Positions 1-64,000 of a stretch of 64,000 nucleotides of DNA are shown in pieces (within the stretch, counting starts at the first letter, position 1; every line of letters starts with the position of its first letter). Location of the stretch: positions 1 to 64,000 of the forward strand of contig JAISPR010000010.1 in assembly GCA_031274765.1 (NCBI GenBank). The letters run 5' to 3'. The notes below the pieces were generated by a model. The model had not been told where the DNA came from. It worked only from the letters and a program-made list of their open reading frames with translations, and searched no databases. This stretch comes from Nitrososphaerota archaeon. Lineage in GTDB: Archaea; Thermoproteota; Bathyarchaeia; Bathyarchaeales; Bathycorpusculaceae. The position numbers and the translations under genes were made by a program.

Positions 1-87
1 GAGGGCGTAGAGGCCATCTTGGTTTTACTAATTCACTATGCCCTGGTTAGCTATGATAAAACGCAAAAAATTCTAAGGATGTTTTGA
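1..87 (+). CDS. C-terminal end of a CDS truncated by the window edge
   Basis: Frame 1 is open from base 1 to TGA at 85-87 (EGVEAILVLLIHYALVSYDKTQKILRMF*); too short for a family call. Confidence 0.4.
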   Translation, partial: EGVEAILVLLIHYALVSYDKTQKILRMF

Positions 88-419
88 TATTTCCATATCT
101 AGGGGAACTATAGTTAATCATGTGGTAGAATTTGCACAAAAGCTGAACCGGTACTAAATGAAATTTCTTTGTAATTACACAAAGTAGAGGTTTTGAATTT
201 TGATGAAACAGGTTAGTGTGAATGTGAAAAAGCATTGGCTACACATGGTATCCAGTGTTCAAGTGATCTATGTTACTGTTCATTCTTAGTGTGGGTGGAG
301 GGGGTTGATGATGTGGGGGTTTGAGGGGGGTTTTTGGGGGTGGTGGTTTGTGATTGTTGGTGGATTTTTTTTAAGTATGGTATTGTTTGCATGTTCTTTA
401 TATGCGTATTTGTTGGGGG

Positions 420-523
420 AGACTGTCTAAAAACTAGATTTTTTGCGTCTTTGGTGTAAACGGACGGAGAAAATCGGTTCGTTTCTTGTTTTTCTGGGAT
501 TTGTGTTAGTTTTTGGACTGTCT
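420..523. repeat. MITE-like family A, copy 1
   Basis: Begins AGACTGTCTAAAAACTAG, ends ...TTAGTTTTTGGACTGTCT (inverted ends); near-identical to 624-726. Confidence 0.85.
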
Positions 524-623
524 GGGGGGAGTTGTAGGTGGTATTGAGAATACGGGGCAGGGGGTTGGTTTTGATGGTTGCGTTTTTGCGTTGGCTTGAG
601 CGGGTGGTGGATCGTCACAGGGG

Positions 624-726
624 AGACTGTCTAAAAACTAGATTTTTTGTGTTTTTGGTGTAAACTGACGGAGAAAATCGGTTCTTTTCTTGTTTTTCTG
701 GGATTTGTGTTAGTTTTTGGACAGTC
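624..726. repeat. MITE-like family A, copy 2
   Basis: Same ~103 bp unit with inverted ends AGACTGTCTAAAAACTAG / TAGTTTTTGGACAGTCT. Confidence 0.85.
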
Positions 727-1064
727 TTAGGGGGTGGGGTGGGGTTGTTGGATTGTACGGTTTTGGGGTTTTGGATGTGTATTTGCGTATTTTGGGGTTG
801 GGTTGGGGGCGAATTTTTTGGTGATTGGGCAGCGTATGTGCTCAGTGGTTAAGTGTTTGTTGGGTGGGTTGTGTTGTATTGGGTGGTTTGTGGTTTAGTG
901 TGGGTTTTTTGGTGTTGTTTGATAATAATTTGGTTGAGCGTGATATTTTGGTTGGTGAGGGTGGTGTAGAAGGTGTTGGGTGGTTTTTGTTTTGTTTTGG
1001 GTGTGTGGATTTTTGGTTGGATTGCTTGTATTGTTGGGGTGGCTATTGTGCTGGGGTGTTTTGT

Positions 1065-1559
1065 TTATGGTGTTATTTTGGGGGTTTTTGTTGGGTTGGT
1101 AACGTCTTTGTTTAGTGGTTCTCCGCACGACTGAATAGTTACAATAATATTAGCCGCCGTACCCTCACTAACCACCCTAAAATTCTCCAACGCATAACAA
1201 ATAGCCGCTACAATCAAAACCACCGCAAACATAGCCAACGCAATAGTCTGCATTAATCCAAACACACGGGTCATTGGTACCCCTAACTGTTGCCCAATAG
1301 TCCCCCCACCACTAGGCGGATCAGCTATCAACGGCAATTCAATAAGGTAAGAATATACGCCGTTGGGACCACCAATTATTATGTCAAACAGTGTAGACAT
1401 GATCGCAGGCGTGGCAAGATAAATAACAAGCATAGTAATAGTGAAAAAAGCTATCAAAATCCCCGCATCAACACCAAGCAACGTCCGCTTAGACTTCAAT
1501 CTACCCATTAATTCCTGAAATTTTTTATAGATACGATCACGCCAGAACGCTAACTTCAA
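1065..1559 (-). pseudogene. Integral membrane protein, probably 3'-truncated
   Basis: Two or more hydrophobic helices (GILIAFFTITMLVIYLATPAI; TIALAMFAVVLIVAAICYALE); the reading frame runs into G/T-rich spacer at about 1130. Confidence 0.5.
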
Positions 1560-1889
1560 CTGCTATCCCATAACAAAATAACCCCCCATTTTTAAAACAA
1601 GAAAAATACAAATTCAATCAAGGTTAGTTAACAAAAACATTTTTAAAAAATCAATATTTTATTTACTTAACCCAAGACATTCAAACTTTTTATTTCCAAA
1701 GAAAAACATCCAAAGTTTTGCATGGTCTCTTTACTCTTTGAATTTTTACTTTTCCATCAACCATGTTTTTTACAACTACATCGTTTTATGAGAACAAAGA
1801 AAACTGTCGACTTTAACCTTTTCATATTTTCCCACCACACTCAAAAAGCTACAACTAAAATTAGAACAAAACTTTTTTACAACACCAAA

Positions 1890-2369
1890 TCAGTTAGAAG
1901 TAACATTTATCGCTATGTCAATCTCTTGTGTTTGAACGTTCTCTCCCCAAAAAGTAAACTTTGCATAATAGCTTCCTGGCTTAACGGTATCTTCTGCGCT
2001 TATATTTAAGCCATAATGACCTGCATCACCGGGAAGGATAAGTCCAAATGCAAGTTCCCTTGTCTGAGTTTGTAACGAATTTTCAATGAACCCCTCTGGG
2101 AGATCAAGTTGACCATAAACCCCTTTTGCTATTGGCCTAAACCCCGCAATATTTCTTAATGAGATGGTAAATTGTGTGCTTTCTCCTTGTTGCAAGCTTA
2201 CGGGTTGCTGTGTATCTATGGTGGCAGAGTTAATTTCTGCTTGAAGAGTTGCTGGAGCAAAATAAAGAAACCAAACAAGCATAACACTTATAGCTGCTAT
2301 CACTATAAATGAACTGATTAGTATTTTTTGCTTCATCTTTAACCACCCGTGTTGCAAATATATTCGCAC
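1890..2369 (-). CDS. Membrane-anchored extracytoplasmic beta-rich protein
   Basis: N-terminal TM (ILISSFIVIAAISVMLVWFLYFA) followed by a beta-rich domain (PGSYYAKFTFWGENVQTQEIDIAINV); start may be the internal Met at MKQKIL. Confidence 0.6.
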   Translation of the reverse strand: MRIYLQHGWLKMKQKILISSFIVIAAISVMLVWFLYFAPATLQAEINSATIDTQQPVSLQQGESTQFTISLRNIAGFRPIAKGVYGQLDLPEGFIENSLQTQTRELAFGLILPGDAGHYGLNISAEDTVKPGSYYAKFTFWGENVQTQEIDIAINVTSN

Positions 2370-2664
2370 TTACATAGTCTAATGTTTGTAATGCAGATTT
2401 AATGCTAATATAGTTCAGTTAGCCCTCTTATTTTATTGTTTTGCTCGTATCATGTATAGTATAAAGCTGACAATTATAGCAACTACTATAATTGCCCCAA
2501 GATACACGGTTGCTTGATTGATGGGGATTTCCCATTTAGGCGCAGAGTAGGATTGAACAGAAACAAACTATGTATGTGGTTTTAGGAAAAGATGCAAAAA
2601 CAGTTGGATAATTTGTTTTGGTTAACGAATTTATATAATCGGGACAATGCCCTTTTTAAGCTAA

Positions 2665-2691
2665 GCCGCTGCCCTTCTAAAGGGCCGCGGC
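2665..2691. other. Strong GC-rich hairpin
   Basis: GCCGC-t-GCCCTT-cta-AAGGGC-c-GCGGC; 11 bp of stem with one opposed mismatch. Confidence 0.7.
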
Positions 2692-3010
2692 CATCAAAAT
2701 CCACATCAAAGCCATCCTATAGCAACTTGATTTTACATTAATAGTCAATATATTTCGATTGTACGACCCATTAAAGAACATTAACCAATGTGAAAACAAC
2801 AAACAATAAAACAAAAAAAACACCATCTCAACAATACAACACAAAGAAAAACACCACCAACAACCACAGAACACAACATAAACATAAACACAATGACAAA
2901 ACATCCCAAAACCAAACCACACAAAAACCCCAAAAAACCACCAAACCACCACATACAACAACAAATAAAAGCACACCACCTACAGCATTAAACCCCTATT
3001 CTAACTTTTT

Positions 3011-3070
3011 ACTTACACCCGACAATTTGACCTAAAACAACCAAAAACCAAATCATACTAAAAAACATCC
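3011..3070. repeat. Partial, mutated copy of MITE-like family B inside the IS630-like element
   Basis: ACTTACACCCGACAATTTGACCTAAAACAACCAAAAACCAAATCATACT aligns to the end of the 50626-50786 copy. Confidence 0.65.
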
Positions 3071-3143
3071 AAAACAAGAAAAGAACCGATTTTCTCCGCC
3101 CGTTTACACCAAAAACACAAAAAATCTAGTTTTTAGACAGTCT
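3071..3143. repeat. Partial inverted copy of MITE-like family A, fused to a partial B copy
   Basis: AAAACAAGAAAAGAACCGATTTTCTCCGCCCGTTTACACCAAAAACACAAAAAATCTAGTTTTTAGACAGTCT is the reverse complement of most of family A. Confidence 0.8.
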
Positions 3144-3148
3144 CCCCC

Positions 3149-3245
3149 AAACTACCCAAAAACTAACAAAAATCCCAGAAAAACCAGAAAAACCAATTCC
3201 CCACCCATTACCACCAAAACACAAAAAATCTATTTTTTAAACAAC
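3149..3245. repeat. Degenerate inverted copy of MITE-like family A
   Basis: AAACTACCCAAAAACTAACAAAAATCCCAGAAAAACCAG...ACACAAAAAATCTATTTTTTAAACAACC. Confidence 0.65.
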
Positions 3246-3410
3246 CACCCACCCCAAAAACAAAAAAAAACAAAACCAAAACACACCAACCCAAACATAC
3301 CCCTACAGAACCATAACAACATGAAATCACATTAACCCATAACCATCATGCTTAAACCAACCACAAATATCCCCAAACGTAACCGCCCCAAGCGCCACCC
3401 CAAGCGCCAC

Positions 3411-3800
3411 CTACAACTCCCCCAAAGACCACACCTTAAGCTTACGCAAAAGCGCCTTCAACTTCGACCACAACAACAAAAGAGGATTCAAATCCGACAA
3501 ATAAACAGGCAAAAACCAAACAAACGCCCCACACTCAAAAATAGGATCCAAAACCCCCGCCACCTTATGCGAAGACAAACTATCCAACAACACCACATCC
3601 CCCACCCTCAACGCAGGAGCCAAAACATACTTCACCCAAAGACCAAAAATATCCCCATTCAAAGCCCCCTCAAACGACACTGATGCCTCCACCCCTGACA
3701 ACCGCACGGCTGAGAGAACAGTGATGCGCTCAAAGCGTGCATCAGGCACATAATCCTCCACCCGAGCATTTTTTTCTCCCCACCCATAGAGGCGCGTCAT
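3411..3800 (-). pseudogene. IS630-family transposase, DDE domain fragment
   Basis: GDVVLLDSLSSHKV...FVWFLPVYLSDLNPLLLLWSKLKALLRKLK matches the IS630 DNxxxHK...FLPPYSPDLNPIE pattern with substitutions. Confidence 0.8.
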
Positions 3801-3847
3801 AGCGGTATTGACCCCGCACTCATCGATGAAAACAAGTTGTTCTATTT

Positions 3848-4258
3848 CTAGGGTTTTTTGTATTTCGCGTCATTTGGCGCGTTCTTTGATGACATCGGGT
3901 CGTTTTTGGTCGTTTGCATGGTGAGTCTTTTTTTAAAAGTTAAATCCATTTTTTTAAGATGCCGTGAAAGGCCACTTTCAGTTAAATCTAGGGCTAATTC
4001 ATCTATTAGTTCTAGGAGGGTTATGTCTGGGGTTTGGTGTATTTTGGTTTTTATGTCTTCTTCTTGTTTTTGGGTGAGGGTGTTTTTTCTGCCTTTGTAG
4101 GGTGTGGGTAGGTAGGTTCGGGTTGTTTTGAATTTGTGCCATATTTTATCGATTGTGCTTATGCTTACGTTGAGCCGTTGGGCTATTGTGTGGCGTTTTT
4201 CTTTGCGTTGCATTGCTGAGATGATGTTTTCTCTTGTTTTGTTGTCTGTTGCTCTCAA
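3848..4258 (-). pseudogene. IS630-family transposase, N-terminal HTH fragment
   Basis: HTIAQRLNVSISTIDKIWHKFKTTRTYLPTPYKGRKNTLTQKQEEDIKTKI is IS630-type HTH; out of frame with 3411-3800. Confidence 0.8.
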
Positions 4259-4337
4259 CTATTTAGCCTCTTTAAATAAAGTGTGCAATCGCAATATATA
4301 AACTATTAATGTAAAATCAAGTTGCTATAATAGTAAA

Positions 4338-4450
4338 CCAAAAATGGGAACACTTCAAAACCACAACCCCCAATCTCTCAGAATACAAAATCAACAAAAT
4401 CGAAAAAATGCTCCACTGCAGAGACCCCAAACAGGGTTTCCTAACCTATT
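4338..4450 (+). pseudogene. Fragment resembling a zinc-binding transposase N-terminus (IS91-like?)
   Basis: Short frame PKWEHFKTTTPNLSEYKINKIEKMLHCRDPKQGFLTY*, abutting the IS630-like right end. Confidence 0.3.
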
Positions 4451-4501
4451 GATTAGGCAGTTTGGGTGGTGATGTCTGTATTAATAAGATAATCCCAAAA
4501 T

Positions 4502-4617
4502 CAGACTGCGCAAAAAGTCAAAACAACATCACTAAACACTACCGACAGCGTATAGCCCTCACCTATTGCTGTATGTAGTGGCTTTGATGAATTTTATTGG
4601 AGTTTTTGCACAGTCTG
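4502..4617. repeat. MITE-like family E, copy 1
   Basis: CAGACTGCGCAAAAA ... TTTTTGCACAGTCTG inverted ends, 116 bp. Confidence 0.8.
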
Positions 4618-4746
4618 AAATACGAAATAATTTCCGAAAAAGACACGAATTTCGAGAATTTAGGAAAATAACTATTAAAAGATGAAAATGGGGGATTAGA
4701 CGATGTGGTTTGTGGTGTGATTGTTTTAGTTTGGGCGATTTGGTTT

Positions 4747-5943
4747 TTATTCTCCCTGTTCTTCGGTGGGTAGCCCAAATCTGTATAGGTAGTCTCTTGC
4801 AAAGCGGGGGTTGTATGCTAAGAGTTCTTTGCTTCGTAGTAAACGTCGTTCGAGGCGGTCAAGGGCAACTTTAAATGTGGGTTCTACGCCCCAGCCTTCG
4901 CTGGCTGCAAAAAAGCTGCCTTTTGTTGTTCGGAACTGGAGTCGGCAGTGAACCATCGGGGTGCCGCGCATGTTGGTGCCTCGGTGGGTTTTCATATATA
5001 CAAATAGTGAACCTTGTTGGAACGCTTCTTGGAAGTGGTGGGCAAACGAGTCGAATTCCATCATCATAAATTCTTGTTGTTCAGGATTGATTTCTATGTC
5101 TTTGATGCTAAATTGGATGGTTAGACGGCGTTCGATTATTTCCATTTGGCTAATGGGTTCTAAGAAATCAAGTTTGGTGATGACCCCTACTAAATGTTCT
5201 CCATCGACTACGCAAAGACATGATATGTCATGATAGTGCATTAGTGCTTCGCAGTTGTGGAGTGATTTTTTGGGGTCAACAGTGATGACGGGTTTGCTCA
5301 TGATGCCTTTGGCTGCAATGCCCAGGGTGTCTATGCGATCGCCTGCGAAATCGTTGCTTCCCATGCGTTTGGGTGGGAAGTAGAGGTTTTCAAAAATATC
5401 TTGGATGCTAATCATTCCTGCAAGTTTGCCTCGTTCCATGATGGGCACATGAGACATGCCAAATTCTCGCATCAATCCCAAGACTGCGCCTACACTACGG
5501 TTCACTTCAACGGTATGTGGTGCCCGGGTCATAACTGAGTCTACAGGAGCATTTCCCCAAGGAGCTTCAGCGACTGCGTGAATCACGGCTTCATCGGTGA
5601 CAAAGCCGACGAGGTTATCTTTGTCAAACACTGGTAGCTGGCGTACTCCACTACCAATCATCAATTTTGCCACTCGACTCAGCGTTTCATCTAAGCCAAC
5701 GGTGGGTGCGGAGGTCATTAAATTCTTAACTTTATGTCTGCTCAAATCTAGGCGGCTTCGTAGAACTGAGCGTCGACTCACCATTCCCATATAATTTTTT
5801 TGGTCATCTAAAACTGCCAATACGGGGGGCATATCTTTTTTGAACCCCTCTAGACATTTTGATGCAGTATCATTCTCTAAGACGGCGTTAAATTGTTTTG
5901 AATAAATATCTTTAACCCTATTAGGTAATGCCATGAGAATCAC
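4747..5943 (-). CDS. Protein with four CBS motifs and a C-terminal HPF/RaiA-like domain
   Basis: Repeated CBS patterns (MTSAPTVGLDETLSRVAKLMIGSGVRQLPVFD; MTRAPHTVEVNRSVGAVLGLMREFGMSHVPIME; MSKPVITVDPKKSLHNCEALMHYHDISCLCVVD); C-terminal RLTIQFSIKDIEINPEQQEF...GWGVEPTFKVALDRLERRLLRSK. Confidence 0.85.
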   Translation of the reverse strand: MILMALPNRVKDIYSKQFNAVLENDTASKCLEGFKKDMPPVLAVLDDQKNYMGMVSRRSVLRSRLDLSRHKVKNLMTSAPTVGLDETLSRVAKLMIGSGVRQLPVFDKDNLVGFVTDEAVIHAVAEAPWGNAPVDSVMTRAPHTVEVNRSVGAVLGLMREFGMSHVPIMERGKLAGMISIQDIFENLYFPPKRMGSNDFAGDRIDTLGIAAKGIMSKPVITVDPKKSLHNCEALMHYHDISCLCVVDGEHLVGVITKLDFLEPISQMEIIERRLTIQFSIKDIEINPEQQEFMMMEFDSFAHHFQEAFQQGSLFVYMKTHRGTNMRGTPMVHCRLQFRTTKGSFFAASEGWGVEPTFKVALDRLERRLLRSKELLAYNPRFARDYLYRFGLPTEEQGE

Positions 5944-6321
5944 TGCAAAAATTAAGGCATAAGTTGAATTTAAATGTTGTAACCTGTTGTGCGGCAGATC
6001 AAGCGGTAAATACCTTAAATATCTGCCTATGTGTTGTTAATAATGCAAAAAACTATGGATTAAGCATTCAGTAATTCAAGCCATGTGTGTTCTATTAAAA
6101 AGTCGAGTGTGTTCTATGTCAAACAACATTTTAAACCAATAAAAAATTTGACAAAATACAGAAAAATCACAAGAATTCTAAATAAAACTAGAACAATAAA
6201 TCCTTATACTTTAAATAAAGCTCTGAATTCAACTTATAGTTGAGGCTTAAGCCTCACGCTTGTTTTTGTTAGCTTAACCAAGTTTTCGATCCACTTCTAA
6301 CATGAAGGGAATTATTTACCT

Positions 6322-6702
6322 ATGGCTCTAAAACAAAAAGAACTCGTTGACGAGTTAAAAATTGAATGGAAACGCCTTTGGAAAGAGCGGGTTGACGATA
6401 AAATCCGTGCCGAAGGGGTAGCTATTGATGATTATAGCTCTCTTTTCATTGATAAAGGCACTATAATTCATGCAACCCGCGATTTCAAAGCGCTCAATTT
6501 TAAAGATATTCTCAAACAACATGAAATCTCTGACCCTGAGCGCTATATCCCCCCTGATCCACATGTGGGTGGCTGGAACAAATTTGTCAAAGAGAACATA
6601 ACAAAGCCTCAGAATAAAAAAGTTGAAGTACACTACAGTAATCCGATTCCCATTGTAAAGCCGTCTCAGAAGAAGCATGGCCGCGGGTGGCTACATATTT
6701 GA
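6322..6702 (+). CDS. Hypothetical protein, 126 aa
   Basis: Complete ATG ORF with coding-like composition; no family recognised. Confidence 0.65.
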   Translation: MALKQKELVDELKIEWKRLWKERVDDKIRAEGVAIDDYSSLFIDKGTIIHATRDFKALNFKDILKQHEISDPERYIPPDPHVGGWNKFVKENITKPQNKKVEVHYSNPIPIVKPSQKKHGRGWLHI

Positions 6703-6720
6703 GGTTTAGGAAAAATTGGG

Positions 6721-7137
6721 GTGATTTGTTTGGTTAATTATCGGGATAGGGTAGATATAATTGCTGATATCTTAAATGTGGTCAGTCATGAAGCTAAAAA
6801 AACCCAAATAATGTATCAAGCTAATCTAAGTTACAAAATTTTACAACGCTATTTAAATGAGCTTATTGAAGCCTCTCTTATTAAATTTGAAACTGACCAA
6901 CAGCTTTATCAGCTAACCAATAAAGGTCAAAACTATCTGGATGCCTACAAAGAATATGCTCGCTATAGCAAAAGTATGGAGAAACGACTCAACGAATTCA
7001 CCACAAAACGAAAAATTCTCGAAGAAATCTGTCCCTCTAAGAACTATTTTTCCAATCCATTACAAAATAATACCTCCCACCCAAAAACATCCATAAACCC
7101 CAAACGGAGAATACCCTTTGAGTTTCCAACACAATAA
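6721..7137 (+). CDS. Winged-helix HTH protein (PF14947-like)
   Basis: RDRVDIIADILNVVSHEAKKTQIMYQANLSYKILQRYLNELIEASLIKFE...YQLTNKGQNYL is the archaeal wHTH pattern; GTG start. Confidence 0.75.
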   Translation: MICLVNYRDRVDIIADILNVVSHEAKKTQIMYQANLSYKILQRYLNELIEASLIKFETDQQLYQLTNKGQNYLDAYKEYARYSKSMEKRLNEFTTKRKILEEICPSKNYFSNPLQNNTSHPKTSINPKRRIPFEFPTQ

Positions 7138-7699
7138 ACTCCTCCTCTTACTCATAGTCGCCATCATTGGCTTATTTGTTGCATCTCCATTTTTGCATCA
7201 ACTCACAGTTGCACCCCAAAGTGAGTACTTTACCGAGATGGCCCTCCTGGATTCAAATCATACAACCACCCTGTATCCCTCAAACATCACCTCAGACAAA
7301 CACTATCCCCTATACATAGAACTCACCAACCACATAGGACACACCGCCGACTACACAGTTGAGGTAAAATTTCGCGATATCAACCAATCCGGACCCAACA
7401 GTTTCAATCACACAAGCAGCACACTCCCCCCACTTGAGAACTATAAACTATCTGCTGACAATAACCAAACCGTCAAATTACCCCTGGATATATCGTTTCA
7501 ATTCAACACCAAAGGATACGTGAATTCCCTAACAATCAATGGTAAAACACACAACATCAGTCGACAATTAACTTTCAATACCCAAAGAAATAACTATTAT
7601 GGCAATTTATTTTTTGAACTATGGATTTATAATCAAACAACCAACACCTTACAATACCATGAACGGTATCTGAGTTTATGGCTTAGATTAAATACTTAA
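7118..7699 (+). CDS. DUF1616-like membrane-anchored extracytoplasmic protein
   Basis: N-terminal TM then TEMALLDSNHTTTLYPSNITSDKHYPLYIELTNHIGHTADYTVEVKFRD; TTG start, overlaps the previous gene. Confidence 0.65.
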   Translation: MSFQHNKLLLLLIVAIIGLFVASPFLHQLTVAPQSEYFTEMALLDSNHTTTLYPSNITSDKHYPLYIELTNHIGHTADYTVEVKFRDINQSGPNSFNHTSSTLPPLENYKLSADNNQTVKLPLDISFQFNTKGYVNSLTINGKTHNISRQLTFNTQRNNYYGNLFFELWIYNQTTNTLQYHERYLSLWLRLNT

Positions 7700-7720
7700 A
7701 TTTGTTATGGAGGTTTCATT

Positions 7721-8350
7721 TTGGTTCTTCGTTCAAACACGATTTTAGCTGTGGGAGCACATCCCGATGATATTGAATTAGGCTGCGGCGGAACCATCCG
7801 AGCTGCAACTATGTTGGGTAAAAAAGTCATAGCCGTTTTTATGTCAAAGGGTGAACACAGTGGCGACCCCGAAGTTAGACCCAAAGAAAGCATCGAAGCC
7901 CTAGCGATGCTTGGGGTCACTGAAGTTTACTTTGGAGATTTTCCAGATACTGAAATTCCCTGTTCACGCCAAGCCATTGATTTCTTAGAAGCCTTCTATG
8001 TAGCCAATAAACCCGAAACCATACTCACCCACACCGTAAATGATATCCACCAAGACCATCGTCAAGTTGGTTGGATATCTATGTCTGCATTTAGAAATGC
8101 CCCCCAAATTTTAGCGTTTGAAACCCCCCGAGTTACCCATAATTTTTCACCCGCCTATTTTGTGGATATAACCACGGGTGTAAATGATAAATGGACTGCA
8201 CTTAAATGTCATTTTTCACAAAAAACCAAACGGTACATCACCTATGAGTCTATGGTTAACTTGGCATCGTTTAGGGGGAGTCAAGTTAGTCTTCCGGCAG
8301 CCGAAGCTTTTGAGGTCGTACGTTATATTGAGCGTTCATATGCTCCTTAG
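7721..8350 (+). CDS. PIG-L/LmbE family deacetylase
   Basis: AVGAHPDDIELGCGGTI, HTVNDIHQDHRQV motifs; GGAGG upstream of a TTG start. Confidence 0.92.
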   Translation: MVLRSNTILAVGAHPDDIELGCGGTIRAATMLGKKVIAVFMSKGEHSGDPEVRPKESIEALAMLGVTEVYFGDFPDTEIPCSRQAIDFLEAFYVANKPETILTHTVNDIHQDHRQVGWISMSAFRNAPQILAFETPRVTHNFSPAYFVDITTGVNDKWTALKCHFSQKTKRYITYESMVNLASFRGSQVSLPAAEAFEVVRYIERSYAP

Positions 8351-8364
8351 ACGGGGCGATATTT

Positions 8365-9033
8365 TTGATTGCAACGGGTCATCAACCAAATTATTTGCCC
8401 TGGCTTGGATTTTTTGATAAAATGCGGCGTGCCGATTTATTCATCATTGAAGATAATATCCAATTTGAACGTCAGGGGTTCACTAGTAGAAACCGGGTGA
8501 TGACCCAAGATGGCATACGGTGGCTTAGTGTCCCCATAGAACATGCAAAAAAGCCTTTATTTATTAATGAGGTAAAAATTGCTAACAAGAGCCGTCCACG
8601 GTGGGGACGTAAGCATTGGGCTACGCTAAAACATAGTTACTGTAAAACCCCCTATTGGGATGATTTTTCGGGTTTTTTTGAGGCAACCTATGAACAAGAG
8701 TGGATTTATCTTATTGATTTAAATATGCATCTCATTCGCGGTATTATGCGGTTTTTAAACATCACTAAGCCCTTGGTTCTTAGTTCTTCTCTTGGTGTGG
8801 AGGGCAAAAAAACCGAGTTAATTATTGCCCAATGTAAACAAGTTGGAGCAGATATTCAGCTTGCAGGGGATGGCGGCAAGAAATATATTAATCAAAAACT
8901 TTTTGAACGCGCCGGTATTGAGCTTGTTTTTCAAGAGTTTATCCCGCCGCTTTATCCTCAGACCACAACGACCTATGTTTCTAACCTTTCTGTTGTGGAT
9001 TATCTTTTCTGTACCGGCGGTAAACCCTGGTAA
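8365..9033 (+). CDS. WbqC-like family protein
   Basis: ATGHQPNYLPWLGFFDKMRRADLFIIEDNIQFERQGFTSRNRV is characteristic of WbqC; TTG start. Confidence 0.9.
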   Translation: MIATGHQPNYLPWLGFFDKMRRADLFIIEDNIQFERQGFTSRNRVMTQDGIRWLSVPIEHAKKPLFINEVKIANKSRPRWGRKHWATLKHSYCKTPYWDDFSGFFEATYEQEWIYLIDLNMHLIRGIMRFLNITKPLVLSSSLGVEGKKTELIIAQCKQVGADIQLAGDGGKKYINQKLFERAGIELVFQEFIPPLYPQTTTTYVSNLSVVDYLFCTGGKPW

Positions 9034-9048
9034 CTATGTGGTGATTGC

Positions 9049-10170
9049 ATGAAGGTTTCTTCTTCGTTTCCCTATTTCTCCAAGGATAGCATAAACGCTA
9101 TATTAGCCGATATGTCCCAGATGCTAAACAGTGGCCAATTAACTGATGGGCCCTTTAGTGAAGAATTTGAGCGCAAATTTGCCGCCTACACCAAGGCCAA
9201 GTATGCTGTTGCAGTAAGTTCAGGTTCAGCTGCTCTGGATGTAGCGCTGAGACATTATCGGCTGGCTGGCAAAGAAGTTATTGTGCCCACTAACACGTTT
9301 GTTTCAACTCCCAACGGAGTTGTCTTTGCAGGCGGAATTCCTGTGTTTGCCGATATGGACCCCCAAACTCTTTGTATTGACCTTGAGGATGTTAAACGTA
9401 GAGTTACATCCAAAACTGCTGGTGTTATCGTGGTGCATATTGCCGGGTTAATTTGTCCACAACTACTTGAGCTTAGAGAGTTTTGTAGAGAGCAAGAGCT
9501 TTTTCTCATAGAAGATAGCGCTCATGCTCATGGAGCAACCCTTGATGGGCAGATGGCGGGAACGTTTGGGGATGTTGGATGTTTTTCGTTTTATCCCACC
9601 AAAGTCATGACTAGTTGTGAGGGGGGTATGATATTGACTGCTGATGAAGAGTTTGCTTTGGAGGCTAGGTGTGTGAGGTCTTGTGGTCAGAATGCTAATC
9701 GTCAGATGGTTATGTTGGGGGATAATTGGCGGTTAAGTGAGCAGGCGGCGATTGTGGGGTTGCATCAGCTTGAGCATATAGAAGAGTTTTTGGCAAAGCG
9801 CAATCAGATAGCTGCTTGGTATGGGGAGGTGCTTGGGGATGTTGCGGAGGTATCGGTGCTTAGACCTCCTCCAAACATTAGGCATAGTTACTACAAGTAT
9901 CCGGTTGTGCTTACGTCGGGGATTGATTGTCAAAAAGTCGCGGAGGTTCTAAAGCGGCGGTTTGGGGTTGAGTCGGGTCATATTTATTATCCGCCTTGTC
10001 ATCTGCAACCCTATTATATGGAGACGTTTGGGTCTTGTGTGGGTGACTTGCCTATTGCTGAGCGGGTGTTAAAGCAGGTGATGTGTTTGCCTATGCATTA
10101 TTTGTTAACAAAACAAACCGTTGATTATGTTAGTGAAGCGCTGGTTTCAAGTATCGAAGCTGTTGTATAG
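9049..10170 (+). CDS. DegT/DnrJ/EryC1/StrS family PLP aminotransferase
   Basis: AVSSGSAALDVAL, LIEDSAHAHGATLDGQMAGTFGDVGCFSFYPTKVMTSCEGGMI. Confidence 0.93.
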   Translation: MKVSSSFPYFSKDSINAILADMSQMLNSGQLTDGPFSEEFERKFAAYTKAKYAVAVSSGSAALDVALRHYRLAGKEVIVPTNTFVSTPNGVVFAGGIPVFADMDPQTLCIDLEDVKRRVTSKTAGVIVVHIAGLICPQLLELREFCREQELFLIEDSAHAHGATLDGQMAGTFGDVGCFSFYPTKVMTSCEGGMILTADEEFALEARCVRSCGQNANRQMVMLGDNWRLSEQAAIVGLHQLEHIEEFLAKRNQIAAWYGEVLGDVAEVSVLRPPPNIRHSYYKYPVVLTSGIDCQKVAEVLKRRFGVESGHIYYPPCHLQPYYMETFGSCVGDLPIAERVLKQVMCLPMHYLLTKQTVDYVSEALVSSIEAVV

Positions 10171-10400
10171 GTTGTCGTGGTAGTGGAGGTAAACAGTGGT
10201 GTTTGGATTTTTTGTTGGTTCTATACGTATAGCTCTTGGCATGTGTCTAATTTTCCGCAAAATTTATGCACTGGGGTGGGGACTGTTTGATATATGTGTT
10301 TAGTTTTGAAAACGTTTCGAAACAACGTTTAGCGATTAAATAAAACATGTGTATAATTTATAAATAATTATGTGTAGTTCATATTTTTTAAACGCGTCTG

Positions 10401-10443
10401 TTCAGGTATTTTTATAATTTTGGTTCTTTTCAGGTATTTTTAT
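10401..10443. repeat. Short direct repeat pair TTCAGGTATTTTTAT
   Basis: TTCAGGTATTTTTAT at 10401-10415 and 10429-10443. Confidence 0.6.
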
Positions 10444-10613
10444 CAACTGAGGTATAATAAATCTGGGATGTTAGGTTGTAATGTTGTTTGATGAATCTGA
10501 TTGGTTTACTGTTATTATTTCCATATTGGGGGGGTAGGTGTTGATAAATCTTGAATTTGTCTGATGCTGTTTATAGAACATTTAGATTTTGTTCCGGATG
10601 TTTCATCCTTAGA

Positions 10614-10650
10614 GCTTTAAAAGTTCGTTTACCCGAGTAACTTTTAAAGC
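10614..10650. promoter_or_regulatory. Perfect 12-bp inverted repeat upstream of a GT2 gene
   Basis: GCTTTAAAAGTT-CGTTTACCCGAGT-AACTTTTAAAGC, 28 bp before the GTG start at 10679. Confidence 0.5.
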
Positions 10651-10678
10651 CATTTGGGGTTTTGGAGGACTTTTTTCT

Positions 10679-11380
10679 GTGGTAACTGAACTTAGCTCAA
10701 CTATATCGGTGGTTATCGCAACATTAAATGAGGAAGCCGGAATAGGGCCAACAATAGGTGAGATGCAAAAGGTTTTGCGTAATCCCTACATGGTTGTCGT
10801 TGATGGTAATAGCGTTGACCGAACTATTGAGATAGCCAAAAATATGGGTGCCGATGTTATGCTGCAAGAAGGGCACGGCAAAGGGGCTGCCATGTTTCAA
10901 GGTATTAAAACACTTACCGCAAAGGTACCCTACATTGTTTTTACTGATGCCGATTACACCTATCCAGCTGAATACATCCCTGAGATGATTGAAATATTGG
11001 AAACCAATCCCCAGATTGGTATGGTTATTGGAAACCGTTTCAAAGGTCAATATAATCTCTCAAAAACAATAACAAATCCGTTTTATGTGGGTAACAAGCT
11101 TTTGGCATTTGCTCAACTAGTGATGAATGGAATAAATCTGGAGGATCCGCTCTCTGGTTTGCGGGTAGTGCGCTCTGAAGCCCTTGATGGCTGGAAACCC
11201 AAAAGCAAAGGATTTGATGTAGAAGCTGAAATGAATGCAATTGTGGAACGCAGAGGATATGGCATTATGGAAGTTCCCATCGATTACCGAAACCGAATGG
11301 GTGAAAAAAAACTTAAACTAAGGCACGGTTTTGGAATAATGAAACGAATCTTGGCTGAAAGCTTTACTTTTGAAGACTAA
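10679..11380 (+). CDS. GT2 family glycosyltransferase (dolichyl-phosphate sugar synthase-like)
   Basis: SVVIATLNEEAGIGPTIGEM, VVVDGNSVDRTIEIA, YIVFTDADYTYPAEYIPEM. Confidence 0.9.
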   Translation: MVTELSSTISVVIATLNEEAGIGPTIGEMQKVLRNPYMVVVDGNSVDRTIEIAKNMGADVMLQEGHGKGAAMFQGIKTLTAKVPYIVFTDADYTYPAEYIPEMIEILETNPQIGMVIGNRFKGQYNLSKTITNPFYVGNKLLAFAQLVMNGINLEDPLSGLRVVRSEALDGWKPKSKGFDVEAEMNAIVERRGYGIMEVPIDYRNRMGEKKLKLRHGFGIMKRILAESFTFED

Positions 11381-11470
11381 CTTACCATTAATAATTGCAA
11401 ACCCCACATCACACCCAAAACATCGTTTATACAATTATTTTTTGTTCTGTAGCATATTTGGAGCACCATT

Positions 11471-12469
11471 ATGACCCCAAACCAATCTCCCCTAAAAATC
11501 GGTGTTGTCGGATTAGGCAAAATGGGCATCATGCACGCATGCTTGCTAAACACAATGCCAAACGTAGAAGTCCAAGCCCTATGCGATAAAAGCCGACTAA
11601 TACGTACAATAGCCAAACGCTCCTTCAAAGATGCCACCGTCACAGACTCCCTTGATAAATTTGCCGACTTAAACCTTGACGCCATCTACATGTTAACCCC
11701 CATACCAATTCACTATCCACTAATCAAACAAATCTATACCAAAAAACTAGCAAAACACATATTTGTAGAAAAAACCCTCACCTCCAACTATAATCAATCA
11801 GCCGAACTCTCAACAATAGCCCAAACCCAAGACAGCATCACTATGGTCGGTTACATGAAACGCTTCAGCACAACATTTAACCAAGCAAAACAACTCTTAG
11901 AAGAACAAGCCATAGGCAAACCCGAATCATTTAAAGCCTATGCCTTCTCCTCAGATTTTGCCAACACACCTAAGAGCACTCCGGCCTCAAATGCCCGCGG
12001 AGGCGTCATAGAAGACCTCGGCTCCCATATAGCTGACTTAGCCGTATGGTTCTTTGGAGACCTCACAGTCACAGACACAAAAATCAACTCCCAACTCTCA
12101 CCCACCTCAGAAGATGACCTAAGCTTCAATGTCACCACCAAACAAGGCCTACCTGGACATTTCGATGTCTCTTGGTGTAAACAAAACTATCGCATGCCCG
12201 AATTTAATCTATCCATCCAAGGCACAACCGGTAACTTGGACGTTAACGATGATGAAGTAAAATTAACCCTAAAAAATTCACCCCCAAAACACTGGTACCG
12301 CCACGACATGAACGATAACGTTGGCTTTCTCCTAGGAGGACCCGAATACTACCGTGAAAACCAATACTTCATACAATCCATCCTTTCAAAAACACCCCCC
12401 GAATCGAACTTTAAAAACACCCTAAGCGTTGACTACCTCTTAGAACAGGTAAGGCGACAGAGCAAATGA
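11471..12469 (+). CDS. Gfo/Idh/MocA family oxidoreductase
   Basis: KIGVVGLGKMGIMHACLLNTMPNVEVQALCDKS...HIFVEKTLT...GGVIEDLGSHIADLAVWFFGD. Confidence 0.9.
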   Translation: MTPNQSPLKIGVVGLGKMGIMHACLLNTMPNVEVQALCDKSRLIRTIAKRSFKDATVTDSLDKFADLNLDAIYMLTPIPIHYPLIKQIYTKKLAKHIFVEKTLTSNYNQSAELSTIAQTQDSITMVGYMKRFSTTFNQAKQLLEEQAIGKPESFKAYAFSSDFANTPKSTPASNARGGVIEDLGSHIADLAVWFFGDLTVTDTKINSQLSPTSEDDLSFNVTTKQGLPGHFDVSWCKQNYRMPEFNLSIQGTTGNLDVNDDEVKLTLKNSPPKHWYRHDMNDNVGFLLGGPEYYRENQYFIQSILSKTPPESNFKNTLSVDYLLEQVRRQSK

Positions 12470-13371
12470 ATCACAACCCTCTACGCCTCATAGTCGGCGA
12501 CAACCCCTTCCACGGCATTAGCCACCTCTCCCAGCAAAGAGCAAGAGAACGCACCCCCCCACAAACACCCCAAACAACACAACAAGCCGCCCACATAGTC
12601 GAGCGCTCAGTCGAAAACGGCGCCAATGGATTTATGTTCAGCGTCGATGAAACCACCTTAGCCATAATACAACAACTACGAAAAAACCACCCAACCTCCA
12701 AAACAAACCTATATGCCATTGCACCCTATGCCTACGCCTATGTTCGAAAAGCCACACAAACAGGAGGCGTATCAGGATTAGCGATGAATTTTGCACGAAA
12801 CATGCTTTTTTCCTCCAACGCCAAAGTCATCACCACAAACCTTGGGGGCCTTGCACAATTCAACCCCTCTGCTCTGCTCAAAACATATACCGCATACGAA
12901 CTATCACGCATAAAATCCGCTGCAGGCAACGACGCCCACATAGAATCATTTATGCTCCACGAAATCATAACCGACATGGCCTTAGCTCTCAACATGGAAT
13001 CCCTCTTCAAAGAATACATCACCTTTCTTGAAAACCGCCATATACGCCCCGGTTTTGAAACCCGCAATTTTTCTATCCTCATAGATAAATTTAACCACTG
13101 GAACATCGATTTGAGCAAACTAACCCTAACCTCTTCTTTTAACAAAGTCGGTTTCCAAATGTGTCCCTCTAAACGTGAGTGCGAAGAAGCCCTCAAACGT
13201 GCCGGTGGCGCCGAAATCATTGCTATGAGCGTCTTGGCTGCAGGATACCTCAAACCCATCGAAGCCGTTGATTATTTAACAAATCTAGAGGGAGTAAGTG
13301 GTGCAGTTATAGGCGTCTCAGGAGAGCATCAGGCAGATGAAACCTTTAGGGTTTTTCGTGAATGCTGCTAA
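12466..13371 (+). CDS. Uncharacterised protein, possibly TIM-barrel/aldo-keto-like
   Basis: Complete ORF overlapping the upstream stop by ATGA; LIVGDNPFHGISHLS...AEIIAMSVLAAGYLKPIEAVDYL...VSGAVIGVSGEHQADETF. Confidence 0.75.
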   Translation: MNHNPLRLIVGDNPFHGISHLSQQRARERTPPQTPQTTQQAAHIVERSVENGANGFMFSVDETTLAIIQQLRKNHPTSKTNLYAIAPYAYAYVRKATQTGGVSGLAMNFARNMLFSSNAKVITTNLGGLAQFNPSALLKTYTAYELSRIKSAAGNDAHIESFMLHEIITDMALALNMESLFKEYITFLENRHIRPGFETRNFSILIDKFNHWNIDLSKLTLTSSFNKVGFQMCPSKRECEEALKRAGGAEIIAMSVLAAGYLKPIEAVDYLTNLEGVSGAVIGVSGEHQADETFRVFRECC

Positions 13372-14572
13372 CCTGATTATCTTTGGTTTAGGAGTTTATT
13401 TTTTGATTTGGCTTTTAATTGTCTGGCTCGGAGTGGGCTTACTGTTTTTGGGTGTTCCAGGTATTTATTTCATTTACATGAAGCGTTGCTCAAAGGGAAC
13501 CTGGGGACTCTGTATGGATAGCGCCTATTTGCCCTCTGTTGCTATTTTTGTTCCGGTTTACAATGAACAAGCAGTCATAGGTTTAAAACTTGAAAATCTC
13601 TCCAAAGTGGTTTATCCACGCGATAAAGTCGAAATTATCATAGTTAATGATTCTTCATCAGATAATACTCTAAAAATTATTAATCAATATCTTACAGAAC
13701 ATCCTATATTCAAGATCACCTTATTTGATAGTAACAAACATTTGGGAAAAACGGGTTGTCTAAATCAGGCCCTAAAAACTGTTCAATCAGATATAGTTAT
13801 AATCTCAGATGCTGATTGTTTTTGGCCAACCGATATACTTCAAAAAGCGCTTTTTTATCTCTCAGATCCAAATGTTGGCGCTATAACTGCCCGGGAGTTG
13901 CTTCTAAATCCTGGGGACACTTGGGTGACTTTGACTGAGCAGTTCTATGACAGTACCATACAGTTGATACGAGTAGGTGAATCAAAGGTACATTCAACGC
14001 TTTTCTTTCAAGGTGGTTTTGCAGCCTATAAGCGCGGTATGCTAAAAGAATTTAACTCTGCAACCGATGACTCTGGAACAGCACTTGATATAATTCAAAA
14101 CAACAAACGCACGTTGCTGATTCCTGAAATCGGATTTTTCACTGTTAGTCCTACTGTTTGGCGAGATAAATTTTCTATGAAGATCCGCCGAGCCAATCAC
14201 CTGCAACAGCTCTGGGCAAGATGCCTTTGGTTAATGTTTCAGGGCAAACTTGTTATGCCTAAACGTATTGCGGTGCCTGAAAGTTTTCTCCATCTCTTCA
14301 ACCCTTTGCTGTTAGTTATATTAACCCTATTAACTGCAGGGGTTATGATTGTTTATCCTACTATGGCGCTGATTATACCGGGAATTTTTTGTTTGTTGTT
14401 GATAGTTAAAAAAACTAGACTGACCGCATTAGAACTTATTCAGAATAATCTTATTTTGCTAGTGGCGCTTAGCACTTTTTTGACAAAGCGTAAATTCAAA
14501 TTTTGGAAACCTGTCACAGAAACCCGCTCTGTTTTGAGTGCACAAGTACTGCGCGAAAAAAAACTAATCTAA
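13337..14572 (+). CDS. Membrane GT2 glycosyltransferase (processive type)
   Basis: SVAIFVPVYNEQAVIGLKLENL, IIIVNDSSSDNTL, DIVIISDADCFWP, C-terminal TM helices. Confidence 0.9.
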   Translation: MKPLGFFVNAANLIIFGLGVYFLIWLLIVWLGVGLLFLGVPGIYFIYMKRCSKGTWGLCMDSAYLPSVAIFVPVYNEQAVIGLKLENLSKVVYPRDKVEIIIVNDSSSDNTLKIINQYLTEHPIFKITLFDSNKHLGKTGCLNQALKTVQSDIVIISDADCFWPTDILQKALFYLSDPNVGAITARELLLNPGDTWVTLTEQFYDSTIQLIRVGESKVHSTLFFQGGFAAYKRGMLKEFNSATDDSGTALDIIQNNKRTLLIPEIGFFTVSPTVWRDKFSMKIRRANHLQQLWARCLWLMFQGKLVMPKRIAVPESFLHLFNPLLLVILTLLTAGVMIVYPTMALIIPGIFCLLLIVKKTRLTALELIQNNLILLVALSTFLTKRKFKFWKPVTETRSVLSAQVLREKKLI

Positions 14573-14684
14573 ACATCAATCAGATAAATGTAGAAAATAA
14601 TAACTTATATGATTAATTATTGTTATAAGGCTATACTTCTTTAATTAAACTATTATTTTTGTAGAGGTTCTAAACAAATTAAGG

Positions 14685-15731
14685 TTGATGGCTACTTTGG
14701 ATTCGCAGTCTTTTGTGGTTACCGTAGGGATATGTGTAAAAAACAGTGCCGCCATCATCAAAAAAGCCATTGATAGCCTATGTCATCAAACATTTCCAGC
14801 TAAAAACACCGAGATAATCGTAGTTGACGGTAAAAGTAAAGACGGCACACTACAGATAATCAAAAACAGTCTCAAAACAGAATTTAGCAGAGTAGAATTT
14901 TTCCAAGAAAACAGCGGACTGGGCATTGCTAGACAAATGGTAATCCAAAAAGCCCGCGGTAAATACATCATCTGGCTTGACGCAGATATGATACTTGCAT
15001 CCAATTATTTAAAAAATCAAGTTGCTTTCATGGAACAAAATCCTCACGTGGGTATTGCCGGTGGAACCTACACACTCCATATCGGTCACGGATTAGCTGC
15101 TGACCTTGAAAATATCGCCTATGCGGTAGATTCTATTTTTGGTCGCCCCGGGAGCGCTTCTAAATTTGGTTACCTGCCCGGTGCAGAGGGTGCAATCTAT
15201 CGCGTAAAAGCGGTTCGTCAAGTCGGAGGATTTGATACCTGCATAAATGGTGCCGCCGAAGACACCGATTTAGCTTACCGCGTCAGAAAAAAAGGCTGGC
15301 ATCTGGCAATGACCCAAGAAAAATTCACCGAATCTACTCGAGCTTCATGGCAGACCCTTTGGAACCAATACAGTTGGTATGGACGCGGCGGACACTACAT
15401 ATTCCACAAAGATTCCCGATCGGTAAACCTTCTACAAATGTCACCCATGGCCGGATTTGTAGCAGGCATTCTACGCTCTCCTGGAGCCTATCTACTAACC
15501 CATAACACTTCTTTTCTTCTACTACCCTTCCACTATGCATACAAACGTATGGCCTGGCTCTACGGCTTCTACAACGCCCATCTAAACGGATATGGACACA
15601 ACCCAACTAACCCTAAACCCACTGCCCTACAAAAAACGATAACTTTAGACAAAATAGGTGCCCTCAAACAAAAAACAGCACAAACTCCCTACCCCATAAT
15701 TAATAGCCCCTATGTGCGGCACACTTTTTAG
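14685..15731 (+). CDS. GT2 family glycosyltransferase
   Basis: TVGICVKNSAAIIKKAIDSL...EIIVVDGKSKDGTL...YIIWLDADMIL. Confidence 0.92.
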   Translation: MMATLDSQSFVVTVGICVKNSAAIIKKAIDSLCHQTFPAKNTEIIVVDGKSKDGTLQIIKNSLKTEFSRVEFFQENSGLGIARQMVIQKARGKYIIWLDADMILASNYLKNQVAFMEQNPHVGIAGGTYTLHIGHGLAADLENIAYAVDSIFGRPGSASKFGYLPGAEGAIYRVKAVRQVGGFDTCINGAAEDTDLAYRVRKKGWHLAMTQEKFTESTRASWQTLWNQYSWYGRGGHYIFHKDSRSVNLLQMSPMAGFVAGILRSPGAYLLTHNTSFLLLPFHYAYKRMAWLYGFYNAHLNGYGHNPTNPKPTALQKTITLDKIGALKQKTAQTPYPIINSPYVRHTF

Positions 15732-15747
15732 ATTATAGAGGGTCAAT

Positions 15748-16653
15748 ATGACGCCATTTTTAACTGTGGGCATCTGTGTCCGTAACGGTGAAACCCTGCT
15801 CTCAGAGGCGATTGAGAGCGTTCTCCGACAAGAATACCCCAAAGAAAAACTCCAAATTATCTTTGTTGACGATGGCAGTCAAGACAATACCCCAAAAATA
15901 ATCCGCAAATACACTGCTCTATTGGGCCAAAGAGCAAAAACGTTCAAAACTTCCTGTCAAGGGTTGGGACACGCTCGCAACTATATCGTAAACAATGCAG
16001 ACGGAGAATACATCCTCTTTGTTGATGCCGATGAAATACTCACCCCAAACTACATAAAAGCCCAAGTTGAGGTCATGCAAAAAAACCCTCAAGTAGGGAT
16101 AACTGCAGGGGTTTTTAAAATTGTTCCCGGTAATCTCATGTTAAACTTGGAGATCGCACCCCACATCGTTAACCAGAAAAACTTTGGTAAACCCAAAAGT
16201 TTCATCTGGAAAACTGATAAACTTGTTGGCACCGGCGGAACAACTTTTCGCACATCTGCAGTGCGTCAAGTGCATGGTTTTGATGAAAACATCAAAGGGG
16301 CTGGAGAGGATACGGACTTGATTTTACGGATGCGAAAGGCAGGGTGGCTCCTTGAGCCTAACGCGGCAGAATTGTTTGAGCTACATAGTGGGTTATCTAG
16401 ACCCTCTGAGCTTTGGCAGAAATATTATTGGTACGGTTATGGGTGTCAAAAAAGTTTCCAGCAGACCTGTGGCGGTTTTTCTTTTCTGCGGATGTCTCCG
16501 ATGGCGGGGGTGGTTAGTGGAATTTTTTATTTGTTTCCTGCCTATAGATTTTTGCGGCAAAAACAAATGTTTTTGTTACCTCTACATTTTGGCTTTAAAC
16601 ATGTTGCTTGGATGTTTGGTTTTATGTGGGGTCAGCATAAAAATGGTAGCTAA
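15748..16653 (+). CDS. GT2 family glycosyltransferase (paralogue of the upstream gene)
   Basis: TVGICVRNGETLLSEAIESVL...IIFVDDGSQDNTP...YILFVDADEILTPNYIKAQVEVMQKNPQVGITAG. Confidence 0.92.
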   Translation: MTPFLTVGICVRNGETLLSEAIESVLRQEYPKEKLQIIFVDDGSQDNTPKIIRKYTALLGQRAKTFKTSCQGLGHARNYIVNNADGEYILFVDADEILTPNYIKAQVEVMQKNPQVGITAGVFKIVPGNLMLNLEIAPHIVNQKNFGKPKSFIWKTDKLVGTGGTTFRTSAVRQVHGFDENIKGAGEDTDLILRMRKAGWLLEPNAAELFELHSGLSRPSELWQKYYWYGYGCQKSFQQTCGGFSFLRMSPMAGVVSGIFYLFPAYRFLRQKQMFLLPLHFGFKHVAWMFGFMWGQHKNGS

Positions 16654-16694
16654 AAACAAAAAGGGATAGTGAGGTAAATATTAATACAGCAAGG

Positions 16695-18371
16695 TTATGC
16701 CCAAAAGAAGACAATCCAGTGCCAATAGAAGTAGCCCTCGACGATACTTTGGGCCGGATTTTCTAATGGGGCGATTGATATTGCTATGGACTTTGGTGGG
16801 TATGGTGTTGTTGTTTGACCTATATGTTGGGGTGTTGTTTGTGTTGGATAGGGTGTTGGTGTTTGGGTTATATGATTAAGGGTTATCTGTACAGACGAAG
16901 TTGTTTGGGTTGAGTGTGTAGTTGCGGGTTGTGTTGGTTGGGGGTCTGTTAAGACAGGCGTGGGTGATGGTGTTGTGAGTGCCGGGTTGGTTGTCTGGGA
17001 CAGTGTGGGGTTGTCTGTTGGGTGCAGAGTTGGTTGGGTCGTTTGAATTGTTTTTGTTGGTGCTTTATAGGAGTCAATGTATGCTTTGCCCATGGCGTTT
17101 GCTGCATAGTTTCGAGTAAGCATTGTTTCTCCAGCATAAATTGGTCCTAAGCCTGTATCACTTAGCCAATAGTACGCGCCTGCGCCAATACCCAAATCGT
17201 ATTGTACTCTAAGTAGAGTGCTCCACCATGTGACATCTCTTTGACTGTTACTTGATCTTGCCAAACAAGAGCCTTCTTCATTGATAACTAAGGGTGCAAC
17301 GACACCCATCGTTTTAACTGCATCTTGCAGTTGTGACTTTAAATTGTCATAGTCAGTTCGCCAATATTGGGTCAAATCCGTGGGTGCATAATAGTAGAGA
17401 TGTGTTGTGTAAACAATATTGACTGCATTAGGTATTGCGGCTGCGATTTGTTTAATCCAGCTCAGATCATTGCCCCAAGCGTTTGGATGCCAACCCATAT
17501 GCCACTGCATCATAATCAGGTTGGATGCACCTGTTGATCTAATGGCACTATACATCGTTTGGAGATACTGCATATATCCCGTGGGGATAGCATCGTTGTC
17601 AATCCCCAGATTTGGTTCATTCCAAGCTTCAAAGATTACATTATCATATCCCTTGTATGTATTAGCCATGTCAGACCAAAACCATCGCCAAAACCCTAAC
17701 TCATTACCGCCATAACCTGCATCAGATAGAAATCGCCGTGCAGGTTCATCCCATCCCTCCATGGGCAAACCCTGCCAGCCATATCCTTGACTCGCATAAG
17801 GATCGCCACCAAAACTGCTTGCTGAGGGCGTGAGCATGTAGGGTACGATATTAACATATATGCCATATTTGGCTGCTGTTTGAATTAGTGTATGAAGATA
17901 TGTCTTGGTGTTGATGGGGGTTGTTTGGGCACCATAACTGGCGGGGTCTTCTTGTGAGGGTGCGATGTTGTTTCGGTAGTACCAGCTGGGGTAGATGAAG
18001 ACGCGTATGTAGTTTATGTGCCATTGGTCTCTCATGTTGGCAAAGGTTTGTTCCATGGTTGGTGTGGGGTTAGTATTCCACTGATTACTCCAACTATCTG
18101 ATGCAGTATTGCCCCAAAGGATAAGATTTGGCACAAACCCCGCAAGGCCCATACCACGCAGATACACAACATTGCCTTCACTATCAACAATATAGGTACC
18201 TGAGGTGTGTAGCGCCGGAGTGACCGATGAGGCACTATCCTGAGCGCAGGTTGGAGAAAACACTGAAACCATGCTTAGGGCAAGCAAAGTAACGATGAAA
18301 AGCGATGCAACCCTTCGGTAGTTTTTGAGATTTAACGGATGCCCTGTTTGCGATAAACTGTGTGTGTTCAT
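16695..18371 (-). CDS. Secreted GH5-like glycoside hydrolase with Thr/Pro-rich linker
   Basis: Signal/TM, VIFEAWNEPNLG (acid/base Glu), APLVINEEGS (nucleophile-like), then a T/P/Q-rich C-terminal stalk. Confidence 0.85.
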   Translation of the reverse strand: MNTHSLSQTGHPLNLKNYRRVASLFIVTLLALSMVSVFSPTCAQDSASSVTPALHTSGTYIVDSEGNVVYLRGMGLAGFVPNLILWGNTASDSWSNQWNTNPTPTMEQTFANMRDQWHINYIRVFIYPSWYYRNNIAPSQEDPASYGAQTTPINTKTYLHTLIQTAAKYGIYVNIVPYMLTPSASSFGGDPYASQGYGWQGLPMEGWDEPARRFLSDAGYGGNELGFWRWFWSDMANTYKGYDNVIFEAWNEPNLGIDNDAIPTGYMQYLQTMYSAIRSTGASNLIMMQWHMGWHPNAWGNDLSWIKQIAAAIPNAVNIVYTTHLYYYAPTDLTQYWRTDYDNLKSQLQDAVKTMGVVAPLVINEEGSCLARSSNSQRDVTWWSTLLRVQYDLGIGAGAYYWLSDTGLGPIYAGETMLTRNYAANAMGKAYIDSYKAPTKTIQTTQPTLHPTDNPTLSQTTNPALTTPSPTPVLTDPQPTQPATTHSTQTTSSVQITLNHITQTPTPYPTQTTPQHIGQTTTPYPPKSIAISIAPLENPAQSIVEGYFYWHWIVFFWA

Positions 18372-18567
18372 TTATTTCTCTCTCTCTTTGTTCCCGATTT
18401 TGTGAACCTACTGCCTCGATTATTTTTATAGGCTTTTGCAAAATGTACTTCACATGTTTGCAAGATTCAGTTAACATACCAATGCATGTGCTAACCCTAC
18501 CATCAAACAATATTTACGTCCAAACAACAAAAAACCGATAATATTTCAACTTCTTAGGCGAATAAGC

Positions 18568-19683
18568 ATGGCAAACAAAATCGGCGTCTTTTGCCCCACT
18601 CTAAACGTTTATGGCGGCGGAGAATATGTTGCAATAGCTATCGCCAACACCCTTGCAAAAAATAACCACCCCGTAATCCTATTTACAAACAACAAAATCA
18701 ACCCCCAAGCCATCAAAAACTACTTCGGCGAAACCCTCCACCCAAACATAGAAACTCTCCCCCAACCCACCCCCTTCACACCCCGAAACATAGCCCACTT
18801 CTACCAAACTATAATCCACTCCTACATCGCAAAATCCAAATGTCACACACTCATCGACGCCTTCTCCAACTGCGTCTATCCCTGGACAGAAGTCACCTAC
18901 ATCCACTTCCCCCACCTCAACAAACAAACCTTCAACAAATCATTTCCCTACCTAAACAACCCCCGCATCAACCAAGCCGGCACCCTACCGCAAGTACTTC
19001 TAGAAAAAAAACTAGTGAACTACAAAAAACACCTAGTTTTAGCCAACAGCCACTACACTGCCAATGAAATCCAAGCCTACTCAGGAAAATCAGCAGAAGT
19101 CCTCTATCCCCCCTTCTCATCAAGCCTCATAGACCTAAGTCAAGATACTGCTAAACCCCAAAAAGATAATCTTGTTGTTACAGTCTCACGGCTAGACGCT
19201 AATAAACAATTAGAACGGATTCCGCAGATTGCCGCACAAACCCATTCAAGTATACAATTTGTTATAATCGGTCGGTTATGCAGTCCCACTACGCTTGCTT
19301 TTTTGCATGCGTTAACTAAAAAGTTGGGTGTAGATAAGCGGGTTCATTTTTATCCCGATGCTTCCGTGGAGCAAAAAATAGACTTGCTACGAAAAGCTAA
19401 AATTTATTTGCACACAATGACCGGTGAACATTTTGGTATATCTATTGTAGAAGCTATGGTTTTGGGTTGTTTGCCGATTGTTCATGATTCGGGTGGAGTG
19501 CGGGAGTTTGTTTCGGCGCAGTATCGTTATCAAACTTCTAAGGAGGCGGCTTCTAAGATTAGCCAGGTGTTGGCTTGTTGGTCAAATAATCAGGCTGAAA
19601 AAGTTAGAGCGCTTAGTGAACAGTTTTCACTTTCTAATTTTTCAATACGGTTCATGGAGCTCTATATGCGCTATTATGATTAG
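18568..19683 (+). CDS. GT4-like glycosyltransferase
   Basis: GVFCPTLNVYGGGEYVAIAIANTL...VVTVSRLDANKQLERIPQIA...LHTMTGEHFGISIVEAMVLGCLPIVHDSGGVREFV. Confidence 0.92.
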   Translation: MANKIGVFCPTLNVYGGGEYVAIAIANTLAKNNHPVILFTNNKINPQAIKNYFGETLHPNIETLPQPTPFTPRNIAHFYQTIIHSYIAKSKCHTLIDAFSNCVYPWTEVTYIHFPHLNKQTFNKSFPYLNNPRINQAGTLPQVLLEKKLVNYKKHLVLANSHYTANEIQAYSGKSAEVLYPPFSSSLIDLSQDTAKPQKDNLVVTVSRLDANKQLERIPQIAAQTHSSIQFVIIGRLCSPTTLAFLHALTKKLGVDKRVHFYPDASVEQKIDLLRKAKIYLHTMTGEHFGISIVEAMVLGCLPIVHDSGGVREFVSAQYRYQTSKEAASKISQVLACWSNNQAEKVRALSEQFSLSNFSIRFMELYMRYYD

Positions 19684-19700
19684 ACTATGCTGAGTTTGAG

Positions 19701-20885
19701 GTGCTCTTTTTGCGTGTATGTCATGTTTGGGAACGGTTTTGGCCAATAGAAATAGGTGGTTTGGAGCGCTACATTTTGTGGCTTACCAGCTATCTTGCTA
19801 AGAAACAAGCTATCGAGTTCTCGCTTATAACGGGCCGGACAAAATTTTTGTTGGTAACAAAAAATATTAAAAAATATGAGAACGTGGGATTTCTTGAGGT
19901 TTATCGGCTCGGACCCAACCCGGTGGATGTTTTGAATGGGGCCTGTATTTATTTTTTAGGGTCTACTCCACGGATTGTGGAAAAAATAAAGTTCGCCGGG
20001 CTCTATCAGGAGGCTTTGAAATGGCGGGGGGCTAAATCTAGTGATGTATTTCACATACATGGTATTTGGCGTGATCTTGAATACATCAATCTGGGTATTT
20101 ATTTGAGTCGACATTACCACAAACCCTTGGTTGTTACCCTACATGGCGGGTTTGTAGGGAGTCCTTCTCAGGGGGGCATGCCCCTTGAGTCACCCCAAGT
20201 TAGAGCCATACTAGAAGATGATGTTGCAGCCATAACTACCTACTCCCATGAGGTGCTAAGTACGCTTGAGCGGATGGGACTGGGCGATAAGAGTTATCTG
20301 GTTACTAATTTTGTAGATCCGCCTTTTTTTAAAAAACCCTTGGGCGATAAATCACATGCGACCACAGTTATTTATGTTGGCCGGCTTGAACCGGTGCAGA
20401 CGCCTGAGTTGGTGCTTTTGGCTTTTAAAAAAGTCATTGAACAGGTGCCCGATGCTAAGCTTGTTATCGTTGGATATGGAACGCTTTTTGAGCCCCTTAG
20501 ATTGATGATAAAAGAGCTAAATATTGAAGGATCGGTTACTATGGCCGGTCGGCAGACTGATGTTCGGCCTTTTTTGTGGGACAGTGATATTTTTGTGGCG
20601 ACAAATTTTGGTTACATCGCTACCCTTGAAGCGTGGTCTGCGGGGCTTGCAGTTATTGCACCTAATTTTGGCATACTCAAAGAAACCGTTGCGCATGAAA
20701 AAAATGGTTTGCTTTTTGAACCTGATCAGGTTGATGATTTAGCGTGGGCTCTTTTACGGTTAATAGCGGACCGGTCTTTGCGGGAAACGCTTGCGTTAAA
20801 TGGTGCTAAAATGGTCCAGAATTATGATATCCGTACAGTGGCACCTAAAATGTCTTCGATTTATCGTTTAGTGATCAAAAACTGA
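19701..20885 (+). CDS. GT4-like glycosyltransferase
   Basis: HVWERFWPIEIGGLERYILWLTSYLA...VIYVGRLEPVQTPELVLLAF...EAWSAGLAVIAPNFG. Confidence 0.92.
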   Translation: MLFLRVCHVWERFWPIEIGGLERYILWLTSYLAKKQAIEFSLITGRTKFLLVTKNIKKYENVGFLEVYRLGPNPVDVLNGACIYFLGSTPRIVEKIKFAGLYQEALKWRGAKSSDVFHIHGIWRDLEYINLGIYLSRHYHKPLVVTLHGGFVGSPSQGGMPLESPQVRAILEDDVAAITTYSHEVLSTLERMGLGDKSYLVTNFVDPPFFKKPLGDKSHATTVIYVGRLEPVQTPELVLLAFKKVIEQVPDAKLVIVGYGTLFEPLRLMIKELNIEGSVTMAGRQTDVRPFLWDSDIFVATNFGYIATLEAWSAGLAVIAPNFGILKETVAHEKNGLLFEPDQVDDLAWALLRLIADRSLRETLALNGAKMVQNYDIRTVAPKMSSIYRLVIKN

Positions 20886-20899
20886 TTTGAGGCAAAAAT

Positions 20900-23017
20900 A
20901 TGGGTTTTTCTACCAAGTTATCTGTTTCCAAGTATTTTTTAGCCCTAGTTGTGGCTTTTCAGGTTATTCTTTATGCATCTATGTATTTGGATCTTTTGGT
21001 TGTACGCGTAGTTATAGGCGCTGTGTATTTGCTCTTCATACCTGGTATGGTTATCCTCAAACTTTTGAAACTGGAGCGTTTGGGGTCTTTTGAGGTAATT
21101 GTCTATGCGGTAGGATTTAGTGTTGTTTTTCTTATGCTTGCCGGGTTGATAATTAATCAATTCGGCTATATTGTAGGCCTTAGTTTTCCCTTAGCGGTTT
21201 TGCCGCTTTCGTTGTTTGTAAACACCTTGGTTCTTCTGGGGGCTGTTGTTGTACAGGTTATGAATCGTAAACGTACTGGGGTCTTTGAGTCTGAAGAGGT
21301 GTTTGTGAATCGTTCAGTTCTGCCCTTGGTTTTGCTTCCTGTTTTGAGTATAATTGGTGCCTATTTCGTAAATACCACCGGTAATAACCTTATTTTAATG
21401 GGGATGATTTTAGCCATAGCGGCCATATTTATTTTTAGTGTCTTTAGTAAAGGTGTAAAATCGCGTTCATTTTATGTGTTTGCTGTTGCCATGATTGCAT
21501 TGGCTCTTTTGATGCATGTGTCTTTAATCTCTGGATACATTTTGCCCTATGGGGGGGATTCTCCTGTGGAGCTCTATGTTTTTAGAGGAACTGAGCTCAA
21601 TTCTCATTGGAACCCCATTTTTATGATGCCTGAAGATGAAATCTATGGCCGTTATAATGCTATGTTAAGTATAACGGTGCTTCCCACAATCTACTCCAAT
21701 ATGTTAGGGTTAGATCCCACTTGGGTATTCAAACTGATATATCCTCTCATATTTACATTAGTTCCCGTTGGTTTGTATTTGCTTTGGCAGCCCTATGTTG
21801 GCAAAAAGTTAGGGTTCATCGCAGCGTTTCTGTTTATGGCTCAATCAACTTTTTTTACCGAGATGCTAGCGTTAAATCGACAGATGATAGCTGAGTTATT
21901 TTTTGTTTTGTTGTTGTTAGTGATTTTAAATAAGAAATTGCCTGCCGCTAGTAAATTTGTTACGTTTGCACTGTTTAGTTTTGGTTTAATCTTTTCCCAT
22001 TATGCTTTAGCTGAGATTTTTCTTTTTCTCATTGTTTCTGCTTGGGTTATTTCTGCGCTCTATATGCGTCGTCCCGGTTTTAATCTGCAACTGAGTTTTG
22101 TGGTGTTCTTTTTTGTCGCTATGTTTCTTTGGTATATCTATGTTTCTGATGGGGTGGTTTTTAATAGTTTTATGTCTTTTGCAAGTAATATTGGTGCACA
22201 GTTTGGGGATTTCTTTAACCCTGCCTCTAGGGGACAAGCTGTTCTTACCGGTCTTGGTTTAGCGAGTTCACCTTCGCCTCTAAATACCCTTAGCCGAGGG
22301 TTTGCTTATTTAACAGAGTTTTTTATAGTGCTGGGTTGTTTTGCGCTAATTCGAAAGAAAACGCCTTTTCGGTTTGCAGGGGACTATACAGTGTTTAGCG
22401 TGTTAGCGGTTGTTTTTTTGGTGCTTCTAACACTTGTTCCCGGGTTAGCCGATGCGCTCTCAATGACCCGGTTCTATCACATACTTTTGATGGTTCTTGC
22501 ACCGTTTTGTGCGGTGGGTATGTGGTTAATGTCTCAGTATGTCTTTAGGTATAGGCGGGAACTATTTTTTTCTTTGTTGGTTGTTGCGGTTTTGGTTCCC
22601 TATTTTCTGTTCCAAACCAATTTTGCCTATGAAGCTACAGGCGGTGAAAGTTGGTCGGTTCCCCTTAGTAGTTATCGGATGTCGCCAATAATTCTTTATG
22701 GTTATGTTGGATTTATTGACCCGATGAGCGTGCATGGGGCAACTTGGGTTTCAACTAATGTGCCCTATAAATATAATATATATGGTGATAATGCCCTCTA
22801 CACGTCTTTAACGGCTTACGGCTTGATTTATCGGGGTTATGTTAAGGAACTTACGGCAACCTCAGAGCTATATGGGGGGCAGTTTGCTTATCTGAGCTAT
22901 ATTACCGTTAACTATGAGCTTGCGACATCTAATGGTACTATACCGCGGGTGCTCAACCAAACTGATGTTGTGTATTCCAATGGCGGCAGTGAGGTTTATT
23001 TCGTACCCCTGCCTTAG
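20900..23017 (+). CDS. Large polytopic membrane protein (DUF2206-like)
   Basis: More than 10 hydrophobic helices over 705 aa, conserved-looking extracytoplasmic C-terminus; resembles archaeal DUF2206 proteins. Confidence 0.75.
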   Translation: MGFSTKLSVSKYFLALVVAFQVILYASMYLDLLVVRVVIGAVYLLFIPGMVILKLLKLERLGSFEVIVYAVGFSVVFLMLAGLIINQFGYIVGLSFPLAVLPLSLFVNTLVLLGAVVVQVMNRKRTGVFESEEVFVNRSVLPLVLLPVLSIIGAYFVNTTGNNLILMGMILAIAAIFIFSVFSKGVKSRSFYVFAVAMIALALLMHVSLISGYILPYGGDSPVELYVFRGTELNSHWNPIFMMPEDEIYGRYNAMLSITVLPTIYSNMLGLDPTWVFKLIYPLIFTLVPVGLYLLWQPYVGKKLGFIAAFLFMAQSTFFTEMLALNRQMIAELFFVLLLLVILNKKLPAASKFVTFALFSFGLIFSHYALAEIFLFLIVSAWVISALYMRRPGFNLQLSFVVFFFVAMFLWYIYVSDGVVFNSFMSFASNIGAQFGDFFNPASRGQAVLTGLGLASSPSPLNTLSRGFAYLTEFFIVLGCFALIRKKTPFRFAGDYTVFSVLAVVFLVLLTLVPGLADALSMTRFYHILLMVLAPFCAVGMWLMSQYVFRYRRELFFSLLVVAVLVPYFLFQTNFAYEATGGESWSVPLSSYRMSPIILYGYVGFIDPMSVHGATWVSTNVPYKYNIYGDNALYTSLTAYGLIYRGYVKELTATSELYGGQFAYLSYITVNYELATSNGTIPRVLNQTDVVYSNGGSEVYFVPLP

Positions 23018-23088
23018 CTTCTTGGTTTGTTTTTAATCCCTGATAACCCTGATTTGTTAACTGTTATTTATCCTGCAAGGTAGGTTCG

Positions 23089-24183
23089 ATGAATAATTAC
23101 CGAAAAAATACTGCTCAGTCCTATTGGGTTTCTGTGGTTATCCCCACTTACAAAAGAGCGGATCTTTTGCCCTATTTGCTTGCTGCTCTAAACCGACAAA
23201 CCTACCGGGCCTTTGATGTAGTGTTTGTTGTGAAACCCTCTGGTGATGACACTGATATGCTTCTCAGAGAAGCTTCTCACACTCTTAACATAACCATAGT
23301 TTTCCAAACCCGGGGATATATTGTAGATGCATATTTTCTTGGCGTCAAATACACTACTGGTGATATTGTTGTTTTTCTTGATGATGATGCTCTTCCAGCG
23401 GATAACTGGTTAGAGGAAATTGTGAAAATTTTTCAAACCACAAAAGCTGATGGCATCACAGCAGATTCTTTTCCGGTTTTGATAAAAAATTGTGCTCTTG
23501 AAATAATTCCTGAATCCGAGGTGCCGGTGGCTTTTTCATCTTTTGATTTTGCTTTTTTTGGTAGTCCTCTAAGAGGTCTTGAGAATTTTAAAAACAGTAT
23601 ATCTACTACTGGTTTAGTGTATGAACGGGGTAACAATGTATATTGGCGCAAGCATGGTGCGGTGAAGGCTTTGTTGCGTGGGCCCTCTATGGCTGTTTGG
23701 GGTGATGTTTTACGGAAAGTTAACTTGCCTGGTGAGTGGCTTTTGGGTTGTGCTTGGGAGATGGTTCTTGGATGGCGGTTGTGGCGTGTTGGGGCTGAGT
23801 TGATTTATGCTCCGCAAGTAAAGGTCTATCATATTGTGCATGGTCGAACTTGTAGTCGTGATTATCTTAATCCCCGTGCTGATCTTCTCTGGGCTGTTGA
23901 GGCGGAATTATTGTTTTATAGGCTCTATGGTGCAGAGCCCCAATTGTCTATAGTACGTAAAATTGAATCTGATTTGTTTCGTATTTTGCATAGTTTAAAG
24001 CATATGCGTTCAAATGTGCCCTATCAGCAGCATAAAATTGTTGGTATCCTTATAGGGAACATTATTGGTGTAAAATGGTTGATTCACAAAGCGCTAAATA
24101 CGTCTTATTCTCCGCTTCCGGATTTGATGAAACTGCGAAAATCTAAACCCGAGTCTAATTCCCATAATTCGTTGTCTGGTTAA
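23089..24183 (+). CDS. GT2 family glycosyltransferase
   Basis: WVSVVIPTYKRADLLPYLLAALNRQTY...TTGDIVVFLDDDALPADNWLEEIVK. Confidence 0.9.
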   Translation: MNNYRKNTAQSYWVSVVIPTYKRADLLPYLLAALNRQTYRAFDVVFVVKPSGDDTDMLLREASHTLNITIVFQTRGYIVDAYFLGVKYTTGDIVVFLDDDALPADNWLEEIVKIFQTTKADGITADSFPVLIKNCALEIIPESEVPVAFSSFDFAFFGSPLRGLENFKNSISTTGLVYERGNNVYWRKHGAVKALLRGPSMAVWGDVLRKVNLPGEWLLGCAWEMVLGWRLWRVGAELIYAPQVKVYHIVHGRTCSRDYLNPRADLLWAVEAELLFYRLYGAEPQLSIVRKIESDLFRILHSLKHMRSNVPYQQHKIVGILIGNIIGVKWLIHKALNTSYSPLPDLMKLRKSKPESNSHNSLSG

Positions 24184-24513
24184 CTAATTGGTTATTGTTT
24201 TATTGATGTTTGTTTGTTGATGGTTGTATTTTGGGTTAGGGGTGGTTGTCGTGTTTAGTTGGAGTTGTTTTATGGTTTGGGGTGTTTTTGGGTTTGTTTT
24301 GTGTATTTTTGTGGTTAGTTGTTGAGGGGTGGTGTTGATTTGGGGTTGGTTTGTTTTTGGGGTTTGTAGGTGGCGGGTATCTATTTTGAGTGATGCGTTT
24401 TTTAAATTATTTTGTTATATGTGGATGTGTTTTTAAGGTTGTTTTTGGTTGTGTTGTTCATGTTTAACTCAATTTATGTGGCTTGAATCGCTGATTTTAG
24501 GTGCGCAAATCTC

Positions 24514-24682
24514 GGTAGTGTGCTAACATGGGATAGTTTTTTACCGGTCAGGTGCTTTATGTACTATCCATGAATTAAAGGTGACCTTTATCTTTAGGGC
24601 TTGAGGACTTTGCCAATCGTATATGGAGTCAATACGAATTTGATTCTGTGCCAAATTAACTATTCTAAATTGGTACACTACC
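24514..24682. repeat. MITE-like family C, copy 1
   Basis: GGTAGTGTGCTAACATGGGATAGTT ... AACTATTCTAAATTGGTACACTACC; imperfect ~25-bp TIRs. Confidence 0.82.
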
Positions 24683-25044
24683 CACTCCTATTTTACGCAA
24701 TCAATGCGGCCGCAATCAAAGTCTAACTGCAATACATTTGAACACAAAACCATAAAAAAATAACTACTAATTACCTTATATCTAATACAAACAAAAAACA
24801 ACCCTTATTTATGTTGCAAACACACCCTTAACCCTCAAATATTAATCTAAAACAACTGCCTGAAAAATTACCCCACAAAATCAATCCAACCAAACATACA
24901 AAAACAACCAACCCCCAAAATATAACCCATTTTCAAAACCAAACACCTACCTACCCAACAACAAAAACCCGCCCTGACAGCCAATGCCTGCTAGCCTCAT
25001 ACATCAACATTCTGCCTCGAAAACAAAATTTTGGAGAACTAACT

Positions 25045-26115
25045 TTGCAATCTCAAAACCAACCCCTAGCATCTATAATAATACTCAACTATAACGGCAA
25101 AAACTATCTCAACAACTGCATAACCTCAGTTCTCAAAACCAAATACCCCAACTACGAAATCATCTTAGTCGACAACGCATCAACCGATAACAGCCTCCAA
25201 ATCGCAGAACAACACTTTAACCACACCCCCCACCTCAAAATCATCCGCAACCCTACCAACCAAGGCTTTAGCGGCGGTAACAACACCGGCTACACCCATT
25301 GTCACGGCAAATACATTGTCTTTCTCAACAACGACACCACTGTTGAACCCAACTGGCTAACCCACCTAGTAGAAACTATGCAAAACGACCCCACAATCGG
25401 CTTAGCTCAAAGCAAAATTCTAATGATGGAAAACAACAAAATCCAAATCGGCGGATGGATTTTTAGCGACTATCTAGTACGCAAACACTCCATAGCACAA
25501 AACCAAAGCAACCAACTAAACCTCAAACCCTGCTTTGAGGTCTCTGTTGCCTCAGGAGCTAGCCTAATTATCCGCCGGTCACTTATTGAAAAATATGGTC
25601 TCTTTGAAGCAAAAATCCCCTTCTTCTACGACGACACCCTACTCGCAGTTAAAACCTGGCTAGCCGGTAAACGTGTCGTCACTATCACAAACTCCCAAGT
25701 TCACCACATACTGGGAGCCACCAGCACATGGAATCTAGAAAAAACCACTTTTAACTTACTTAGAGCCAAAATCTGTTTACTCTTTGATATATACTACTGT
25801 CCCCATGAACTATTATCTGCTGTTTTTATCAATGGTATGCACACTTTATTTAATACCTTACATGCCCTAAAGAACAAACAGCTGCCAATAGTTTATGCCA
25901 ATATATGTGGATTTGCCTGGATGCTTGGTAACTTGAGGTTTCTGTGGCAAAACCGATACAGGCGATGGCACAAAACCAACGTTTCCCCCCAAGAACTCAA
26001 AAAAAAACTTGTGCGAATACATCTACCCTTCGCATTATACCTTTTACCCACCCAACTTGGTGAAGACACCTTTAGAGCCGCAGTAGCAAACTATGAACGC
26101 AAAATTTTAGAATAA
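25045..26115 (+). CDS. GT2 family glycosyltransferase (rhamnosyltransferase-like)
   Basis: LASIIILNYNGKNYLNNCITSVLKTKYPNYEIILVDNASTDNSL...YIVFLNNDTTVEPNWL; TTG start. Confidence 0.92.
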   Translation: MQSQNQPLASIIILNYNGKNYLNNCITSVLKTKYPNYEIILVDNASTDNSLQIAEQHFNHTPHLKIIRNPTNQGFSGGNNTGYTHCHGKYIVFLNNDTTVEPNWLTHLVETMQNDPTIGLAQSKILMMENNKIQIGGWIFSDYLVRKHSIAQNQSNQLNLKPCFEVSVASGASLIIRRSLIEKYGLFEAKIPFFYDDTLLAVKTWLAGKRVVTITNSQVHHILGATSTWNLEKTTFNLLRAKICLLFDIYYCPHELLSAVFINGMHTLFNTLHALKNKQLPIVYANICGFAWMLGNLRFLWQNRYRRWHKTNVSPQELKKKLVRIHLPFALYLLPTQLGEDTFRAAVANYERKILE

Positions 26116-26130
26116 CCCTGGAGGTATGGT

Positions 26131-26589
26131 ATGTTAATTGAATCTAGCACAATTTTGGATAAATGTGGTATAGTAAATTTTCCTAAAGTCACTGATTATC
26201 GGGGTAATCTCTCATTTATAGAGGAAAACCTACAAATTCCTTTCCAAATTAAACGTGTTTACTACCTATATGACGTGCCAAGTGGCGCTAGCCGCGGTGG
26301 GCATGCACACAAAGAACTCCACCAGGTTATTATCGCCCTAAGCGGCAGCTTTGATGTCCTCTTAGACGATGGCACCAACAAACGCACCTTTTTTCTTAAC
26401 CGGCCCCACTATGGCCTCTACATTCCTCCTGGCATATGGCGGGAACTTGAAAATTTTTCCTCCAACTCTGTTGCTCTCTCTCTTGTCTCTCAAATTTATG
26501 ATGAATCTGACTATCTGCGCGACTATGATGCATTTAAGCGATGGATTACAAATGATTGGACCCAAAGAAAAACTCTTAATTATCGGTGA
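26131..26589 (+). CDS. WxcM/FdtA/QdtA-like cupin sugar 3,4-ketoisomerase
   Basis: FPKVTDYRGNLSFIEENLQIPFQIKRVYYLYDVPSGASRGGHAHKELHQVIIALSGSFDVLLDDG...PPGIWREL. Confidence 0.92.
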   Translation: MLIESSTILDKCGIVNFPKVTDYRGNLSFIEENLQIPFQIKRVYYLYDVPSGASRGGHAHKELHQVIIALSGSFDVLLDDGTNKRTFFLNRPHYGLYIPPGIWRELENFSSNSVALSLVSQIYDESDYLRDYDAFKRWITNDWTQRKTLNYR

Positions 26590-27235
26590 TGGCGAAACAG
26601 CTCAACTTGCCTGCACCTACTTTCGCCAAATGGGCGTTTTAGTGGCTGGGTTTAGCGTTGAGCGGGCCTACCTACAAACCAAAACCCTTCTGGGCTTACC
26701 GGTGGTTGCTCTCGAAGAAGCCCAACACACCTTTAACCCCCAAAATTATCGCGCATTTGTTGCCATATCCTACACTCAGCTAAATCACTTGCGAAGCAGA
26801 CTTGTAGTTGCCACCAAAAACAAAGGCTACCAACTTGCCACCTATCTAAGCCCTCAGGCCTCTATAGACCCCGAAGTAGAAATCGGCGAAAACTGTTTCA
26901 TTCTCGAAAACACCACTATTCAACGAGGTGCAAAAATCGGTTCAAATGTCACAATCTGGGCCGGAAGCATAATTGGACATCGCACAACAATTGCCCCTAA
27001 TTGCTTTCTTGCCATCGGGGTGGCCGTTTCAGGATTTTGTCACATAGGCGAAAACAGTTTCTTGGGTGTCAACTGTTGTCTTTCTGATGGGGTGCATATT
27101 GGACAAAACTGTATAATCGGCGCTGGCTCAGTTGTCCTAAAAGACGTTTCTGAGGGCAAAGTCTATGCCGGTAATCCTGCCAAGCCACTGCAAACCACAA
27201 CACATAACTATATCTCTGGAGCAAAAACCATTTGA
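26552..27235 (+). CDS. NeuD/PglD-like hexapeptide-repeat sugar O/N-acyltransferase
   Basis: LLIIGDGETAQLACTYFRQMG then left-handed beta-helix hexapeptide repeats; ATG at 26552 preferred over the 26369 ORF start because upstream residues overlap the cupin CDS. Confidence 0.88.
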   Translation: MIGPKEKLLIIGDGETAQLACTYFRQMGVLVAGFSVERAYLQTKTLLGLPVVALEEAQHTFNPQNYRAFVAISYTQLNHLRSRLVVATKNKGYQLATYLSPQASIDPEVEIGENCFILENTTIQRGAKIGSNVTIWAGSIIGHRTTIAPNCFLAIGVAVSGFCHIGENSFLGVNCCLSDGVHIGQNCIIGAGSVVLKDVSEGKVYAGNPAKPLQTTTHNYISGAKTI

Positions 27236-28194
27236 CCCAAAAAGAAAACCCCAATGCTCTAACCCTTCTTAGATATCAAACCCAAAACAAAGCAACCTGG
27301 GACAATTTTGTTTCCACCTCCAAAAATGGAAGCTTTTTATTTTTTAGAGACTACTTAGAATACCATTCGCATCGCTTCAATGATTATTCCCTAATGTTTT
27401 ATAGCGGCAACAAACTCTTGGCTTTGTTGCCCGCCAATATTGATGGCTCCACCCTTAGTAGTCATGGGGGATTAACCTTTGGTGGCGTAATCTCTGGGTC
27501 TGGGATGAATACCTCGCTTATGCTCCAGGTTTTTTACTCGCTAACTAATCATTGTCGTCAGCAGGGTCTGGCTGAAATAGTCTACAAACCTGTGCCCTAC
27601 ATCTACCACTCTATCCCCTCTGATGAGGACCTTTATGCTCTTTTTAGCTACAAGGCATATTTGTTTGCACGTAATGTTTCCTCTGCTATCTATTTGCCAA
27701 ATGCCCCAAGTTTTGATGGTAACCGTAAAGACAACCTTAAAAAAGCTATAAAACATGGCGTGGTTGTACGTGAATCAGATGATTTTAACTCTTTTATGCG
27801 CATTGAAGAGGAAGTGCTTATTGAACGGCACGGGGTTAAACCTGTGCATTCTGTTAATGAAATAAAACTCTTAGCCAGCCGATTTCCCGATAACATCAAA
27901 TTGTTTGCCTCCTTTAGTGTTGATGGCGTTATGCTTGCAGGCGTTATAATTTATGAAAGCCGTAATGTGGCACATATGCAATATGCTGCTAATTCTGGGG
28001 CTGGCTGGAATATTGGTGCGCAAGACATAATCGAGCATTACCTCATAAAAGAGCACTACAAAGATAAACGATATTTTGACTTTGGAATCTCTACTGAGAA
28101 GCAGGGAACCCTACTAAACGTGGGTTTGATTAAGCGTAAAGAAAACTTTGGCGCAAGCGCTGTTGTGTATGACACCTACAAGCTTCCACTATAA
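27232..28194 (+). CDS. GNAT/FemAB-like acyltransferase
   Basis: NRKDNLKKAIKHGVVVRE...FASFSVDGVMLAGVIIYESRNVAHMQYAANS...YFDFGIST pattern. Confidence 0.75.
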   Translation: MTQKENPNALTLLRYQTQNKATWDNFVSTSKNGSFLFFRDYLEYHSHRFNDYSLMFYSGNKLLALLPANIDGSTLSSHGGLTFGGVISGSGMNTSLMLQVFYSLTNHCRQQGLAEIVYKPVPYIYHSIPSDEDLYALFSYKAYLFARNVSSAIYLPNAPSFDGNRKDNLKKAIKHGVVVRESDDFNSFMRIEEEVLIERHGVKPVHSVNEIKLLASRFPDNIKLFASFSVDGVMLAGVIIYESRNVAHMQYAANSGAGWNIGAQDIIEHYLIKEHYKDKRYFDFGISTEKQGTLLNVGLIKRKENFGASAVVYDTYKLPL

Positions 28195-28223
28195 TTGCCT
28201 GAATTATTTGATTAATTTTTAAG

Positions 28224-29873
28224 GTGTTTGCCTATATGAATTCTCAGATTGCACAAAATCATCAGCTGTTTAAAAAAACCGTGAAAAAAGCCATCTGTGC
28301 TCTTGATAGAGATGATTTAATTGCCGCTGTAACTTGGGCTAAGATAGCTGCCCATTTTGCGTCTATCCGACATCCTGGTATCTATGCAAACCCCGACTTA
28401 GAGAACCTGCTACTCGAAGTCGCCCACCGCATAGACCAAAACCCCCCCGATGTTAGCGGAGCTTTTTATCTAAAAGCCAAGCCTCGAAACCTTGGAAAAA
28501 TGCGGTTTCTTCATGTAATCACTGAGAGCTATGACACAGGGGGGCATTCCCCGTTTGTTTCCCGATGGATAGAAAACACCCTTGAGAACTCTGTGCACAG
28601 TATTATAACAACTGCACAAAACAGCACATTACCCCTGATTCTACAAAACGCGGTGGATAAATCCGGCGGTTGGTACTGCTCACTTATCGAGTTGTCCCCT
28701 AATTTGATGGAACAAGCCTTACTGTTACGCTTGCTATCTCGAAACTGGGCTGATGCTATTGTGCTCTTTGTTCATCCCTTTGATCCTCTCCCACTGGTCG
28801 CTTTTGGTATCCAAGGGGGACCCCCAATAATTTTATGCAACCATGCTGATCATGTGTTTTGGCTGGGAAGTGCTATAGCCGATGTTACTGTGGACTACCA
28901 TTGTTCTGCTACAAAAATAGCGATAAACCGTCGCGGCATAAGAGCCGCAAAACTTTTACCCATACCTCTCCCAAAGCCTTGCTCTGTTTCTTATAGTCTT
29001 GAGTTAAGAGCTCAGTTGGGGTTTGATGCTAAGGATGTTGTTTTGCTTACAGTCGGGCGGGCCGAAAAGTTTTATCCGTTTGGGGGGTATGATTTTCTTA
29101 ATGTTATGGTTGGTTTTCTAAAGGAGCATCCTGCGGTGAAGTTGATTGCTACCGGGCCTCGGTGTGAGGGCCGTTGGGCAAAGGCGTCGGTTATGGTGGA
29201 GGGGCGGGTTCAGGCTTTGGGCCCTGTGGAGCGGCAGGTGCTTGAGAATTATTATAGGGTGGCAGATGTATATGTGGCGGGTTTTCCCTGTGGCAGTGGA
29301 ACGGCGTTGTTGGAGGCGGTGATGCATAATCTGCCTATTGTTGGTCTACATTTAGGTGAGCTTCCACATTTGAGTCTTGAAGATGATGTGGGGTTTAATG
29401 AGTTAAGAGTTCATCAGGCTTCACTTGCGGATTTTTTGCAGTCTTTGGAGTTTGCGGTTCTAAATTGTCGTTCCAGTCAGCAAAGGGCCCAGGTAGAGGC
29501 GATTAGGCGAAATGTTGAACGTGAACACTGTGCGCCTGGCTGGAATGGTTATCTTGATGCGGTGTTGCAAGCGTTGCCCTCTCAGCATTCTGTGTATGCG
29601 CCTCAAATTTTAAATCACGAAACTGATTACACCGATGTTTATTGGGAAGCTCAAAGCGCGCAGATGCTATCAAATGAGTTGCCCCAGCATTCCCTTAATC
29701 GGCTGGTGCGTACCTATGGGCGCTATCTTTCCAAACCTGAGATTCTTGGCGCCCAAGCTGAAAATTTACGTTTAGCTTTCTTAAATATGAATAATTTCCA
29801 AAAAACCAAACAATTTATTCTGGATTTAAAAGCATTTGCTTGCTGCATTTTTTCTAATCAAAACAACAATTAA
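28224..29873 (+). CDS. Glycosyltransferase-like protein (GT4/GT-B)
   Basis: MRFLHVITESYDTGGHSPFVSRWI...VVLLTVGRAEKFYPFGGYDFLNVM...GSGTALLEAVMHNLPIVGL. Confidence 0.78.
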   Translation: MFAYMNSQIAQNHQLFKKTVKKAICALDRDDLIAAVTWAKIAAHFASIRHPGIYANPDLENLLLEVAHRIDQNPPDVSGAFYLKAKPRNLGKMRFLHVITESYDTGGHSPFVSRWIENTLENSVHSIITTAQNSTLPLILQNAVDKSGGWYCSLIELSPNLMEQALLLRLLSRNWADAIVLFVHPFDPLPLVAFGIQGGPPIILCNHADHVFWLGSAIADVTVDYHCSATKIAINRRGIRAAKLLPIPLPKPCSVSYSLELRAQLGFDAKDVVLLTVGRAEKFYPFGGYDFLNVMVGFLKEHPAVKLIATGPRCEGRWAKASVMVEGRVQALGPVERQVLENYYRVADVYVAGFPCGSGTALLEAVMHNLPIVGLHLGELPHLSLEDDVGFNELRVHQASLADFLQSLEFAVLNCRSSQQRAQVEAIRRNVEREHCAPGWNGYLDAVLQALPSQHSVYAPQILNHETDYTDVYWEAQSAQMLSNELPQHSLNRLVRTYGRYLSKPEILGAQAENLRLAFLNMNNFQKTKQFILDLKAFACCIFSNQNNN

Positions 29874-29894
29874 TTGCCTGAAGAGATGATTTAT

Positions 29895-30797
29895 ATGAGT
29901 CTTGTAAGTTTAACAAAAATTTCTCTCAACACCCAACAACCTCTAAAACACGCAATCGCACAATCATTAAACCTAATTAACTATACCTTTGATAAAACAA
30001 TACACAACATAGTGATTAAACCCAACCTATGCTACTACTGGGATGCTACCACCGGACAAACAACTTCCCCCTATTTCGTAAGCGCCCTCATTGATCTACT
30101 ACGCGAACAAATCCACCCAGACATCGACATCGCCATCATAGAATCCGATGCATCCGCAATGCGATGCAAATACGCCTTTAAAATGCTAGGATACACAAAA
30201 CTCGCCCAAGAAAAACAAGTACGCCTAATCAACCTCACAGAAGACAAAACCTCAAACACCACTGTTAGCTGCAACGGCAACAACTATGAATTTATGATAC
30301 CCCAAACCATAAAAGAAGCCCAACTCAAAATCAACATTGCACACATAAAATACACCATAAACCCCATCAAACTCACATGTGCACTCAAAAACATCTTTGG
30401 ATGCAACCCCATTCAAAAAAAATTCAAATACCACTCAGACCTTGGCAACGTCATAGTAGCCCTAAACAAAGCCATGCCCTTTGACCTTGCAATAATCGAT
30501 AACAACATCGCCGCAGGCATTCAACCCCGCAGAATGGGCCTAGTTATGGCAAGCCAAGACCCCGTCGCACTAGATGCTGCCGCTGCCAAAATCGCTTGGC
30601 TCACACCCTCAAAAATCCCCTACCTCAAAACAGCAGAACAAGAAGGCATAGGAAAACGTTCCTACATCATCTGCGGCGAATCCCTTGAAACCTTTAGAGC
30701 AATTTACCCCAAACCCACCTTTAACACAAAAATTAGAGGCCACCTCAAAAAAACACTACTAACCGTTGGACTAGGAAAACGCATGGGACTGGAGTGA
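29895..30797 (+). CDS. DUF362 domain protein
   Basis: TIHNIVIKPNLCYYWDATTGQTTSPYFVSALIDLL...QDPVALDAAAAKIAWL; start ambiguous among 29874/29886/29895. Confidence 0.85.
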   Translation: MSLVSLTKISLNTQQPLKHAIAQSLNLINYTFDKTIHNIVIKPNLCYYWDATTGQTTSPYFVSALIDLLREQIHPDIDIAIIESDASAMRCKYAFKMLGYTKLAQEKQVRLINLTEDKTSNTTVSCNGNNYEFMIPQTIKEAQLKINIAHIKYTINPIKLTCALKNIFGCNPIQKKFKYHSDLGNVIVALNKAMPFDLAIIDNNIAAGIQPRRMGLVMASQDPVALDAAAAKIAWLTPSKIPYLKTAEQEGIGKRSYIICGESLETFRAIYPKPTFNTKIRGHLKKTLLTVGLGKRMGLE

Positions 30798-31792
30798 ACC
30801 ATATGGAAAACAACAAATTACAACTTGGACTTATCGGCGCTGGCGGCGTTGGCCAATTGCATCTAAAACACGGATTAATGCTAAAAAACGCCCAAATCAC
30901 TGCCGTTGCAGACACTGCCAAACCCGTCTTGGAGCGGGCAAAAACCCAAGGTATAAAAAACCTCTACCCCACCTACACCGAACTACTCAAAAACCCAAAA
31001 ATTGACGCAGTCATAATAGCCCTGCCCACACATCTACACCACACCTGCGCCCTCCAAGCTGCAGAAGCAGGTAAAGATATCCTTCTTGAAAAACCCATAA
31101 CCCTTACCATCAAAGAAGCAAATGACGTCATCCTGGCCGCTCAGCGCAATTCCATAAAACTCATGCTGGGCTACCCCATGCGTTTTAACAAACACTTTCT
31201 CAAACTCAAAACAGACCTAGCAGATGGCTTGATTGGCGATGTCGAAAACGTCCATGCAACCTATGTATGTGCCGGCCCCTTTGTTCACCGTGATGATGGA
31301 CACTCGCCTGCACCTGTCCCTGATTGGTGGTTCAATACACAACTAAGCGGTGGTGGAGCACTCACCGATTTGGGCTGTCACATAATCAACCTATTACGCA
31401 TGCTATTTGGCGAAATAGTTGACATCAAAGCCCAATTCGGCTACCGATATAGTATGGACTTTGAAGACTCAGCTATGTGCCTTGCACGCTTTACCTCAGG
31501 CACCCTAGCAGCTATCAATGTGGGTTGGTATGCACAACAATACCTTCTACGACTCGATGTTTTAGGAAGCGTCCAACACACCTCAATTGGTCATATGCCC
31601 CCCAAAACCCTCTCTGCCGCCTATCAAATGTTTACCCAAGGCATTTCCGAATTCAACAAACCCCACTTTGACGAACTCCAATACTTTGTAAACTGTCTCC
31701 ACACAGACCAAGAACCCTCACCCACCGGATTAGATGGCCTAAAAGACTTAGAGGTTATAGTCAAAGCTTACGAAAACAAAATAACCCTCTAG
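30794..31792 (+). CDS. Gfo/Idh/MocA family oxidoreductase
   Basis: LQLGLIGAGGVGQLHLKHG...DAVIIALPTHLHHTCALQAAEAGKDILLEKPITLT; overlaps the upstream stop. Confidence 0.93.
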   Translation: MNHMENNKLQLGLIGAGGVGQLHLKHGLMLKNAQITAVADTAKPVLERAKTQGIKNLYPTYTELLKNPKIDAVIIALPTHLHHTCALQAAEAGKDILLEKPITLTIKEANDVILAAQRNSIKLMLGYPMRFNKHFLKLKTDLADGLIGDVENVHATYVCAGPFVHRDDGHSPAPVPDWWFNTQLSGGGALTDLGCHIINLLRMLFGEIVDIKAQFGYRYSMDFEDSAMCLARFTSGTLAAINVGWYAQQYLLRLDVLGSVQHTSIGHMPPKTLSAAYQMFTQGISEFNKPHFDELQYFVNCLHTDQEPSPTGLDGLKDLEVIVKAYENKITL

Positions 31793-31815
31793 TACACTGT
31801 TTTGGCTGATGTAAC

Positions 31816-33537
31816 ATGGCTAAAGCTATAGAAATGGGTAAAACATCAGCAGTCGGCAGTTTCCATTTACTATTAGGCGTCGCAGGGTCAACAATTATTA
31901 TGGCTATAGGCACCATTGTTTTAGGGATGCTTCTTCCCGCTGAGGGTGTTGGACTCTATGGCATGGCCATGATTCCTGCCTCTATTATCAACTTTTTTAG
32001 AGACTGGGGTATTAACACTGCAATTACTAAACAAATTGCGGCCCTACGAGAAACTAACAAACATGCAGAAATTCATGACGTTATCGTATCCGGCGTCATT
32101 TTTGAGATAATAAGCGGCATTGTACTGTCTCTGGTTTGCTTTACCCTCGCTTGGCCCATAGCTCACATTATTAGCCCCCAAAACGCAGAAGCCCTCTCTA
32201 TTTACATCAGCATTATGTCTCTTTCAATATTTGCCGGCGCTATTGCAGCAGCCGCAGGCGGCGTCTTTGTCGGCTACGAACGCATGAAACTCAACAGCTT
32301 CACACAAATCAGCCAAGCTATCATCAAAACAGCCCTTGGACCCCTACTTATCATAATAGGCTTTGGAGTTTTAGGTGCTGTAATCGCTGCTATGGTCTCT
32401 ATACTTGCAGGCGGCACCATTGCTATACTGCTAACTTTCTATGTCTTATTTAGACCCCTGCGCAAATACAAAACCGGCAAATGCGACATAAAACAAACCC
32501 TAAAACCTATGCTAAAATACGGTCTGCCCCTAACAGCCTCAACCATTGCAACAGGCGTTCTCCCCCAAGTTTTCTCTTTTGTCATGGCCGTTTATGCCGG
32601 TACCTGGATGATGGGCAACTATTTTACTGCCGCAAACTTTTCGGTCCTGCTTACTTTTGTTTCTATACCAATTTCAACGGCTCTGTTCCCAGTTTTCGCA
32701 AAACTTCAACCCCAAAAAGAACCTCAACTTTTAAAAACCGTATTTGCCTTCTCAGTAAAATACACTGCTCTCCTTCTTGTTCCCGCAACCCTGATATTAA
32801 TCACACTTGCCACCCCCATAGTTCACACTCTTTTTCCATTAGACGGTATTTTTCAAGCCCTTTTTATCGCTGGAGCCCAACCCAAATTTCCTTTTGCTCC
32901 TCTCTTTTTAGCCCTCTCTGTAGGCGTTAATCTGTTTGTCCTCTGTGGTAATGTCAGTTTAGGAACCTTCCAAATGGGTATTGGTGAAACAACCCAAATA
33001 CTAAAACAAAGTGTTCTATCACTAGTAACCGGATTACCCCTAGCTTACTTCTTGGTGGCCTATGCCTCTTCACTGGGCGGTTCTGATGTTCAATTATCCG
33101 CAACTTATGCAGTTATAGGCGGCTTAGCCGGTTCTCTTATAGCAAGCATGCCTGGCATGATTTGGGGTCTAATTTGGAGCTGGAAAAAATATCATGTAAA
33201 AGCAGATTTTAGGGTTTCTGGAAAAATTTTTGCCTCCGCATTACTTGCATCGCTTGCATCATTTGTGGTTATTAACCTCTTGAACCTGCCCTATGTAATA
33301 ATATTAATTATAGGAGCAGCAATATTTGTCGCAGTTTATCTAACCGCGGCACCTCTTTTTGGCGCAATTAATCGTATGGATATTGAAAATCTACGGGCCA
33401 TGTTCTCAGGATTAGGTATTGTTTCCCGCCTTATCACAATGATTTTGAGTGCTATGAGTAAATTATGTCATGGCTCAACTGAACCCCAAAATTCGATTAA
33501 CCTGAGCTCCTCGGCGCTTGACAGCCAGAAACCTTAA
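31816..33537 (+). CDS. Polysaccharide flippase (Wzx/MATE-like)
   Basis: 12-14 hydrophobic helices; FRDWGINTAITKQIA, MWGLIWSWKKYHV type loops; position in glycan locus. Confidence 0.9.
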   Translation: MAKAIEMGKTSAVGSFHLLLGVAGSTIIMAIGTIVLGMLLPAEGVGLYGMAMIPASIINFFRDWGINTAITKQIAALRETNKHAEIHDVIVSGVIFEIISGIVLSLVCFTLAWPIAHIISPQNAEALSIYISIMSLSIFAGAIAAAAGGVFVGYERMKLNSFTQISQAIIKTALGPLLIIIGFGVLGAVIAAMVSILAGGTIAILLTFYVLFRPLRKYKTGKCDIKQTLKPMLKYGLPLTASTIATGVLPQVFSFVMAVYAGTWMMGNYFTAANFSVLLTFVSIPISTALFPVFAKLQPQKEPQLLKTVFAFSVKYTALLLVPATLILITLATPIVHTLFPLDGIFQALFIAGAQPKFPFAPLFLALSVGVNLFVLCGNVSLGTFQMGIGETTQILKQSVLSLVTGLPLAYFLVAYASSLGGSDVQLSATYAVIGGLAGSLIASMPGMIWGLIWSWKKYHVKADFRVSGKIFASALLASLASFVVINLLNLPYVIILIIGAAIFVAVYLTAAPLFGAINRMDIENLRAMFSGLGIVSRLITMILSAMSKLCHGSTEPQNSINLSSSALDSQKP

Positions 33538-33594
33538 AACCAGCCGCTGAGTACTAATTTTTGAACATCGTTCTTATTTTACGGTGGTTTATTT

Positions 33595-34419
33595 TTGAAG
33601 TCAATTAAACAAAATCCAACCCTAATTATCACCTGTGCCTTTTTGCTCACCGGAGGATTTTTGCTAGTATTCTCATTTTTTTCCGCACTACAAACTGTTG
33701 CCTTTGTTGGGTTAGGCCTAACATTTTGGGGCGTTATTTTTTCTTTTGCACAAAGCAAAACCTATGTTGAAGGGGACCTCCTTGACAGTAGTGCGCAAGC
33801 AACTTATTCCACCATTGATCGAATGATTATGGACCTAAAATATAACGGCCAAGGCTACTACATCCCCGCTTATCCCCGAGATGCTGCACTACCCGAATAC
33901 CTAAAGAATTTACGTGATCCCGTAGTTTTCATATCTGAAACGTTTGACGGCAATCCTTCCCTTGAGGAACTAGCCCAGGGTAAATTCATCTCTACTCAAA
34001 CCCGTGGCGTTTTTGTAACAGCTCCTGGTGCAGGTGTCATGACCCAAATTGAGCGCCAGCTACATCTTGATCTTAGTAAAGTTCCTCTTGAAGACTTAAT
34101 GGATGTACTGCCAAAAATACTCACCGAAAACCTCAATTTAGCTAAATCTGCAAACATGATCCTAACCTCAAGGGGCGTTGAATTTAGTGCCACTGGTATT
34201 CTCTATGAAAGCCTATATAACTCTGAAACCACCCCCAAAAGCCTTAGTTTGCTGGGTTGTCCTGTTGTCAGTGCTGTAGCTTGTGCACTTGCGAAAGCCT
34301 CTGGAAAAACCGTGGTTATCTCGGAACAAAAAATCCTGCCAAATCATAGTGTATTTGTGAACTATACTTTTATTGGGAGACAAAAAAATGAATTTTCCTC
34401 TAGCGATTCCCGAGATTAG
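33595..34419 (+). CDS. Conserved-looking protein with two N-terminal TM helices
   Basis: CAFLLTGGFLLVFSFF, TVAFVGLGLTFWGVIFSFA then a soluble domain. Confidence 0.65.
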   Translation: MKSIKQNPTLIITCAFLLTGGFLLVFSFFSALQTVAFVGLGLTFWGVIFSFAQSKTYVEGDLLDSSAQATYSTIDRMIMDLKYNGQGYYIPAYPRDAALPEYLKNLRDPVVFISETFDGNPSLEELAQGKFISTQTRGVFVTAPGAGVMTQIERQLHLDLSKVPLEDLMDVLPKILTENLNLAKSANMILTSRGVEFSATGILYESLYNSETTPKSLSLLGCPVVSAVACALAKASGKTVVISEQKILPNHSVFVNYTFIGRQKNEFSSSDSRD

Positions 34420-34588
34420 TCTTTGGCTTGCGGTAACCGCTATTATTTTGCTGATTACCTCTGAGGCTATCCCTTCTGTGTTTGCCGCTAAAATTCCTCT
34501 TAATCGGTTTTTATTGCGTATACTTGCCATAGGTTGCGGTTTAGGTTTTATGTTTACTGTGATTATGCGTTTTGCCGGTTTAGCATAG
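34388..34588 (+). CDS. Small membrane protein
   Basis: MNFPLAIPEISLWLAVTAIILLITSEAIP...; overlaps the upstream gene's end. Confidence 0.6.
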   Translation: MNFPLAIPEISLWLAVTAIILLITSEAIPSVFAAKIPLNRFLLRILAIGCGLGFMFTVIMRFAGLA

Positions 34589-34979
34589 CTTTTGAGTTTT
34601 TATTTTTTTATGTTATGTATTAAGTTTGAATTATCAAAAATTAAGACAAATATATTTTTTTAACCTATGCACAAAACCTGAGATGTGAAAAGAATTCGAC
34701 CTAAAAGACTCCGAAATTTTTCTTCCCAAAATAATTGTTTATGATGAAAATCTATTTTAAATAAACGGTTTTCTTGGAAAATTATATCAAAAATAATTTA
34801 TAATAAAAAACTGAAAAATCCACATAGCTTTGTGTCTGTCAGTTTTTCTGCAACTTTTGTTGTATCTGACATACACCTAAACTTCACTCTAATTCTTAAT
34901 TGATGGCTAATCCTTAATAGACAAATATTGATTTCCCTATTAATGATGGAGGCCTTTTTGGCTGTTTGCTGTTGGACAC

Positions 34980-35633
34980 ATGGCTCTTGCTTATCTTCTG
35001 GGTAAGGGCGCATCAAAGGTGTTGCGTACAAAAATCAACATCCCCCTACTGCTAGTTTTATCCATACTGCCAGATATTGATCTCGTTTTTGAGGTTTTAT
35101 TTCGGTTCCCGATTCATCGGGGTCCAACACACTCGATTGTTATGGCTTTGATGGTTTTTATTCCGTTTTTTATTTATTATCGCAAAAAGAGTGTGCCATA
35201 TTTTTTAGGGTTTATTTCTCATTTCTTAATTGGTGATTTTATTGTCGGAGGCCAATTGATGTTATTGTGGCCTCTTTCTTTTTCACAGTTTGGGTTGCAT
35301 GAGTTGGGTTTTTTGTTTATAGACATTTATAGTCCAGTAAATGTTGCTTTAGAATTAAGTTTGTTTCTCATAGGTCTGGTGGTGTTAATTGTATCGCGTG
35401 ATTGGCGTGTCTTTTTTGGGGGGGATTTATCTAATTTTGTGCTTATTATTCCTTTGACCACTGTTCTTTTGCCAAGTACCATTGGGTATCCTTTTACTAA
35501 TTCTTTGTTTTTGGTTGAGCCTTTGTTGGCATTGGCACATATTTTTTATTTGGTACTTTTTAGTTTTGCAGTTGTTGTTGCGTTGTGTTCTTTTTTTAGG
35601 AAGAAAAATAAGCGATGCTCTACAAATATGTAG
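34980..35633 (+). CDS. YdjM/LexA-binding-like membrane-bound metal-dependent hydrolase
   Basis: LSILPDIDLVFEVLFRFPIHRGPTHSIVMAL...FLGFISHFLIGDFIVGG. Confidence 0.82.
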   Translation: MALAYLLGKGASKVLRTKINIPLLLVLSILPDIDLVFEVLFRFPIHRGPTHSIVMALMVFIPFFIYYRKKSVPYFLGFISHFLIGDFIVGGQLMLLWPLSFSQFGLHELGFLFIDIYSPVNVALELSLFLIGLVVLIVSRDWRVFFGGDLSNFVLIIPLTTVLLPSTIGYPFTNSLFLVEPLLALAHIFYLVLFSFAVVVALCSFFRKKNKRCSTNM

Positions 35634-35647
35634 GCAGTAAACATCTG

Positions 35648-35745
35648 GGCAACCTCCAAAAACCTACATTTTTCCAAAAAGCACTTGCTGAAAACGGTGT
35701 AACTATGTTGTTTGGTTTTCTGAAATGGAGTTTTCGGAGGTTACC
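35648..35745. repeat. MITE-like family D, copy 1
   Basis: GGCAACCTCCAAAAACCTACATT ... TGGAGTTTTCGGAGGTTACC inverted ends; internal part inverted relative to copy 2. Confidence 0.75.
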
Positions 35746-35904
35746 TTGAGTTGGTTGTCCACAAAACGTGTTATCCCTGGCTAAGTTTTACAGCATACAA
35801 AACGTGATTGCTAAATGACCGGTATAACAGATGCGGATATGATTGGTGGATGAACCTCTAAGATGCGTATAGTAATAAGGTTCCATCAAAACAGGCGGGT
35901 AAGA

Positions 35905-36783
35905 TAGCAGAGTAATTTAAATTTTAAACTACCATATTTGTTAACATAACACACAGCCACGATTTCCAAGAAACAGCCCTAAACTACAAACAAAACAACC
36001 ACACCACAAAACAAACCAGCAAACCTTCAACATAACAAACAAACCTACTACAACTGGAAAACCCAAAAACAAAAACAGAAAACCCCCAACCCAAAAAACA
36101 CGGCCCGAAAAAAAATCACCCAAAAACTAAAAACCTACACAGAACAACACCCGATGCCTACCTAAAAGAAATAGCCACCCACTTCAACTGCAAACTGCCT
36201 CCGTATACTGCGCAATAGTCAAGTATAAATTAACGCGTAAAAAACTTTCACCTACCGCGAAAAAACCCCACAAAAACAAGCCGCCTACCAACCCCTCCTA
36301 AACAAGATTCCAAAAGCAAACTGCGCCTACATTGACGAATTCAACATAAAAAACCTGGTGCGCGAATACGCCTATACCCGCAAAAAACGCATCGAAGACA
36401 CCAAACGGGGACGAAATTTCACCGCCTAAACATCATAGGGGTCTATTTAATGGCAAGGTGGTGGCGTCTATGTGTTATGGGCATTTGACGGCGGGTGTGT
36501 TTTTTGAGTGTAGTTTGTGATGGATTTTTTACCTAGGATTTCGTGGGGGCGGTTGTGTTTTTGGATAATGCGTGGTTTCATCGGCGTAAGGGTTTGTTTG
36601 TTTTGACTGCTTGGGTGGTTGTGTTTTTGGTTTTTTGTTGGTGTGTTTGTCTGATTTTAATCGGATTTTGAAGTGGTGGGCTAATATGGAGGGTGTATTG
36701 AGCGGTTTGTTGTCTGTTGTGGGTCTTTGCAAGAGGCGGTGTATACCTATTTTGAAGGCCAAAATTCTTATCTAGTCTGCTAT
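35905..36783 (+). pseudogene. Decayed IS630-like transposase element
   Basis: YIDEFNIKNLVREYAYTRKKRIEDTKRGRNF...VFLDNAWFHRRKGLFVL...WVFARGGVYLF with stops/frameshifts; ends ATAGCAGAGTAA ... TAGTCTGCTATA. Confidence 0.75.
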
Positions 36784-36867
36784 ATCACAAAACCCGACGC
36801 CAAGCTCCCCTTAGCAGATGGTAACATTTTAATTCTTAATACCTCTAAATTGGAGCAGGTGATCGCT

Positions 36868-38637
36868 TTGAGTAACGGCGCTAAATGCAGTAAAGCAGAT
36901 TGCGACAAGTTTGTTGCTGTTAACGAGTTAGCAAAACGCAGGGGCTTTTTTTGGAATAGTTTTGAAATCTATGGCGGCAGCGGTGGGTTTGTCACTTATG
37001 GTCCGTTGGGGACTCGGTTGAAACAAAACATTGAGGCTAAACTTCGCGAATTTATGATTAAAAAAATTGGTATCTATGAAATAGAATCCTCAGTTATAGT
37101 GCCGGATAAAATTTTTGTGGCCTCCGGTCATGTGGCCCATTTCAAAGAACCGATGGTAGAATGCCAAACTTGTCACACCCGCTTCCGCGCTGACCACCTT
37201 CTTGAAGAAAAAGGCCTAAGCAGTGCTGAAGCAGAAAAAATGAGTCTTGAAGAAATCAAAACTGAATTACAACGCCAAGACATTAATTGCCCCGATTGCA
37301 AAGGCCCATTTGGCGAACCCACCCGTTACCTAACAATGTTTGAAACCACCATTGGTCCCTATGCCGGTTCAGTAGGTTACGGCCGGCCTGAAGCGGCGCA
37401 AAACATATTTGTTGAATTCAATCGTCTCTACAACATTGCCCGTGAACGTCTACCGTTTGGCTGCATAAACATTGGCCGCGCTCTTCGCAACGAAATCTCG
37501 CCACGCCAAGGATTAATTCGTCTCCGAGAATTTACCATTGCAGATTTAGAATTCTTTTTTGATCCTGAAGAATCTAGTTGTGAACGTATCTGTGAAGTTG
37601 AAAACGAGATTCTACCAATATTGCTCTGTGACACCCGATTAAAAAACTGTGAAGATATAACTCCTTTTACCGTGCGCGAAGCACTCAACAGGGGTATAAT
37701 TAGATGTGAGTGGCAAGCGTATTTTATGGCGCAGGCAAAACGACTCCTAACCGAGCTGGGAGTGCCTGCTAAGAACCAGCGTTTCATTGAAAAACACCCC
37801 TGGGAAAAAGCCCACTATAGCACTCAGAGCTTTGACCAAGAAGTGCTAGTTGACCGCTGGGGGTGGATTGAGGTGTCTGGTCATGCTTATCGTACTGACT
37901 ATGACTTAGCCTGCCACATGAAAGCCAGCGGCGTCGACATGACTGTTTACAAAGAATATCTTAACCCTGTCGAAACCGAAGCGCTTATTGTAAAGCCGAT
38001 TATGTCCAAATTAGGGCCAGTTTACAAAGACGCAGCCGGTAAATCTGCTACGGCCCTTGCTAAAGTACCCGCCCAGCAGGTTGCCGATGCCATGGAAAAA
38101 GATGGCTACATCATTGTTGAGGGTTATCAAATCTTCAAAGAGCAAGTTGAGATAGGTAAACAGAAAACAACTGTGCGCGGCAAACGGTTTGTGCCTCATG
38201 TGGTCGAACCCAGTTTTGGTTGCGACCGTCTCTTCTATGTTGCGCTAGAGTATGCTTATGGTTTAAAAGATGACCGTGTGGTACTCAGTTTCCCAAGAAG
38301 TATTGCACCCATACAAATAAATGTTTATCCTCTTATGAACAAAGACGGGTTAGACATTTGTGCCAAAGGAATTCAACGCTTACTTGTACAGGAAGGGTTC
38401 ATGACTGATTTTGATGATGCTGGTAGTATTGGCAGACGTTATGCGCGTGCAGATGAAGCAGGGGTGCAGTTGGGTATAACCATTGACTATGATACCCTTA
38501 GTGAGCAAACTGTGACTATTCGTGACCGAGATACCTGGAAACAAATCCGTGTTGCTGTTAGTGATTTATCTTGTTTGTTACATAGATACTTTGAGGGTAA
38601 AGCCGATTTTGAGGCATTAGAGAACGCACTTATATAG
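36868..38637 (+). CDS. glyS: Glycyl-tRNA synthetase, archaeal/eukaryal type
   Basis: GFFWNSFEIYGGSGGFVTYGPLGTRLKQNIE, EPTRYLTMFETTIGP, LRNEISPRQGLIRLREFT, EPSFGCDRLFY; TTG start at 36868 with GGTGAT upstream. Confidence 0.95.
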   Translation: MSNGAKCSKADCDKFVAVNELAKRRGFFWNSFEIYGGSGGFVTYGPLGTRLKQNIEAKLREFMIKKIGIYEIESSVIVPDKIFVASGHVAHFKEPMVECQTCHTRFRADHLLEEKGLSSAEAEKMSLEEIKTELQRQDINCPDCKGPFGEPTRYLTMFETTIGPYAGSVGYGRPEAAQNIFVEFNRLYNIARERLPFGCINIGRALRNEISPRQGLIRLREFTIADLEFFFDPEESSCERICEVENEILPILLCDTRLKNCEDITPFTVREALNRGIIRCEWQAYFMAQAKRLLTELGVPAKNQRFIEKHPWEKAHYSTQSFDQEVLVDRWGWIEVSGHAYRTDYDLACHMKASGVDMTVYKEYLNPVETEALIVKPIMSKLGPVYKDAAGKSATALAKVPAQQVADAMEKDGYIIVEGYQIFKEQVEIGKQKTTVRGKRFVPHVVEPSFGCDRLFYVALEYAYGLKDDRVVLSFPRSIAPIQINVYPLMNKDGLDICAKGIQRLLVQEGFMTDFDDAGSIGRRYARADEAGVQLGITIDYDTLSEQTVTIRDRDTWKQIRVAVSDLSCLLHRYFEGKADFEALENALI

Positions 38638-38730
38638 TGCTGGTTTTTGCTTAAGGGCTATGGCTATATTTTTGAGGGTTCGCTTAAAGTTGGGTCTTTT
38701 TAGGTCGGCACTGTTGTCAAATGCCCTCTC

Positions 38731-38843
38731 ATAGTGTGCAAAGCCAAAAACAATATCTCTAAACATATAGGCAGTGTATATCTCTTTTTTTGTTTTTGTA
38801 TGTTGTGGTTTGGTGAATTTTATTGGAATTTTTGCACAGTCTG
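38731..38843. repeat. MITE-like family E, copy 2
   Basis: ...GGTTTGGTGAATTTTATTGGAATTTTTGCACAGTCTG shared with copy 1; degraded left end. Confidence 0.65.
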
Positions 38844-39057
38844 AATTGTTGCATTTGTTCTCTTGATATAGCTTTTGTTTTTTGGGTCGGGGTTTGTTTT
38901 TTGTAGCCGAAACTGGTTTTGTGTATTATTGACTGTTGTTTTTATGTATCTGGCTAAGTGGCAAGGGCTATAAGTAAAACTCGAGGGTTATCTTTTTAAT
39001 GTACCTTGTGAGTAAAAGAGTAATAAGGGGTATGGATTTAGCGGGGGACAAAGTGAA

Positions 39058-39717
39058 ATGGTACTTCCATCAGAAACAGAAGAGCGCGTAAAGCGCAGAG
39101 CACTGAACGCTTGTCAGGATAATCTGCGCAAGGTGGTTGATGTGTCAAGAAAAATCCCGCAACTTGTTGAATACTTTACAAGCGGCGACAAAGAAAGTGC
39201 ACGTAAATTATTTAGTGAAATCAAAGTCGGTGAAGAAGAGGTTGTTAACGCACGCCGCATGGTCAGTCAAGAATTAGCTGAGATAGGTGCTATTCTTTTT
39301 GCACGTGAAGATTTTCTTAGGTTTACCAATCTTTCAAGTGAAATAGCTGACTTCTCAGAGGGTATTGCATATTATCTTGTGGCGATTATGGAACATAACT
39401 GGAATATTCCACAGGAAATCAAAAAAGACCTTTTACAACTCAGTTTGGCTGTGTTAGATTCGGTGCTCAAACTCCGTGAAACAATGATGGTTCTCAATTA
39501 TGGTTCACAAAAAGCTCTGGAGCGTGCAAAAGACGTTGAAATCGCTGAACGTATTGTTGATGATCAATATCGGGCGCTTGCTATAAAGATTCTTAGTAGC
39601 AAACTTGATTTCCCTGCACTTATGCTTATGCGTGATGTATTGCAGTTGCTTGAAAATTCTGCTGATAAAGCCGAAGATGCTGCAGATGTAGCGCGTTTGC
39701 TCTCTTTTATCATGTGA
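39058..39717 (+). CDS. DUF47 (PhoU-like) protein
   Basis: All-helical; EEEVVNARRMVSQELAEIGAILFAREDFLRFTNLSSEIADFSEGIAYYLV...ENSADKAEDAADVARLL. Confidence 0.88.
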   Translation: MVLPSETEERVKRRALNACQDNLRKVVDVSRKIPQLVEYFTSGDKESARKLFSEIKVGEEEVVNARRMVSQELAEIGAILFAREDFLRFTNLSSEIADFSEGIAYYLVAIMEHNWNIPQEIKKDLLQLSLAVLDSVLKLRETMMVLNYGSQKALERAKDVEIAERIVDDQYRALAIKILSSKLDFPALMLMRDVLQLLENSADKAEDAADVARLLSFIM

Positions 39718-40277
39718 CCTTGATGGATAAAACAAAGGTTGAGCTTATCGAAAATTTTTTGGTTGTTTGGAATCCTCAGGAAGGGATTCAGCTCTACAAA
39801 ACGGCCTACTATGGTAAACCTGTAGGTATTCCTAAACCCAAGGTTCCCGAGTTTGATGTGCCCTTAGTTTTGGATTTGATGGAGGGTTTTTATCTGGCAG
39901 AAACTCAGAAAATTGAAATTTTTGAGAATCCTGGGGAAGTTAGAGTTAGTCTTAAAAAATTGCGTCAGAAAGCCAAGCAGCTCTACGATGAATTCGAAGA
40001 AAAATATGCTGTTTATCGTGATATGCGTGATAGTGGTTTGATTGTTACGCCTGGTATCAAGTTTGGTTGTGATTTTGCTGTATACAAATACGGTCCTGGT
40101 GTGGAGCATGCGCCCTATATGGTGATTGTTAAAAGTGTTGGGTCCGATATTTCTGCTACTGAAATCGTTAAGAATGGTCGGCTTGCGACGACGGTGCGGA
40201 AACGTTTTATTATTGCGGTGCCAAATTTGGCTTCTAAGCAAATAAAATATCTTATGTTTAAATGGTTTAAAGCGTAA
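39714..40277 (+). CDS. endA: tRNA-splicing endonuclease
   Basis: YRDMRDSGLIVTPGIKFGCDFAVYKYGPGVEHAPYMVIV...RLATTVRKRFIIAVP; start 39714 (GTG) or 39723 (ATG). Confidence 0.92.
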   Translation: MTLMDKTKVELIENFLVVWNPQEGIQLYKTAYYGKPVGIPKPKVPEFDVPLVLDLMEGFYLAETQKIEIFENPGEVRVSLKKLRQKAKQLYDEFEEKYAVYRDMRDSGLIVTPGIKFGCDFAVYKYGPGVEHAPYMVIVKSVGSDISATEIVKNGRLATTVRKRFIIAVPNLASKQIKYLMFKWFKA

Positions 40278-40548
40278 ATTGTTGTTTTTTTGTGGTAGAC
40301 AAAACAAGGCTTAGTGTTGTGTTTGGTGATTGATGGGTAGTTGGTGGTTGGTTTATTGTTGTTAGTTTGTCTCAAACTTATTCTTGCGGTTTGAGTGAAA
40401 TTATGATGAATTAAATTTCCAGAAAAGCATCAAAAACACTGTCAAAAAGTAACTAAATAAATCAAACAAGAAAACTTGTAGGCTAAATCAATATAAATAT
40501 TAAATCTACACGCAAAACGTGTCGTTAACCATGTTACAAGCAAATTTT

Positions 40549-40712
40549 GGCAGTGGAATAATATGGAATAGTTTTTCACCGGTCAGATGCAATAGTGTTG
40601 CCCTAAATTAAGAGGACTTTTCTTTTCAAACCTCAAAGAGTCTGCCAATCACATATGAGCCAACATGCATTTGATCTGCACTAAATTAACTATTCTAAAT
40701 TGGTACACTGCC
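40549..40712. repeat. MITE-like family C, copy 2
   Basis: GGCAGTGGAATAATATGGAATAGTTTTTCACCGGTCAG ... ACTATTCTAAATTGGTACACTGCC. Confidence 0.82.
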
Positions 40713-41158
40713 GGTATATGGGGTGCGTTCAATGAGGGGTTCTTCGTTAAAACAGGTGGGTGAGGACAAAGCTTTGTTACGCTTTAGTAGTTGTGTGGAA
40801 CATATGGAAGGTATGCACAAGTTTTTAGAAGGAAACGTTGTTGTTTGTTGAAAGGAAAGAAAAGTCACTGAGATTACTCACCTGAAATAGCCAAAGACCC
40901 TGGGAGGCGAAAAATTTGAGGTTTGAGAAAATTTGTACGGGCATCTGGGATTTGAATGAGTCTTTAGGTCTCTAACAGTGTCGCAACGGTACTTGAGCCT
41001 CTTAAAATTCCCCTTCAAACTCTGATCCTCAACCCATAGCAAACCATTATTACAAAACGCCAAAATTCAGGCTACAATAAATCCTTCCAAACTCAAAATT
41101 TAAAAATTTAACCCCTAACGCTCCAAATATCATCAACCAATAAACAACATTGCTCTAC

Positions 41159-41319
41159 ACTTACATTTGGCAGTTTGGGAAAAAAATATTTTGAATTGTT
41201 TATATTACCAGTTGCTGCGTGTTTTTGGTTATGTTTACGATGATTTTCTTATTTTTTTGAATATTTTTTGAGCATGATTTAATTTTTGGCTGTGTTGGGT
41301 CAAACTGCCGAATGTAAGT
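41159..41319. repeat. MITE-like family B, copy 1
   Basis: ACTTACATTTGGCAGTTT ... AAACTGCCGAATGTAAGT; 18-bp TIRs with one mismatch; TA nearby on each side. Confidence 0.88.
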
Positions 41320-41330
41320 CTATAAGGTGG

Positions 41331-42641
41331 CTAATTCGCGATTATGGTCTGGTTTTGGAATTCACCACGGATACATTGATGCGGATAAACTTTTGTCGCC
41401 GTTAAAGAACACCCCTCTTCAAGTGTCACATCATCTGCAACTACACTTGTTGCCCCTATACGTGTGGGTTTATTCCCCTTCGAATTAATCACAACATGTC
41501 TACCAACGATGCTATCATAGATTTCTGCATTCTCTCCAACTATCACGCGATCCATCACTGCAGAATTAGCGATAACCACATTTTTGCCCACCCGAGTAAA
41601 ATTATCAATACAACTATTAGTGATACGTGCGCCCTCTTCAATTTGACAGTGCCGACCAATCAATACAGTACCTTCAATCTCAATTTTACCTCTTTTTATT
41701 TGATCAATGATTTCTTGGCGCCATTTTTCTGATTCTGCACTATCACCCTGCACCCAAATCATACTTTTGTCACTCAACCTGCCGCCAAAATCTTTAAGGG
41801 TGGATAATCCGCCTTGCAATAGGTTTTTCATGGCTTCCAGGTAGCTCTTAGGTGTACCTACATCATACCAACTGCCCTTTAAAGTGTAACCATACACTGG
41901 ACGACCTGTTGAAATAACATAGGGAATAAAATCATAACCAAAATCTAGCCTATTTTTTTCTTTGATGATTTGCTGTACCCCTTTTTCTTTAAGAATTTTG
42001 CGAATTTCTGGAGAGAGCACATAGAGTCCAGTGTTGGCCAGATTACTTGGAGCATCTTTGGGCTGGGGCTTTTCGACAAATTTTTGGATACGACCTGATT
42101 TGTCAATGTCTGCTATTCCTAAGCCCTCCACGTTATCAACTTCTCGGAGCACTATGGTTAGAGCCGCTTCTTTTTCTTTGTGAAAATCGATGATGTTTTT
42201 GACTTTTATATCAAAAATATTGTCTCCTTGAACCGCGAATACAGGGGTGTTAATCTCATAATAATCCATGTTTATGTGTGCAGAATCTGCACTGCCTAAA
42301 TCAGGTACGTTTGGTTGATACTTTATATGAATCGGCGGATTTATGCCATAGCGTGCCGAAAAACCCGTACCATCTTCAAAATAATCATAGAGATCACGAT
42401 AATTGGTGTAACCTTTGACGCCAAAAATAAAATTACGTATGCCCTGACTTGCCAATGTCAACAATGAGAACTCTACAAGCGGCCTGTTTAGTAGGCGTAG
42501 ACAGGCTTTGCTGGTTTCTGCTGTTAGGGGTAAAAGGCGTGTAGCTTTCCCGCCCACTGGAATAATAACGCGGATTTTGTCTGGATTGTAGCTGTCTCTG
42601 AGGGAGGGTTTATGGCAGTCATCCAAGTGTTTTACCAACAT
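41331..42641 (-). CDS. Sugar-phosphate nucleotidyltransferase with left-handed beta-helix C-terminus
   Basis: VRVIIPVGGKATRLLPLTAETSKACLRLLNRPLVEF; VFAVQGDNIFD; C-terminal hexapeptide repeats. Confidence 0.92.
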   Translation of the reverse strand: MLVKHLDDCHKPSLRDSYNPDKIRVIIPVGGKATRLLPLTAETSKACLRLLNRPLVEFSLLTLASQGIRNFIFGVKGYTNYRDLYDYFEDGTGFSARYGINPPIHIKYQPNVPDLGSADSAHINMDYYEINTPVFAVQGDNIFDIKVKNIIDFHKEKEAALTIVLREVDNVEGLGIADIDKSGRIQKFVEKPQPKDAPSNLANTGLYVLSPEIRKILKEKGVQQIIKEKNRLDFGYDFIPYVISTGRPVYGYTLKGSWYDVGTPKSYLEAMKNLLQGGLSTLKDFGGRLSDKSMIWVQGDSAESEKWRQEIIDQIKRGKIEIEGTVLIGRHCQIEEGARITNSCIDNFTRVGKNVVIANSAVMDRVIVGENAEIYDSIVGRHVVINSKGNKPTRIGATSVVADDVTLEEGCSLTATKVYPHQCIRGEFQNQTIIAN

Positions 42642-42728
42642 CTATGGTTAGAGGGTTAATCCTTTTAATGTTTTGCATATTCGTAGTTCCAAAAGTTCCA
42701 AAAGTACTAACCGTTAACACCCTGTATA

Positions 42729-42823
42729 GGCAACCTCCGAAAACCCATTTCAGAAAACCAAACAACACAGTTGGAGTTTTTAGCAAACGATTTTTGGAAA
42801 AATATAGGTTTTCGGAGGTCGCC
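42729..42823. repeat. MITE-like family D, copy 2
   Basis: TATAGGCAACCTCCGAAAACCCA ... TATAGGTTTTCGGAGGTCGCCTATA inverted ends with TA flanks. Confidence 0.85.
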
Positions 42824-42968
42824 TATAGTTTTATTTTTCCATGGAGCTTCAAAATGATTTTACCCTAACTTGGCATTTACCCCTGCGCAATCTCTAAACG
42901 TGATATCGTGCCAGATAAATACATAAGCCGAAAGCTCCTACATAACGCCTACTTGCAAGCGCAAGGAT

Positions 42969-42980
42969 AATATATATAAT
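42969..42980 (+). promoter_or_regulatory. Candidate archaeal TATA box
   Basis: AATATATATAAT about 38 bp upstream of ATG 43012, spacing compatible with a short leader. Confidence 0.35.
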
Positions 42981-43011
42981 CTTAATCATCTGATTTGAAT
43001 GGTGCACAAAG

Positions 43012-44166
43012 ATGAAGAGCAGAGTCAGTAGCCTTGGATACGTTAACCGCATACAAGAAAACATTTTAGCTATTAAAAAACGAGAACTCGCGCCCCTCTA
43101 TGAAGAACTCAAAGCCGCAGACTGCGTAATCTGTGGAGGCTCTGGCCGGTCCCTATACTCACTCAACGCTGCTATGAGCCAAATAGCGCTTGCAACTACA
43201 GGCTGGCGCAATAAAGTGGTTCTAACACCCGACGACCCTGGCTTTCCAGGAAAAAGCATGTACGAAGCCGCCATGGACCTAGAAAGACGCTACAAAAAAA
43301 CTCTCTTATTGATGAATTCAGGAAGCGGTTATAGCGACGATCCTTTGGTTATGGCCCAAGACCTCGCCAAATACATCGAAGATAAAAAATCCACCCATTT
43401 CTCCATGGGGTTACTTACCTCTGCAGCAAATTCTCCTCTAGCAGAAATCACCAGCAAATATGGTACTGTGGTACAACTCAAAGGCAGGGGCAAACTCAAG
43501 CCCAGTTTTGAATACTCTGAAACAGGTATGATGGGTGACATTTTTGAACTTGGCACATTAGAACTTCTCAACAGCATGACTGAAGCGGTATATCGAAACC
43601 TCGATGTTGATGAAGTTTTTAAATTGTGCACAGAGGAATTTGAAAAAATCGGGGAAATGATAGACAGCAACGTTAATAGCGAAACTTATGTGCGTCTTGT
43701 TGATTTGCTTGAGCGACGGACTGATCTGTTTTTGGGCGGGCGTGGCACTGCAAACGAAATTGCCAAAATGACCGGTGTACGATTATTCCACATCAAAAGT
43801 TTCCTTGGTGATAATGTCTATATCACTCGGGGCGTTAATACCCCTCATCCAAGGGCGGGTGATTTGGAAATTTTGATCTCTTATTCAGGTGAAACGCGGC
43901 CTGTAATTCTTTGGGCTGATGTGCTCAAAAAGTTTGCTGGAACCGTTTTTGCCATAACAAGTAACCAGGAGTCTACGCTTGCTAGATCAGCAGATCTTAA
44001 AATAATTTTGCCCGAAGTGGCTAAGAATAGTTCGCCAAGACGCTTCTATACGCGTGCGGCTTTTGTTCTTAGTCCTTTACCCGTAAAGCTTGCGACGCGT
44101 CTTGGTGAACGGGGCTTAAATTTACCTGAATACATTATCAGTTGGTATCATAGTGTCACTCAGTAG
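43012..44166 (+). CDS. Protein with two SIS (sugar isomerase) domains
   Basis: VICGGSGRSLYSLNAAMSQIAL, TLLLMNSGSGYSDDPLVMAQDL and LFLGGRGTANEIAKMTGVRLFHI, LEILISYSGETRPVILWADVL. Confidence 0.82.
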   Translation: MKSRVSSLGYVNRIQENILAIKKRELAPLYEELKAADCVICGGSGRSLYSLNAAMSQIALATTGWRNKVVLTPDDPGFPGKSMYEAAMDLERRYKKTLLLMNSGSGYSDDPLVMAQDLAKYIEDKKSTHFSMGLLTSAANSPLAEITSKYGTVVQLKGRGKLKPSFEYSETGMMGDIFELGTLELLNSMTEAVYRNLDVDEVFKLCTEEFEKIGEMIDSNVNSETYVRLVDLLERRTDLFLGGRGTANEIAKMTGVRLFHIKSFLGDNVYITRGVNTPHPRAGDLEILISYSGETRPVILWADVLKKFAGTVFAITSNQESTLARSADLKIILPEVAKNSSPRRFYTRAAFVLSPLPVKLATRLGERGLNLPEYIISWYHSVTQ

Positions 44167-44201
44167 ATGCAGTAGTAGGGTGTCGATTTATAGGTGACTG
44201 T

Positions 44202-44993
44202 ATGAATCTGTTGCAGGCTATGACTTTGGGTTTAATTCAGGGGACAACGGAGTGGTTGCCCATATCTAGTACTGGGCATTTGCGGTTGGCTGAGAATTTT
44301 TTTGGTTTGCGTTTGCCTTTGCTTTTTGATGTGCTCTTGCATGCGGGAACTTTGTTGGTTACCTTAATTTATTTCCGGGGTGCCATTAAAGCCGTGTTGG
44401 TTTCGTTTTGGCATCGTGATTTTCATTCTGAGGCTGGTCGTCTTGTTTTACCTATAATTGTGGGGTCTATTCCTACTGCGCTTATTGGTGCAGTGGTGGG
44501 TGATTGGTTCGATAGTTATTTTAGCAGTTTGATGTGGCTTGGGGTATGGTTATTTGTTAGTGGGGTTTTGCTTTTGGCAACTAAATTTAGTGTTGAACGT
44601 AGTGCCTCTCTTAGTTTACCTATTGCGGTTTTGGTGGGTGTTATGCAGGGGTTCTCTATTATCCCAAGTGCGTCGCGGAGTGGGTTTACTATATCAACAA
44701 TGCTTCTTTTGGGTATAAAGCGGGAGGTGGCTTTTAAATTTGCTTTTTTGCTCTCTATTCCTGCGGTTATTGGTGCTTTGGGTTTGACTCTCTATAAAGA
44801 GCACGGGGCTTTTATGGTTGCGGGTATTGGTTTATCTGAAGTCGTTGTTGCACTTAGTGTGACTGTTTTTGTGAGTTTTTTGGCGATAAAGTTGCTTGAG
44901 AAGAGTTTGAATGCAAAAAAGTTCTATCTGTTTAGTATTTACTGTTTTACTCTGGGTGCCATTATGATTTTGCTAGATGTTTTGGGGTACTAG
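44202..44993 (+). CDS. uppP: Undecaprenyl/polyprenyl-diphosphatase UppP (BacA)
   Basis: LGLIQGTTEWLPISSTGHLRLAE; GVMQGFSIIPSASRSGFTISTMLLLGIKREVAFKFAFLLSIPAVIGA. Confidence 0.96.
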   Translation: MNLLQAMTLGLIQGTTEWLPISSTGHLRLAENFFGLRLPLLFDVLLHAGTLLVTLIYFRGAIKAVLVSFWHRDFHSEAGRLVLPIIVGSIPTALIGAVVGDWFDSYFSSLMWLGVWLFVSGVLLLATKFSVERSASLSLPIAVLVGVMQGFSIIPSASRSGFTISTMLLLGIKREVAFKFAFLLSIPAVIGALGLTLYKEHGAFMVAGIGLSEVVVALSVTVFVSFLAIKLLEKSLNAKKFYLFSIYCFTLGAIMILLDVLGY

Positions 44994-46397
44994 CCAAGAT
45001 GGTTTACCTATGAGAAATTCTGTAAAGAAAACTGCGAAATCGGGGTTTTCTGTATAAATTTTGATAATTTCGGTATTGGTCATTATTTTAAAGTTTTGTT
45101 TTATGGTTTGTGCAACTAGGTTTGCGGTTCCGGCGTTTTTGCCGCCGTTGTCTGAGAGTTTTTCTTGTAGCAGAGTTGAGGCGGTAGGGTATTTATTTGG
45201 GATCTCTACGTTCCAGCGTCCGTTTTCAATGTAGGGGCCGGTGTGTAGAGTATTTGTGGTTGTATATTTTGTGAGGAATGTGTCGCATTCTGCTTGTTTT
45301 TCTAGTTGTGGGCCTATGTGTTTTTTTGTGTTGGGTAGTTTGTGTTGTTCTAGTTCGAAAATAAAGATGCAAAGGGTTGTTTGGTTACTCCAGATGGTGT
45401 CTCGCAGGACTTTGAATTTGTGGGTTTCTAGTAGGCTGCGTAGGGCGCGTTTGGTGCGGTAGAGTTGGCCCCACAGTATGTCAGGGACGGCTTCTATTGC
45501 GTTGGTGGTTATGTAGAGATAGGTGCTGTTTTGGGGGGTGAGTTTTTTTTTGATGGTTTGGGGGGTGTGTGCGTGGGTGGGGGGTGGGTAGAAAAAGTTT
45601 TGGGTTGGGGCTTTTAGGTATGCTCTGGTGGCGGCGATGAATTCGTAGAGTTTTTGTGGTTGGACTGCGGAAGCGACGTTTCGGGTTTTGTCTACGGGGT
45701 CAATAATTATTAGAGGGTCTGTGAAGAGTTGTTCGATTTCTTTTGTGTGGTTGTAGTGGTTTTCGGGGTCGATTATGATGCGTTTGTTGTAGGCGGCAAA
45801 TGTGTTGATGACTTCTTGGAAGGTGCCATAGTGGAGGACTAAGAGTTCGCAGAGATATCCGCTAAAGCCGCCGATTTTGATTTCTGCGCCATAAACGTTG
45901 ATGCCTTGCATGAATTTTTTGAGGAGACGTATTTCACTTGGGAGTTTTTGGGTTAGGTGTGTGTGGATGTAGTCAGTGTGGTAGGGTGTGCGGTCGGTTG
46001 CGCTTTGCCATTTGCCCGGGGGTGTGTTGTAGCAGGGTACAATGTCTATGCGGTAGTTTTCTACAAAGATTTCTAGGTAGGGGTGTTGCGCGTATCGTTG
46101 GATTTGTTTAGCGTTTCCGGCGGCTTTTTTTGCAATACGTAGGCTTATGTCTTTGAGGTTTTGGAGGGGGATAGTGGTGGGTAGGCGGATAAAGATGTCG
46201 ATGTCGGGGTTTTCGCTTAGCCAGGTGTCTTTGGCGACTGAGCCCTCAACGCGGACAATGGCTTTTATACCCTCGGCTTGGCAGGTGGTTTGGATTTTTT
46301 TTTCTATGGTACGGCTTAGGGTGTTGACTTTTTGACGTTCTTCTGGGGTGGGTGTAATTTTGTTTAGTATTTGTTGGGTTAGGGTGTTTTGGTTCAT
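44973..46397 (-). CDS. cca: Archaeal CCA-adding enzyme (class I)
   Basis: VRVEGSVAKDTWLSENPDIDIFIRLP; IGGFSGYLCELLVLHYGTF; IIDPVDKTRNVASAV. Confidence 0.95.
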   Translation of the reverse strand: MNQNTLTQQILNKITPTPEERQKVNTLSRTIEKKIQTTCQAEGIKAIVRVEGSVAKDTWLSENPDIDIFIRLPTTIPLQNLKDISLRIAKKAAGNAKQIQRYAQHPYLEIFVENYRIDIVPCYNTPPGKWQSATDRTPYHTDYIHTHLTQKLPSEIRLLKKFMQGINVYGAEIKIGGFSGYLCELLVLHYGTFQEVINTFAAYNKRIIIDPENHYNHTKEIEQLFTDPLIIIDPVDKTRNVASAVQPQKLYEFIAATRAYLKAPTQNFFYPPPTHAHTPQTIKKKLTPQNSTYLYITTNAIEAVPDILWGQLYRTKRALRSLLETHKFKVLRDTIWSNQTTLCIFIFELEQHKLPNTKKHIGPQLEKQAECDTFLTKYTTTNTLHTGPYIENGRWNVEIPNKYPTASTLLQEKLSDNGGKNAGTANLVAQTIKQNFKIMTNTEIIKIYTENPDFAVFFTEFLIGKPSWLVPQNI

Positions 46398-46403
46398 TTT
46401 GGT

Positions 46404-46982
46404 TTAGGGGTAGTATTCTTTGAGTGTGCTATAGGTGGGGCCTTTGGGTGAGAGTTGGCTTTTTTTGAGGCGGAGGCAGTTGGCACGTGTGTTGCCAAAG
46501 TCATAGTTTTCTTGGCGTTGTACAAAATCGACGAGACGTTGTTTGTTGGCGCCGGAGCGGACGCGTGCAATGGTTAGGTGTGGGCTAAAGCCGTTGGGGT
46601 CAGGTGCGAAGCCTAAGTCATGTATTTTGGGTTCTAGTTGTTCAAAGATGCTTTTTAGTTGGTCTGCGCCGTCGGTTATGCCTGCCCAAACTATGCGGGG
46701 GTAATTGATTGTGGGAAATACTCCTAAGCCGGATAGTTGGATGTTAAATGGGGTGAATTTGATGGTTTTTATGGAGGTGTAAATTTTTTCTATCATGTCG
46801 GGGTTGATGAGCCCCAGAAAACGGATGGTTATGTGGATGTTTTTTGGTTCTACCATTTTGAGGTCTGCGTTAGTTTGGAGGAGGGATTTTTGGATGCTTG
46901 CAATCCGGTTTGTGATACTATCATTTTCGAGGTCGAAAGCTATGAAGCTTCTAATCTGTTGCTCGGACATACTTATCTTCAC
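46404..46982 (-). CDS. thpR: RNA 2',3'-cyclic phosphodiesterase
   Basis: IRSFIAFDLEND; PKNIHITIRFLG; FSPHLTIARVRS (two HxTx motifs). Confidence 0.95.
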   Translation of the reverse strand: MKISMSEQQIRSFIAFDLENDSITNRIASIQKSLLQTNADLKMVEPKNIHITIRFLGLINPDMIEKIYTSIKTIKFTPFNIQLSGLGVFPTINYPRIVWAGITDGADQLKSIFEQLEPKIHDLGFAPDPNGFSPHLTIARVRSGANKQRLVDFVQRQENYDFGNTRANCLRLKKSQLSPKGPTYSTLKEYYP

Positions 46983-47182
46983 TTTTAAAAATAGATAACC
47001 AAAATAAATGCTTTTAGCGGTATAAGTGTGGGTTGTTTGTTGTTTTTGGGTTTTTGGGGTGTTTGGGTTTGGTGTTTTGTGTGGGGGTGGGGGCGGGTTG
47101 TTGGGTTTGGGTTTGGGTGTTTGTTTGTAATAATCTTTAAATTAAATTAAATGATATTTTATTTACGTGACGTGTTGATACT

Positions 47183-47662
47183 ATGGTATATACCACACTC
47201 GCATCACCCCTAACCCAAAAACAAAAGCTTGTCTGGTTCCTACTAAACAAAGGCCACACCGCTGCTACCATTGCTGCCAAACTAAACACAACCCGCCAAT
47301 TTGTCAACCAAACCAAACTATCCGCCGAAGCCAAACTATCAACCACCTTGATAGACGTAGCACAAGCAAACGATCTCCAAATTACCAAACTCTACCCCAA
47401 AATTGGTGTCCTTATAGCATACCACCCTGCTCTAAAACGTAAAGCTATTCTCACTTATAGCACTAACTATGGTATAAAAGTCTGGTATTGGCACGACAAC
47501 CCTGAAGAAGTCACTGATCCCACTTTTCTAAATCAAGTCCGCCAATATTTAATCGATATTGCTATTGAAAGAAACCTAAACATTGAGAACACCAACAAAA
47601 TTCACCCCTCCAAATTAGCCCACCAAATCTTTTCAAAACTTATTCCTGAGTTCAATATATAA
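47183..47662 (+). CDS. HTH-containing protein
   Basis: LTQKQKLVWFLLNKGHTAATIAAKLNTTRQFVNQTKLSAEAKL resembles a sigma/Tfx-type HTH; unassigned C-terminal domain. Confidence 0.65.
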   Translation: MVYTTLASPLTQKQKLVWFLLNKGHTAATIAAKLNTTRQFVNQTKLSAEAKLSTTLIDVAQANDLQITKLYPKIGVLIAYHPALKRKAILTYSTNYGIKVWYWHDNPEEVTDPTFLNQVRQYLIDIAIERNLNIENTNKIHPSKLAHQIFSKLIPEFNI

Positions 47663-47684
47663 AGTCAAAACAAAAGTGTTCAAT

Positions 47685-47840
47685 GCTAACGTTTGGTTGT
47701 TTGGGAAAAATGTTTTGAATTATTTATATTGCTTGTTGTTGCGAGTTTTGGTTATTTTTACAATATTTTCTTATTTTTCGAATATTTTTGGGTGACAATT
47801 TAATTTTTGGCTGTTTTAGGTCAAACTGGCGAATGTAGGT
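47685..47840. repeat. MITE-like family B, copy 2
   Basis: GCTAACGTTTGGTTGTTTGGGAAAAATGTTTTGAATTATTTATATTGC...GGTCAAACTGGCGAATGTAGGT. Confidence 0.8.
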
Positions 47841-48155
47841 CCATAGTGTTAAGTATGCGATTTATTTTCTTCAAAAGATGGTTGTCAGAAGAGATAAACT
47901 ATTGAGAGTTTTCACCTAGATAGGTTTGCAAGTTTTGCCTCGTTAGGTTGCAAGAGAGGGGTGAAAAGTATGGAAAAATTGAAAGTTGATGGCCAAAAAC
48001 GTTGACGTAAGCTGGGTAAAACTACAAAAAATGGCGTTATCTAGCTATACGTGAAAACTCAAATTATTCTGGTTGTAACAGTTAAGCTCAGGTATGGTTT
48101 TAATGTTTTCCAGAAATCAGATAATGTTCTAATTTAGAGTGGCTGTTTGATGGGG

Positions 48156-48260
48156 AGGCTGTCCGAAAACTATGATTTTTTGTGTTTTTGGTGTAAACGG
48201 ATGGGGAAAAATGGTTCTTTTTTTGTTTTTCTGGGATTTTTGCTAGTTTTTGGACAGTTT
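48156..48260. repeat. MITE-like family A, degenerate copy
   Basis: AGGCTGTCCGAAAACTATGATTTTTTGTGTTTTTGGTGTAAACGGATGGGG...CTAGTTTTTGGACAGTTT. Confidence 0.8.
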
Positions 48261-48685
48261 GCGGGGTGTTGTTTTATGTGTCTGAATCATGGTGATATAG
48301 TTTGAAAATTAACCTGTTCAAAAGCGGGTATGTGGTCTATTGTGTTTTGTTTTTGGGTTTTTGGTAGTTATGGGTTGTAGGTTTGTTTGGTGGCTGTTTT
48401 GTTTGGGTTGGGTGGCTTTTGGAAATTTTTGCTGTGTGTCAGTGGACATTTATGTTGTAATGTCTAAATGTTTGTTCTGCTTGTGCGGTGGTTTTAAATC
48501 TGTCGTTATGTGGGTGTGCAATGGGGTGCGTTTTTAGATGTTGTTTTATGCCTGTGTTTTGCAAAATTTAATGTGGCCTGATGCGTTTTAGCGGCAAAAT
48601 CGTGAATTACGCGATAGTCATAAAAGGGAAACAATTTTGGCAAAAGACATATAACTTACTATGCAATAATTGACATATCTCAAGA

Positions 48686-50419
48686 ATGACTAACATGAAG
48701 AAGTGGAAAGATATGTTCACAAAATTATTTCAAAAAAAATCATTTGGGAACCTCACCCCCATTATTGTAATAGTATTCATTTTTGCCATTGGCTTTAGCT
48801 TATTGGCCGGCATGTTTGAAAACGCTTTTGCAACACCCAGCAATGTTGGACCGCGCACCAATTCCAACACTGACCCAGCAAACGGCATATATGTTTCTCC
48901 AAACGGTAATGACGCTACGGCAATCGGTTCCATAGATGCACCCTACAAGAGCATCAATGCCGCTCTGGCAACTGCACAACCCGGCGATACTATAATCCTG
49001 CGTAGCGGTACTTATTGCGAAGGAATTAATGTTCGGATCCGAATACCCAATATTACCATAAAATCCCGTGAAGGCGAATGGGCAGTTATTGACCTGACTA
49101 CCTACAATCCCGGTCGTGATGAAGACTCTGGAGTATATTTCGACGTTGACTCGTCAGGCGGTAGATTACAAGGTGTCGAAGTAAAAGGGGGCTGGTATGC
49201 AGTTGCTTTGGAAACTAGATGGGATTGGGGAAACCCTGCTAATCGGGCCGGAGCATCCAATATTATCATCGAGGATTGCGTACTCCATGAATCTAGATAT
49301 GACGTAATTAAAATAAAACCCAATTGCGATAATATCACAATACGTTATAACGAGATATATAATTCGGGACAAGCATTTATTGGGCACCCCCTTAACGGAG
49401 AAGATAATGCCGAGGGCATTGATAATGTCAACGGCGACAATATGGTGGTGCAAAACAACTATATCCACAATATCTGTTCAACTGCAATTTACGCCAAAGG
49501 CGGCGCAACTGATGTGTTGATTGAAAACAACTTTATCGAACAGGCATATGGCGCTGGAATTTCTGTAGGATTTGATACCAGTCCAGAATTTTTTGATCTC
49601 AATATAAATCCACTGTATTACGAAAATATACGGGGCGTTGTGCGCAATAACCTAATCATTAACACGGGTTGGGAAGGTATTGGTTTATATGGCTCTAAAG
49701 ATGCCCAAATTTACAACAACACATTGATCAATGTAGCTAATGGCGGGCAATATCACAGTGCAATTTACTTTGGTATAACATTTCAGGACTGGGAAAGTTA
49801 TGCAAACCGCCCTGCTAACATTAACCCACATATTCATCATAATATTGTGTGTCAACCATCCAGTATTGTTCGCCCAATGATAGAAATTCGCTATGCTAAT
49901 GAACTTGGCGGCTTATCCGCACTTGCTGGCAATCCAACGATGAACAATAACTGTTACTATATTGCCGGCAAAACTGCAGTCTTTACTGATCGCCGGCCCA
50001 GCAGCATGTTAGAAAATGCAGGCCTTTCCGCATGGCAAGCCCACATCAACGGCGATAACGGTTCGCTTGAAGTCAACCCCGCACTCAACGATGATTATAT
50101 AACAACTAACCCCCAATGCATCGGAATGGGAATAAGCATTTTTACGTCATCAATGCCAACTCCAACAGTTACTCCAACTCCAACAGTTACTCCAACGCCG
50201 GGGCAGACGACCTATAACATTGCTGATTTTTACACCACTAGTGGTCAGTTAACAGTAAAACATGGTGATGTTATTATTGTGGGTCAACGGCAATATTTGG
50301 TTTTGTCGAATGCTTATACGATAAGCTATTGGAGTCAGAATTCTTTGAATTCTGCTATTTCGTGGTGGACGACTTATCTAAATAGCTATGCGGCAAGTGG
50401 AGTGGTAGAAGAAATATAA
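48686..50419 (+). CDS. Secreted right-handed beta-helix (pectate-lyase-like) protein
   Basis: N-terminal TM; GIYVSPNGNDATAIGSIDAPYKSINAALATAQPGDTIILRSGTY; repeated I-x-N-N-x-I coils; PTPTVTPTP linker and a ~60-aa C-terminal domain. Confidence 0.88.
   Translation: MTNMKKWKDMFTKLFQKKSFGNLTPIIVIVFIFAIGFSLLAGMFENAFATPSNVGPRTNSNTDPANGIYVSPNGNDATAIGSIDAPYKSINAALATAQPGDTIILRSGTYCEGINVRIRIPNITIKSREGEWAVIDLTTYNPGRDEDSGVYFDVDSSGGRLQGVEVKGGWYAVALETRWDWGNPANRAGASNIIIEDCVLHESRYDVIKIKPNCDNITIRYNEIYNSGQAFIGHPLNGEDNAEGIDNVNGDNMVVQNNYIHNICSTAIYAKGGATDVLIENNFIEQAYGAGISVGFDTSPEFFDLNINPLYYENIRGVVRNNLIINTGWEGIGLYGSKDAQIYNNTLINVANGGQYHSAIYFGITFQDWESYANRPANINPHIHHNIVCQPSSIVRPMIEIRYANELGGLSALAGNPTMNNNCYYIAGKTAVFTDRRPSSMLENAGLSAWQAHINGDNGSLEVNPALNDDYITTNPQCIGMGISIFTSSMPTPTVTPTPTVTPTPGQTTYNIADFYTTSGQLTVKHGDVIIVGQRQYLVLSNAYTISYWSQNSLNSAISWWTTYLNSYAASGVVEEI
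50157..50202 (+). repeat. Tandem repeat encoding a PTPTV linker
   Basis: Repeated ACTCCAACTCCAACAGTT units inside the beta-helix gene. Confidence 0.7.
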
Positions 50420-50625
50420 AAATAGACACTGAAAAATTTCCTTTGAAACCCACGAAAAATTCACCCACACCCCTTTATAGATCTACCCGGCGGAGCCAAA
50501 ACTAAAACCAATAACAGAAAAAATAAAATAGCTAGCTCCCGGGTAATTTTTCTATCCACTAAGTCCAAATCTACGTGTGAGAAATACAACCCGACACTTC
50601 ACACTAACAAACTCTAACACTCATT

Positions 50626-50786
50626 ACTTACCTTCGGCAGTTTGACCCAACACAGCCAAAAATTAAATCATGCTCAAAAAATATTCGAAAAAATAAGAAA
50701 ATTATTATAAAAATAACCAAAAACTCGCAACAACCTGTACTATAAGTAGTTCAAAGTATTTTTTTCCCAAACTGCCGAACGTGAGT
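50626..50786. repeat. MITE-like family B, copy 3 (inverted)
   Basis: ACTTACCTTCGGCAGTTTGACCCAACACAGCC ... CCCAAACTGCCGAACGTGAGT. Confidence 0.85.
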
Positions 50787-50906
50787 TATAGAGGCTTAAT
50801 TAGCCTTTTGTATGTGTACAAAACCCTGCAGAATTTAGGTCACAAAGGAAAAGGATAAGAAAGATAAAAGAGAAGCAATAAATGAAAATAGTGAAAGGCG
50901 TGTCTA

Positions 50907-51419
50907 ATGATTATCAAGGCAATTAAAGATCGAAAATCTGTTCGCACTTATGTGCCTGAAACGATTGTATCTGATGAGCAACTTAAAGAATTGTTGGAAG
51001 CCGCAATGTTGGCACCATCAGCTTGTAACAGCCGTCCATGGGAATTTATTGTTATACAAAAAAGAGACAAACTGGATAAAATCATGACTATCCACTCACA
51101 TACACAAATGCTCAAGACGGCAAACTGTGCAATACTAGTGTGTGCTGATTTGAATCTGCAAAGCGGTATATCCGAAGGATTTTTTCCACAAGATTGTGGT
51201 GCTGTAACACAAAACATACTTCTACAAGCTACTGAATTAGGTTTAGGAACTTGCTGGTGTGGCATATATCCTAAAGAAGATAAAGTAAAGGCGTTTCGCA
51301 GTTTATTTGAATTGCCCGGTAATATTGTTCCGTTTTGCGTTATTGCTGTGGGCGTTCCTGCTGAGGAAATTGGTAGCCGTGGTTTTTATGAAGCGGGCAA
51401 AGTTAAATGGGTGAAATAA
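50907..51419 (+). CDS. Nitroreductase family protein
   Basis: IKDRKSVRTYVPETIVSDEQLKELLEAAMLAPSACNSRPWEFIVI; DCGAVTQNILLQATELGLGTCWCGIYP. Confidence 0.95.
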   Translation: MIIKAIKDRKSVRTYVPETIVSDEQLKELLEAAMLAPSACNSRPWEFIVIQKRDKLDKIMTIHSHTQMLKTANCAILVCADLNLQSGISEGFFPQDCGAVTQNILLQATELGLGTCWCGIYPKEDKVKAFRSLFELPGNIVPFCVIAVGVPAEEIGSRGFYEAGKVKWVK

Positions 51420-51784
51420 AAAATAGATCGAAGGGGAATTTTGCTGTGAAAAAGTTGATCAAAAACATTGAACATGGGCTGGTACTATCCTTATCTGATG
51501 AGGTGCCCTATCAGGCTGGTCAGGTTGTTAGTAAGACGCTTGCGCAAAATAGTCATCATAGTTTGACTTTGTTTGCTTTCGAAAAAGGCGAAGGCATTAG
51601 TTCACACGCATCAGAGGGTGATGCTTTTGTGCTCGCTTTGGATGGTATTGGGAAAATCACAATAGGCGGAAAAGAACATCTGCTCCATAAAGGGGAAGTC
51701 ATTGTTATGCCCGCGAAAACGCCACACGCTGTATATGCAGTTGAGCGTTTTAAAATGCTCTTAATAGTGTCATTCTCTGAATAG
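51407..51784 (+). CDS. Cupin domain protein
   Basis: HSLTLFAFEKGEGISSHASEGDAFVLALDGIGKITIGGKEHLLHKGEVIVMPAKTPHAVYA. Confidence 0.9.
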   Translation: MGEIKNRSKGNFAVKKLIKNIEHGLVLSLSDEVPYQAGQVVSKTLAQNSHHSLTLFAFEKGEGISSHASEGDAFVLALDGIGKITIGGKEHLLHKGEVIVMPAKTPHAVYAVERFKMLLIVSFSE

Positions 51785-51846
51785 ACCCGTTTGGTTGATG
51801 ATTTTGAGTATTTATTCGCCAAAAGTCAATGACGTGATTATAGTAT

Positions 51847-52266
51847 TCATCGCTTTGTAGATGTGAACCCATTTGCCAACATTTCCGCAATCGGTACACC
51901 GCGATCATCTTCTACACATATCCGATAAACCGATACACTACGACCTTTGAAAAGGCACGTGGATTTTGCGGTTAGGCAACTGCCTTTGGTGCTTTTCAGA
52001 AATGCAATGCTACACGATTGTCCCACCGTCACGCCCACGTCCTCGCCGTAAACCCACGCTAAATTACTGTGAACTGCAAAAGTAAAATCTGCCAAAGTGA
52101 ATATCACACCGCCCTGAACGTTATCTACGGAATTTCTATGTTCTGTGTTCAATTCAATGCTACACGTCACGCAATCTTCTGTCACTGAATCAATCACCAC
52201 ACCATTTCCCGTGGCAAAACGATCTTTTTTAAAATGATTACGAATTTGCTCCAAATCAATATTCAT
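51847..52266 (-). CDS. PaaI-like hotdog thioesterase
   Basis: NSVDNVQGGVIFTLADFTFAVHSN; SCSIAFLKSTKGSCLTAKSTCL. Confidence 0.87.
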   Translation of the reverse strand: MNIDLEQIRNHFKKDRFATGNGVVIDSVTEDCVTCSIELNTEHRNSVDNVQGGVIFTLADFTFAVHSNLAWVYGEDVGVTVGQSCSIAFLKSTKGSCLTAKSTCLFKGRSVSVYRICVEDDRGVPIAEMLANGFTSTKR

Positions 52267-52277
52267 GTCTGTAACCT

Positions 52278-52718
52278 TTATGTTTTATTCAAACTATCCA
52301 ATAATTCCTGACCCAGTACTGGTATATCGTTACCCTTTAATTTATAAACCGCCCCATCCTGATTGGTGAGCCGTAATATCACAATAGCATCATAATCCTT
52401 ATGACGACTGGTAAACGCATACATATATTCAATAGATATATTTAGCGCTTCCAACTCCCGCAGCACCTTATGTAGGCTGCCTGGGTTGTGTCCCACCGCC
52501 ACAGCTACAACATCAGTAGTCTGTGCCATAAAATTATTCTCCTTTAATACTCTATATGCTTTATCGGGGTTGGACACAATCATCCTAAGTATACCAAAAT
52601 CGGTTGTATCAGCGATGGCAAGCGCGTGAAGGTTGACGTTTTCATCTGCCAAACACCCAGTAACTTCCGCTAGTCTTCCGGGTTTATTTTCAATAAATAC
52701 CGTTATTTGTTTTAACAT
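52278..52718 (-). CDS. Tandem ACT domain protein
   Basis: QITVFIENKPGRLAEVTGCLADENVNLHALAIADTTDFGILRMIV; second half VVAVAVGHNPGSLHKVLREL. Confidence 0.92.
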   Translation of the reverse strand: MLKQITVFIENKPGRLAEVTGCLADENVNLHALAIADTTDFGILRMIVSNPDKAYRVLKENNFMAQTTDVVAVAVGHNPGSLHKVLRELEALNISIEYMYAFTSRHKDYDAIVILRLTNQDGAVYKLKGNDIPVLGQELLDSLNKT

Positions 52719-54022
52719 TATATATTTCTCCTATCTATTACTCGTTTTGCCTTGCCTTCACTACGGGCGATGCTCTTGGGTTCCACAAGGTGTATTTTGG
52801 CGTTGATACCCAATACGCTGTTGATTTGACGGCTAACCTTCTTTTCAAATTCTTCAATGCCCTTCACATTGTCGGAGAACATTTCGTCATTTAGTTCAAT
52901 TTCAATCGTTAAGGTGTCCAAATTGTTCACACGATCAACGAGAATCTGATAATGAGGTTGTACCTCTCCAATACTTAAAAGGGCGGATTCGATTTGTGAC
53001 GGAAATACGTTGACTCCCCGTATAATCAGCATATCGTCGGTACGACCCGCAGGTTTTGACATGCGTACATGAGTACGCCCGCACTCGCATGGTTCATAGT
53101 TGAGCGTACAAATGTCCCTTGTTTTATACCGTATCAGTGGGATTCCTTCTTTGTTGATTGTGGTAATGACCAGATCGCCCGCCTCGCCTTCTCTAACAGG
53201 TTCCCCTGTGTCGGGGTTTGTTATTTCTGCGATAAAGCAATCCTCCCAAATATGGAGGCCGTTTTGGTGGCGGCATTCATGAGAAACAGCTGGTCCCATA
53301 ATCTCACTTAGACCATATATATCGTGGGCGCGTAATCCAAGGAGGCTTTCAATTTCGGTGCGTATAGCGTTGCTCCACGGTTCAGCTCCGAAGCTACCTG
53401 CTACTAATTTCATTTCGTCTTTTGTGTGGCCCATCTCCCGCATGACCTCTGCTATATTTAGAGCATAAGAGGGGGTGCAATACAGGTGTGTCACGCCGAA
53501 GTCTATTAGCATGGTTATTTGTCGTTGTGTGTTACCTGAGGATGCCGGTATTACTGTCGCACCTAACTTTTCCACGCCATAATGTGCCCCAAGACCGCCT
53601 GTGAATAAACCGTAGCCATAAGCTATTTGTACCCGAGAGCTTGTATTAGCGTCTTCCATAACAAGGCAACGTGCCATACATTCAGCCCATATGTCGAGGT
53701 CTCGGCGGGTATAGCCAACGACTGTTTGTTTTCCCGTAGTTCCTGACGAAGCATGTATGCGTATTATGTCTTCCATCGGTACGGCGAACATACCAAAGGG
53801 GTAGGTGTTTCTCAAATCTTGTTTTGTAGTAATTGGAAGGTTTGATAGGTTGTCAAGGGTTTTAATGTCTTCGGGAACTATGCCTTTTTCTTGCATTTTT
53901 TTGCGGTAATAAGGTACGTGAGTGTACACGTTTTGAACGGTGGCGCGTAGTTTTTCAAGCTGCAATGCTTGGATCTGTTCGCGATTCATTGTTTCAATAG
54001 TCTTGTTCCAATAACGTTCCAT
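52718..54022 (-). CDS. paaK: Phenylacetate-CoA ligase family
   Basis: [86 protein letters not shown]. Confidence 0.95.
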   Translation of the reverse strand: [434 protein letters not shown]

Positions 54023-54348
54023 AATTAATCATCTTTTTTATTTGGGTATGTTTTTATTTGTCCCAAATTGCATAGTACGCACACTATAACGATCTTGCCC
54101 TTATATTAGTCTTAAACCTGTTTTAGTCACGCTGATTGGATGAAAATTTTTTCAACATAGAGCCTCCAAGAAACCCTATCAAAAACCCCCACTCAAACAC
54201 TAAAAATGACCCAAATACTCAACTGGACATAATGCAAAACAAACGATTTACACATAAATTTAACCTTCTTGGTTGTCCGAAAAAATGGTGAACTTTTGGT
54301 CATGTTGTTAAATAATTTATAAACAACATCTCATATGTTATCTTCTTA

Positions 54349-55056
54349 ATGGCGATAACTGTGGTGAAGGTAACAACAAAATGTATACACTGCAATGCGG
54401 AAATGTGGTAAAAATGGGCAAACAATCAAATGGTGCCCCACGATGCAAATGCAACACTACAAAAAACATTCCAAACAAAATACGCAAATAAAGGCGTACT
54501 GCCTCAAACCAAACTCTTGATAGTAAAAATGGCCACTAACGGCAGTGGCATACGAGACACCGCACGCGTCTTAGATATTAGTTCAAATACCGTTCTAAAA
54601 GTTTTAAAAAAACAAAAATCACCAAACAAACACAAATCTCAAATACACCAACCGCACCATACCGTTCACCATACGTCTAGAAATGGATGAATGTGGCGTA
54701 GAGTGTATTGTAAAAAACACCTTGTTGGTTGTGGCTTGTCATAGTTCATGATACGGGTGATATTGTGGCGTGTGTTTTTGGGATGCGTAGTAGTGAAGTG
54801 TTAGAAGAGTTTTGGGTTTTGTTAAATGGGTTGGATTTGAATATTTGGGTGTATTTTTTGATGATGATTTTGTTTAGCGTGAAGTTATACTGTGGATATT
54901 TTGTGTGCTGGTAAGTGGAATATGCAGCGTATTTGGCGTAAGCGTTTGATTTTTTGTGTGAGGTTGTAGTGTTTGGTTTGTATGTCTATTTGTTTTTCTA
55001 AGTTTTGGGTTGTGTATTTTGTTGTTTTTGGTTTGGTTATAAATGTGTTGGAATTT
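54349..55056 (+). pseudogene. Decayed IS1-like transposase (insA/insB region), copy 1
   Basis: Zinc-ribbon CIHCNAE, then FQTKYANKGVLPQTKLLIVKMATNGSGIRDTARVLDISSNTVLKVLKKQ, then FGMRSSEVLEEFWVLLNGLDLNIWVYF in other frames. Confidence 0.75.
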
Positions 55057-55106
55057 GAGGATAAATTGATTTGAAACATGACTGAACTTTTGAAAAACAA
55101 GTAAAG

Positions 55107-55216
55107 CAGACTGCACAAACTCAAAAAATAGCTACATTAAACGCTACAGATAATGCATCTCTTCTATCTGTTATTGTGTGTTTGGTTTGGCGAATTTTAT
55201 GAGTTTTGTAAGTCTG
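55107..55216. repeat. MITE-like family E, degenerate copy
   Basis: CAGACTGCACAAACTC ... GGTTTGGCGAATTTTATGAGTTTTGTAAGTCTG. Confidence 0.6.
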
Positions 55217-55365
55217 TCTTTTCTGTTTTAGGGTGTTTGATAGTTTTCAAACAGTTTGGTGGTTTGGGTGGATTTTTTGTCTTGGGTGCCGCGTGGGAGT
55301 TGTGGTTTTGGACATTATGTGGTTTTATTGGTGGGGTAGTTGTTTGTTTTGATTACGCGGTAGGT

Positions 55366-55465
55366 GCCTGTCTAAAAACTATGGCTTTTGTGTTTTGGCG
55401 AAAACTGACGAAAAATTTTTGATTTTTTTTGTTTTTCTGAGATTTTTGTTAGTTTTCGAACAGTA
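55366..55465. repeat. MITE-like family A, degenerate copy
   Basis: GCCTGTCTAAAAACTATGGCTTTTGTGTTTTGGCGAAAACTGACG...TTTTTGTTAGTTTTCGAACAGTAT. Confidence 0.7.
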
Positions 55466-55499
55466 TAGTGGGGGATTTTGGTGTTTTTGCCTGCATATT

Positions 55500-55633
55500 T
55501 TGTGGACTTGGGTGGATTTTGAAGTGTTGGGCTAATGAAGGTGCTTGGTTGGTTTGTTACCTAAAGGGTTTTTACAAGCGGCGGTGAACCTATTTTGAAG
55601 ACCAAACTCTTAAACTAGTTTGCTATAACCCAA
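55500..55633 (+). pseudogene. IS630-like element 3' remnant
   Basis: GGATTTTGAAGTGTTGGGCTAAT...CAAGCGGCGGTGAACCTATTTTGAAGACCAAACTCTTAAACTAGTTTGCTATAA parallels 36665-36784. Confidence 0.65.
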
Positions 55634-55723
55634 AATATTTTTGTCCCAAAACCTACCATACAATCAATTTATAAGCATCTCTCAACACTATGAAAACGGC
55701 TAGCTAACCAGAAGAGTAAGCGC

Positions 55724-56644
55724 ATGATAGACACCGAAGGTTTGACCAAAAAATTCGGGAATCTAATCGCTGTAGATAAACTAACGCTCCATGTTGATGC
55801 TGGAGAAATTTTTGGTTTTTTGGGTCCCAACGGTGCAGGAAAAACTACTACCATTCGTATGCTCTGTTGTCTCATATCTAAAACCAGTGGAACCGCAACA
55901 ATCGGCGGCTATGAAATAGGTAACAAAGAAAACTCGTTGAAGATCCGAAAACTCATAGGGCTTGTCCCTGACAATGTCGGCCTCTCTGAGCATCTCTCCG
56001 CTTATGATAATCTGAACTTCTTTGGGAAAATCTATGATTGTACTGAGGCACAGCGCAAAGACAGCATTAAACGAGTTCTTGAAATGTTGGGTCTCTGGGA
56101 GAAAAGACATGTTCTGGCAGGGACTTACTCAAAGGGTATGAAGCAAAAGTTAGCCATTGCACGGGCCCTTATCCATGATCCGCAAATCCTTATTTTAGAT
56201 GAACCCACTGCAAACTTGGACCCTGAAGCGTCGAAAACCGTTAGAGATTTTATTTTGCAGCTAAAAGGTGAGAAAAAAACGATTTTTCTCAACACCCACA
56301 ATCTGGATGAGGCGCAGCGCATCTGCGACCGCGTGGGGATAATGAACACTAAGCTTCGGGCCATTGGCAAACCTCAAGATTTAGAGCCGATGGCTAGTGG
56401 CAGAAAAACTGTTATCGCACTTGAACAAGTAACTGATGATGTTGTGAAGGCCCTCAAAAAGATAGCCCTCAAAAACCTGACGGTCGAGGGTAACACCTTA
56501 ACTTTTGATGTGTTTGACCCTGATAAAGAGAACTGGCCTGTTGTGGAAACTATAGTTCAAGTCGGTGGACATGTTCGTACTGTTAATGTTGTAGGCTTAG
56601 ACCTCGAAGACACTTACCTTAAACTTGTGAGGAGTAGTGCATGA
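55724..56644 (+). CDS. ABC transporter ATP-binding protein
   Basis: GFLGPNGAGKTTTIRML (Walker A), YSKGMKQKLAIARALIHDPQILILDEPTANLDPE. Confidence 0.97.
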   Translation: MIDTEGLTKKFGNLIAVDKLTLHVDAGEIFGFLGPNGAGKTTTIRMLCCLISKTSGTATIGGYEIGNKENSLKIRKLIGLVPDNVGLSEHLSAYDNLNFFGKIYDCTEAQRKDSIKRVLEMLGLWEKRHVLAGTYSKGMKQKLAIARALIHDPQILILDEPTANLDPEASKTVRDFILQLKGEKKTIFLNTHNLDEAQRICDRVGIMNTKLRAIGKPQDLEPMASGRKTVIALEQVTDDVVKALKKIALKNLTVEGNTLTFDVFDPDKENWPVVETIVQVGGHVRTVNVVGLDLEDTYLKLVRSSA

Positions 56645-57378
56645 GATTCTCTAAAGCATGGCTTGTAGCAACTCGAGACTTTAAAGTTTTTAGTAAACAA
56701 AAAAATATCTGGTATCCTATCATTGTTTTTCCCGTTGTAATTTCGGTTCTTTTCCCCGTGGTGCTTAATTTTAGCCTGTCACGTAACGGCGGAATCCCTG
56801 CAGCGGTTCTCTTGGAGTTGATGAATTCTTTTTCATTGTTTTTTATTATCGGGGCTGCTTTTATTCCTTTGAGTATTGCTTCTTATAGTATCGTGGGGGA
56901 GAAAGTGGAGAAAAGTCTAGAGCCTCTTCTGGCGGCGCCTCTAACGGACGGCGAAATTTTGCTTGGAAAGGCGCTTTCTGCTTTGTTACCTACGTTGGTT
57001 GCGATGTATGCGGCCTCAGTGGTTTTCATGTTTGGTATGGATCAGATGTCTTTTGCTACATTGGGGTATTATTATTATCCAAATTGGACCATTGGTACGT
57101 TGCTTTTGGTTTTGTTGCCTGTTGCAGCCGTTTTGAGTATTATGTTTAGTATAATTGTTTCTTCCAAAGTCAATGATGTACGTAGTGCTACTAGTTTTGG
57201 GGCCCTTGTGTTTTTTCCCTTTTTAGGTATATACTTGGCCAGTATGACCCATATTATAACCTTAGACATAACTACTTTGTTAATAATTGCGGGGATTATC
57301 TTTGTAGTCGATGTGGCGTTGTTTTTTGTGAGTACAGCAACTTTTCGTCGAGAAGAAATACTAACAAAATGGAAATAA
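56641..57378 (+). CDS. ABC-2 type permease
   Basis: Six hydrophobic helices; VGEKVEKSLEPLLAAPLTDGEILLGKALSALLPTL; ATG overlaps the upstream TGA. Confidence 0.93.
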   Translation: MRFSKAWLVATRDFKVFSKQKNIWYPIIVFPVVISVLFPVVLNFSLSRNGGIPAAVLLELMNSFSLFFIIGAAFIPLSIASYSIVGEKVEKSLEPLLAAPLTDGEILLGKALSALLPTLVAMYAASVVFMFGMDQMSFATLGYYYYPNWTIGTLLLVLLPVAAVLSIMFSIIVSSKVNDVRSATSFGALVFFPFLGIYLASMTHIITLDITTLLIIAGIIFVVDVALFFVSTATFRREEILTKWK

Positions 57379-57412
57379 AAATTTGAACTGATGTGCTATA
57401 AGGGGTGAAAAA

Positions 57413-57595
57413 ATGGCGTGGAATATAAAACGGAGGCTTCTTATTGGGGGGCCGGTAGTTATTGTTTTGGGGTTGGTACTTTATTTTATGCGACACATGA
57501 CCTTTGCATTAGTGTTACCGGTTATTGGTATAGTAGTGCTCATTGTGGGCATTCTTTACCGACCCAAAAAGAAAACTGAAATTCTCTCCGAATAA
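57413..57595 (+). CDS. Small two-TM protein downstream of the ABC genes
   Basis: MAWNIKRRLLIGGPVVIVLGLVLYFMRHMTFALVLPVIGIVVLIVGILYRPKKK. Confidence 0.7.
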   Translation: MAWNIKRRLLIGGPVVIVLGLVLYFMRHMTFALVLPVIGIVVLIVGILYRPKKKTEILSE

Positions 57596-58384
57596 CCTTT
57601 TTTGTTTCGTTTCTGTTTCATATTTTTTTTAATAGTTTTGAGGTGTGATTTTGAGTTGTTTTAAATCGTAATTTTTGTTTTGTAGTGATGTTTTGTTTTT
57701 AGCTTTTCAGTAAGTGATTTCCTGAATCAGGATCTTAGAAAATCATATCACTGCTTTAACTTAAACATCTTTAAAAACCCGATATAACATTTTCCACGTA
57801 ATATCTGTCAAAGGTTCACCTCAAAAATAAATCATAATGTCTGTGATAATCTGGGTTTTCATTTTTTTACTAAGTGCTCATGTTAAAATGTTCTGATTTA
57901 AGTCACATGTATTTTGTGAGCCATACAAATTGTTTAATGTGAAAGAAGTATTTAAACTAAAACTCTAAAAAATTATTGTCATAAAAAATGATTATTTTTG
58001 GTAAAATGCTGTTGAGAATGACATGTTTTCTCGAAAATATCCATCAAAAATGAGTTGCTGTAGAAAAATTGAAAACTCGTATGTATTTGCATGGTGATTT
58101 TGAGGTGTTTGGGATTTGTTGTGGGAGTTTGTTGTTTTATGAGGTTGTGTGTTGGGGAATTTGTTGTGGAGGGTGTTTGATGGTGTTTCTGTGTTGATTT
58201 GTTTGGATTTTTTGTTGGTTTATGGGGTTGATGAGGGGGGTGGTTGTGTGTGAGGTTCTCAAGATAGTTTTGGATGGAAACCTTGGTCTAAACTTATTCT
58301 CTAAGTCATCTGAGTTACGGTTTAAATAGCGCTTGCTTATTGTATATGATGTCCTTAATCTAAGGTTAAGTAAGGGATGAAAAC

Positions 58385-60964
58385 ATGCAAACAAAAATAA
58401 AATTTAACAAAATTATATCAATTATCATAATTGCAATATTTATGCTCTCAATTGTAGCCACAATTATAACTATACCTGATACAACTGCAGCTGTACATCC
58501 ATACACAGTAACAACCTACTGCTATGTCGACGTTAACCCAATCCCAGTCGGAGTTGGCCAAGAAGCATTCGTTACTTTTGGTATTGACAAATCACCAATG
58601 ACCGTTTCAAACCAATACGGTGACAGATGGGATAACCTCACCCTCACCATCGGCTACCCCGATGGAACAACAAAAACACTCACCGGCTTCAGAAGCGACG
58701 CTACAGGCTTCACCTACACCACATGGACACCTGACCGCATAGGCAACTACACCTTCCAAGCCCACTTCCTTGGCGAATACCTAACCGGTGAAAACCCCCC
58801 GCCAAACGGATACAGTGCATCCATGCAGGCATACATCGGTGACTACTACCTACCAAGCGACAGCACCGTCGTACACATCATTGTAACCGAGGAGCACGCA
58901 ACACGCCTACCCGATAACCCCCTCCCAACAGACTACTGGCAACGCCCAATCAACATGCAAAACCAATACTGGAACACAATCAGCGGTAATTGGTTTGGCC
59001 TACAAGCATACACCAACGCCGGCTACGGCTATAACATGACTGGCAACTACGCCCCATACACACAAGTCGCCAATGCACCCCACGTAATTTGGACAACCCC
59101 CCTAGCCCCCGGCGGCTTAATCGGAGGTGAATTCGGAGACTCACTTGACAGCAACTTTTACGCAACTGCACAATACGAACCTAAATTTAAAGAAATCATA
59201 ATGAACGGCGTTCTCTACTACACATATACCCCAATCAGCACCTCAGCAACATATGGCGTAATCGCCCAAAATGTAAAAACTGGCGAAATCCTATGGAAAA
59301 AAGATGACATGAACGGAACACTTAGAATGGGCCAAATCTGGAACTACATAAGCCCAAACCAATACGGCGGACAAATGTTCCTATGGTCAACTTCCGGTAC
59401 TGGCACAAGAACAGCCTGGTCATGCTATGAAGCAACAACAGGCCAGTGGCTACTTGATATAACAGGATCAAACGTAAATACCAACGGCGCTTTCATGATG
59501 TCACCCGATGGAAGCATACTTGACTACTACATCGATACAAGTAACACAAGCCAGTACTATCTCGTATGCTGGAACTCAAGCCGCGCTCTGCTAGCCGCAA
59601 CCGGCAGCATCGCAAACTGGAGATTCCAACCAACCAAAGGAATGAATGTTACCTGGTCTAGAGGTATCGAGTGGTCAGTCCCCATTGCAATGGCAGTCGA
59701 CGGCAACCCAATCAGACTAAGTCTGTCTGGTCCCCAATCCGGCGGTAACATCGGCATCTCAGGCAACTCGGTTCTGATGGCTTATGGCGAAACGGGTAAC
59801 TGGGCAACTTGGCAGGTAGATGCAAGCTATGATTTAACAGATGGCCACCAAAACTTTGTGATAAACCGCACCATTTCTGATGCCCCCTGGTCAAGAATCT
59901 GCACCTACACATCAGGTCAAGGCAAATATGCCCAACTCATCACTGAGGGTCAATACATCGCTCTATACAACGCTGATACCGGTAGTTTAGTAACTAAATG
60001 CCACTTCCCAGACGGTGGTAACATCTGGTCCTATTTTGCATCGTACCGTCCAATTGAGGCCTACGGATTACTCTACCAAAGCACCTATGATGGTCATGTT
60101 TATGCATGGAATGCTAACACAGGTGTACTCAACTGGACTTGGTATGCAGGCGACGCAGGCTACAATACCGTCTATGGTTCATATCCTGGTAAAATCATCG
60201 AACTTGTTGCTGACGGCAAAGTCATCCTCAACCAAGGTCATACATACAATCCCCCCATGTTTCGAGGATCGCATGCAGTAGCAATCAATGCAACCACAGG
60301 TGAAACAGTTTGGAAAGTAAACAGCTTTTGTCAATCTAATAGTCCAGTAGTTGGAGCAGCAGACGGTGTGTTGTTTTTACCTAACTCCTATGACAATCTG
60401 CTATACGCATATGGTAAGGGCCGCAGTGCAACCACAATCGAAGCACCAACAACAGCAGTTGCAGTCGGCGCCAGTATAACTATACGTGGAACCGTTACAG
60501 ATCAATCTCCGGGTCAAACCTGCTTGGGTATACCTGCCGCAGGCACACCGGCAATCTCTGATGCGTTTATGGGTGAGTGGATGAACTATCTCTACCAGCA
60601 GCAGCCAAAGCCAAACAATGCAACCGGTGTCCCAGTTATTCTCTCTGTAGTAGACGGTAATGATAACTATCGTGAAATCGGTCAAGTTATCAGTGATGCA
60701 AACGGTTTTTACAGTTTCAACTGGAAACCAGATATTGCAGGTAAATACACTGTTTATGCATTATTCGCAGGTTCTGAATCATACTATTCATCAAATGCAG
60801 TGACAGCATTCACAGTTGATGATGTGGCGCCGGCAGAATCAAATGAACCACAAGTCTCAAATCCGCCCACTGAGCTGTATTTCGCAGTTTCCACAGCTGC
60901 AATTATTATTGCTATTGCAGTTGTCGGGGCAGTTCTTTTGATGGCAGTTAAGAAACGTATATAA
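58385..60964 (+). CDS. Secreted PQQ-like beta-propeller protein with C-terminal TM anchor
   Basis: Signal peptide; VKTGEILWKKDDMNG, YAWNANTGVLNWTWYAGD, NATTGETVWKVNSF repeats; Ig-like domain; TAAIIIAIAVVGAVLLMAVKKRI end. Confidence 0.88.
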   Translation: MQTKIKFNKIISIIIIAIFMLSIVATIITIPDTTAAVHPYTVTTYCYVDVNPIPVGVGQEAFVTFGIDKSPMTVSNQYGDRWDNLTLTIGYPDGTTKTLTGFRSDATGFTYTTWTPDRIGNYTFQAHFLGEYLTGENPPPNGYSASMQAYIGDYYLPSDSTVVHIIVTEEHATRLPDNPLPTDYWQRPINMQNQYWNTISGNWFGLQAYTNAGYGYNMTGNYAPYTQVANAPHVIWTTPLAPGGLIGGEFGDSLDSNFYATAQYEPKFKEIIMNGVLYYTYTPISTSATYGVIAQNVKTGEILWKKDDMNGTLRMGQIWNYISPNQYGGQMFLWSTSGTGTRTAWSCYEATTGQWLLDITGSNVNTNGAFMMSPDGSILDYYIDTSNTSQYYLVCWNSSRALLAATGSIANWRFQPTKGMNVTWSRGIEWSVPIAMAVDGNPIRLSLSGPQSGGNIGISGNSVLMAYGETGNWATWQVDASYDLTDGHQNFVINRTISDAPWSRICTYTSGQGKYAQLITEGQYIALYNADTGSLVTKCHFPDGGNIWSYFASYRPIEAYGLLYQSTYDGHVYAWNANTGVLNWTWYAGDAGYNTVYGSYPGKIIELVADGKVILNQGHTYNPPMFRGSHAVAINATTGETVWKVNSFCQSNSPVVGAADGVLFLPNSYDNLLYAYGKGRSATTIEAPTTAVAVGASITIRGTVTDQSPGQTCLGIPAAGTPAISDAFMGEWMNYLYQQQPKPNNATGVPVILSVVDGNDNYREIGQVISDANGFYSFNWKPDIAGKYTVYALFAGSESYYSSNAVTAFTVDDVAPAESNEPQVSNPPTELYFAVSTAAIIIAIAVVGAVLLMAVKKRI

Positions 60965-61148
60965 TCAAAGAGCAATCTAATCTCCCTTCTTTTTGTTTTT
61001 TAACCCATGATTTTTATGTCAGCTTTTTGTCGTGTAATTTTTTGTTGGTTGTTTCGTTGTGATGTTTCTGTTATTTGTTAGTTTATCTTCCAATTTTTGA
61101 TTATGTTTCTAACTAGTTTATAAACAGTATCTAATATGCTAATTCTTA

Positions 61149-61640
61149 ATGGCGATAACTGTGGTAAAGGTAACAATAAAGTGTATATGTTGCAATAGTG
61201 TGAATGTAGTAAAAATGAGTAAACAACCAAACAACACCCACGATGCTATGCAATAACTGCAAAAAACTTTTCAAATCCAATATACAAATAAAGGCGTACT
61301 GCCTCAAACCAAACAACAATAGTAAAAATGTCCACAAATGGAAATGGCATACGAGACATCTCACACGTTTTAGGTATTAGTCAAAACACTGTCATAAAAG
61401 TTTTAAAAAAACAAAAAATTACCAACAAATATAAACTCCAAATACATAAACCTCGCCAAACCGCTTACCATACGTTTGAGAATGGCTGAAATGTGGGGCA
61501 GAGTGTATTGTAAAAAACACCTTGTTGGTTGGGGCATACCATAGTTCATGATACGGGTGATATTGGGATATGTTTTTGGGACGTGCAGTAGTGAAGTGTT
61601 AAAAGAGTTTGGGTTTTGTTGGGGGTTTGGTGGGTGTGGC
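61149..61640 (+). pseudogene. Decayed IS1-like transposase, copy 2
   Basis: ATGGCGATAACTGTGGTAAAGGTAACAATAAAGTGTATATG...AAATAAAGGCGTACTGCCTCAAACCAAA...AAAAAACACCTTGTTGGTTG is strongly similar to 54349 onward. Confidence 0.75.
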
Positions 61641-61815
61641 TTAACTTGACCCACAACTAAGCCCTTGGTTTTTTGACTAACCAGCAATACCGCTAACAAA
61701 CAGTATTCGAGTTATTTCGACAAACAACAACACCCAACTTGAAACAAAACAAACAACCACCCACACACCAAACTGACAAAAACAAAAAACAACACACAAA
61801 CAAACACAAAAACCC

Positions 61816-61843
61816 CAACAAACCAACAAACCAACAAACCAAC
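61816..61843. repeat. Short CAACAAAC-type tandem repeat
   Basis: CAACAAACCAACAAACCAACAAACCAAC. Confidence 0.6.
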
Positions 61844-61844
61844 T

Positions 61845-61963
61845 AAACTGCGCAAAACTCCAATAAAATTCACCAAAACAACTGCATACAGCAATAGATG
61901 AAAGGATATATGTGCTATCTGTAGTGTTTAACACTATTGTTTTTTGACTTTTTGCACAGTCTG
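61845..61963. repeat. MITE-like family E, copy 4 (inverted)
   Basis: AAACTGCGCAAAACTCCAATAAAATTCACCAAAACAACTGCATACAGCAATAG ... GACTTTTTGCACAGTCTG, reverse complement of the 4502 copy. Confidence 0.78.
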
Positions 61964-61989
61964 AATTTCGGTTCGTTTGTAGTTTAGGG

Positions 61990-62065
61990 TTGCTTCTTGA
62001 AAATCGCGATTGTGTGTCATGTTAACAAATATGATGTAGTCTAAAATTTAAATTACTCTGCTATA
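61990..62065 (-). repeat. Terminal remnant of an IS630-like element
   Basis: GTTAACAAATATGATGTAGTCTAAAATTTAAATTACTCTGCTATAA is the reverse complement of the left end at 35905 (ATAGCAGAGTAATTTAAATTTTAAACTACCATATTTGTTAACAT). Confidence 0.7.
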
Positions 62066-62957
62066 ACAAAAAATGGCGACATATGTGTTGATATCAAGGG
62101 GTTAGTGGGCAGACGTTTTGTGCAAAGCTGTTGGCAATGCTTGTGTGTCTTGATTGCCTACATGATGTATTCGCCATTTTTCAACTCTATTAAGGTTGGG
62201 GAGTTAATTGACGCAACATACGCTGTAGCGCCATTTCCCAAAGTGTATCTGCCTATGTTGTGTCACCAAAATTGGTTCCAGACGTTTTATGTAATTTAAA
62301 GTCGCCTGAACCTACTTGACCTACAAAAACAGTAGCTATTTCTTCAGAAGTAACATTCTTATTATTGCTAACACCAGCAATTCCTGTTTCTACGTTATGT
62401 ATCCATCACCAACAGTCACAACCACAGGCGATGACAAAACAACTATTCCACCATATAAAATACAACCACCCAATATTAGCACTATCCCAAAGCTCGCCAA
62501 ACATATTTAGTTCCACCTATACCTACACCATGCTATCCTACGCGTCTTCTTTCTACATCAACCAACGGACCGCTTTTAAAACGGCGGTACATCAACATTT
62601 ATCACTAATAGAACGACACCAACCACTATCCGCCCAATCATAAGATTATTCATAAAAACAGGGCGGCGATTGTACATTAAATTGTTCAACAGTTATTATT
62701 ATCCCCCATAAAACTGAGTTAAAAGACATGTAACAATATATATCTATTTTTGGTGTGAAATAGTCATTTTGTGTATTATTTTTGCCAGATAAATATGTTA
62801 AAAATTGAATAATTCAGAGATGCCTTATATACGTCAAAAAATATTATTTTGCAGGTAGGCGCTAACTTATATCGGATACGTGAGGATGGCGCTACCTTAC
62901 GGTGGCTGATGAAAAATACAGGACATAAATGCTCTCTACTTTCTGAGCCCTATCATC

Positions 62958-64000
62958 ATGATAGCGTTCAGTGTTGGTTTAATCGCTTACTGGAAAATTA
63001 AAAGGCGGTTCACAGTTTGGACACTGCTTTTATCTCTTGCAGCATATGCAGGTGCAATAGCACTAAAAAGTGTAGTTCAATATTTCACAGCCGAACCCTT
63101 CCATATAGCAGTCGGAGGGAATCTAGCTGCCATGGGTATCTACATTGGCCTGCAAACAGCAATTTTTGAGGTGGGCGGTGCATACCTTGCAGCTAAAATT
63201 GCCTTCTCGCGAGGTAAAATAAGAGCAGACGATGCCGAAGGATATGGGTTGGGTTTAGCTTTCTGGGAAAATGGTGTCCTTATAGGTGGTTCAGCGTTGC
63301 TTAACTTTATCGTAATATATTTGACCTTAGCTGGAGGAGGAACTGCTGCTCAACAACTCTTTGATGCCCTATCTGCAACACAACCTGACCTCTTCGGGTC
63401 AGCATCTGTTGCCTTAACCCAAGTTGGTTTAGCCGTATTTGAAAGATTTTCCTCTTTAATGATTCATTTTGCATGGGGGCTTCTTTGCGTATTTGCAGTG
63501 GCATTTAAAAAGAAACGTTTTCTATACTTAGCCTTGCCTATGGGCATGGTTGATTTTCTAGTGTTATATGCAGGAATTTTGGGTACCTTAAACTTTGAAA
63601 TACTTTTCTTTGCAGTATGTTTGCTGTGCCTCTTTGTGGCTTTGTGGTTTACAAAAGCGGAAAGAAAAAATGCCACAACAGTTTCTTTGTCTACTGCAAG
63701 CGAAGGAGATATGCAATTGAAATCTCTTGTTAAAACAAACTTTAAGCGGGCTCTTAGCTTTGGTAGTGTCTATCTTATTCTTGGTCTTGCTCTGTCCTTT
63801 TTACTTGGTGCTGTTATTAGTGGAACGGCTTCTGTTTCTGATGATGTACCATTGGTTGTATCACAAATGTTTCCAATGATGGTTCCCGTGTGTGCTGTTG
63901 TGGGTAGTTTTGGTGGGTTGATGGTTTTTGTTAGTGATCGAACTAAGGGTGTTTATGAGTATTTGATTGCTTATGGTGTTAGTATCTATGAGATTTTATG
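62958..64000 (+). CDS. Membrane protein: YhfC-like N-terminal region running in frame into an ABC-2 permease-like region; truncated by the window edge
   Basis: No stop from 62913 to the end in this frame; GYGLGLAFWENGVLIGGSALLNF...SSLMIHFAWGLLCVFAVAFKKKRFLYLALPMGMVDFLVLY then LVKTNFKRALSFGSVYLILG...FVSDRTKGVYEYLIAYGVS. Absent from the supplied ORF list. Confidence 0.75.
   Translation, partial: MIAFSVGLIAYWKIKRRFTVWTLLLSLAAYAGAIALKSVVQYFTAEPFHIAVGGNLAAMGIYIGLQTAIFEVGGAYLAAKIAFSRGKIRADDAEGYGLGLAFWENGVLIGGSALLNFIVIYLTLAGGGTAAQQLFDALSATQPDLFGSASVALTQVGLAVFERFSSLMIHFAWGLLCVFAVAFKKKRFLYLALPMGMVDFLVLYAGILGTLNFEILFFAVCLLCLFVALWFTKAERKNATTVSLSTASEGDMQLKSLVKTNFKRALSFGSVYLILGLALSFLLGAVISGTASVSDDVPLVVSQMFPMMVPVCAVVGSFGGLMVFVSDRTKGVYEYLIAYGVSIYEIL

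Follow-up and report, generated by a model that had tools for sequence, protein, structure and literature searches.

Probable local strand-coordinated transition hypermutation behind a mosaic of GT-rich and AC-rich patches in a Candidatus Bathycorpusculum genome

The stretch of DNA analyzed here (the window; 64,000 nucleotides) corresponds to contig C102 in a MAG of Candidatus Bathycorpusculum (Bathyarchaeia; 2.50 Mb in 170 contigs, 95.6% complete), whose ThrRS shows 88% identity to that of Candidatus Bathycorpusculum termitum, with other termite-gut Bathyarchaeia being almost as near. Among its features (Table 1) is a decayed IS630-like element, recognized by 47-bp terminal inverted repeats (91% complementary) and a DDE_3 domain in the open reading frame at positions 3411 to 3800. 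The element encloses three MITE pieces, namely, a relic of family B, a younger copy of family A, and an older family A relic. Composition is given below as K (G+T) or M (A+C) on the strand read; K-ward changes are A>G and C>T, and M-ward changes are G>A and T>C.

The first-pass annotation had placed a family B copy at 3011 to 3070; the relic is real, and its start lies at 3012. Across its first 60 positions, comparison with the 49-copy consensus yielded the six T>C and four G>A changes counted earlier and no C>T or A>G, the single C>T of the earlier count being seen only against individual copies. Five transversions were also found, mostly past a one-base slip near the end. The two reference copies of family B used in that count do match in reverse complement (89% complementary). 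The same tendency had been noted for a family A copy at 3149 to 3245, and the copy as delimited here shares it, with six C>T, four A>G, no G>A, no T>C, and six transversions in the orientation of the family (i.e., six G>A and four T>C on the + strand, with no reverse changes). In the younger A copy, just 2 changes of this type occur, with no reverse ones, versus 10 in each adjoining relic. The summed ratio of M-ward to K-ward changes in the two relics (20:0) exceeds chance, yet it is not special to this locus, because the enclosing patch is among the most AC-rich sampled and direction is overdispersed over all copies of both families.

Table 1. Features of the window discussed in the text
Feature	Position	Strand	Basis or remark
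GT-rich (K) patch on + strand	255..1120	.	G+T 0.81; family A copies 418-524, 622-727
Decayed IS630-like element around three MITE pieces	2718..4329	-	Terminal inverted repeats + DDE_3
AC-rich (M) patch on + strand	2763..3835	.	G+T 0.22
Truncated MITE family B relic, hypermutated toward A + C on + strand	3012..3071	+	Consensus comparison
Younger truncated MITE family A copy, few changes	3066..3145	-	Consensus comparison
Older MITE family A copy, hypermutated, same strand direction	3151..3244	-	Consensus comparison
Reference MITE family B copy	41159..41319	-	
3-kb GT-rich patch over UppP/BacA (+), CCA-adding enzyme (-), LigT-like (-)	44172..47187	.	
Reference MITE family B copy	50626..50786	+	
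IS1-like element copy; InsA HTH 54430-54690	54298..55089	+	35 K-ward : 7 M-ward vs other copies
Truncated IS1-like copy	61103..61613	+	Private transitions K-ward 13, M-ward 4

Iterated nhmmer searches of 0.9 Mb of the same genome collected 91 copies of family A and 49 of family B. Both families are MITEs in being short, noncoding, bounded by terminal inverted repeats, and present in many copies; family B has target-site duplications of ~6 bp, and the ends of family A are inverted repeats lying between G runs. The direction of change per copy is overdispersed in each family, with 0 of 2,000 column-preserving permutations reaching the observed value. A rare-variant filter is powerless on the MITEs, since the changes recur.

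The GT-rich strand of family A nearly always matches the GT-rich flank, and 82 of the 91 copies have a flank K of >0.53. The copies at 418 to 524, 622 to 727, and 48154 to 48260 were inserted the same way, between G runs; a fixed orientation of this kind is unusual for an element whose ends are inverted repeats. MITE insertion was rejected as the source of the skew, as the least diverged A copies already lie in GT-rich flanks and long patches are found without A copies. On the same grounds, it is more likely that family A targets the G runs of GT-rich patches. A further dispersed repeat (common sequence, TTTTTGCACAGTCTGAA) occurs at 4567 to 4624, 38793 to 38850, and 61913 to 61970.

In 250-bp windows over 840 kb of the genome, the K fraction ranges from 0.06 to 0.92, with a standard deviation (SD) of 0.107 versus a binomial value of 0.032 (approximately three times chance); the SD of the purine fraction is 0.046. 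The autocorrelation of K composition is gone by ~1 kb. A three-state HMM assigned 15% of the sample to K patches and 16% to M patches, which have a median length of ~0.3 kb and a maximum of 3 kb. The logarithms of A/G and C/T are correlated over 500-bp windows (r = 0.63), and both transition axes shift jointly; the pairing of G>A with T>C on one strand (C>T with A>G on its complement), first noticed in the relics, is real. The accompanying idea that a repeat copy had been edited is not supported. The mosaic is not restricted to duplicated DNA: single-copy noncoding DNA is affected (SD of the K skew, 0.154, versus 0.179 for noncoding repeats), as are the 4-fold silent sites of single genes (K, 0.06 to 0.91 among 361 genes). 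Simple-sequence slippage was also rejected, since shuffled versions compress at least as well as the extreme patches. A decayed group II intron reverse transcriptase (RT)-like sequence, identified by eye at C101:152-1066 and C72:76032-76944, has a K of ~0.85 on its GT-rich strand.

The independence of direction among copies is clearest in the IS1-like elements, which were scored against a leave-one-out consensus (given as K-ward:M-ward:transversion). Some copies are strongly K-ward (L281, 40:0:2; L282, 38:2:10) and others are strongly M-ward (L286, 1:37:10; L287, 7:54:8; L289, 4:69:16). The A/G and C/T axes agree in these strongly biased copies, an agreement not forced by orienting. Private (terminal) changes alone have K:M ratios of 9:0, 9:1, and 13:4 in some copies versus 0:15, 0:14, 1:10, and 2:7 in others. 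Their direction is heterogeneous (chi2 = 65.7, 12 df, p = 2e-9), exceeding all 20,000 permutations (maximum, 35), and the GC-gain control on the same private sites was not significant (p = 0.49). Private changes of both signs show that direction arose separately in several copies. An older copy (L291) is mixed (13:9 private), as predicted by random-strand events with signs drawn anew. Among 81 independent, nonoverlapping repeat pairs, the K direction is likewise overdispersed (chi2/df = 4.79, p~1e-41), with a flat GC-direction control (1.14); the 17 usable pairs from the outgroup G036 (460 kb) gave a nonsignificant K overdispersion of 1.44 (p = 0.11). In one pair of RT relics, the direction flips near 450 to 500 bp, from 30:3 to, reversed, about 26:3. 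As suspected in the first-pass annotation, then, the biased one-strand spectrum is not neutral symmetric decay. The private changes in both directions and the GC-direction control also rule out the possibility that an older, divergent subfamily accounts for the relics.

The rates per site, oriented by copy, are 0.159 for C>T, 0.069 for A>G (per A), 0.025 for G>A, 0.0135 for T>C (per T), and up to ~0.012 for the rest; as copies were oriented by their majority sign, part of the surplus relative to the reverse classes is built in, and the permutation tests are unaffected by this. Adenines are thus mutated in addition to cytosines. Equal hydrolytic deamination of the two bases would be unexpected, adenine reacting far more slowly. 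The changed sites carry no APOBEC, AID, or pol-eta motif: C>T has no preference for TC (0.157 versus 0.159 in non-TC contexts), WRC is no hotter than SYC (0.174 versus 0.192), and A>G is not favored in WA. Patch composition shows only mild neighbor effects.

The explanation that we consider probable is a recurrent, genome-wide, local strand-coordinated transition hypermutation, in tracts that are probably single-stranded DNA (ssDNA) intermediates of repair or recombination. Now and then, C>T and A>G would accumulate together on a single strand over a tract measuring from a few hundred bases to ~1 kb, giving G>A and T>C on the + strand when the bottom strand is affected. The choice of strand would apparently be random from tract to tract, and the mosaic of GT-rich and AC-rich patches would be the product of such tracts overlapping as the lineage evolved. 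This random-strand tract model is well supported. Simulated tracts with a mean length of 0.5 kb, each changing 10 to 20% of A/C sites, gave SDs of 0.107 to 0.152 and autocorrelations near those observed, and the few transversions beside unidirectional transitions in the IS1-like copies fit the model. Such ssDNA may arise as gaps are repaired, through one-sided resection, or in the course of synthesis coupled to recombination, and its exposed C and A bases may undergo miscopying or deamination until the strand is paired again. Counting against this explanation are the presence of UDG and NucS/EndoMS and the balance of junctions between HMM patches (111 K-then-M versus 107 M-then-K), without the K-then-M excess expected from bidirectional resection. 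The first-pass annotation had also raised an asymmetric replication or repair bias, and a process of this type does fit better, with the sign belonging to the sub-kilobase tract and not to the fork. The chances appear about even that this is an undescribed, motif-free, strand-coordinated hypermutation of C and A that acts in short tracts over the whole chromosome, often enough to dominate silent-site evolution. If so, a specific machine is left to find, which could be a gap-filling polymerase prone to wobble pairing or a route by which both bases are damaged.

A tentative alternative, less probable than the general tract model, is error-prone copying in which a low-fidelity gap-filling polymerase tolerates G.T wobble, placing G opposite T and T opposite G, such that the new strand of the tract gains G and T. 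A single mispair type would then yield both transitions on the same strand, spare transversions, and leave no deaminase motif, in line with the correlated A:G and C:T components of this genome, and a Y-family polymerase is encoded in 24 of 25 congeners. However, species that do not have the mosaic encode this polymerase just as often, the per-site rate of C>T is 2.3 times that of A>G, and a change of several per cent per tract is very high for a single pass. NucS/EndoMS, which is reported to act on G.T-type mismatches, is also present. It is possible, too, that a slow, locus-persistent local bias takes the place of discrete tracts, as the direction of MITE changes tracks the composition of the flanks (rho = 0.44 for family A and 0.34 for family B).

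A dedicated DNA-editing deaminase acting against mobile DNA, as in a RIP- or APOBEC-like defense, appears quite unlikely. Pure transitions on one strand over whole element copies, and the slightly stronger skew of noncoding repeats relative to single-copy noncoding DNA, would agree with such an enzyme. Yet two different bases are changed, without TC, WRC, or WA preference, genes and single-copy DNA are changed too, and a search of this genome for PF00383 returned a single match, which is ComEB/dCMP deaminase-like. The deaminase idea raised in the first-pass annotation is only partly borne out: the paired spectrum is supported, and a motif-specific enzyme or the editing of single copies is not.

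Transcription-coupled asymmetry, in which transcription direction would set the sign of a patch, is very unlikely. In its favor, silent-site G+T climbs along genes, from 0.40 at gene starts to ~0.51 past 1 kb, operon-internal genes included, and the sense strands of coding patches are more often AC-rich. The sign of the mosaic nevertheless does not follow the transcribed strand beyond this weak 5' gradient. In the 3-kb GT-rich patch of the window, the + strand K at 4-fold sites is 0.83 in the UppP gene (+), 0.87 in the CCA-adding enzyme gene (-), and 0.87 in the LigT-like gene (-), i.e., the same strand bias spans genes of both orientations. The + strand silent bias of opposite-strand neighbor genes is positively correlated (r = 0.34, n = 75, p = 0.003; same-strand neighbors, r = 0.54), and intergenic bias is nearly independent of the orientation of the flanking genes. 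On these results, gene orientation was rejected as the main cause. Furthermore, the silent-site bias of one gene reverses sign between congeners: the silent K of ThrRS varies from 0.22 to 0.88 among 25 congeners, and that of the CCA-adding enzyme is 0.13 here versus 0.33 to 0.69 in the 21 other genomes measured. Ordinary leading/lagging replication bias, shuffled by many small inversions, is scarcely credible, for although bacterial leading strands are often GT-rich (PMC3174206), most sampled contig means are 0.46 to 0.53, patches flip within 1 to 3 kb, the private changes of young copies already differ in sign, and archaea showed reduced strand-specific skew in a survey (PMC12999951).

The mosaic is lineage-restricted within the sampled Bathyarchaeia. 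The genomes with the highest K component are G000, G010, G008, G002, G020, G021, G012, and G015, with most congeners sampled at ~20 kb only; bathyarchaeal loci outside the genus mostly have a low one. Among candidate genetic causes, loss of NucS/EndoMS or UDG was rejected, as this genome has both genes (and the Y-family polymerase). A group II intron RT was rejected owing to its patchy distribution. This genome and several termite-gut congeners lack an intact copy of endonuclease V (EndoV), and remnants with in-frame stops occur in G012 (contig C26) and G022. G009, G007, G011, and G019 have an intact EndoV and moderate skew, with ThrRS silent K down to 0.22 to 0.33. A search of 40 relatives showed the gene to be absent or disrupted in each of the 8 most skewed genomes and also in several weakly skewed ones, such that its absence does not cleanly split skewed from unskewed species (p = 0.16). 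EndoV loss was therefore rejected as the cause, several unskewed genomes also being without an intact gene; it may worsen the A>G half of the spectrum in the most affected species.

For this lineage, tracts of this kind would bias phylogenies, codon usage, and the composition of proteins and would mislead the search for origins by skew; they would also offer a natural system for reading ssDNA tract formation from sequence. In the open-access literature, prokaryotes included, we found no described system that explains the mosaic, and each of the nearest known systems shares only part of it. RIP in fungi also heavily alters transposon copies by transitions; it targets repeats and causes only C>T, whereas A>G and single-copy genes are involved here (PMC7296669). 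Diversity-generating retroelements are adenine specific, unlike the changes of both C and A described above. They also involve an RT with template and variable repeats, and RT genes turned up in 9 of the 25 congeners, with none in the strongly skewed G010 and G020 (incomplete genomes). Kataegis consists of strand-coordinated clusters on resected or BIR-derived ssDNA and resembles the present case in its kilobase-scale clusters with changes on one strand, including C>T, but it affects only C within the APOBEC TC motif, whereas here A is also changed and no motif is seen (PMC6786661). The excess of single-switch polarity typical of bidirectional resection is likewise lacking here. Prokaryotic GC and AT skews from replication and transcription similarly leave a strand bias in noncoding DNA and silent sites, but they are oriented by chromosome arm or by gene, whereas the much stronger mosaic changes sign over distances from below 1 kb to the kilobase range (PMC3269012, PMC12999951). 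The mitochondrial heavy strand undergoes C>T and A>G together, and both systems thus have the two transitions on one strand, with a direction independent of the transcribed strand (PMC4371858). In mitochondria, however, replication fixes the strand over nearly the whole molecule; here, in a multi-megabase genome, it is not fixed over the replicon and switches every few hundred bases and between copies, with sign flips within 1 to 3 kb. Strand-coordinated clusters are already known from tumors, yeast, and mitochondria. Archaea have been portrayed as weak in strand-specific mutation (PMC12999951), and an archaeal chromosome remodeled by tracts of this kind would depart from that picture.
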